A stretch of DNA of 39,309 bases from Thermoleophilia bacterium (GTDB taxonomy: Bacteria > Actinomycetota > Thermoleophilia > Miltoncostaeales > Miltoncostaeaceae): contig JALOLS010000010.1 in NCBI GenBank assembly GCA_025455865.1, forward strand, positions 1 through 39,309, read 5' to 3'. The notes beneath the pieces are model-generated. The model did not search any database and was not told the origin of the DNA. It was given only the letters and a program-made list of their open reading frames with translations. The translations under genes and the position numbers were made by a program. Below, in pieces: positions 1 to 39,309 of the stretch (position 1 is its first letter; each line of letters starts with the position of its first letter).

Positions 1-1
1 C

Positions 2-2965
2 CCGCCCGCCCCGCCCCCACCGCCCGCCCCGGCCCCGCCGGCACCGCCGCCGGCGCCGGGCGCGCCCGCGGCGCCCCCGGACGCGGCGTTCACCGCGCCC
101 GCCCAGGCGGACTCGCTGCGGCCGGTCGTGCTCAGCGCCGGGGACACGACGGGCGCGACCGGCCTCCGGTGGGACTTCGACTCCGACGGGCGCGTCGACC
201 TCGCCTCGCCGCCGCGTGACTCCACGGTGCGCCTGACCGTGCCGGGCGCCACCCGGCTGAACGTGACGATGATCGCCACCGGGGCATCGGGGGCGACGGA
301 CACCGCCAACCGCGGCATCCGGTTCACCGGCGGCCGCGCGCCCGCGCAGGTGACGAGCCGCCTGCCCACCGTGGTGGAGAGCGGTCCGTCGGCCATCGCC
401 ACCGCCACCGCCGTCCTCGCCGACCGGCCCTGCGTCGACGGCGTGACCGTCGCCTTCCGGCTGGTGGCGGCGCGGGGCTGCTTCGTGCGCACCGCCGACC
501 TCGCCGACGTGCCGGCGCGCGAGCGCGCGCTGGGGCAGCGCCACTACGACCGGGGGCAGTACGCCGTGCCGGCCGTCGTGGCGAGCATCTGCCGCCAGGC
601 GGCGGACGGCACGCTCCCGCAGGAGCGGTGCGATCGCGCCCGGAAGGTCTTCGCCATCACGCCCGAGTTCCACATCTCGCGCGGCACCGTCAAGCTCAAC
701 GGCATCACCATCCGCCCGCTGAACGGCAGCGCCGTGGTCCTGTTCGCGACGGCCGAGCGGCTGCTCGCGTCCAACGCGGTGATGACCTGGAACGGCATCC
801 CGGTGAAGGTCGGCGAGATCGACATGAACCTGGCCAGCCAGGTCCGGGTCGTGTACTCGTCCGCCCAGCGGGCGCGCGACTTCCCCACCGGCCGGGCGGA
901 GCTGCTCACGTTCACCGGCCGCGACCTGGGCGACATCGCCGGCTTCACCATCGACGGCGCGATCACCCTGTCGATCGGGGCCGACGCCGGCGTGCGGTAC
1001 TCGGAGGGGACCCTGAGCCTGCGCCTTCCCCCCGCCTTCAGCGTGTTCGGCGGGGGCAGGGGCGCGCCTCCCAGCGGCCAGACGACCCTGCGCGCCGACA
1101 ACGACCGCGACGCCGACCTGGACAGCCTGCGCATCAGCGTGCCCGTCGCCTACATCGGCAGCGTGCGCTTCAGTGACCTGCGGTTCGAGTACCGCAGGCG
1201 CGGCGGGATCGACGGTGACACGAACCCGGGCACGGCGTGCTCGAGCAACCAGTGGAAGGCCACCGGGACCGTCTTCATCACCGGCGGCACCGGCCGGGAG
1301 TCGGGCCTGCGGATGGCGCCGCCACCCAGCCAGAACGGCGTGGGCTTCTGCGACGGGTCGTTCAGGCACGCCGGCGGGGAGTTCACCTTCCCCGACCCCC
1401 GGCCGGTGATCTTCCCCGGGGTCACGCTCGACCGCGTGAACTTCGGCCTCCAGCTCGACCCGTTCCTCGTCCGCGGCGGGGGGGTCTTCAGCGTGGGCGA
1501 CACCGCGGTGGTCGAGGGCGCCATGCTCCTGGCCTTCCCGACCCCGAGCCGGCCCTACCGCCTGACCGAGCGCGACGCCGGCGCCCCCCTCCGCCTGCTG
1601 GCCGGACGCACGTTCACCAGCCCCACCCTCGCGGTCGGCGGCAACGTGGGCGTGAGGGTGCCGCGGCTCGGGACGCTCGGCTTCGGCGACGCCGCGCTCA
1701 TGTACTCCTTCCCCGACTACGTCTACTTCGGCGGGAACGTGCGCCTGGTGGCGCCCGGCCTCGCGGTCACGGGCGGCGTCGGGGGTGAGATGTCGCTGCG
1801 GACCCGGCTCTTCCAGCTGGGCGGCGGGGGCCAGGTGTGCATCGGCGTGGACGCGGTGTGCGTGGGCGCCGACGTGCACGTCGGCAGCCGGGGCTTCTCG
1901 GCCTGCGGCGACGTGGGCGGGCTCCGGCCGGGGGCCGGCTACCGCTTCAGCGACGGGTACATCGGCATCTGGCCCATCGACGGCTGCAAGCCCAGCCGGT
2001 TCTGGATCACCGACGTCCGCACGGGGAACTCGCGCGAGAGCCACGCCACCCAGGCCGGCCCGATCACCGTCACCGTCGCGCCGGACGAGGGGGTCAAGCA
2101 GATCCGCCTGCAGGGCGACATCGCCGCCCCCAGCGTGACGGTGCGGGGCCCCGGCGGCCAGGCGCTCACCGTGGACGACGCGAGCGCGATCGCCTACTCC
2201 ACCGGGCAGCGGATGGGCGGCATCCAGGAGCCGGAGGGCCGGCGCACGTTCGTCAGCCTGAACGCCGGGCCCGGGCGCTACACGGTGGAGCCGGCCCCGG
2301 GCTCGGCCCGCATCGTGCAGGTGGCCGCCAGCCGCAAGGGCTTCGACTCCGACTTCGATGCGTCGGTGTCGGGCAGCGGCGGGCAGCGGACGCTGACCTA
2401 CGACCTGGGCGGGAAGGGCGGCGAGCAGCAGGTGACCCTCTTCGAGGAGGGGAACGACGTGCACCGCGCCATCGCGACCCTCTCCGGCGGGAAGGGGCAG
2501 ATCCGCTTCACCCCGGCCGAGGGCGACGCCCGCCGGCGGACGATCGTCGCCGCGGCGACCGTCAACGGCGTGCCGATCCCCGAGCAGCGCCTGGCGACGT
2601 TCCGCGTGCAGGCCGACCCGGCGGTCGGCCGCCCGAGCGACGTCGAGGTGGAGCGGCGGGCCGGCCGGCTCACGGTCGACTGGGAGCCCGCGCCGGGCGC
2701 CACCGGCTACACCGTGGCCGTCCGCGAGGCCAACGGGGAGGTGTTCCGGCAGGAGGTCGCCGCGGCCGTGACACGCCTGCAGATCCCGGGCCTCTCCCAG
2801 CAGTTCGGCGGCACGGTCACCGTGAGCGCCCGGGGCGACGAGCGCGATTGGAGCCGGCCGACGAGCCCGGAGGGCTATGAGCGCCTGAGGGCGCCGTTCA
2901 CGGTCCTGCAGACGAACGCGGCCAACGAGCGGCGCGAGGCCGAGGGGCGCGCGCGGCGGCGCTGA
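2..2965 (+). CDS. Large beta-rich secreted-type protein with PKD-like and Fn3-like domains (5' partial)
   Basis: The reading frame is open to the left edge, so the true start lies outside the window; the GTG at 128 is only the first in-frame start seen. The first ~35 visible residues are a Pro/Ala-rich linker. A PKD-like segment follows, with the acidic motif DFDSDGRVD. A long central part is rich in Gly, Val and alternating hydrophobics, typical of beta-sheet or beta-solenoid proteins, and has a few scattered Cys. The last ~110 residues resemble a fibronectin type III domain (TVDWEPAPGATGYTVAV), ending in a basic tail (GRARRR). No membrane segment or sorting motif is visible in this part. 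Role: probably an extracellular or envelope surface protein; function unknown. The domain calls come from motif resemblance only. Confidence 0.75.
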   Translation, partial: PPAPPPPPAPAPPAPPPAPGAPAAPPDAAFTAPAQADSLRPVVLSAGDTTGATGLRWDFDSDGRVDLASPPRDSTVRLTVPGATRLNVTMIATGASGATDTANRGIRFTGGRAPAQVTSRLPTVVESGPSAIATATAVLADRPCVDGVTVAFRLVAARGCFVRTADLADVPARERALGQRHYDRGQYAVPAVVASICRQAADGTLPQERCDRARKVFAITPEFHISRGTVKLNGITIRPLNGSAVVLFATAERLLASNAVMTWNGIPVKVGEIDMNLASQVRVVYSSAQRARDFPTGRAELLTFTGRDLGDIAGFTIDGAITLSIGADAGVRYSEGTLSLRLPPAFSVFGGGRGAPPSGQTTLRADNDRDADLDSLRISVPVAYIGSVRFSDLRFEYRRRGGIDGDTNPGTACSSNQWKATGTVFITGGTGRESGLRMAPPPSQNGVGFCDGSFRHAGGEFTFPDPRPVIFPGVTLDRVNFGLQLDPFLVRGGGVFSVGDTAVVEGAMLLAFPTPSRPYRLTERDAGAPLRLLAGRTFTSPTLAVGGNVGVRVPRLGTLGFGDAALMYSFPDYVYFGGNVRLVAPGLAVTGGVGGEMSLRTRLFQLGGGGQVCIGVDAVCVGADVHVGSRGFSACGDVGGLRPGAGYRFSDGYIGIWPIDGCKPSRFWITDVRTGNSRESHATQAGPITVTVAPDEGVKQIRLQGDIAAPSVTVRGPGGQALTVDDASAIAYSTGQRMGGIQEPEGRRTFVSLNAGPGRYTVEPAPGSARIVQVAASRKGFDSDFDASVSGSGGQRTLTYDLGGKGGEQQVTLFEEGNDVHRAIATLSGGKGQIRFTPAEGDARRRTIVAAATVNGVPIPEQRLATFRVQADPAVGRPSDVEVERRAGRLTVDWEPAPGATGYTVAVREANGEVFRQEVAAAVTRLQIPGLSQQFGGTVTVSARGDERDWSRPTSPEGYERLRAPFTVLQTNAANERREAEGRARRR

Positions 2966-2985
2966 GCGGCCCCGGCCCGGGCCGC
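2966..2985 (+). terminator. Hairpin directly after the large secreted-protein gene
   Basis: A 7-bp perfect inverted repeat (GCGGCCC / GGGCCGC, 6-nt loop) begins right after the TGA stop. There is no T-run, so termination is only a possibility. In DNA this GC-rich, short palindromes also arise by chance. Confidence 0.3.
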
Positions 2986-3154
2986 CGCTCGATCGGCTGC
3001 CCGGGCTGAGGCTCCAGGGGGTCAGGCCCGAAGCTGCACCCCGCCGCACCGAGGCCAGGCCCGCGGCCTCGCCGTCCGCGGCCTCCGGGTCGCCGAGGTC
3101 GCCGAAAGCCCGCTCGGTGCGGTGCCGGGCGTTGCGGGCGTCCGGGACCGGGCG

Positions 3155-3160
3155 TACCCT
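3155..3160 (+). promoter_or_regulatory. Candidate -10 box (TACCCT) before a tiny leaderless ORF
   Basis: TACCCT lies 6 nt before the ATG at 3167. This is the same geometry as the leaderless-type boxes before dacB, surE, truA and other genes in this window. No clear -35 is seen. Confidence 0.3.
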
Positions 3161-3166
3161 TCCGGC

Positions 3167-3199
3167 ATGGTCGTCGAACGCGTCGAACTGGTCCATTGA
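3167..3199 (+). CDS. Possible 10-aa leader peptide MVVERVELVH
   Basis: ATG to TGA, 10 codons, four of them Val and one Leu. It has no Shine-Dalgarno sequence but has a candidate -10 box 6 nt upstream, fitting leaderless translation. It is followed 38 nt later by a terminator-like hairpin with a T5 tract, and then by the ribosome-binding site of a 63-aa gene. That order resembles a transcription attenuator. Nothing shows it is translated, and a 10-codon ORF can occur by chance. Confidence 0.25.
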   Translation: MVVERVELVH

Positions 3200-3237
3200 G
3201 CCGGTCCGGCGCCTTCCACCCACACCGCCGCCCGCAG

Positions 3238-3271
3238 CCCGCCGGTCATCACCGCGGGTTGTCGTGTTTTT
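3238..3271 (+). terminator. Rho-independent terminator or attenuator hairpin with T5 tract
   Basis: CCCG-(C bulge)-CGGT / CATC loop / ACCG-CGGG forms an 8-bp stem at 3238-3258. TTGTCGTG and then TTTTT at 3267-3271 follow. The T5 run stands out in this GC-rich sequence. It could end transcription of the large upstream gene. However, it sits only 17 nt before the ribosome-binding site at 3288-3295 and no promoter is visible between them, so transcripts for the 63-aa gene appear to have to read through it. Confidence 0.5.
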
Positions 3272-3299
3272 CGGGGCGTTTCCCATCGAGGAGGTACTG

Positions 3300-3491
3300 A
3301 TGGCCAATCACCTCACCCCGGAGGAGCTGTCCGAGGCCACCGGCATCCGCCGGGACGAGCTCGTCCGGATGTGCATGCAGGAAGCCGTGCCGATCTACAA
3401 CGGCCGGATCGACAAGACCCTGTTCGTGCACTCCATGCTCGCCGCCGGCCACCCCCTCTCCGACGAGGCCAGGGCGCTCGTCGCCACGTAG
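3300..3491 (+). CDS. 63-aa helix-turn-helix-like small protein
   Basis: The start ATG at 3300 is fixed by a very strong Shine-Dalgarno (GAGGAGGT at 3288-3295, 4 nt before the ATG). The upstream in-frame extension has no such site. The protein begins MANHLTPEELSEATGIRRDE and runs on through an IDKTLF motif. The first ~30 residues look like a helix-turn-helix (LTPEELSEATGIRRDELVRM), as in MerR/excisionase-like small DNA-binding proteins. The rest is a short helical tail. No signal peptide or membrane helix. Function unknown; a small regulator is the best guess. A perfect 12-bp hairpin follows the gene, so it may be a single-gene unit. Confidence 0.7.
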   Translation: MANHLTPEELSEATGIRRDELVRMCMQEAVPIYNGRIDKTLFVHSMLAAGHPLSDEARALVAT

Positions 3492-3504
3492 GAGCCGCCC
3501 GGAA

Positions 3505-3536
3505 CCGCCGCCCGGCCGGACCGCGCCGGGCGGCGG
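3505..3536 (+). terminator. Perfect 12-bp stem-loop after the 63-aa gene
   Basis: CCGCCGCCCGGC (3505-3516) and GCCGGGCGGCGG (3525-3536) are exact reverse complements around an 8-nt loop. There is no T-run, as is common for actinobacterial terminator hairpins. It lies between the 63-aa gene and dacB. Confidence 0.45.
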
Positions 3537-3582
3537 CGTCGCCGGAGCACCTGCCGGCCCCGGGGTCATCCGCCCGGGGCGA

Positions 3583-3588
3583 TAGATT
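3583..3588 (+). promoter_or_regulatory. Candidate -10 box (TAGATT) of dacB, leaderless type
   Basis: TAGATT is followed by 8 nt and then the dacB ATG, so transcription would begin at or within a base or two of the start codon. No Shine-Dalgarno precedes the ATG, which agrees with leaderless translation. No -35 recognised. Confidence 0.4.
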
Positions 3589-3596
3589 CCCGCCCC

Positions 3597-4886
3597 ATGC
3601 GCTCCCGCATCCTCCGGGCCGCCGTCGGCCTCGTGGCCGTCCTCGCCCTGGTGCTCGCGCCGGCCGCGCTCGGCGCCACCCCGCGGGAGCTGCGCGCCGC
3701 GCTGTCCTCCTGGGCCGCCGCGCACCCGGAGACCAGCGCCCTGGTGTGGCGCCTGGACGAGAGCGGCCCGGTGCCGATCCTCCAGTGGCGCCCCGAGGTC
3801 GCCCGCACCCCGGCGTCGACCATGAAGCTGGTCACCGCCGCCGGCGCCCTGCTGGCGCTCGGGCCGCAGTTCCGGTTCACCACCCGGCTGTATGCCGGCG
3901 TGAACTCGGTCCAGCGCGGGGACGTGCTGACCGGCCCGGTCTACCTGGTCGGCGGCGGCGACCCGATGCTCTCGACCCGGGCGTTCGCCCAGGCCGCGCT
4001 GGCCGGGCGGGGGGGCAACCTCGGCGGGCTGGTGGCCCCGCTGCGGCGGCGGGGCATCCGGGAGGTGCGCGGCCCCATCGTCGCCGACGAGGGCCTGTTC
4101 GACTCCCGGCGCCTGGGTCCGCAGTGGAAGGACTCCTACCGCTTCGAGTGCCCGCCCCTCTCGGCGCTCGCGGTGAACCGGAACCTGACCGACGGCGGCG
4201 GGCTGGTGGGCGACCCCCCCACGGCGGCGGCCCAGCGGCTGCGCGCGGCCATGCGCTCGATGGGCGTCCGCCAGAGCGGGCCCCTGCGCCCCGGCGACGC
4301 GCCGGACACCGGCCGGCCGCTCGCCACCGTCGAGTCGCCCACCGTGGCGGAGATCGTCGGGGTCATGAACCCGGCGAGCGACAACTTCCTCGCCGAGATG
4401 CTGCGCAAGGACGTGGGGGCCTACGCCGGCGGGGCCGGCACGACCGAGGCCGGGAGCGCCCACACCGCGTCGGTGCTGCGCGAGCGCGGGATCATGGGGC
4501 GCAACGACCGCCTGGTCGACGGCTCGGGGCTCTCCCGGGCCAACTCGCTCTCCGCCGCGACGCTGGTGCGGCTGCTCGCCGCGGCGGTCCAGGACCCGGT
4601 GTGGGGCGAGCCGCTCATCCGGTCGATGGCGCGGGGCGGCGAGGGCACCCTGCGGCGGCGCTTCCTGGCCCCCGACGTGTCGCGCCGGGTGCGGGGCAAG
4701 ACCGGCTACATCGACGGCGTGTCATCGCTCGCCGGGGTGGTCACCAGCCGGTCGGGCACCCGCTATGCGTTCGCGTTCCTGATGAACGACCCGGACATCG
4801 GCGGCGCCCAGGCCACCCAGAACGCGGTGGTCGAGCTGCTCGCGCGGGGGGCCGGCGACCGCGCCAACCCCATCCCGCCCTCCTGA
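3597..4886 (+). CDS. dacB: D-alanyl-D-alanine carboxypeptidase/endopeptidase (peptidase S13, PBP4 type)
   Basis: 429 aa. An N-terminal signal peptide (hydrophobic ~11-25, cleavage probably after ALGA) exports it to the cell wall. The three penicillin-binding signatures are present: SxxK as S74-T-M-K77 in TPASTMKLVTAAG, SxN as S261-D-N263 in NPASDNF, and KTG at 368-370 in GKTGYIDG. Ser74 is the acyl-enzyme nucleophile. Family enzymes remove the terminal D-Ala from, or cut cross-links in, peptidoglycan. Length and motif spacing fit the S13 family. Transcribed alone, probably from a leaderless promoter, and convergent with the next gene with only 8 nt between the stops. Confidence 0.93.
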   Translation: MRSRILRAAVGLVAVLALVLAPAALGATPRELRAALSSWAAAHPETSALVWRLDESGPVPILQWRPEVARTPASTMKLVTAAGALLALGPQFRFTTRLYAGVNSVQRGDVLTGPVYLVGGGDPMLSTRAFAQAALAGRGGNLGGLVAPLRRRGIREVRGPIVADEGLFDSRRLGPQWKDSYRFECPPLSALAVNRNLTDGGGLVGDPPTAAAQRLRAAMRSMGVRQSGPLRPGDAPDTGRPLATVESPTVAEIVGVMNPASDNFLAEMLRKDVGAYAGGAGTTEAGSAHTASVLRERGIMGRNDRLVDGSGLSRANSLSAATLVRLLAAAVQDPVWGEPLIRSMARGGEGTLRRRFLAPDVSRRVRGKTGYIDGVSSLAGVVTSRSGTRYAFAFLMNDPDIGGAQATQNAVVELLARGAGDRANPIPPS

Positions 4887-4894
4887 CCGCCTGA

Positions 4895-5335
4895 TCAGCC
4901 CCGCCCGCGCCGGGTCCAGATGCGCGGCGTCAGGCGGCCGCCCGGCGCCGAGCCGGGGGCGGGCATCCGGCGGGCGGCCCGGGACGCGGCGATGGCACGG
5001 GCGACGGGGTCGTCGGCGGCGGCTCCGGCGTCCGGGCCCGGATCGCCCGCGGCCAGCGGCGCGGCGAGCCCGGCGCGGCAGCGGCCGCAGAGGGTCCCCA
5101 CCCGCACCGGCGCGCCGCAGCGCTCACACCGGGCGCGGGCCTGCGGGGCGGGCTCGAGCAGGCCCACGCCGGCGAGCATCTCCAGCGCGCGCGGGCTGAT
5201 CCCGATCGCCGTGGCGATCTCCCCGGCCGTCGCCTGGCCGTCGCGCAGGAACGCCCGCAGGCGCCAGACCAGCTCCTGCTCGGCGTCGGCCGCGGCGGGG
5301 CCCAGGCGGAGGTGCGTGTCCGGGTCGATCCGCAT
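4895..5335 (-). CDS. Helix-turn-helix plus zinc-ribbon protein, unknown function
   Basis: 146 aa; ATG start with GGAG 4 nt upstream. Residues ~35-60 look like a helix-turn-helix (GEIATAIGISPRALEMLAGV). A compact four-cysteine zinc ribbon follows: C70-x2-C73 and C83-x2-C86. The C-terminal ~55 residues are Ala/Pro/Arg-rich and probably disordered. An HTH with a zinc ribbon suggests DNA or RNA binding. It recalls small zinc-ribbon/HTH proteins of the YvyF type, but with the domain order reversed, so I do not assign it. It lies 43 nt downstream of ligA on the same strand and may be the last gene of surE-ligA. Confidence 0.7.
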   Translation of the reverse strand: MRIDPDTHLRLGPAAADAEQELVWRLRAFLRDGQATAGEIATAIGISPRALEMLAGVGLLEPAPQARARCERCGAPVRVGTLCGRCRAGLAAPLAAGDPGPDAGAAADDPVARAIAASRAARRMPAPGSAPGGRLTPRIWTRRGRG

Positions 5336-5378
5336 GCCACTCCATCGGGGGCCCTCCCCCCGCCTTGAGGCTTCGGGG

Positions 5379-8275
<2,897 letters not shown>

Positions 8276-8283
8276 TCGGCCGG

Positions 8284-8289
8284 ATCATA
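8284..8289 (-). promoter_or_regulatory. Candidate -10 box (TATGAT) of surE-ligA, leaderless type
   Basis: On the minus strand TATGAT is followed by 8 nt and then the GTG of surE. It is a near-consensus -10, in the 45-nt gap after truA. No -35 recognised and no Shine-Dalgarno before the GTG. Confidence 0.45.
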
Positions 8290-8320
8290 GACCCGGCACC
8301 CGCCGTCCCCGTGCGATGTG

Positions 8321-9601
8321 TCAGACGCCGGCCCGGCGCAGGATGGACGCGATGACCGGTCCCTTGGCCGCCGCGTAGTGGTTGGTGTCGGCCCACACCC
8401 GCCCGGCCAGCACCCGCTTGACCGCGGCGTAGCGGTCGCGGTCGGCGGCCGAGGCACGGAGCGCCTCGCGCAGGGCCAGGTACCGCGGGATCTCCGGTGC
8501 CCCGGCCGGCCACAGGTGCACGTTCGCCTCCCCGCCCGCGCCCCGGAAGGCCAGATGGCCGGGCTCGCGGACGCGCAGCGTGTAGCCGGCGGCCTCCATG
8601 CGCCACACCAGGTCGTCGCAAGGCCCGTCGACCGCCTCGACCACGGCCAGCAGGTCGACGACCGGCTTGGCCGCCAGCCCGGGGACCGCCGTCGACCCGA
8701 TGTGCTCCGCGGCCACCAGGTGCGGTCCGAGGGCGGCCGAGACCCGGGCGGCATGGACGCGGAAGACGTCGGCCCACCGCGGGTCGTGGGGCACCACCTC
8801 GACCCGCGCGGGCCGGCGCCCGCCGACGAGGGCGGCATCGAGCGCCGGGTCGTCCATGGCGACCCCCGCGTAGCGGACCCCGGTCAGGGTGAGCGGGTGG
8901 GCGGGCGCCGTCGGCCCGGCCGCGGCGCGTGGCGCCCCCGCGAGCAGGTCGTCGAGCCACTCCGGGCCGCGCCGGCCGCGGCCCACCAGCAGCATCGTGC
9001 CGGCGAGCACCCGCACCATGTGCCGCAGGAAGGCGTCCCCCTCCACCACCAGCACCACCTCGTCGCCGTGGGCCTGCCAGTCGCAGTCGACCAGCGTGCG
9101 GCGGAAGAAGACGTGCTGGGTCTCGGTGGGGGTGAACGCCCGGAAGTCGTGCTGCCCGATACAGCGGGCGGCCGCATCGCGCATGGCCTCGACCTCCAGG
9201 GGCCGCCCGTGATGGTGCAGCACCCGGCGGCGGCGCAGGGGCGCCGGCGGCCCCTGGAGCACCCGGAAGGCGTAGCGGCGGGTGACCGCGTCGCGGCGGG
9301 CGTCGAACCCCTCGGGGGCCTCGCCGACCGCCCGCGCGGCGAGGTCCGGGGGCAGGATGCCGGCGAGGCCGCGCAGCAGGCGCGGCGCCGGCATGTCGCT
9401 CCCGGTCACCACGCTCGCCACCTGCCCGGTGGCGTGCACGCCGGCGTCGGTGCGACCCGCCACGCTGATCGCAGCGTCGCCCAGGAGCGTCACCAGCGCC
9501 GCGTGCAGCACCCCCTCGACCGTGCGCCGGCCGGGCTGCGCCGCCCACCCGGCGAAGGCGGCCCCGTCGTACTCGAGATCCAGCCGCAGCACCCGTCCCA
9601 T
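8321..9601 (-). CDS. truA: Fusion: tRNA pseudouridine synthase A (TruA) + GrpB/UPF0157 nucleotidyltransferase-fold domain
   Basis: 426 aa in one unbroken frame. Residues 1-~248 are TruA, which makes pseudouridines 38-40 in tRNA anticodon arms: LEYDGAAFAGWA, AGRTDAGVHATGQV with catalytic Asp52, RRYAFRVLQG, and GDAFLRHMVRVLAGTMLLVG. Residues ~266-426 are a GrpB/UPF0157 domain: VVPHDPRWADVF, the family signature HIGSTAVPGLAAKPVVD (300-316), and the C-terminal Y-x2-VK and HYAAAKGPVI blocks. A linker of ~18 residues joins them. In actinobacteria the GrpB domain is known fused to dephospho-CoA kinase (CoaE); a fusion to TruA is unusual. ATG start, with TAGCAT 7 nt upstream (leaderless type). Both domains look complete. 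Confidence 0.92.
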   Translation of the reverse strand: MGRVLRLDLEYDGAAFAGWAAQPGRRTVEGVLHAALVTLLGDAAISVAGRTDAGVHATGQVASVVTGSDMPAPRLLRGLAGILPPDLAARAVGEAPEGFDARRDAVTRRYAFRVLQGPPAPLRRRRVLHHHGRPLEVEAMRDAAARCIGQHDFRAFTPTETQHVFFRRTLVDCDWQAHGDEVVLVVEGDAFLRHMVRVLAGTMLLVGRGRRGPEWLDDLLAGAPRAAAGPTAPAHPLTLTGVRYAGVAMDDPALDAALVGGRRPARVEVVPHDPRWADVFRVHAARVSAALGPHLVAAEHIGSTAVPGLAAKPVVDLLAVVEAVDGPCDDLVWRMEAAGYTLRVREPGHLAFRGAGGEANVHLWPAGAPEIPRYLALREALRASAADRDRYAAVKRVLAGRVWADTNHYAAAKGPVIASILRRAGV

Positions 9602-9608
9602 CCACCGG

Positions 9609-9614
9609 ATGCTA
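9609..9614 (-). promoter_or_regulatory. Candidate -10 box (TAGCAT) of truA, leaderless type
   Basis: TAGCAT ends 7 nt before the truA ATG on the minus strand. It lies 9 nt from the opposite-facing TATCAT box of the next gene, so the two promoters must overlap. Confidence 0.4.
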
Positions 9615-9623
9615 GGAGCCGCC

Positions 9624-9629
9624 TATCAT
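9624..9629 (+). promoter_or_regulatory. Candidate -10 box (TATCAT) of the spermidine-synthase-like gene
   Basis: TATCAT lies 22 nt before the ATG at 9652, leaving room for a short leader with the Shine-Dalgarno GAGGGGAG at 9641-9648. It overlaps the divergent truA promoter. Confidence 0.4.
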
Positions 9630-9651
9630 CGCCCGCGACCGAGGGGAGCCG

Positions 9652-11232
9652 ATGAGCGGATCGCGGGGCGCGGGGGCGCGCATGGCCGTGGTGGGGGTCG
9701 CGGTGGTGGTCTGCGGCGCCTCGACCCTCGCGATGGAGCTTGCCGCCAGCCGCGTGCTGGCCCCGCGCTTCGGCTCGGGGATCCAGGTGTGGGGGGCGCT
9801 GCTCGGCGTGGTGATGGCCGCGCTGGCCGCCGGCTACTGGCTCGGTGGCCGGCTGGCCGACCGCTGGCCCCGCACCGAGACGTTCGCCCTGACCGCGTTC
9901 GGCGGCGCCGTGCTGGTGGCGCTGGTCCCCGTCGTGGACGGGCCGCTCGGGGCCGCGGCCGAGTCGGTCACCGACCACCCCGGCTGGGGGGCGGCGCTCG
10001 CCACCCTGATGCTGTTCCTGCCGCCCTCGGTGCTGCTGGCCACCGCCGGGCCCATCGCGGTGCGCCTGCGCGAGGCCGACACCCGGCGCACCGGCCGGGC
10101 GAGCGGCGACGTGCTCGCGCTGTCGACCGTGGGGTCGATCGCCGGGTCGTTCGCCGCATCCTTCTGGCTCATCCAGGGGATCGGGGTCACGCGCACGTTC
10201 CTGCTGCTCGCCCTGGGGCTCGCGCTCTCCTCGGCCGCGCTCCTCGCGGTCGCCGGCCGGGTCGGCGCCGCGGCCGGCGCGGCGGCGACCACCCTCGGGG
10301 TGAGCGCGCTGGTGCTCCTGCCCTCGGGCGCCGCCCTCTCCCGGGACTCCGCCCCCGTGCGCGGCGCCGATGTCCTGTCCGACGTCGAGGGGCCCTATCA
10401 CCGGGTGAGCGTGATCCGGCAGGGCGACATGCGCGTGCTGGTGTTCGGGCAGATGTGGCAGAGCGCCTGGGTGCCCGGGCGCCCCCAGGAGCACCAGTTC
10501 GAGTACTCGATCGCGATGCAGGCCGGCCTCGCCCAGGCCGAACGGCGCGACGCGGTGCTCCACATCGGCCTGGGCGGCGCCACCATCCCCCGCGCGATCG
10601 CCGGCATCCGCCCCGGGGTGCGGCAGGAGGCGGTGGAGATCGACCCCACCGTGGTCGACGCCGCCGAGCGCTGGTTCGGCCTGCGCGACATCCGGGGCCT
10701 GGAGGTGCACACCGACGACGGCCGCCGGTGGCTGCGGCGCCATCCCGAGCGCCGCTACGACGTGATCCTGCTGGACGCCTACACCAGCGAGGGCATCCCG
10801 TTCCACCTGTTCACCCAGGAGTACGCCACGCTGCTCAGGCGCCACCTGGCTCCCGGCGGGGCGGTGGCGGTGAACCTCCACGGGGCGGCGACGGGTCCGG
10901 GGTCGCGGCTGCAGAAGGCCGTGCACCGGACGTTCGCCAGCCGCTTCCCGCACGTGACCACGTTCCTGTTGCCCGCCGGCCGCAGTGACTCGGTGCGGAA
11001 CATCGTGCTGGTCGCCTCCGAGCGGCCCGTGCCCTCGGTGGCCGCGCTGGAGGCGCGCTTCGACGCCTGGCGCCGGGGCCGCGGCACCGGCATGGACGGC
11101 CTGCTCGCCTCCCGGGTCGACCGCCCGGACCCCGCCGCGCGCCTGTTCACCGACGACCTGGCGGCCACCGACGCGGTGCTGGACCCCGCCCTGCGCGACG
11201 CCGCGCTGGCCCAGCGGCCGCGGGGGGGCTGA
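9652..11232 (+). CDS. Membrane-anchored spermidine-synthase-like protein (fused membrane/methyltransferase-fold domain)
   Basis: 526 aa. The N-terminal half holds about 7 hydrophobic helices (first ~11-30, then ~45-60, 80-100, 115-135, 160-180, 185-205, 210-230) with MFS-like loops such as AGYWLGGRLADRWPRTE. The C-terminal half has the spermine/spermidine synthase Rossmann fold: HIGLGGATIPRAI near residues 304-316 as the nucleotide loop, EIDPTVVDAA with acidic E329/D331, TDDGRRWL, and DAYTSEGIPFHLFT. This matches the fused MFS/spermidine synthase family common in actinobacteria, whose substrate is mostly unknown; polyamine synthesis should not be assumed. The start is chosen by GAGGGGAG 3 nt before ATG 9652; Met at 9682 is a weaker alternative. 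Divergent from truA. Confidence 0.85.
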   Translation: MSGSRGAGARMAVVGVAVVVCGASTLAMELAASRVLAPRFGSGIQVWGALLGVVMAALAAGYWLGGRLADRWPRTETFALTAFGGAVLVALVPVVDGPLGAAAESVTDHPGWGAALATLMLFLPPSVLLATAGPIAVRLREADTRRTGRASGDVLALSTVGSIAGSFAASFWLIQGIGVTRTFLLLALGLALSSAALLAVAGRVGAAAGAAATTLGVSALVLLPSGAALSRDSAPVRGADVLSDVEGPYHRVSVIRQGDMRVLVFGQMWQSAWVPGRPQEHQFEYSIAMQAGLAQAERRDAVLHIGLGGATIPRAIAGIRPGVRQEAVEIDPTVVDAAERWFGLRDIRGLEVHTDDGRRWLRRHPERRYDVILLDAYTSEGIPFHLFTQEYATLLRRHLAPGGAVAVNLHGAATGPGSRLQKAVHRTFASRFPHVTTFLLPAGRSDSVRNIVLVASERPVPSVAALEARFDAWRRGRGTGMDGLLASRVDRPDPAARLFTDDLAATDAVLDPALRDAALAQRPRGG

Positions 11233-11246
11233 GCGCCCGCACGGCC

Positions 11247-11261
11247 CCGGCCGGCGGCCGG
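11247..11261. terminator. Short hairpin between convergent genes
   Basis: CCGGCC-GGC-GGCCGG, a 6-bp stem with a 3-nt loop, between the ends of the spermidine-synthase-like gene and the PAS-LuxR gene. It could act on both strands. No T-run. Confidence 0.25.
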
Positions 11262-11263
11262 AC

Positions 11264-11872
11264 TCAGACGAGGCCCTCCCGGCGCGCCCGGGCGATCGCC
11301 GCAAGCTGGGAGTGACAGCCGAGCTGGGCCAGGATCGCGTGGATGTGGTTGCGCACGGTCGCCTCCTTGATGCCGAGCCGCCGCCCGATCGCCCTGGCCT
11401 GGCGCCCCTCGGCCAGGAGCGCCAGCACCTGCTGCTGTCGCGCGGTCAGCCGGGCCGCCCCGGCGGATGCGGCCCCGCCCGCGCGCGCCGCACGGGCGGG
11501 CTCGGGCCCGGGGGCGGGCTGGAGCAGGTGCAGGATCACCTGGCGCGTGCCGGACCTCAGCGTGATCGTGGACAGCAGCACGCTCCGCCGGCCGCAGGGG
11601 GTCGGCACGAGGGCCTCGCGCCCGGCGACCGGGCAGCCCGCCCGCGCCAGCCGCCCGTGCAGGCAGTCCGGGCCGCAGACCGCGAGCCCGGAGCGGTCGA
11701 CCGCGTCGACCACCTCCCAGCAGCCGCGGCCGACGGCATCCGCGGAGGGGATCCCGGTCAGCCGCTCGGCCGCCGCGTTCCAGCCCACGACCCGCAGGTG
11801 GGTGTCGCACATGACCAGGGGCTGGCCCGACGTGAACGTCGCCAGCCCGTTCTTGGCGCGCACCGCGGTCAT
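11264..11872 (-). CDS. PAS-domain LuxR-type transcription regulator with a Cys cluster
   Basis: 202 aa from the ATG at 11872, preferred because GAAGG lies 8 nt upstream; a GTG at 11902 (+10 aa) lacks a ribosome-binding site. Residues ~16-60 are a PAS-type sensor (PLVMCDTHLRVVGWNAAAER). A Cys-rich part follows (C51, C66-x3-C70, C80, C93). Similar Cys-rich extensions occur in PAS sensors and could bind a metal or sense redox; this is inference. The C-terminal ~60 residues are a GerE/LuxR helix-turn-helix (LTARQQQVLALLAEGRQARA, then LGIKEATVRNHIHAIL), which binds DNA. There is no response-regulator receiver domain, so input is likely through PAS. Targets unknown. It stands alone and is convergent with the upstream plus-strand gene. 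Confidence 0.85.
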   Translation of the reverse strand: MTAVRAKNGLATFTSGQPLVMCDTHLRVVGWNAAAERLTGIPSADAVGRGCWEVVDAVDRSGLAVCGPDCLHGRLARAGCPVAGREALVPTPCGRRSVLLSTITLRSGTRQVILHLLQPAPGPEPARAARAGGAASAGAARLTARQQQVLALLAEGRQARAIGRRLGIKEATVRNHIHAILAQLGCHSQLAAIARARREGLV

Positions 11873-12041
11873 GGTGACGACCTTCGGGCGCGCGCCGGGC
11901 ACGGTGCATCCGCGTCGGCCCGGATGACGGATGTGGTCAACTACGGATCCTCACGGCCCGATCCGGGGCCCGGGCCGAGGCGCGGCGATCGGGGGGTGAG
12001 GGCCGGACGGCCGCCGCGCGCGATCTCCTGCCCGGGGGGCG

Positions 12042-12062
12042 GCCCGGGTGCGGCGCCCGGGC
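12042..12062 (-). terminator. Candidate terminator after the ribosomal supercluster
   Basis: Perfect 7-bp inverted repeat (GCCCGGG, 7-nt loop, CCCGGGC) about 160 nt after the last gene of the minus-strand run. No T-run, so only suggestive. Confidence 0.3.
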
Positions 12063-12167
12063 GGGCGGGAGGGTCGCCGCAGACGGGCGCCCCTCCGGAG
12101 ATCGTGCCGACTGCTGCGGCGCCCGGCCCACGCTGGGCATTCCAGCCCACGCGACCCCGCCGCCGCG

Positions 12168-12183
12168 TGATCAATTCTGATCA
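12168..12183. repeat. Doubled palindrome TGATCA-N4-TGATCA
   Basis: Two copies of the palindromic hexamer TGATCA are spaced by ATTC. Both copies are self-complementary, so the site could be a dimeric operator or a small hairpin. The AT content is unusual here. It lies about 300 nt upstream of the PAS-LuxR start. Confidence 0.4.
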
Positions 12184-12222
12184 GGAGGCGGAGGGTCGGC
12201 TCAGGCCCCGGGGACGGGCGAG

Positions 12223-12921
12223 CTAGAGCGGGGTGAAGCCCAGCCCCACCCGGAACGGGAAGAACTGGTAGTAGCTCGTGGCGTTGCGGAGCACCTGGGC
12301 CGAGGTGTAGCCGAGCGTCGTGTTCAGGAAGAGCGTGCCGCCCTGGGGCCCGGTGACGGTCTGCCAGGTGAAGCCGCCGGCCCGGCCGAGGCGCCGCTCG
12401 GTCACCCGCTGGAAGCCCCCGGAGAACCGCCGCTGGAGGTCCAGGTACACGGTGGCGGTGTTCCCGGTGCCGCGCTGCGCGACCAGCTGCACCCGGGTGA
12501 CGCCCTGGGTGGCGGTCGCGAGGACCGCCTTGCCCCCGGTCGGGGTGTTGCCTCCACCGCACGACTGGTTGAACAGGTCCTTGACCACCGCGACCGGTCC
12601 GATGCCGTCGCAGAAGTTCTGGCCCTGGTCGATGACCCGCCAGGTGGAGCCCGAGCCGGTCAGGAGCATCTGGGGCACGGGGACCGGGCCGCGGTAGCGC
12701 GCGTTCGGCGTCAGGTTCGCCGCGGCGTAGGTCGGGTCGACCGAGGAGACCCGGATGGTGTTCACCTGGTAGCCGCTGAACGTGTAGCCCTGGGCGGTGG
12801 TGAACTGGTTGATGCCGTTCACGATGCCGTCGATCTCGGTCTGGGTCGCCGGCTGGGTCGCGAGGGCCGGCCCCGTGGCGGCGAGCGCCACGGCCACGCC
12901 GGCGAGCGCGCGGCGCGTCAC
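12223..12921 (-). CDS. Secreted protein of unknown function, start overlapping the rplQ stop
   Basis: 232 aa. The start is the GTG at 12921; its last two bases begin the rplQ TGA (GTGA), so translation is very probably coupled to L17. It opens with a signal peptide (MTRRALAGVAVALAATGPAL, cleavage near ALA-TQ). The mature part is rich in Thr, Gly, Asn and aromatics, beta-like, with just two cysteines (C104, C121) that could form a disulfide after export. No known motif recognised; not an enzyme I can name. In many actinobacteria truA follows rplQ; here this gene occupies that place and truA is about 3 kb away. Confidence 0.75.
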   Translation of the reverse strand: MTRRALAGVAVALAATGPALATQPATQTEIDGIVNGINQFTTAQGYTFSGYQVNTIRVSSVDPTYAAANLTPNARYRGPVPVPQMLLTGSGSTWRVIDQGQNFCDGIGPVAVVKDLFNQSCGGGNTPTGGKAVLATATQGVTRVQLVAQRGTGNTATVYLDLQRRFSGGFQRVTERRLGRAGGFTWQTVTGPQGGTLFLNTTLGYTSAQVLRNATSYYQFFPFRVGLGFTPL

Positions 12922-13298
12922 GAGCGCCCTGCGGCGACCGGGACCTCGCGCGAGAGCTCGAGCAGCACCATCGGGGCGGCGTCGCCCGGCCGCGGGCCGA
13001 TCTTCAGCACCCGGGTGTAGCCGCCGGGCACGTCCTTGAAGACCGGGGCGATCTCGTTGAACAGCCGGTAGGTGACCGGCTTGTTGCGCAGCAGCGCGAT
13101 GGCCTGCCGGCGGGCGTGCAGGGTGTTCTGCTTGCCCAGGGTGATCGCCTTCTCGGCCACCTGCCGGGCGACCTTCGCCTTGGCCTCGGTGGTCTGGATG
13201 CGCCCGTGCGTCAGCAGGGCGGTGGCGAGGTTGGCGGCCAGCGCCTGCCGGTGGGCGCTGTCGCGGCCGAGCTTGGGTCCTTGCCGGCGGTGACGCAC
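12918..13298 (-). CDS. rplQ: 50S ribosomal protein L17
   Basis: 126 aa. Matches bL17 from MRHRRQGPKLGRDSAHRQAL through LTHGRIQTTEAKAKVARQVA and RLFNEIAPVFKDVPGGYTRV. It binds 23S rRNA near the tunnel exit. GTG start with AGGAGG upstream (minus strand) fixes the start. Last ribosomal gene of the alpha segment; its TGA overlaps the next gene's GTG. Confidence 0.97.
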   Translation of the reverse strand: MRHRRQGPKLGRDSAHRQALAANLATALLTHGRIQTTEAKAKVARQVAEKAITLGKQNTLHARRQAIALLRNKPVTYRLFNEIAPVFKDVPGGYTRVLKIGPRPGDAAPMVLLELSREVPVAAGRS

Positions 13299-13343
13299 GG
13301 GTGCCTCCTGGGGGGTTCGGTCGGGTGGCCCGGGACCGGGCGG

Positions 13344-14282
13344 TCAGTCGTCCTGGCGCAGGCCGAGGCCGTGGCGGGCCAGGTTCTCCTTGACCTCCTC
13401 GATGCTCTTCTTCCCGAAGTTCGGGATCGCGGAGAGCTCCGCCTCGGTCTTGGAGATGAGGTCGCCGATGGTCTCGACCCCGACGCGCTTGAGGCAGTTG
13501 TAGGAGCGCACGCCGAGCTCGAGCTCCTCGATGAGGATGTTGGCCATCTCGCCGCCCGGGGGGGCCGGCTCCGGCTCCTCCTCGCCGAGCAGGCGGATGT
13601 CCTTGGGGTCGGCGAAGATCGAGAGGCGCTCGATCAGCAGGGCCGCCGCCTCCGACACCGCCGAGCGCGGGTCGACCGATCCGTCGGTCTCGATCTCCAG
13701 CGCGAGCTTGTCGTAGTCGGTCCGCTGGCCCACGCGGGCGGCGCTCACGTCGTAGCGCACCCGGCGCACCGGGGAGAAGTTCGAGTCGACCGGGATGACC
13801 CCGATGGTCGTGCCCGGGCCCTTGTTGCCCTCGGCCTGCACGTAGCCGCGGCCGCGGGCGATGGTGAGCACCATGTCCAGGCGCGCGTCGGCCTGCAGGT
13901 TGGCGATCTCGAGCTCCGGGTTCAGGATCTCGAGGTCGGCCGGGCAGGAGATGTCGGCCGCGGTGACCTGGCCGGGCCCGACCCGCGAGAGCTCCACCTC
14001 GACCTCGCCGGCCTCGCCGTGCAGGCGGGCGACCAGGCCGCGGAGGTTCAGGATGATGTCGGTCACGTCCTCGCGGACCCCCGGCACCGTCGTGAACTCG
14101 TGCTGGACGCCGTCGATCTTCACCGAGGTGACGGCGGCGCCCTCGAGGGACGAGAGCAGCACGCGGCGCAGGGAGTTGCCGAAGGTGTGGCCGAACCCGC
14201 GGTCGAGCGGCTCCACCTCGAAGAGGCCGAGCGTCTCCGAGACGGGCTCGTAGGTCATGCGGGGCGTCTGGATGTCGAGCAC
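13344..14282 (-). CDS. rpoA: DNA-directed RNA polymerase subunit alpha
   Basis: 312 aa, full length. The N-terminal dimerisation/assembly domain is recognisable (EPLDRGFGHTFGNSLRRVLL, then LSSLEGAAVTSVKIDGVQHE). The C-terminal DNA/activator-binding domain has two HhH-like motifs (ELGVRSYNCLKRVGVETIGD and ELSAIPNFGKKSIEEVKENL). GTG start (MLDIQTPRMTYEP) with a GGAGAAGGA stretch upstream. Placed between rpsD and rplQ as in most bacteria. Confidence 0.98.
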   Translation of the reverse strand: MLDIQTPRMTYEPVSETLGLFEVEPLDRGFGHTFGNSLRRVLLSSLEGAAVTSVKIDGVQHEFTTVPGVREDVTDIILNLRGLVARLHGEAGEVEVELSRVGPGQVTAADISCPADLEILNPELEIANLQADARLDMVLTIARGRGYVQAEGNKGPGTTIGVIPVDSNFSPVRRVRYDVSAARVGQRTDYDKLALEIETDGSVDPRSAVSEAAALLIERLSIFADPKDIRLLGEEEPEPAPPGGEMANILIEELELGVRSYNCLKRVGVETIGDLISKTEAELSAIPNFGKKSIEEVKENLARHGLGLRQDD

Positions 14283-14348
14283 GATGCCTGTTCCTTCTCC
14301 GGCGAGGTGGCCGGATCACGGGTGAACGCGGATCGGGGCGCCGGCATC

Positions 14349-14381
14349 GGCCGGGGCCCCCCGCGTCAGGGGGCACCGGCC
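14349..14381 (-). promoter_or_regulatory. Strong hairpin in the rpsD-rpoA gap
   Basis: GGCCGG-G-GCCCCC / loop / GGGGGC-A-CCGGCC: 12 paired bases with one G/A mismatch. The rpsD-rpoA gap (125 nt) is one of the longest in this otherwise tight operon. It could be an attenuator or RNA processing site tuning rpoA-rplQ. S4 is known to repress the alpha operon in E. coli, but a link here is inference. Confidence 0.4.
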
Positions 14382-14407
14382 ATCGCGGTGGCGGCCCGGG
14401 ACCTGCC

Positions 14408-15028
14408 TTACTTGGAGTAGAGCTCCACGATGAGCTGCTCGCGCACCGGGGTGTCGATCTCGGTCCGGTCGGGCGCCTTCAGGACCTTGCCCGAGAGCGC
14501 GTCGTAGTCGGCCTGCAGCCAGGGCGCGACCGACGCGACCATGTCGGTGGCCGCCCGGACGATGCCCTCGGCGGGCGACTCGGACTTCAGCGTGATGACG
14601 TCGTTGGGCCGGCAGCCGTAGCTCGGGATGTCCACCCGCCGGCCGTTCACCATGAAGTGGCCGTGGCGGATGAGCTGGCGGGCCTGCCGGCGCGAGGCGG
14701 CGAAGCCGAGCCGCGTCACCACGTTGTCGAGCCGGAGCTCGAGCAGGCGCAGCAGGTTCTCGCCGGTGATCCCCGACTGGCGGCTCGCCTTGTCGTAGTA
14801 GCGGCGGAACTGCTTCTCCAGGACCCCGTAGTACCGGCGCGCGCGCTGCTTCTCGCGCAGCTGGATGAGGTACTCGCTCTGGCGGATGCGCCCGCGCCCG
14901 TTCTGGCCGGGCGGGTAGTTGCGGCGCTCCACCGCACACTTGTCGGTCAGGCAGCGCTCGCCCTTCAGGAAGAGCTTCTCGCCCTCCCGGCGGCACTGCT
15001 TGCACTGCGGATCACGGTCGCGGGCCAT
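14408..15028 (-). CDS. rpsD: 30S ribosomal protein S4
   Basis: 206 aa. A primary 16S rRNA binder for 30S assembly. This is the zinc-binding C+ form, with C9-x2-C12, C26-x4-C31 (CKQC ... CLTDKC). The S4 RNA-binding fold is clear ([40 protein letters not shown]). ATG start, TAA stop. Confidence 0.98.
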
Positions 15029-15043
15029 GTCCCCTCGCTCCGA

Positions 15044-15442
15044 TCAGACCCGGCGCCGCTTGCGGGGGCGGCAGCCGTTGTGGGGGACGGGGGTCACGTC
15101 GGTGACCGACATCACCTCCAGGCCGGCGGCCTGGAGCGAACGGATGGCGGTCTCCCGGCCGGAGCCCGGGCCCTTGACGAACACGTCGACCTTCTGCAGG
15201 CCGTGCTCCATGCCCTTGCGGGCGGCGGCGTCGGCGGTGACCTGCGCGGCGAACGGGGTGCTCTTGCGCGAGCCCTTGAACCCGGCCGACCCCGCGGTCT
15301 CCCACGCGATCACGTTCCCCCCACGGTCCGTGAGGGTGACGATCGTGTTGTTGAACGACGTCTTGATGTGCGCGTGGCCCACCGCGATGTTCTTGCGCGC
15401 CTTGCGCCGGGTGCGGCCTCTGGTGGCCTTCTGTCTCGCCAA
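15044..15442 (-). CDS. rpsK: 30S ribosomal protein S11 (TTG start)
   Basis: 132 aa. Matches uS11 of the 30S platform: [40 protein letters not shown], and the basic end [11 protein letters not shown]. The family alignment puts the start at a TTG codon (TTG GCG AGA CAG), with AGGGA a few bases upstream; no ATG or GTG is near. TTG is rare in this window. Confidence 0.96.
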
Positions 15443-15497
15443 GTCCCTGATCCCTCGCCAGTGCTCGGATTTCCCGCCGGGGCCCGTCCCCGGCCGG

Positions 15498-15869
15498 CTA
15501 CTTCTTGCGCTGCTTGCCGACCGTCTTCTTGGGGCCCTTGCGGGTCCGCGCGTTGGTCTTGGTGCGCTGGCCCCGGGCCGGGAGCCCGCGGCGGTGGCGC
15601 AGCCCGCGGTAGCAGGCGATGTCCATCAACCGCTTGATGTTGTTGGCCCGCTCACGCCGGAGGTCGCCCTCGACGATGAGGTCCTTCTCGATCACGTCCC
15701 TGAGGCGCGTGACCTCCTGCTCGGTCAGGTCCCGCACGTAGGTGTCGGGGCTGATGCCGACCTGCTCCAGCACCTTGTTCGCGGTCGACCGGCCCACCCC
15801 GTAGATGTAGGTGAGGCCGATCTCGACGCGCTTCTCGCGCGGGATGTTGACGCCTGCGATTCGGGCCAC
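15498..15869 (-). CDS. rpsM: 30S ribosomal protein S13
   Basis: 123 aa. Complete uS13 of the 30S head: [59 protein letters not shown], and a Lys/Arg-rich tail ([12 protein letters not shown]) that contacts P-site tRNA. GTG start 6 nt after the rpmJ stop. Confidence 0.98.
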
Positions 15870-15875
15870 TTGCGG

Positions 15876-15989
15876 CTACCCCTGGGTCTGCTTGTGACGC
15901 GGATTGGGGCAGATCACGAGGATCTTGCCGTGCCGCTTGATGACGCGGCACTTCTCGCACATCGGCTTGACCGACGGACGGACCTTCAC
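15876..15989 (-). CDS. rpmJ: 50S ribosomal protein L36 (zinc type)
   Basis: 37 aa. Starts at GTG 15989 ([20 protein letters not shown]), with AGGAGG just upstream on the minus strand. The upstream in-frame extension to 16079 has no family match and lies in a structured leader. Zinc ligands C11, C14, C27 and H32 are all present. First gene after map; infA, usual neighbour here, is absent. Confidence 0.97.
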
Positions 15990-16022
15990 GGACGGTGCCT
16001 CCTGGATCGCTGCGGTTCGTGA

Positions 16023-16104
16023 CGCGGTCCGATCTGACCGCGGCCCCGGCGCTTGGGGCGCCCGGGCCGTCACGGACACGCAGGTCGGCGCGGATTGCTC
16101 CGCG
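16023..16104 (-). promoter_or_regulatory. Three consecutive stem-loops in the rpmJ leader
   Basis: The 138-nt gap between map and rpmJ holds three inverted repeats: CGCGGTC/GACCGCG (16023-16042, 7 bp, 6-nt loop); GGCCC-C-GGCGC / GCGCC-C-GGGCC (16042-16068, 10 bp with a C/C mismatch); and CGCGGA/TCCGCG (16089-16104), read on the minus strand with a GCAA tetraloop. Together they would fill most of an RNA leader starting near 16109. This could be a cis-regulatory leader for rpmJ-rpsM-rpsK-rpsD-rpoA-rplQ. Confidence 0.45.
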
Positions 16105-16115
16105 TCGGACGGCGG

Positions 16116-16121
16116 ACGGTA
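16116..16121 (-). promoter_or_regulatory. Candidate extended -10 (TGC-TACCGT) before rpmJ
   Basis: On the minus strand CTGCTACCGT lies just after the map stop. The TGCTA start matches the putative promoters of tuf and rpsL in this window. No good -35 is seen 16-18 nt upstream, inside the end of map. Confidence 0.4.
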
Positions 16122-16127
16122 GCAGAG

Positions 16128-16892
16128 TCAGGCCGGGACCGGCGCCCCCATCGTGAGGATGCGGGGGCCCGCGGCGGTCACCGCGACCGTGTGCTCGAAG
16201 TGCGCCGACAGGCTCCCGTCGCGGCTCGAGATGGTCCAGCCGTCGGGGCCCATGACGACCTCGTGGTCGCCCGCGTTCACCATCGGCTCGATCGCGATCA
16301 CGATGCCCTCGACCAGCTCGGCGCCGGTCCCGGGCAGCCCGAAGTTGGGCACCTGGGGCTCCTCGTGCATGGTCCGCCCGACCCCGTGGCCGACCAGGCT
16401 GCGCACCACGCTGAAGCCGGCGCCCTCGACCTCGGCCTGCACCGCGTGGCCGATGTCGCCCACGTGGTGGCCGACGAGCGCCGCCGCGATGCCGCGCTCC
16501 AGCGCACGCTCGGTGGCCTCCAGGAGCCGCCGGGCGACGTCGGCGACCTCCCCCACGGCCACCGTGCGGGCCGAGTCGCTCACCCACCCGTCGAGCACCA
16601 CCCCGGCGTCGATCGAGACCAGGTCGCCCTCGCGCAGGGCGTAGGGGCCCGGGATGGCGTGCACCACCTCGGAGTTGACCGACGGGCAGATGGAGCCCGG
16701 GAAGCCCCGGTAGCCCTTAAAGGCGGGGACGCCGCCGTGGGCGCGGATGTGCTCCTCGGCCAGGCGGTCGAGCTCGATCGTGGTCACGCCGGGCCGGACC
16801 GCCGCGCAGAGCATGTCCAGGCAGGCGGCCAGGACCGCGCCGCTCGCGGCCATCGCGTCGACCTCGCCCGGGGTCTTGGGGACCGGAACCAC
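16128..16892 (-). CDS. map: Methionine aminopeptidase, type I
   Basis: 254 aa from the GTG at 16892 (MVPVPKTPGEVDAM), chosen by alignment to the family N-terminus; longer reads run into adk. It removes N-terminal Met from new proteins. The five metal ligands are visible as D95 (SIDAG), D106 (SDSART), H169 (GHGVG), E202 (IEPMV) and E233 (EHTV); H79 and H176 fit the usual substrate-site histidines. It follows adk by 22 nt, in the common secY-adk-map order. Confidence 0.96.
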   Translation of the reverse strand: MVPVPKTPGEVDAMAASGAVLAACLDMLCAAVRPGVTTIELDRLAEEHIRAHGGVPAFKGYRGFPGSICPSVNSEVVHAIPGPYALREGDLVSIDAGVVLDGWVSDSARTVAVGEVADVARRLLEATERALERGIAAALVGHHVGDIGHAVQAEVEGAGFSVVRSLVGHGVGRTMHEEPQVPNFGLPGTGAELVEGIVIAIEPMVNAGDHEVVMGPDGWTISSRDGSLSAHFEHTVAVTAAGPRILTMGAPVPA

Positions 16893-16914
16893 CGGGGGGG
16901 CGGGCGCCCGGCCC

Positions 16915-17568
16915 CTACCGCCCCGGCGCGACGGTCGCTTCGATCTGCGCATAGACGTCCTCCAGCGAGCGCTCGCCGTCGAGCTCCCGGAGGAGCCCGC
17001 GCTCGCGGTAGTAGCCCACCAGGGGGGCGGTCTGGGCGTCGTAGACGTCGAGGCGGTTGGCCACCGTCTCGGCCCGGTCGTCATCCCGCTGATACAGGTC
17101 GCAGTCCTTCCCGGTCTCCAGGCAGTCCTCATCACGCCGGTGCGGGTTGGACACCTCGTGCCAGGAGCGCCCGCACGTGCGGCAGAGCCACCGGCCGGCC
17201 AGGCGGCGCACGAGCTCGGCCCGCGACACGCTGAGCAGCAGCACCGCGTCGAGCGGCGCCCCGAGGTCGCTCAGCATGTCGTCGAGCGCCTCGGCCTGCG
17301 CGATCGTGCGGGGGAAGCCGTCGAGCAGGAAGTCCTCCGCCCCGGCGTCCAGCCGCTCGCGGATCATCCCGATGACCACCTCGTCGGGCACGAGCTCGCC
17401 GGCGTCCATGAACCGCCGGGCCTCCAGGCCGAGCGGGGTGCCGGCGGCCACGGCGGCCCGCAGCAGGTCGCCGGTCGCCAGGTGGGTCAGGTGCATCTCG
17501 TCCTTCATGCGCTCGGCCTGGGTGCCCTTCCCCGCGCCGGGGGGGCCCAGGAGGACCAGCCGGGCTAT
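16915..17568 (-). CDS. adk: Adenylate kinase, apparently starting at ATA overlapping the secY stop
   Basis: 217 aa if it starts at ATA 17568 (ATA GCC CGG CTG GTC CTC). Family members begin M-x-LVLLGPPGAGKGTQ, so ATA falls exactly where ATG is expected, and ATAG overlaps the secY TAG by 4 nt. No ATG, GTG or TTG lies in frame close by; the next Met would remove the P-loop. The P-loop GPPGAGKGT (8-16), the NMP-binding region, DGFPRT and the LID with zinc-type cysteines (CRTC ... C-x6-C) are present. Converts ATP + AMP to 2 ADP. A CTG three codons inside is a less likely start. Function is certain; the start is odd. Confidence 0.93.
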   Translation of the reverse strand: MARLVLLGPPGAGKGTQAERMKDEMHLTHLATGDLLRAAVAAGTPLGLEARRFMDAGELVPDEVVIGMIRERLDAGAEDFLLDGFPRTIAQAEALDDMLSDLGAPLDAVLLLSVSRAELVRRLAGRWLCRTCGRSWHEVSNPHRRDEDCLETGKDCDLYQRDDDRAETVANRLDVYDAQTAPLVGYYRERGLLRELDGERSLEDVYAQIEATVAPGR

Positions 17569-18827
17569 CGGAGGAACCCTTCGTACGAGCGCATCATGAG
17601 CTGTGCCTCCGTCTGGCGCATGGTGTCGAGGGCCACGCCCACGACGATCAGGATGGAGGTCCCGCCGAACAGCCCGAAGAACACGTTGGACTCGGGCAGG
17701 TAGCGGAACACGATGTTGGGCATCTCCGCGATCAGCGCCAGGTAGATGGCGCCGGGCAGGGTCAGCCGGGTGATCACCCGGTCCAGGTACACCGCCGTCG
17801 GGCGGCCGGGGCGCACCCCGGGGATGAACCCGCCGTACTTCTTCAGGTTCTCGGCCTGGTCCACCGGGTTGAACTGCACCGCGGTGTAGAAGTAGGTGAA
17901 CAGGACGATGAGCAGGCCCTCGAAGATGATGTAGTACCACGACCCCGGGGCCAGGAAGTCGCTCACCGACTGGAAGAACGATCCCGGGGCGAGCTCGGCC
18001 AGGGTCGGCGGCAGGATGACCACCGAGGAGGCGAAGATCACCGGGATCACCCCGGCCATGTTCACGCGCAGCGGCATGTAGGTGGTGCCGCCCGAGGTCA
18101 TGCGCCGGCCGACCACCCGTTTGGCGTACTGGATCGGGATGCGGCGCTGGCCCTCGTTGACGAACACCACGCCCACGACGACCAGGGCGGCGATGAGGCC
18201 GATGATCACCGCGGTGACCGGGGGCAGGCTGATCCAGCCCTCCAGCGCGCTCGGCAGGCTGGCCACGATCGAGACGAAGATCAGCAGCGACATGCCGTTG
18301 CCGATGCCCCGCTGGGTGATCAGCTCGCCGAGCCACATCACCAGGGTGGTGCCCGCGGTGAGCGAGATCACGATCAGGTACAGCCGGCCGGCGGAGAGGT
18401 CGGGCAGCGCGTCCTGCGAGCGGAAGTACAGGACGTAGGCCAGCGACTGCAGCGCGGCCAGCGCCACCGTGAGGTAGCGCGTGTACTGGGTGATCTTCGC
18501 GTAGCCGGACTCGCCCTCCTTCTGGAGCTTCTCCAGGGAGGGGATGACCACGGTCATCAGCTGCAGGATGATGCTCGCCGTGATGTACGGCATGATCCCG
18601 AGCGCGAAGACCGCGAAGCGCGTGAGCGCGCCGCCCGCGAACAGGTTGAGGAAGTTCAGGATGTTCGTGGTGCCGCGGCTGTCGATCGCCTCGGCGAGGC
18701 GGTCGGCGTTGACCCCGGGCACGGGCACGTACGCCCCGAACCGGTAGATCAGCAGGATGAACGCCGTGAAGGCGAGCTTCTTGCGCAGCTCCGGCGAGCG
18801 GAGCGCGTTGAGCATGGCGGAGAGCAT
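17565..18827 (-). CDS. secY: Protein translocase subunit SecY
   Basis: 420 aa, the usual length. Ten membrane helices are visible, starting FTAFILLIYRFGAYVPVPGV. The plug/channel region (FLNLFAGGALTRFAVFALGI), the GIGNGMSLLIFVSIVASLP loop and the C-terminal loop region are present. Forms the SecYEG pore. Start ATG at 18827 (MLSAMLNALRSPELRKKL); a second Met five codons in is possible. The region before it holds a strong hairpin. Its TAG overlaps the adk ATA. Confidence 0.98.
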   Translation of the reverse strand: MLSAMLNALRSPELRKKLAFTAFILLIYRFGAYVPVPGVNADRLAEAIDSRGTTNILNFLNLFAGGALTRFAVFALGIMPYITASIILQLMTVVIPSLEKLQKEGESGYAKITQYTRYLTVALAALQSLAYVLYFRSQDALPDLSAGRLYLIVISLTAGTTLVMWLGELITQRGIGNGMSLLIFVSIVASLPSALEGWISLPPVTAVIIGLIAALVVVGVVFVNEGQRRIPIQYAKRVVGRRMTSGGTTYMPLRVNMAGVIPVIFASSVVILPPTLAELAPGSFFQSVSDFLAPGSWYYIIFEGLLIVLFTYFYTAVQFNPVDQAENLKKYGGFIPGVRPGRPTAVYLDRVITRLTLPGAIYLALIAEMPNIVFRYLPESNVFFGLFGGTSILIVVGVALDTMRQTEAQLMMRSYEGFLR

Positions 18828-18855
18828 CGGCTGCGAACCCTAGTGGCCTCCGTGT

Positions 18856-18895
18856 GGGCGCGCACCCCCGGCGGCCCGGGGGCGACCGCGCGCCC
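18856..18895 (-). promoter_or_regulatory. Two-level hairpin in the rplO-secY gap
   Basis: Outer stem GGGCGCGC/GCGCGCCC (8 bp) and inner stem CCCCCGG/CCGGGGG (7 bp, CGGC loop), both perfect. It begins 5 nt after the rplO stop codon on the minus strand and ends about 30 nt before secY. No T-run. It may limit read-through, stabilise the upstream RNA, or lower secY expression relative to the ribosomal genes. Confidence 0.45.
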
Positions 18896-18900
18896 GGCGG

Positions 18901-19443
18901 CTACTCCTGGCCGTCGCCCTGCGGGGCGCCGACGATCTCGGCGGTCCCGCCGGCGGCCTCGATCTTCGCCTTCGCCGCAGCCGAGAACGCGTGCGCCCGC
19001 ACGGTCAGGGGCCGGTCGATCTCGCCCTTGGCGAGGATCTTGACCGGCCAGCCGCGGTTGGCGTTGTTCTTGACCAGCCCGCGCGCCTCGAGCGCCGCGA
19101 TGTCGACCACGTCACCGGGCTCGAAGACCCGGGCGAGCTCGCTCAGGTTCACCGGCACCGTGTGGGTGCGGAAGGGGCCGATGGGCATCGACTTCTTGTG
19201 GTTCGAGCCGCGCAGCTTGCCCTTCTGCATGTGCACGGGGATCGCGCCGCCGATGTAGCCGCGGATGGGGCCGGGGCCCGAACGCGCGCCGGCGCCCTTG
19301 TGGCCGCGACCCGAGGTCTTGCCCGTCCCGGAGCCGATGCCGCGCCCGATCCGCTTGCGCGGCCGGCGCGACCCGGGGAGCGGGGCGAGCGACTCGAGGC
19401 GGACCTCCTCGGGGTCCACCGCCTGCACGGCGTCATCCGGCAT
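18901..19443 (-). CDS. rplO: 50S ribosomal protein L15
   Basis: 180 aa, longer than the common ~147 because of an acidic N-terminal ~20 residues ([20 protein letters not shown]) and a C-terminal extension. Core: RRPRKRIGRGIGSGTGKTSG, GHKGAGARSG, GGAIPVHMQKGKLRGSNHKK. Its ATG lies 11 nt inside the end of rpmD, implying coupling. Binds 23S rRNA late in assembly. Confidence 0.96.
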   Translation of the reverse strand: MPDDAVQAVDPEEVRLESLAPLPGSRRPRKRIGRGIGSGTGKTSGRGHKGAGARSGPGPIRGYIGGAIPVHMQKGKLRGSNHKKSMPIGPFRTHTVPVNLSELARVFEPGDVVDIAALEARGLVKNNANRGWPVKILAKGEIDRPLTVRAHAFSAAAKAKIEAAGGTAEIVGAPQGDGQE

Positions 19444-19627
19444 CTGTGACCTCCTCCACCCGCACCAGCGAGCTGACCTTGCGGAGCTGGCCCTGCAGCG
19501 ACGGCGAGTCGGAGTGCACGGCGCTCCGGCCGATGCGCCCGAGCCCCAGGGCCCGCAGCGTGCCGCGGTGGCGGCGGGTGCTGCCGATCTCCGAGCGGAC
19601 CTGGGTGACCTTGACCGCCACGCTCAC
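19433..19627 (-). CDS. rpmD: 50S ribosomal protein L30
   Basis: 64 aa. [20 protein letters not shown] and [20 protein letters not shown] match uL30. GTG start overlaps the rpsE stop by 4 nt (GTGA); its stop overlaps rplO by 11 nt. Confidence 0.95.
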
Positions 19628-20199
19628 GCCCCCACGCCTGCGGCGGCCTCGGCCGTCGCGGTCTCGCGCGCCGGGTCCGAGCCGCCGAACATCTGGGCGA
19701 CGCTCTTGCCGCGCAGGTCGGCGATCTCCTCCGGGGTCCGCAGGGCCTTGAGCCCGGCGACGGTCGCGGCGACCAGGTTGATCGGGTTCGTCGAGCCGAG
19801 CGACTTGGACAGGATGTCGCGCACGCCCGCGAGCTCGAGGACCGCGCGCACCCCACCGCCGGCGATGACGCCGGTACCCGGGGAGGCGGGCTTCAGCAGC
19901 ACGCGCCCGGCGCCGTGGCGGCCGATCACCTGGTGGGTGATGGTCGTGCCGTACTTGGGCACCCGGAACATGTTCTTCTTGGCGTCGTCGACGGCCTTCT
20001 GGATCGCCAGCGGCACCTCGTTGGCCTTGCCGTGGCCCACGCCGACGGCGTCGACCTCGTTGCCGACCACCACGAGCGCGGAGAAGGAGAACCGCCGGCC
20101 GCCCTTGACCACCTTGGCGACCCGGTTCACCTGCACGACGCGCTCGGAGAGCTCCATGCCCTCCTGGCTGACCCGCTCCCTCCTGCGACCCTCGGCCAC
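19624..20199 (-). CDS. rpsE: 30S ribosomal protein S5
   Basis: 191 aa. Domains: the N-terminal dsRNA-binding fold ([40 protein letters not shown]) and the C-terminal part ([39 protein letters not shown]), with an extra Ala-rich tail. Important for decoding fidelity. GTG start with GAGGAGAG upstream. Confidence 0.98.
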
Positions 20200-20227
20200 G
20201 ACTCTCCTCGCTTCGGCGCTTCGGTGC

Positions 20228-20581
20228 CTAGAACTCGAGCCCGCCCTCGCGGGCCCCCTCGGCGAGCGCGCGCACGCGCCCGTGGTACAGGTAGCCGCCG
20301 CGGTCGAAGACGACCGCGCCCACGCCGGCCGCCTTGCCGCGCTCGGCGATGAGCCTGCCGACCGCGGTGGCGGCCTCGCCCTTGGCCAGCCCCTTCAGGG
20401 CCGCCTCGTGCGAGCCGGCCGCGGCCACCGTGTGCCCGCGGTCGTCGTCGATGAGCTGGGCGTAGATGCGCAGGTTGGAGCGCGTGATGCACAGGCGCGG
20501 GCGGGCCGCGGTGCCGTGCACCTTGCCGCGGATGCGGCGGTGTCGGCGCAGGCGCGCCTCGCGGGGGGTCATCTTGGCCAT
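20228..20581 (-). CDS. rplR: 50S ribosomal protein L18
   Basis: 117 aa. The 5S rRNA-binding protein uL18: [40 protein letters not shown], and [20 protein letters not shown] near the end. ATG start; Met4 is a possible alternative. Confidence 0.97.
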
Positions 20582-20612
20582 GGTTCCTGGTTCCTCGAAG
20601 AGAAGCGCGCGC

Positions 20613-21146
20613 CTAGGCCCGCTTGCCGACCTTGCGCCGGACCGCCTCGCCGGCGTACCGGATGCCCTTGCCCTTGTAGGGCTCGGGCGGCCGCACCGCG
20701 CGGATCTCGGCCGCCACCTGCCCGACGCGCTGCTTGTCGATGCCGCGCACCACGATCTGGGTGGGCGCCGGGACCTCGAAGCTGATGCCGTCGGGGGGCG
20801 TGATGGTAACAGGGTGGGAGTAGCCCACCGCGATCTCGATGGCCTGCCCCTTCATCTGGGCGCGGTACCCCACGCCCACGATGTCCAGGCGCTTCTCGAA
20901 GCCCTCGGTGACGCCCTGGACCATGTTGGCCACCAGGGTGCGCGAGAGCCCGTGCAGCGCCCGGTGGGGCCCACGGTCGGTCGGCCGGGTGACGACGAGC
21001 TGGCCGTCCTCCCGGCTCACGCGGATGGGCTCGACCACGGTGTGCTCGAGGTTGCCCTTGGGCCCCTTCACGGAGACCCGCTGGCCCTTGATGTCGACGT
21101 CGACCCCGTCGGGGACGGTGATCGGCGCACGTCCGATGCGGCTCAC
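20613..21146 (-). CDS. rplF: 50S ribosomal protein L6
   Basis: 177 aa, two repeated L6 folds. Typical ends: [20 protein letters not shown] and [20 protein letters not shown]. Sits near the GTPase-associated centre and contacts 23S rRNA. GTG start at 21146. Confidence 0.98.
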
Positions 21147-21159
21147 TTCGATTCAGCTC

Positions 21160-21561
21160 CTACCAGACGGTGCACAGGACCTCGCCGCCGACGCCGCGGC
21201 GACGAGCCTCCTGGCCCGTCAGGACGCCCTGCGAGGTCGAGACGATGGCGATGCCCATGCCGCCGAGCACCCGCGGCAGGGTGTCCTTGTCGGCGTAGAC
21301 GCGCCGGCCGGGCTTGGAGACCCGCTGGATCCCCGAGATGACGCGGCGCCGGTCGCGGTCGTAGCGCAGGCGCACCATGAGGTTGCGCCGGCCCGAGGCG
21401 TCGGCCTCCTCCAGCGCGAAGCCCGCGATGTAGCCCTCCTGCTCCAGCACCCGGGCCACCTCGGCCTTGAGCTTGCTGCCGGGCATGTCCACCTGGTCGT
21501 GCAGCGCGAGGTTCGCGTTGCGGATCCGGGTGAGCATGTCGGCGATGGGGTCGGTCAGCAT
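21160..21561 (-). CDS. rpsH: 30S ribosomal protein S8
   Basis: 133 aa. uS8: [60 protein letters not shown]. It binds the central domain of 16S rRNA. In E. coli S8 is the repressor of the spc operon; no matching mRNA site was looked for in detail here. Confidence 0.98.
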
Positions 21562-21571
21562 CGTGGGGCTC

Positions 21572-21757
21572 CTACCAACTGGCCTTGGTCAGGCCGGGGA
21601 TCTGGCCCAGGTGCGCCATCTGGCGCAGGCAGATGCGGCAGAGGCCGAACTTCCGGTAGTAGGCGCGCGACCGTCCGCACCGGTGACACCGGTGATAGGT
21701 CTGGGTGCGGTACTTGGTCGGCCGGCTGGCCTTCACGCGGAGCGACGTCTTCGCCAC
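21572..21757 (-). CDS. rpsN: 30S ribosomal protein S14, zinc type
   Basis: 61 aa, the short zinc-binding form (uS14 type Z) with C24-x2-C27 and C40-x2-C43, ending [15 protein letters not shown] start. Lies between rplE and rpsH as usual. Confidence 0.97.
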
Positions 21758-21803
21758 GGGTGGGTGTCCCCTTCCTTCCTGCTGGTCCTTGGGTGGTCTT
21801 CGC

Positions 21804-22463
21804 CTACCGGCGCCGGGCCCCGCGGCCCTTGCCGTACTTGCGCTGCTTGCGGCGCCGGCGCGCGGCGCGCTCCTCGGCGCTGTAGCCCTCGGCCCGGAAC
21901 GGCATGCCGAGATGCCGCAGCAGCGCCCGGGCCTCCTCGTCGGTCTCGGCCGAGGTGGTGATGGTCACGTTGAGCCCGCGGACCTTGTCGATCTTGTCGT
22001 AGTCGATCTCCGGGAAGATCGTCTGCTCGCGCAGGCCCAGGTTGAAGTTGCCGCGCCCGTCGAACGAGTCGGGGTTGATGCCCCGGAAGTCGCGGATCCG
22101 CGGCAGCGCGATGGTGGTGAGCCGGTCGTAGAACTCCCACATCCGCGCCCCGCGCAGGGTGACCATGCAGCCGATCGCCATGCCCTCGCGCAGCTTGAAC
22201 TGCGCGATGGACTTGCGGGCCCGGGTGATGGCCGGCTTCTGGCCCGAGATGAGCCCGAGCTGCTCGGCCGCCTCGTCGAGCGACTTGGCGTTCTGCTTGG
22301 CCTCGCCCACGCCCATGTTCAGCGTGATCTTGGTGATCTTGGGGTGCTGCATGGAGGAGGCGTAGCCGAACTGCTCCTGCAGCTTCGGCCGGATCTCCTG
22401 CTCGTAGCGGTCCTTGAGCCGCGCGCGGGGCCGCGCGGTCGTGGTCTCGGTCTCGTCGCTCAT
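21804..22463 (-). CDS. rplE: 50S ribosomal protein L5
   Basis: 219 aa, compared with the usual ~180. Core: [60 protein letters not shown]. Binds 5S rRNA. The extra length is an N-terminal Thr/Arg-rich part and a very basic ~20-residue C-terminal tail ([20 protein letters not shown]). ATG one base after the rplX stop. Confidence 0.97.
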
Positions 22464-22464
22464 G

Positions 22465-22779
22465 TCAGTCCAGCTTCTTCCCGCTGCGCGCCGACACGCG
22501 CACGCGCTTGCCGTCGATGACCTGGATGCGCACCCGGCACGGCTTCTTGTCGTCCGGGTCGAGCGGCATCACGTTGGAGATGTGGATGGGCGCGGGCTTC
22601 TCGATGACGCCGCCGGGGTCGTTGGGCGGCCGCGGCTTGGTGTGGCGCTTGACGATGTTCAGGCCCTCGACCACGACCCGCTCGTCCTTGGGCCGCACCT
22701 CGAGCACCTTGCCCGTCTTCCCCTTGTCCTTGCCGGCGACGACCATGACCTCGTCGCCCTTCTTCACGCGGGCCGGCAT
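22465..22779 (-). CDS. rplX: 50S ribosomal protein L24
   Basis: 104 aa from the ATG at 22779 ([20 protein letters not shown]), 2 nt after the rplN stop. Has the KOW motif and [15 protein letters not shown] typical of uL24, an early 50S assembly initiator. The longer in-frame upstream reading is only read-through of rplN sequence. Confidence 0.97.
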
Positions 22780-22781
22780 CG

Positions 22782-23150
22782 CTAGAGCACCTCGGGGGCC
22801 AGGGAGACGATCTTCATGAACTGCTTCTCCCGCAGCTCGCGGGCCACCGGGCCGAAGATGCGGGTGCCCCGGGGGTTCTGGGCGTTGTCGATGATGACCG
22901 CGGCGTTCTCGTCGAAGGCGATGAACGTGCCGTCCTCGCGGGCGTGCGCCTTCTTGGTGCGCACGACCACGGCCTTGACCACGTCGCCCTTCTTGACCGC
23001 GCCGTTCGGCGTCGCCTGCTTGACCGTGCCGACGATCACGTCGCCCACCGTGGCGTAGCGCCGGCGGTGGCCGCCCATGACGCGGATGCACAGGATCTCG
23101 CGCGCGCCGGTGTTGTCGGCCACCCGCAGGCGGCTCTCGTTCTGGATCAC
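22782..23150 (-). CDS. rplN: 50S ribosomal protein L14
   Basis: 122 aa, full-length uL14: [63 protein letters not shown] start. At the subunit interface; binding site of RsfS in other bacteria. Confidence 0.98.
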
Positions 23151-23163
23151 GCCCCTGCCTCCC

Positions 23164-23436
23164 CTACCGGGCCTTCTCGAGGACCTCGACCAGCCGCCAG
23201 CGCTTCTGGGCCGACAGCGGACGGGTCTCCACCACCCGCACCAGATCCCCGACGCCGGCCTGGTTCTGCTCGTCGTGGGCGTGCAGCTTGGACGAGCGGC
23301 GGACCGTCTTGCCGTAGATCGGGTGGGGCCGCGCGACGTCGATCCGCACGGTGATCGTCTTGTCCCGGGCGTCGCTCACCACGACGCCGGTGCGGGTCTT
23401 GCGCCCGGCCACGGAGGCCTGGGGGGTCTCAGCCAT
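23164..23436 (-). CDS. rpsQ: 30S ribosomal protein S17
   Basis: 90 aa. uS17 OB fold: [63 protein letters not shown] start lies 8 nt inside rpmC, so the two are coupled. Confidence 0.97.
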
Positions 23437-23647
23437 CGGCCTGCTCCTTCGCGCGCTCGCGCTCCCGCGCGATCGTCAGGATGCGCGCGATCTCCCGCCG
23501 GCGGATCGCCAGCTCGCTGGTGCGCTCCAGCGCCCCGGAGGGCAGCTGGAAACGCAGGTTGAACAGCGCCTCGCGCGCCTCGTCGAGGCGGCGGGCAAGC
23601 TGGTCGTCGTTGAGCTCCCGGAGCTCCTTGGCCTTCACCTGGGGCAT
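23429..23647 (-). CDS. rpmC: 50S ribosomal protein L29
   Basis: 72 aa, helical uL29: [40 protein letters not shown]. Near the exit tunnel, docking area for SRP and trigger factor. Overlaps rpsQ by 8 nt. Confidence 0.96.
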
Positions 23648-23659
23648 TCCGTGGCTCCC

Positions 23660-24073
23660 CTAGATCTCCTCGCGGGCGACGAACTTGCAGCGGATCGGCA
23701 GCTTGTTGGCCGCCAGCCGCATCGCCTCCCGCGCCAGCGGCTCAGGCACGCCGGCGATCTCGAACATGACCTTGCCCGGCTTGACCACGGCCACCCACGC
23801 CTCCGGCGAGCCCTTGCCGGAGCCCATGCGGGTCTCGGCCGGCTTCTTGGTGACCGGCAGGTGCGGGAAGACGTTGATCCAGACCTTCCCGGTACGGCGC
23901 ACCCGGCGGGTGATGGCCACGCGGGCCGCCTCGATCTGCCGGTTGGTGATCCAGGCCGGCTCGAGCGCCTTCAGGCCGAACTCGCCGAACTGCACCGTGG
24001 GGTGACCCTTGGTCAGCCCCTCCCGGCGACCGCGGTGGTGCTTGCGGTGCTTGACGCGCTTGGGCATGAGCAC
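23660..24073 (-). CDS. rplP: 50S ribosomal protein L16
   Basis: 137 aa. Starts GTG-CTC-ATG ([20 protein letters not shown]), the conserved N-terminus. [20 protein letters not shown] and the C-terminal [20 protein letters not shown] are typical. Binds near the peptidyl transferase centre and A-site tRNA elbow. Confidence 0.98.
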
Positions 24074-24076
24074 GGG

Positions 24077-24859
24077 CTAGCTCCTCCCGCCCGGGCCGCC
24101 GCCACCGCGCCGGTCGCCGCCCCGTCCGCCGCCGCCCCCGCCACCGCCGCCGCCGTCGCGGCGGTCACGCCGCGGGCGCCGCGGCGGGAGCTGGGGCTCC
24201 TCCTGGACCCGGCCGCGCGAGTCGACCACGCCCTCGGGCAGCACCTCGCCCTTGTTGATCCAGACCTTCACGCCGATGCGCCCGAAGGTGGTCTTGGCCT
24301 CGTGGAAGCCGTAGTCGATGTCGGCGCGCAGGGTGTGCAGCGGGACGCGCCCGTCGGAGTAGTGCTCCGACCGCGACATCTCCGCGCCGCCCAGGCGGCC
24401 GCCGCACTGCACCTTCACGCCCTGGGCGCCGGAGCGCATGGCGGAGGTGAGGGCGCGCTTCATCGCCCGGCGGAAGCTGACGCGGTTCTCGAGCTGCTCG
24501 GCGATGGACTGGGCCACCAGCTTGGCGTCGAGCTCCGGGCGCTTGATCTCGTTGATGTTGATCTGGATCTGCTTGCCGGTGAGCTTGTTGAGCTCGCGGC
24601 GCAGCGCGTCCACCTCGGAGCCGCTCTTGCCGATCACGATGCCCGGCCGCGCGGTGAAGATGTCCACCGTGAGCTTGTTGGCGTCCTTGCGCAGCTGGAT
24701 GTCCGACAGCCCGGCGTGCGACAGCTTCCCGATGATGTGGTCGCGCACCGCGCGGTCCTCATCCAGGTAGCCGGCGAAGTCGCGCTCGGTGAACCAGTTG
24801 CTCTTCCACCCGTGCAGGATCCCGATGCGGAACCCGGTGGGATGCACCTTCTGTCCCAC
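24077..24859 (-). CDS. rpsC: 30S ribosomal protein S3 with a Gly/Arg-rich tail
   Basis: 260 aa. Standard core: [22 protein letters not shown] domain [20 protein letters not shown], and [21 protein letters not shown]3 forms part of the mRNA entry channel. The last ~45 residues are unusual: a Pro/Arg stretch, then ten consecutive Gly and RGG-like pieces ([15 protein letters not shown]). GTG start shares a base with the rplV TAG. Confidence 0.97.
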
Positions 24860-25269
24860 TAGCGACGCCCCCCTCGCCCGGACCCGGCGGGCGCCGGGGC
24901 AAGGCCGATCGTGATGTGACAGGTGCGCTTGCGGATCCGCGACGCGCGGCCGTGGGCCCGCGGCCGGTAGCGGCGCATGGTCGGTCCCTCGTCGATGAGC
25001 ACGGTCGTGAGCACCAGCTCACGGGCGTTCATGCCGTGGTTGTGGTCCGCGTTGGCCATGGCCGACTCGAGCACCTTGCGCACCGGGACGGCGGCGTCGC
25101 GCGTGGAGAAGGCGAGGATCGCCTGCGCCTCGGGCACGCCCCGGCCGCGGATCAGGTCGGCGACCAGGCGGGCCTTGCGGGCCGACACCCGGACGAACTT
25201 GGCGGTCGCGCGCGACTCGTGCGCGGCCTCCACGGTGGTGGTGGTCCCTGCGTCCGCCATCCCGGTCAC
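24859..25269 (-). CDS. rplV: 50S ribosomal protein L22
   Basis: 136 aa. uL22: [20 protein letters not shown], and the tunnel-lining hairpin end [23 protein letters not shown] at 25269 overlaps the rpsS stop as GTGA, preferred over an ATG three codons later. Ends in a short basic tail. Confidence 0.97.
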
Positions 25270-25544
25270 CGCATCTTCGTGGTGCGGTCGTTCCCGTGCC
25301 CGCGGTAGGTGCGGGTGGGGGCGAACTCACCGAGCTTGTGGCCGACCATGCTCTCGCTGATGAACACGGGCACGTGCTTGCGCCCGTCGTGCACCGCGAT
25401 CGTGTGACCGACCATCTCGGGGAAGATCGTGGACGATCGCGACCAGGTGCGGAGCATCCGCTTCTCGTTCGCGACGTTCATGTCCTCGATGCGCTTCAGG
25501 AGCTTGGGGTCCACGAAGGGACCCTTCTTGAGGCTGCGACTCAT
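25266..25544 (-). CDS. rpsS: 30S ribosomal protein S19
   Basis: 92 aa from the ATG at 25544 ([20 protein letters not shown]), whose ATGA overlaps the rplB stop by 4 nt. [20 protein letters not shown] and [11 protein letters not shown] are typical of uS19 in the 30S head. Confidence 0.98.
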
Positions 25545-26389
25545 CGGCCTTCCGTGTGCTTCCCGCGCTTGCGACCGCGCACGATGTAGTTTCCGCTTGC
25601 CTTCTTCTTGTCCCGGGTGCGGTAGCCGTGCGTCGGCTTGCCCCACGGGGTGACCGGGTGGCGCCCGGAGTTGCTCTTGCCCTCGCCGCCGCCGTGGGGG
25701 TGGTCGACCGGGTTCATGGCCGAGCCGCGCACCGTCGGGCGGACGCCCTTCCACCGGCTGCGGCCGGCCTTGCCGCCCACGAGGTTCTCGTGGATGACGT
25801 TGCCGATCTGCCCCACCGTGGCGCGGCAGTCCAGGTGGACCATCCGCATCTCGGTCGAGGGGAGGCGCAGGGTGGCGTAGTCGCCGTCCTTCGCCATGAG
25901 CTGCGCGCCGGTGCCGGCGGAGCGGCACAGCTGCCCGCCCCTCCCGATCTGCAGCTCGATGTTGTGCACCACCGTACCGGTGGGGATGTCGCGCAGGGCC
26001 AGGGCGTTGCCGGGGCGGATGTCCGCGCCGGGGCCGCTCATGACCGTGTCGCCCACCCGCAGCCGCAGCGGCGCGAGGATGTAGCGCTTCTCGCCGTCCC
26101 GGTAGTGCAGCAGCGCGATGCGGGCCGACCGGTTGGGGTCGTACTCGATCGCCGCCACCCGGGCCGGGATGCCGTCCTTGCGCCGCTTGAAGTCGATGAT
26201 GCGGTAGCGGCGCTTGTGGCCGCCGCCGACGTGGCGCGTGGTGATGCGCCCGTTGTTGTTGCGCCCGCCGGTCTTCTTGACCTTGTCGAGCAGCGACTTC
26301 TCCGGGGTGGTCTTGGTGATCTCCTCGAAGTCCGAGGTGGTCACGAAGCGCCGGCCCGGCGACGTCGGCTTGTACTTGCGGATCCCCAT
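25541..26389 (-). CDS. rplB: 50S ribosomal protein L2
   Basis: 282 aa, full length. [40 protein letters not shown] and the C-terminal catalytic-core segment [20 protein letters not shown], with its conserved His. ATG 3 nt after rplW. Essential for subunit joining and peptidyl transfer. Confidence 0.98.
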
Positions 26390-26392
26390 GGC

Positions 26393-26695
26393 CTACGCGC
26401 CCTCGAAGATGTCGATCTTGTCGCCGGGCTTGAGCTCGACGATGGCCTTCTTCCAGCCCGGGCGGACCCCGCGGGAGTACCCGCGCCGCTTGGGCTTGCT
26501 CTTGACGCTCACCGTGCGGACGTCGGTCACCGTGACGTCGAAGAGCTCCTCGACGGCCTGGCGGATCATCGTCTTGTGGGCGTGCTCGAGCACCCGGAAG
26601 GTGTACTGGTTGTGCGCCGCGACGAGCTGGAAGCTCTTCTCGGAGATGACCGGCGTCACGATGCAGCGCCGGATGTCGTCCCGCAGGGCGCTCAC
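26393..26695 (-). CDS. rplW: 50S ribosomal protein L23
   Basis: 100 aa. [20 protein letters not shown] and [20 protein letters not shown] match uL23, the exit-tunnel docking site for trigger factor and SRP. GTG start overlaps the rplD stop by 4 nt. Confidence 0.97.
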
Positions 26696-27375
26696 GATGC
26701 GTCCTCCTCGCTCACCTCGACGACCTCAAGGACCTCGACGACCTCGACGGGGGGGGCGGTGCCGTTCCAGCGGTCCCAGACCGCCTGCTCGACGAGCAGC
26801 GCCCGGCCCGACATGACATCGACGGTCTCGACGTCGCGGGCCTCGAGCACGACCACGTCGCGCAGGTTGCGGAAGGAGAGCGCCTCGATCCCCGCGCCCT
26901 CCGAGACCACCACCAGCAGCGGCCGCGCGGCCAGCGCCTCGGGGGCCGCGGCCAGGTAGGCCGCGGCGCGGCTCGTGGAGGGGGCGTCCCAGCCGGTGGG
27001 CTCCATGACCGCCATCGAGCCGCGCTCGACGTGGGCGCGCAGCGCGCTGCGGAACGCCTGCTGGAGGACCTTGCGGTTGACCTTGCCGCCGTGGGAGCGG
27101 GGCGTGGGGCCGAAGACCACCCCGCCGCCGGCCCACTGGGGCGCGCGGATGGAGCCCTGCCGGGCCCGGCCGGTGCCCTTCTGGCGCCACGGCTTCTTGC
27201 CGCCGCCGCGCACCTCGGAGCGGGTCTTGGTCGAGTGGGTGCCGGCCCGCCGCCAGGCGAGCTCGGCGGTCACGGCCTCGTGGATGAGGTGCGGCTTGAT
27301 CTCCTGGCCCTCGAGGACGCCCAGGGCGGCCTCGCCGGTGGGCGCGCCGGAGGCGCCGAGCACGTGGGCGGCCAT
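26692..27375 (-). CDS. rplD: 50S ribosomal protein L4
   Basis: 227 aa. The tunnel-loop region is conserved ([40 protein letters not shown]). The end carries an extra acidic, Val/Glu-rich tail ([18 protein letters not shown]). L4 controls the S10 operon in E. coli by attenuation; see the hairpin before rpsJ. ATG shares a base with the rplC TGA. Confidence 0.97.
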
Positions 27376-27995
27376 CAGTCGGGCCTCACGATCACGATGC
27401 CGTTGACCCCGCCGGGCACGGCGCCGCGCACGAGCAGCAGGTTGCGCTCGACGTCGCGGTCGACGATCTGCAGGCCGCGCTGGGTCACCTGCCGGGCGCC
27501 CATGTGGCCGCTCATCTTGATGCCCTTGAAGACGCGCGCCGGGTAGGCGGCGGCGCCGATCGAGCCGGGCTGGCGGATGTTGTGCGAGCCGTGGCTCTTG
27601 GGGCCGCGCTTGAAGTTGTGGCGCTTGATGGTGCCCTGGTAGCCCTTGCCCTTGCTGGTGCCGGTGACCTTGACGTAGGAGCCGGGCACGAAGTGCTCGA
27701 CGGTCACCAGGTCGCCCTCGGCCAGCTCGACGCCGAGCTCCTCGGGCGAGAACTCGCGCAGGTGGCGCAGCGGGCCGGCGCCGGAGCGCTTCAGGTGGCC
27801 GCGCTCGGGCTGGTTGACGTGCTTGGGCTTGCTCGCGCCGAACCCGAGCTGCACGGCCTCGTAGCCGTCGCGCTCGGCGGTCTTGACCTGGGTCACCGGG
27901 CAGGGGCCCGCCTCGATGACCGTCAGGGGCACCCGCACGCCGTCCTCCGCGAAGATCTGGGTCATGCCCAGCTTCCTGCCGATGATCGCCGCCAT
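27375..27995 (-). CDS. rplC: 50S ribosomal protein L3
   Basis: 206 aa from the ATG at 27995 (MAAIIGRKLGMTQIFAEDGV), 2 nt after the rpsJ stop. The W/G loop region GTSKGKGYQGTIKRHNFKRG and SHNIRQPGSIG are typical of uL3, which reaches the peptidyl transferase centre. An upstream in-frame extension is rpsJ sequence in another frame. Confidence 0.98.
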   Translation of the reverse strand: MAAIIGRKLGMTQIFAEDGVRVPLTVIEAGPCPVTQVKTAERDGYEAVQLGFGASKPKHVNQPERGHLKRSGAGPLRHLREFSPEELGVELAEGDLVTVEHFVPGSYVKVTGTSKGKGYQGTIKRHNFKRGPKSHGSHNIRQPGSIGAAAYPARVFKGIKMSGHMGARQVTQRGLQIVDRDVERNLLLVRGAVPGGVNGIVIVRPD

Positions 27996-27997
27996 CG

Positions 27998-28309
27998 TCA
28001 GACCTTGATCTCGATGTCGACGCCGGCGGGCAGGTCGAGGCGCATGAGCGAGTCGACCGTCTTCGGCGTGGGGGAGTAGATGTCGATGAGCCGCTTGTGC
28101 GTCCGGATCTCGAAGTGCTCCCGGGAGTCCTTGTCCTTGAAGGGGCTCCGGATGACGCAGTAGATGTTGCGCTCGGTCGGCAGCGGCACCGGCCCCGAGA
28201 TGGTGGCGCCGGTGCGCTGCGCGGTCTCGACGATCGAGGCCGCGCTCTTGTCGATCAGCTCGTGGTCGTACGCCTTGAGCCGGATGCGGATCTTGTTCTG
28301 GATTGCCAC
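27998..28309 (-). CDS. rpsJ: 30S ribosomal protein S10 (NusE)
   Basis: 103 aa. [60 protein letters not shown]. Part of the 30S head and, as NusE, of antitermination complexes. GTG at 28309; no clear Shine-Dalgarno. First gene of the S10 operon, 89 nt after tuf. Confidence 0.98.
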
Positions 28310-28335
28310 GTCTGTCGTCAGCGCCCCTTCGGGGA

Positions 28336-28382
28336 AAGAGAAGCCCCGCCGTCACGCGCGCCTGGTGCGCGGGACGGCGGGG
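28336..28382 (-). terminator. Terminator or attenuator hairpin between tuf and rpsJ
   Basis: On the minus strand CCCCGCCGTC pairs with GACGGCGGGG (10 bp, 28373-28382 with 28344-28353), with an inner GC-rich stem, followed by TTCTCTTT. This is the most terminator-like hairpin of the minus-strand run. It starts ~17 nt after the tuf stop and lies ~35 nt before rpsJ. It could end tuf transcripts, or serve as an attenuator for the S10 operon. Confidence 0.6.
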
Positions 28383-28398
28383 CCGGTGACCCTGGGTC

Positions 28399-29592
<1,194 letters not shown>

Positions 29593-29687
29593 CACACGCT
29601 CCTCATGCGCCGCTCGCGGCTCCCGGCTCGGCGAGGGCCGGCGCCTGCCTATCGAGACGATCGGGGCTGATCGGTCCCCGGCACAGA

Positions 29688-29711
29688 ACGCGCGGCCCGT
29701 GGGCCGCGCGT
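29688..29711 (-). promoter_or_regulatory. 11-bp hairpin in the tuf leader
   Basis: ACGCGCGGCCC and GGGCCGCGCGT are perfect reverse complements with two bases between, so the loop takes in the closing pairs. It lies ~24 nt after the predicted transcription start and ~95 nt before the tuf start codon, in a leader of about 143 nt. On the minus strand it is followed by TCTGTG, not a T-run. A second palindrome (29718-29739) overlaps the predicted start site. Confidence 0.45.
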
Positions 29712-29741
29712 GCAAAGCCGGGCGCTCCGTAGAGCCCGGGC

Positions 29742-29769
29742 ATCCTAGCACGGCGGCACGGCCCCGCAA
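29742..29769 (-). promoter_or_regulatory. Promoter of tuf: TTGCGG - 16 nt - TAGGAT
   Basis: On the minus strand, -35 TTGCGG (29764-29769) and -10 TAGGAT (29742-29747), with the extended TGC just before the -10. The rpsL promoter has the same layout with the same spacer length. Predicted start near 29735. Confidence 0.6.
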
Positions 29770-29801
29770 GCGGGACGCGGGGCCGTCGGGACGCCGCGGT
29801 C

Positions 29802-29807
29802 TACGAT
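29802..29807 (+). promoter_or_regulatory. Candidate -10 box (TACGAT) of the FAD oxidase gene, leaderless type
   Basis: TACGAT is followed by 6 nt and the GTG start at 29814. No Shine-Dalgarno. Divergent from the tuf promoter about 35 bp away. Confidence 0.4.
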
Positions 29808-29813
29808 CGCCGG

Positions 29814-32516
29814 GTGGACGTTACCGGCCTCCTCGGACGCCTTCGCCGGCAGGCGCGCGGGGCGCTCCGCGCCGACGACGCCACCCGCGAGCTCTACGCG
29901 GTCGACGCGAGCCTCTACCGGCGCCGGCCGGCGGCCGTGCTGCGGGCCGCCGGGCCGGAGGACCTCGAGGCGGCGGTGGACGCCTGCCGGGCCACCGGCG
30001 TGCCGCTCACGATGCGCTCGGGCGGCACCTCGCTCGCCGGCCAGGCGCTCGGGCGCGGGCTGGTGGTCGACTGCTCCGCGCTCTCGGCGGTCGCGGTCGA
30101 CCCGGACGCCCGCACCGCCCGGGTCGGCCCCGGCCTGGTGCTGGACGCCCTGAACGCCGCGGCCGCCGTGCACGGGCTCACGTTCGGTCCCGATGTCGCC
30201 ACCGCCAACCGGGCCACCCTCGGGGGCATGATCGCCAACAACTCGGCCGGGGCGCGGTCGGTGGTGCACGGCCTCACCGCCGACCACGTGCTCGCGCTGG
30301 ACGTGGTCCTGGCCGACGGGACCCGGGCGACGCTCCGCCGGGGCGGGCCGGTCCCCCCGGCGCTCGCGGCGCTCCGCCCGCTCGGGGAGGTCGGGGGCTT
30401 CCCGGCGCTGCGGCGGCGGGTGTCGGGCTACAACGTGGACGCCCTGGCCGGCGGGGCGCCCGACTGGCCGCGCCTGCTGGTCGGATCGGAGGGCACGCTG
30501 GCGGTGACGCTGGCCGCCGAGGTGGCCCTGGTCGCGCTCCCCCCCGCGCGCGCCCTGGCCCTGGTCGCCTACCCGTCGGTGGACGCGGCCCTCGAGGCGG
30601 TCCCGGAGATGCTCGCGACCGGCCCGTCGGCGGTCGAGCTCATGGACCGCGACCTGCTCGACCCGGCCAACCGCGCCCCGGCCGAGGCCGCCCTGCTCGG
30701 GTTCGCCGGCCGGGCGGCGGCGATGCTGGTCGTCGAGCACCAGGGCGAGGCGGCCGAGGCGGCCGCGCGCTGCCGGGCCATCCCGGGGGCCCGGGTGGTC
30801 GACGACCCCGCCGGGCAGGCCGCCGTCTGGGCGGTCCGCCGGCAGGGCATCGCGCGCGCGCTCGGGGTGGCCGGCGACGAGCGGCCCATCCCCTTCGTCG
30901 AGGACCCGGCGGTGCCGCCCGAGCGGCTGGCCTCCTTCGCGCGCGAGTTCCGCCGGCTCCTGGACCAGGAGGGCCTGCGGGCGGTCTGGTACGGCCACGC
31001 GAGCGTCGGCTGCCTGCACGTGCGCCCCCTCATGGACCTGCGCCGCCCCGGCGAGGTGGCGCGCCTGCGCCGGGTGGCCGAGGCGACCGCCGACCTGGTG
31101 GCCGCGCACGGCGGATCGCTCTCGGGCGAGCACGGCGACGGGCGCCTGCGCGGGGAGCTCCTGCCGCGCATGTACGCACCGCCCACGATGGCGGCCTTCC
31201 GGTCGCTCAAGCGGGCGCTCGACCCCGACGGGATCCTCAACCCGGGGGTCATCATCGACCCCGAGCCGCTGGATGAGGGCCTGCGGCTGCCCGGCTCGCC
31301 CCCCCGGCGCGCCCACCGCACCGCCGTCTCGTTCGGGCGCGAGGGCGGCCTCGGGCGGGCGGTCGAGGCCTGCAACGGCAACGGGGCCTGCCGCAGGCAG
31401 GCGGGGACCATGTGCCCGAGCTTCCAGGCCCTGGGCGACGAGCGGCATGCCACCCGGGGCCGGGCGGTGCTGCTGCGCGCGGCGATCGAGGGACGCATGC
31501 CGGGCGGGCTGGCCGGCGACGGGCTGCACGAGGCGCTCGAGCTCTGCCTGGCCTGCAAGGCGTGCGCGGCGGAGTGCCCCGCCCAGGTCGACATGGCCCG
31601 GCTCAAGGCGGAGGCCCTCGCCCACCGTCACCGCGAGCGCGGCGTGCCGCTGCGCGCCCGGGCCCTGGGGGCGACCCACGCGCTGCTCGCCGCCGGGTCC
31701 CTGGCGCCCCCGGTCGCCCGCCTCGGGTCCCGGCTGGGGGCGCGGCGCGCCGGCCGCGCCCTGCCCGCCCCGGTCGGCCGCTGGCGCCCGCCCGCCGCCG
31801 CGGGGCCCGGGGAGGGGCGCCCGGTGGCGTTGATGGCCGACACCTTCACGCGCTTCCTGCACCCCGAGGTGGGCGACGCGGCGCTGCGGGTGCTCGCCGC
31901 CGCCGGCGCGCGGGTGCAGGTGGTGGTGCCCGGCTGCTGCGGGCGGCCGGCGCTCTCGCAGGGCCTGGTGGGCCAGGCCCGCCGGTCGTTGCTTCGCACC
32001 CTCGACCGCCTCGCCCCGCTCGCGATGGCCGGCGTCCCGATCGCGGTGCTCGAGCCCTCCTGCTGGTCGATGCTCACCGACGACGGCCCGGCGCTGCTGG
32101 AGGGCGACCCCCGGGCCCGGTGGGTGGCCGACGCCGCCGTGCCCTTCGAGCGCCTGGTCGCCGGCCTCGGCCCGCCGGCCGGCGCCCCGATCACCGGCGA
32201 GGTGCTCCTGCACGACCACTGCCACGCCCGCGCGCTCGGCGCCGGGGACGACGCGGCCGCCGCGCTCACCGCGGCCGGGGCCGCCGTGCGCCCCTCGGGC
32301 GCGGGCTGCTGCGGCATGGCCGGGGCGTTCGGGTACCTGCACCCGGCGCTCTCGCGCGACATCGCCGCCGACCGGCTGCTGCCGGCCGTCGCGGCGGCCG
32401 GGGGCGCGGCCGTCGTCGCCCCCGGCACCTCATGCCGCCAGCAGATCGCCGAGCTCGCCGGCGTGCGTGCCCTGCACCCCGCCGAGTACCTCGCGCAGGG
32501 CCTGCGCTCCGGCTGA
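29814..32516 (+). CDS. FAD-linked oxidase / Fe-S / CCG fusion (D-2-hydroxyacid dehydrogenase, YdiJ-like)
   Basis: 900 aa, three parts. (1) FAD-binding PCMH domain (~37-210) with [20 protein letters not shown] and [20 protein letters not shown], then the FAD-oxidase C-terminal domain, whose end [11 protein letters not shown] ... [17 protein letters not shown] is typical of D-lactate/glycolate oxidases. (2) A ferredoxin-like part with C520-x5-C526-x7-C534-P and C578-x2-C581-x2-C584-x3-C588-P, for two 4Fe-4S clusters. (3) Two CCG-type domains (C708-C709-G and C832-C833-G, with EPSCWSM and HDHCHAR). The family oxidises D-lactate, glycolate or D-2-hydroxyglutarate and passes electrons through Fe-S centres; the substrate cannot be read here. 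GTG start, leaderless type. Lies between tuf and fusA. Confidence 0.9.
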
Positions 32517-32788
32517 TCAGGCCAGGGCGATCCCGAGCGCCCGGGCCGCGGCGGCCTGGCGGAGGCCGAAGGTCGGGAACGCCGCCGGCGCGGGGATGCG
32601 CTCCGCCGCCGGTCGGCGCGGTCGCGGGGCGTCCCCGGCGTGCGGCAGATCGCCACCCGGGCCTCCATGATGCAGAGGGCGGACGCGCACCAGGTCCCGT
32701 CCTCGCCCATGAGCGCATCCACCGCGTCGCTCTCGTCCTCGGTCACATACCGCCCCACGAGCGCGGAGGGGTCGATGGCCAGGCTCAG
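32517..32788 (-). pseudogene. Decayed VapC-type PIN toxin remnant
   Basis: The frame from CTG at 32788 reads LAIDPSALVGRYVTEDESDA and VDALMGEDGTWCASALCIME, which fits the start of PIN-domain toxins (D-x-SALV-x-RY ... E ... SAL-x-x-E). After about 50 residues the homology leaves this frame. A stretch in another frame, ending with TGA at 32517, reads AAFPTFGLRQAAAARALGIA, like a VapC end. The middle of the domain (normally ~130 aa in total) is missing, the start is CTG, and the frame is broken. Follows the antitoxin remnant. Probably nonfunctional. Confidence 0.6.
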
Positions 32789-32968
32789 CGGTCGCCGCGC
32801 AGCTCGTCCAGGACGGCCGCGGTGCCGGGGGCGCCGGGAGCCGGGATGGGCCGCGCCGGCTCCGGAGGCCGGCGGCTGCGCGGGGCCTCGAGCGGCCCCC
32901 GGGGCGATGAGGTCGCCGAGGGTGGGCTCGCCGCCTGCGCCGGCCAGCGGCGCGATGCGGGCGGACAC
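32785..32968 (-). pseudogene. Decayed antitoxin remnant (VapB/Phd-like), partner of the PIN remnant
   Basis: One frame gives VSARIAPLAGAGGEPTLGDL and IAPGA, like the middle of Phd/VapB antitoxins. After a single-base shift around 32890 another frame gives the typical acidic end APGTAAVLDELRGDR and a TGA at 32785, next to the toxin remnant as in active vapBC pairs. The DNA-binding N-terminus is missing. Type assignment is by motif resemblance. Confidence 0.5.
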
Positions 32969-33003
32969 CAGGCGGCAGCCCAGCGCGGTGCGATCATCCG
33001 GGC

Positions 33004-33276
33004 GTGATGCCGCGCCTCGCGCGCGGGGACGACCGGGTGGACGTCCTGATCGCCGGCACGCCGTTCCGGCAGGAGGCGCTGCGCCGGGCCCGGGACGGGG
33101 CGCTCACGCCGGATGACGTGATCGTGCACAAGCCCATCGCCTGGAGGCCGAACGACATGGACGACGTGCGGGAGATCCTGGCCACGGGGGTCGCCCTCGA
33201 CGGGGCGTACATCGAGCGCTGGGCGCAGGCCCGGGAGGTGCTCGATCGCCGGCGCGACGTGCGGGGTGGCCGGTGA
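33004..33276 (+). CDS. Truncated nucleotidyltransferase-like protein (AbiEii/DUF6036-type C-terminal part)
   Basis: 90 aa. RVDVLIAGTPFRQEALRRAR and LTPDDVIVHKPIAWRPNDMD, then DVREILATGVALDGAYIERW resemble the C-terminal half of nucleotidyltransferase-fold proteins of toxin-antitoxin or abortive-infection type. The N-terminal half with the GS ... DxD active site is absent, and the upstream DNA holds the vapBC remnants instead. So this is either a fragment or a small domain protein. GTG-ATG start; a weak GATCAT box lies 6 nt upstream. Stop overlaps the next gene (GTGA). Confidence 0.55.
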   Translation: MMPRLARGDDRVDVLIAGTPFRQEALRRARDGALTPDDVIVHKPIAWRPNDMDDVREILATGVALDGAYIERWAQAREVLDRRRDVRGGR

Positions 33277-33713
33277 TCGCGCCCGCCCGTGGCCCCGGGG
33301 TCCCCGCCCGGGCGTTGAACGGCGTGCTCGAGGTCGCGGTGGGGCGCCTGGGCGTGCCGGTGCCCGCCACCTGGATCCTCGCCGTGCCCGGCCGGCGGAC
33401 CGGGCGCGTCCACACCACCCCGGTCTGCCTGCTGACCCTCGACGACGGCCGGCGCTACCTGGTCGCCCCCCGGGGGGTGACCGGCTGGGTGCGCAACCTG
33501 CGGGCCGCAGGGCGGGGGGAGCTCCGGCGGGGCCGCCGGGTGGGGCACTTCACCGCCCGGGAGGTCGCGGGCGAGGAGCGGGTGGAGGCGCTGGTGGAGT
33601 ACCTCGGCCGGTTCGGCCGCCTCACCCGGCGCTTCTTCGACGTCCCCCCGGGGGCGGGGCCGGACGCGGTGCGCCGCGTGGCCGGCCGGCACCCGGTCTT
33701 CCGCATCGCCTGA
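33273..33713 (+). CDS. Deazaflavin (F420)-dependent nitroreductase family protein, Ddn-like
   Basis: 146 aa. The split-barrel family motif is visible: AVPGRRTGRVHTTPVCLLTL, DGRRYLVAPRGVTGWVRNLR, and RRVGHFTAREVAGEERVEAL. The family uses reduced F420 and is found mainly in actinobacteria. Substrate unknown; several members are quinone or nitro reductases. GTG start overlaps the preceding fragment by 4 nt, so it may depend on it for translation. A helix at the C-terminus completes the fold. Confidence 0.82.
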   Translation: MIAPARGPGVPARALNGVLEVAVGRLGVPVPATWILAVPGRRTGRVHTTPVCLLTLDDGRRYLVAPRGVTGWVRNLRAAGRGELRRGRRVGHFTAREVAGEERVEALVEYLGRFGRLTRRFFDVPPGAGPDAVRRVAGRHPVFRIA

Positions 33714-33735
33714 CCGGTCACCGCTCCCCACGGTC

Positions 33736-33741
33736 TAGGCT
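33736..33741 (+). promoter_or_regulatory. Candidate -10 box (TAGGCT) of the repeat-protein/RDD pair, leaderless type
   Basis: TAGGCT, then 6 nt, then the ATG at 33748. No Shine-Dalgarno precedes the ATG. Confidence 0.35.
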
Positions 33742-33747
33742 CCGGTC

Positions 33748-34620
33748 ATGCCCGATCCGGCCGCCGACGGGCGGTATCTGCCGGCCCACGCCGCCCACCC
33801 CGACGCCAGCCCGCCGCCCGGGGACCCGGCCGTGGTCGAGGCCCTCGGCCATTCGCTGGCGCTGGTGATCGGCGCGGCCGGGCTGGTGGCCGGGGCCCTC
33901 GCGGGGGCCCTCAGCCCGCCCGGGCGGCGGCCCGGGGCGCTGGCCGCCGCCGGGACCCTGGCCGCCGCCGGCCTCGAGGCCGGATCCGACGCGGCGGTCT
34001 CGGTCGCCCGGGCCGGGTGGCGGGCGGCGGACCGCATGCGCCGCCTGGCCGGCGCCGCCCCGCGCCCGGCGTTCGTGCAGGAGCGCATCGACGCGGTCCG
34101 CGAGTCCGCCGATGCGTGGCAGACGCGGGTCGACGCCGTCCAGCGGGATCGCGAGCGCCGGGCCGGCGAGGCCCTGCAGACCGCGGTGGGGCGGGTGCTC
34201 GCCGGGATCGACCTCGGGGTGCTGCTGCGCGACGTCGACCTCACGGCCCTCGTGCACCAGATCGACCTCGACCGGGTCATCGACGAGGTCGACCTGGACC
34301 GCCTGCTGGACCGGGTGGACCTCGACCGCGTGCTCGACCGGGTGGACCTGAACGCGATCCTCGGCCGCGTGGACCTGGACGCCCTGGTCGGCCGCCTGGA
34401 CCTCAGCGGGATCACCAACGAGGTGCTCGAGGAGATCGACATCCAGGCGATCATCCGCGAGTCGACGACCGGCGTCGGGACCGAGGCGGTCCGCGCCGCG
34501 CGGTCGCAGGCGGTGCGCGGCGATGTCCTGGTCGCGAGGGTGGTCGACCGCCTGCTGCTCCGGCGGGCGCCACGCCGTCTGGACGCGCCGGAGCCCACCG
34601 ACCCGGAGGGCGACCGGTGA
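33748..34620 (+). CDS. Nonapeptide-repeat protein (DLxxVLxxV repeats), partner of RDD protein
   Basis: 290 aa. A hydrophobic Ala/Gly-rich helix sits at ~32-55 and another weak one at ~65-85, so it may be membrane-bound. Residues ~95-150 are charged and helical. Residues 155-226 are eight tandem 9-residue repeats (DLGVLLRDV, DLTALVHQI, DLDRVIDEV, DLDRLLDRV, DLDRVLDRV, DLNAILGRV, DLDALVGRL, DLSGITNEV), a pattern DL-x-x-hydrophobic-hydrophobic-x-x-V that could fold as a solenoid or amphipathic rod. A C-terminal basic segment follows. Its stop overlaps the RDD gene start (GTGA), so the two probably act together. Function unknown. Confidence 0.75.
   Translation: MPDPAADGRYLPAHAAHPDASPPPGDPAVVEALGHSLALVIGAAGLVAGALAGALSPPGRRPGALAAAGTLAAAGLEAGSDAAVSVARAGWRAADRMRRLAGAAPRPAFVQERIDAVRESADAWQTRVDAVQRDRERRAGEALQTAVGRVLAGIDLGVLLRDVDLTALVHQIDLDRVIDEVDLDRLLDRVDLDRVLDRVDLNAILGRVDLDALVGRLDLSGITNEVLEEIDIQAIIRESTTGVGTEAVRAARSQAVRGDVLVARVVDRLLLRRAPRRLDAPEPTDPEGDR
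34210..34425 (+). repeat. Eight tandem 27-bp coding repeats
   Basis: Each unit encodes D-L-x-x-[VIL]-x-x-x-[VIL]. Units 3-5 are the closest to each other (DLDRxLDRV). The repeat unit is intact in frame throughout, so it is under coding constraint rather than random slippage. Confidence 0.85.
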
Positions 34621-35114
34621 ACGGCCGGGCGCGGCTGAAGGACGCCCAGGGCCTGCGCGCCGGGATCGCATCGCGCATGCTCGCCGACCTGGTCGACTTC
34701 CTCACGATCATCGCGCTCATCTGGCTCATCCTGATGGCCGTGAGCGCGGTGCGGTTCCTGTTCGACGGCGAGTTCACGATGCCCGACCCGGGGAGCCCCT
34801 ACCTCAGCACCACCCTGGGCCTCGCCCTGGCCACCGTCTACCTGGCCTACGGCTGGTCCACCGCCGGCCGCACCATCGGCAAGCAGGTCATGGGGCTGCG
34901 GGTGATGCGGCGCGGCGGCGGGCGCCTGGGCCCGGGGCTGGCCCTCGCCCGGGCGGTCTTCTGCCTGCTGGTGATGCCCGGCCTGCTGCTCGCGGCGTTC
35001 AGCCGGCGCAACGCATCGCTGCAGGACCTCATGCTCGGGACCGTCGTGATCTACGACGAGGGGGAGCCGGGCACCCGCCGGTCGCTCACCCGGAGCGGCG
35101 GCCCGCCGGGCTGA
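34617..35114 (+). CDS. RDD family membrane protein
   Basis: 165 aa. GTG start inside the previous gene's stop. The RDD family pattern is visible: an Arg near the first helix (SRMLADLVDFLTIIALIWLI) and Asp residues (LVDFL ... LQDLMLGTVV), with three hydrophobic segments (~23-45, ~65-85, ~105-125) and the conserved GRTIGKQVMGLRVMRRGGG loop. RDD proteins are poorly characterised; some are proposed transporters. Paired here with a repeat protein, an arrangement also seen in other actinobacteria (from memory). Confidence 0.85.
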   Translation: MNGRARLKDAQGLRAGIASRMLADLVDFLTIIALIWLILMAVSAVRFLFDGEFTMPDPGSPYLSTTLGLALATVYLAYGWSTAGRTIGKQVMGLRVMRRGGGRLGPGLALARAVFCLLVMPGLLLAAFSRRNASLQDLMLGTVVIYDEGEPGTRRSLTRSGGPPG

Positions 35115-35146
35115 CGCCCCGGCGCCCCGTGGGGGACGCCGGGGCG
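35115..35146. terminator. Strong bidirectional hairpin between RDD gene and fusA
   Basis: CGCCCCGGCG / CGCCGGGGCG, a 10-bp perfect stem, with an inner CCCC/GGGG stem and one bulged A. It lies directly between the convergent stops of the RDD gene and fusA and could stop both transcripts. Confidence 0.55.
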
Positions 35147-35153
35147 CAGGGGA

Positions 35154-37247
35154 TCAGGCGGCCGCGCCGACCTTCTGGCGGATCTCCTCGGAGATCGAGT
35201 GCGGCACCTCGGAGTAGTGCGCGAACTGCATGGTGAACGTCGCGCGCCCCTGGGTGGCCGATCGGACCGAGGTCGCGTAGCCGAACATCTCCGAGAGCGG
35301 CACCTCGGCCTTGATGACGCCGGTCAGGCCCCGCTCCTCCATGCCGCCGATGCGGCCGCGGCGGGAGGTCAGGTCGCCCACCACCGTGCCCACGAACTCC
35401 TTGGGGGTCACCACCTCGACGGCCATGAGCGGCTCGAGCAGCACCGGGCTGGCCCGGCGGGCGCCCTCCCGGGCGGCCATGGAGCCGGCGATCTTGAACG
35501 CCGCCTCGTTGGAGTCGACGTCGTGGTAGGAGCCGTCGATGAGCTGCACCTTGACGTCGACCATCGGATAGCCGGCGATGATGCCGCCCTCGAGCGCCTC
35601 GCGCACGCCCTCGCTGACCGACGGGATGTACTCCTTGGGCACGGAGCCGCCGACGATCTTGTTCTCGAACAGGAACCCGGCCCCGGGCTCGTTCGGCTCC
35701 AGCGCGAGGTAGACGTGGCCGTACTGGCCGCGGCCACCGGTCTGGCGCACGAAGCGGCCCTCGACCTTGTCCACGCGCTTGCGGACCGTCTCGCGGTAGG
35801 CCACCTGCGGGGCGCCGACGTTGGCGTCGACCCCGAACTCGCGCATGAGCCGGTCGACGATGATCTCCAGGTGCAGCTCACCCATGCCGGAGATGACGGT
35901 CTGACCGGTCTCCTCGTCGGTGCGCACCCGGAAGGTGGGGTCCTCATCCGACAGGCGCTGCAGGGCGACCGAGAGCTTCTCCTGGTCGGCCTTGGTCTTG
36001 GGCTCGATGGCCAGGCCGATGACCGGCTCGGGGAACGTCATCTGCTCCAGCACGACCGGGTTGGCCGGGTCGCAGAGCGTGTCGCCGGTGGTCGTGGTCT
36101 TGAGGCCCACCGCGGCCACGATGTCGCCGGCGCTCGCGGCGTCGACGTCCTCGCGGTGGTTGGCGTGCATCATCAGCAGGCGGCCCAGGCGCTCCTTGCG
36201 GGCGCCCTTGGTCGCGTTGATGATCCCGGCGCCCGAGCTGACCTGGCCCGAGTACACCCGCAGGTAGGTGAGCCGGCCCACGTAGGGGTCGCTCATGACC
36301 TTGAACGCGAGGGCCGCGAACGGCTGCGACGCGTCGGAGGGGCGGACGATCTCCTCCTCCGAGCCCGGGTCGACGCCGGTCGCCGGCGGGACGTCCAGCG
36401 GCGAGGGCAGGAAGTCGACGACCGCATCCAGCAGCGGCTGCACGCCCTTGTTCTTGAACGACGACCCGCAGAGCACCGGCGTGATCGAGATGTCGAGCAC
36501 CGCCGCGCGGATGGCGGCGATCAGGCGCTCGGGGGCGATGTCCTCGCCCTCGAGGTAGGCCTCGGCCAGCTCGTCGTCGTGGTCGGCCACGGCCTCGATC
36601 AGGGCCTCGCGGGCGAGCGTGGCCTCGTCGGCCATGTCCGCCGGGATCTCGACGACGTCCACCTTGGTGCCCAGGTCGTCGCCGTAGGTGATCGCGTTCA
36701 TCCGGATGAGGTCGATGATCCCGCCGAACTCGGCCTCCTGGCCGATCGGCAGCTGGATCGGCACCGCGGTGGCGCCGAGCCGGTCGATCATCGTCTGGAC
36801 CGCCCGCGCGAAGTCGGCGCCGATGCGGTCCATCTTGTTCACGTAGGCGATGCGGGGGACGCGGTAGCGGTCGGCCTGCCGCCAGACGGTCTCGCTCTGG
36901 GGCTCGACGCCGGCGACCGAGTCGAACACCGCGACCGCGCCGTCGAGCACGCGCAGCGACCGCTCGACCTCGACGGTGAAGTCGACGTGGCCGGGGGTGT
37001 CGATGATGTTGATGCGGTGGTCGCGCCACTCGCACGTGGTGGCGGCGCTGGTGATGGTGATGCCGCGCTCCTGCTCCTGCGCCATCCAGTCCATCGTCGC
37101 GGCGCCCTCGTGGACCTCGCCCATGCGATGGGTGCGTCCGGTGTAGTAGAGGATGCGCTCGGTGGTCGTCGTCTTCCCGGCATCGATGTGCGCCATGATG
37201 CCGATGTTGCGCGTCCGCTCGAGCGGAATCTTCTTGGCCTGCGCCAC
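35154..37247 (-). CDS. fusA: Elongation factor G
   Basis: 697 aa from the GTG at 37247 ([20 protein letters not shown]), preferred because AGGTGA lies 5 nt upstream and the family begins here; a GTG three codons earlier (37256) is possible. GTPase motifs: [28 protein letters not shown]. Domains II-V follow, through the C-terminal [20 protein letters not shown]. Moves tRNAs and mRNA during translocation. Last gene of rpsL-rpsG-fusA, followed by a strong hairpin. Confidence 0.98.
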
Positions 37248-37276
37248 GGATGTCACCTGCCCGTCTCGTCACGCGC

Positions 37277-37311
37277 GAGCGGGCGGCAGGGCCGCCCGCT
37301 CCCGCAACCTA
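37277..37311 (-). promoter_or_regulatory. Hairpin and candidate -10 in the rpsG-fusA gap
   Basis: GAGCGGGCGGC / GCCGCCCGCTC (37277-37301) is a perfect 11-bp stem with a 3-nt loop. Just upstream on the minus strand TAGGTT (37306-37311) could be a -10 giving fusA a second promoter; no -35 found. Alternatively the hairpin is an attenuator or processing site between rpsG and fusA. Confidence 0.4.
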
Positions 37312-37355
37312 TGCGTCTGTCCCGCTTGGCGGACGCGGCCCGGCGGGCCGCCCGG

Positions 37356-37826
37356 CTACCAGCGGTAGTGCGCGAACGCCTTGTTCGCCTGTGCCATCCG
37401 GTAGAGGTCGTCCTTGCGCTTGAAGGCGCCCCCCTGCGATCCCAGCGCGTCGAGCAGCTCGTTGGCGAGCCGCTCGCTCATCTGCTTCTCGCGCCGCTCG
37501 CGGGAGAACCGCACGATCCACCGGATCGCCAGGGTGCGGCCCCGCCGGGGGGGCACCTCGATCGGCACCTGGTAGGTCGCGCCGCCCACGCGGCGGGACT
37601 TCACCTCGAGCACCGGGGTGACGTTGCGGATCGCCTCCTCCATGACCTGGACCGGGTCGCGGCCCGTGCGGTCGCGGATGCGCTCCAGCGCGTCGTAGAC
37701 GGTGCGCTCCGAGACGGACTTCTTGCCGTCCCTGAGGACCTTGTTGATCAGCTGGGTGACGATCGTGTTGTCGTGCACCGGATCGGGGTCCAGCGGACGG
37801 CGGGTGATGACTGCGCGACGGGGCAT
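37356..37826 (-). CDS. rpsG: 30S ribosomal protein S7
   Basis: 156 aa, the usual length. [40 protein letters not shown] and [20 protein letters not shown] match uS7 of the 30S head. ATG 3 nt after the rpsL stop. In E. coli S7 represses the str operon; no site was analysed here. Confidence 0.98.
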
Positions 37827-37829
37827 CGG

Positions 37830-38201
37830 CTACTTGGGGGTCTTGGCGCCGTACTTCGAGCGCGCCTTCTTGCGGTCGGCCACCCCGGCGGTGTCGAGCG
37901 CGGCGCGGATGACCTTGTACCGGACTCCCGGAAGGTCCTTCACCCGCCCGCCGCGCACCAGCACCACCGAGTGCTCCTGGAGGTTGTGCCCCTCACCCGG
38001 GATGTAGCAGGTCACTTCCATCTGGTTGGTGAGCCGGACACGCGCCACCTTGCGAAGCGCGGAGTTCGGCTTCTTCGGGGTGGTCGTGTACACCCGGGTG
38101 CAGACGCCCCGCTTCTGCGGCGCCCCCTTGAGGGCGGGCGTCGAGGTCTTGGCCCCCTTGGGCTTGCGACCCTTGCGGACCATCTGGTTGATCGTGGGCA
38201 C
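37830..38201 (-). CDS. rpsL: 30S ribosomal protein S12
   Basis: 123 aa from the GTG at 38201 ([20 protein letters not shown] after the first Val-reading codon). The decoding-centre loops are wild type: [11 protein letters not shown] with the Lys linked to streptomycin sensitivity (E. coli K42/43 region), and [13 protein letters not shown] with the other Lys, plus the Asp that can be methylthiolated. Longer in-frame reading upstream runs antiparallel to nothing useful and through ecfT. Confidence 0.98.
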
Positions 38202-38235
38202 GAGCCTCTTTCGGTCTTGCGGACAGACAGGATCA

Positions 38236-38252
38236 GCCGCCCGTCGGGCGGC
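38236..38252 (-). promoter_or_regulatory. Hairpin at the start of the rpsL leader
   Basis: GCCGCCC / GGGCGGC, 7 bp with a 3-nt loop, right at the predicted 5' end of the rpsL-rpsG-fusA transcript. Similar placement to hairpins in the tuf and rpmJ leaders. Confidence 0.4.
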
Positions 38253-38258
38253 CGGGGA

Positions 38259-38286
38259 ACCGTAGCACGGGGTCAGGGGCGGGCAA
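38259..38286 (-). promoter_or_regulatory. Promoter of rpsL: TTGCCC - 16 nt - TACGGT
   Basis: Minus strand: -35 TTGCCC (38281-38286, inside the 3' end of ecfT), a 16-nt spacer, then -10 TACGGT (38259-38264) preceded by TGC. Same spacer and extended -10 as the tuf promoter. Confidence 0.55.
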
Positions 38287-39157
38287 AACGCGCATCCGGC
38301 CGCGCGCGCAGGGCGAGCGCCGCGCCGCCGAGGGCCGCGAGGGCGACGGCCGCGAGGGCGATCCCGGCCGGGTCCCCGGCCGGGCCGAGCACCGGGAAGA
38401 AGGCGAACTCGCCGGCCCCGCTCACCAGCGACCACACCGTGGCCAGGGCCAGGAGGGCCCCCAGGACGAGCGTGACCCGCTCGGCCCCGGCCAGCCGGGG
38501 CTCGGGCAGACGCGTGCGGGGACCCGAGCCGTAGCCGCGGGCGGCCATGGCCTCGGCCACGTCCATGCCCCGCTCGAGCGACGCCCCGACCAGCGGGAGC
38601 GCGAGCGGGGCCGCCCGCCGCGCCCGGGCCAGGCGCCGCCCGCCCGACAGGTCGACCCCCCGCAGGCGCGCGGCCTCGCCGATGGCCTGGGCGTCCCGGC
38701 GCAGGGTGGGGATGAGCCGCGCGGCGAGCGCGCAGACCAGGGCGGACCGGGGCGCCAGGCGCATCGCGCCGGCCAGGAGGCGGTCGGGGTCGGCGTGGGC
38801 GAGCACCGCGCCGGCCAGCACCGCCACGGCCAGCAGGCGCAGGCCGGCGGCCGCCCCGGCGGCGACCTCCTCCAGCGTGACCTCGCCGTCCAGGAGCGGC
38901 GGGGCGGGCACGCGGAACAGCACCAGGTCGCCCTGGGCGCCGACCAGCGGGGTCACGACGACCAGGGCCAGGGCGCTCACCAGCCCGCCCAGCAGGAACC
39001 AGCGGCCGGTGCGCCCCGGGGCGGCCACCAGCAGGGCCACCGCCCCGGCCGCGAGCGCCCCGAGCACGATCGGGTGGTCGGCGGTGAAGGCGAGCGCCGC
39101 CGCCGCGGTCCCGAGCAGGAGCAGCGGGAGCGGGGCCCGGGTGCCGGCGGGGGTCAT
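38273..39157 (-). CDS. Energy-coupling factor transporter transmembrane protein EcfT (CbiQ-like)
   Basis: 294 aa. Several hydrophobic helices in the N-terminal half (~10-25, 32-45, 52-70, ~105-120) and C-terminal half. The cytoplasmic EcfT coupling motif is visible as [12 protein letters not shown], with the earlier helix [20 protein letters not shown] and RG. EcfT couples ATP hydrolysis by EcfA subunits to uptake of vitamins or metals by an S component. No EcfA or S gene is in the window, so the substrate cannot be told. ATG start with GATACT 8 nt upstream (leaderless type). Upstream of rpsL on the same strand. Confidence 0.82.
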
Positions 39158-39309
39158 CGCCCGGGAGTATCCCGGCCGGGGCCGCGAGGGGCCTGTCCAT
39201 GAACCAAGACCCGCCTCCCGGGGAGCGAATCGCCAGCAGATCGGTGACCTCGGGACGTCGCAGGTACTGGTGGTACATGTGATCCCGAGGGTGCCGAGGT
39301 GCGCCGCGA
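39158..39309. other. Unresolved right edge
   Basis: 152 nt with no gene I can support. Includes an inverted repeat CCTCGGGA / TCCCGAGG (39248-39255 and 39283-39290) with a 27-nt loop, and a less GC-rich stretch around 39195-39285. It may be the end of a mobile or repeated element, or the upstream region of ecfT. The window ends before this can be judged. Confidence 0.35.
39166..39171 (-). promoter_or_regulatory. Candidate -10 box (GATACT) of ecfT, leaderless type
   Basis: GATACT is followed by 8 nt and the ecfT ATG on the minus strand. No Shine-Dalgarno. Weaker than TATGAT, but the same position as in the other leaderless-type genes. Confidence 0.3.

Follow-up and report, generated by a model that had tools for sequence, protein, structure and literature searches.

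A single minus-strand open reading frame (ORF) in the analyzed stretch of a Thermoleophilia bacterium genome (the window; 39,309 nucleotides) joins a complete tRNA pseudouridine synthase, TruA, to a complete GrpB/UPF0157 domain (Table 1). The TruA-GrpB protein is a genuine, modest new domain architecture. It extends by one the list of domain partners of GrpB, whose family is widespread but has no settled function. It probably arose by the lineage-specific joining of an inserted grpB gene to truA, giving a two-domain product whose halves are likely to fold independently.

TruA and GrpB are encoded in one frame

The fused ORF begins with ATG and ends with TGA without an internal stop, and the preliminary description of it as one intact frame holds, the frame being open throughout and both domains complete. 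The genome is a draft assembly of 186 contigs with a completeness figure of 98%, and profile searches of the whole genome produced a single TruA match and a single GrpB match, both within the fused ORF; no 16S gene was found in the genome. The open frame alone is little proof of a fusion, because the DNA is GC-rich and both alternative frames are also stop-free across the GrpB half. At the level of sequence, the evidence for the fusion is that homology to both families lies in one reading frame, uninterrupted by a stop codon.

Table 1. Features of the fused ORF and the genes downstream of it (window coordinates)
Feature	Coordinates	Strand	Remarks
ligA	5379..7463	-	Downstream of surE
surE	7463..8275	-	PF01975; downstream of the fused ORF; follows truA in relatives (synteny)
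TruA-GrpB fused ORF	8321..9601	-	426 aa; single open frame, both families above cut-off
GrpB/UPF0157 domain, aa 267-423	8333..8803	-	PF04229, 133.8 bits; predicted fold similar to 2nrk and 6n39
Junction/linker, aa 246-266	8804..8866	-	GVAMDDPALDAALVGGRRPAR; apparently mostly native N-terminal GrpB leader; low pLDDT in both models
Internal ATG, codon 249 (Met249)	8855..8857	-	In-frame; located where standalone GrpB leaders begin
TruA domain, aa 1-245	8867..9601	-	TIGR00071, 159.6 bits; ends immediately past the final strand (LTLTGVRY)
Codon of catalytic Asp52 (GRTD)	9446..9448	-	Invariant in 35 relatives

The TruA half exceeds the TIGR00071 cut-off of 142.85 bits, with aa 5-238 covering profile positions 3-227 of 228. 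Asp52, previously proposed as the catalytic residue, is found within the GRTDAGVHA motif and is unchanged in all 35 relatives, and nearly all conserved TruA columns are retained. A structure predicted with only TruA rows in the alignment had pLDDT values mostly above 90 over aa 1-240 and poor values for the rest of the protein, as expected without GrpB rows. The protein resembles known tRNA pseudouridine(38-40) synthases (1vs3, 1dj0, and 2nqp) over the whole family length, in the GRTD motif, and in passing the NCBIfam cut-off, and it differs from them in its C-terminal GrpB domain. On family grounds, the TruA half is very likely to be active as a pseudouridine synthase.

The GrpB half was likewise found to be complete, as first described: its Pfam score is far above the cut-off of 25.5 bits, the match extends over profile positions 2-159 of 159, and HIGSTAVPGLAAKPVVD is present. 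Among columns conserved across 47 GrpBs, the fused copy differs at four (Y to H, P to A, F to L, and D to E), and the first two departures occur in several other GrpBs as well. The two halves were modeled separately; GrpB, modeled alone with five viral-contig relatives, gave a pLDDT of 87.4 and a pTM of 0.81. The best structural match of this model was the Enterococcus faecalis GrpB 2nrk (TM 0.77/0.83, E 5.8e-13), and CoaE-GrpB 6n39 was also matched, so the predicted structure agrees with the nucleotidyltransferase (NTase)-like fold initially suggested. The likeness to the E. faecalis protein comprises the full-length domain, the predicted fold, and the conserved residues, the difference being that the E. 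faecalis GrpB is standalone whereas the GrpB described here is joined to TruA.

The junction resembles a GrpB leader

The junction sequence, GVAMDDPALDAALVGGRRPAR, is similar to the N-terminal leaders with which standalone GrpBs begin; ..LIGGRE.. occurs among these leaders, and in several the pattern ..D..L(I/V)GG.. precedes the domain. Because the junction is leader-like, Met249 is probably the former GrpB start codon, and it is perhaps still in use. For the GCGGGGG stretch upstream of ATG249, a duplex energy of -9.8 kcal/mol with the anti-Shine-Dalgarno sequence was calculated, compared with -10.3 kcal/mol for rplQ and -6.2 kcal/mol for truA; this value is close to, not past, the 5% tail of the background at the GC content of the ORF (5th percentile -11.0). 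The position of ATG249 at the leader start of standalone GrpBs, together with this modest purine-rich stretch, would suit production of GrpB also, or mainly, as a separate protein, the fusion then being the read-through form of two coupled genes. However, pairing of this strength is near background for a GC-rich ORF, and we regard separate production as rather unlikely.

The fusion is found in one genome, and the sampled relatives keep truA and grpB apart

The set of genomes searched represents the genus by this species alone. With the whole protein as query, matches were obtained in 96 of 101 genomes (this one counted), and only the match in this genome spans both halves. All 29 sampled same-family truA genes end 0-25 residues past the last strand, before any GrpB; rplQ lies upstream in 29 of 29 of these loci and surE is next in 22 of 29 on the stretches fetched, with the truA stop overlapping the surE start in several of them. 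In a phylum-wide sample in which 380 of 396 genomes were matched, no other spanning match was present among the matches listed (to about E 1e-43), a limit beyond which weak fusions in distant genomes may have escaped notice. Fusions outside the phylum were sought through a scan of genome contigs, which included a junction peptide among its patterns and returned 18 TruA loci, none with an adjoining GrpB, and through plasmid records, none of which covered 80% of the query. One contig, CAMCDF010000068.1, bears the name Bifidobacterium breve in its record, a label that looks wrong: its truA coordinates coincide with those of a contig from the family of the window, and a TruA identity of 60% and the gene order are in line with that family.

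GrpB itself is patchily distributed in the class, being detected with the PF04229 profile in 80 of 399 genomes; a protein query with the GrpB half, for which few candidates were scored per genome, detected it in one other genome of the 399. The closest GrpBs found are about 49% identical to the fused copy. One other same-family genome was seen with a GrpB, which is 35% identical and encoded on a different contig from the truA of that genome, and truA was absent from all flanks fetched for about 50 GrpB loci. A conserved TruA-GrpB family would be expected in several related genomes; the preliminary description had looked to many hits in one clade for support, and no second fusion was detected among the relatives or the phylum matches listed. 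It had also named separate genes in related genomes as a sign against the fusion, and the relatives bear this out in part: the sampled same-family truA genes do stop short of GrpB and the other GrpBs are not near truA, but the fusion in this genome stands. The separate genes in relatives argue against a conserved fusion, not against a fusion in this genome.

Although the assembly is a draft and the fusion was observed in one genome only, it is very improbable that the join is an artefact in which the truA stop was erased or unrelated pieces were put together, since across codons 236-266 a stop could be produced by one substitution only at Tyr244, which is kept in 34 of 35 TruA relatives, one indel would not recover a pair of normal genes because neither of the other two frames contains a stop in the GrpB half, codon composition is uniform across the join (GC3 of 0.93-1.0 through the linker and junction), and the gene order past GrpB (surE, ligA) is the same as the order after truA in relatives. 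Sequencing error is thus unlikely as a simple cause of the fusion, as is a chimeric or erroneous assembly at the join.

The preferred explanation remains a lineage-specific joining of two neighboring genes. In the order of events that we infer, an insertion in an ancestor of the species would have put grpB between truA and surE, and loss of the truA stop would then have brought the two coding sequences into one frame, with the GrpB start kept as Met249. Stop codons are rare in DNA very rich in G and C, and a lone lineage-specific join beside a core gene is what would be expected from stop-codon loss between adjacent genes. The TruA half would serve as the sole tRNA pseudouridine-38/39/40 synthase of the cell, and the GrpB half would fold apart and keep its standalone role, tethered by a short flexible leader; both halves are presumed to be active.

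The gene order in the window is truA-[grpB]-surE-ligA. The genes rplQ and truA, which sit close in relatives, are about 3.3 kb apart in the window (9652-12900), so that the truA cluster is set apart from the ribosomal-protein cluster. The intervening DNA contains a spermidine-synthase-like gene on the opposite strand, a PAS-LuxR regulator, and one further ORF. Promoter- and terminator-like sites were sought at positions 7000-10000 and none was found, and a defence-system search gave no match.

What the fusion suggests about GrpB function

TruA is in none of the five GrpB architectures that have been reported (PMC2765170), in keeping with the initial remark that a link between GrpB and a tRNA modification enzyme is unusual, and a text search of the literature found no paper naming both TruA and GrpB. 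In the only functional study located, the GrpB domain is reported to help Mycobacterium tuberculosis CoaE fold (PMC2765170). As in the actinobacterial CoaE-GrpB protein (Rv1631; 6n39), GrpB here sits at the C terminus of a housekeeping enzyme; in contrast to that protein, the partner is TruA, the CoaE of this genome is encoded on another contig, and a second GrpB was not found. There is no obvious common substrate among CoaE, acetyltransferase, deaminase, and TruA, and a generic passenger or folding role explains this no less well than a role in RNA would.

The fusion had been put forward as a clue that GrpB acts on RNA or tRNA, and the tether might then reflect an action on tRNA, GrpB serving, for instance, as a nucleotidyl transferase or an RNA-binding partner of TruA. 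After its own family, the GrpB model matches uridylyl transferases, OAS, and CCA-adding enzymes, and its likeness to CCA-adding enzymes and to uridylyl transferases that act on RNA termini is consistent with such a role, albeit at low TM (about 0.4-0.5). Against it are the failure of the fusion to recur, the absence of truA as a neighbor in the GrpB loci, the incomplete NTase-like site described below, and the reported partners of GrpB, which are otherwise CoaE, acetyltransferases, and a deaminase (PMC2765170). One fusion in one draft genome, with sampled relatives that keep the genes apart, does not support this clue, and the step from fusion to tRNA role is weak because a single join can be explained by stop-codon loss where stops are scarce. 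We consider it highly doubtful that GrpB handles RNA or nucleotides and works with TruA on tRNA, with the fusion as a rare trace of that partnership; recurrence of the fusion in a clade, if true, would be a real functional clue.

NTases carry a second acidic residue two positions after the first Asp. The NTase-like site of the GrpB half retains the GS motif and Asp68 (GrpB-half numbering) but lacks the second D-x-D carboxylate, residue 70 being non-acidic in 13 of 13 aligned sequences from the class, and the hGS motif followed by D-x-D carboxylates that is expected of an active NTase superfamily enzyme is therefore incomplete. A more complete NTase-like site may persist in some GrpBs: one of the five viral GrpBs, encoded on viral contig IMGVR_UViG_3300048919_000218 (2501-3025), reads Asp-Ile-Asp at the place occupied by a single Asp in the other aligned GrpBs.
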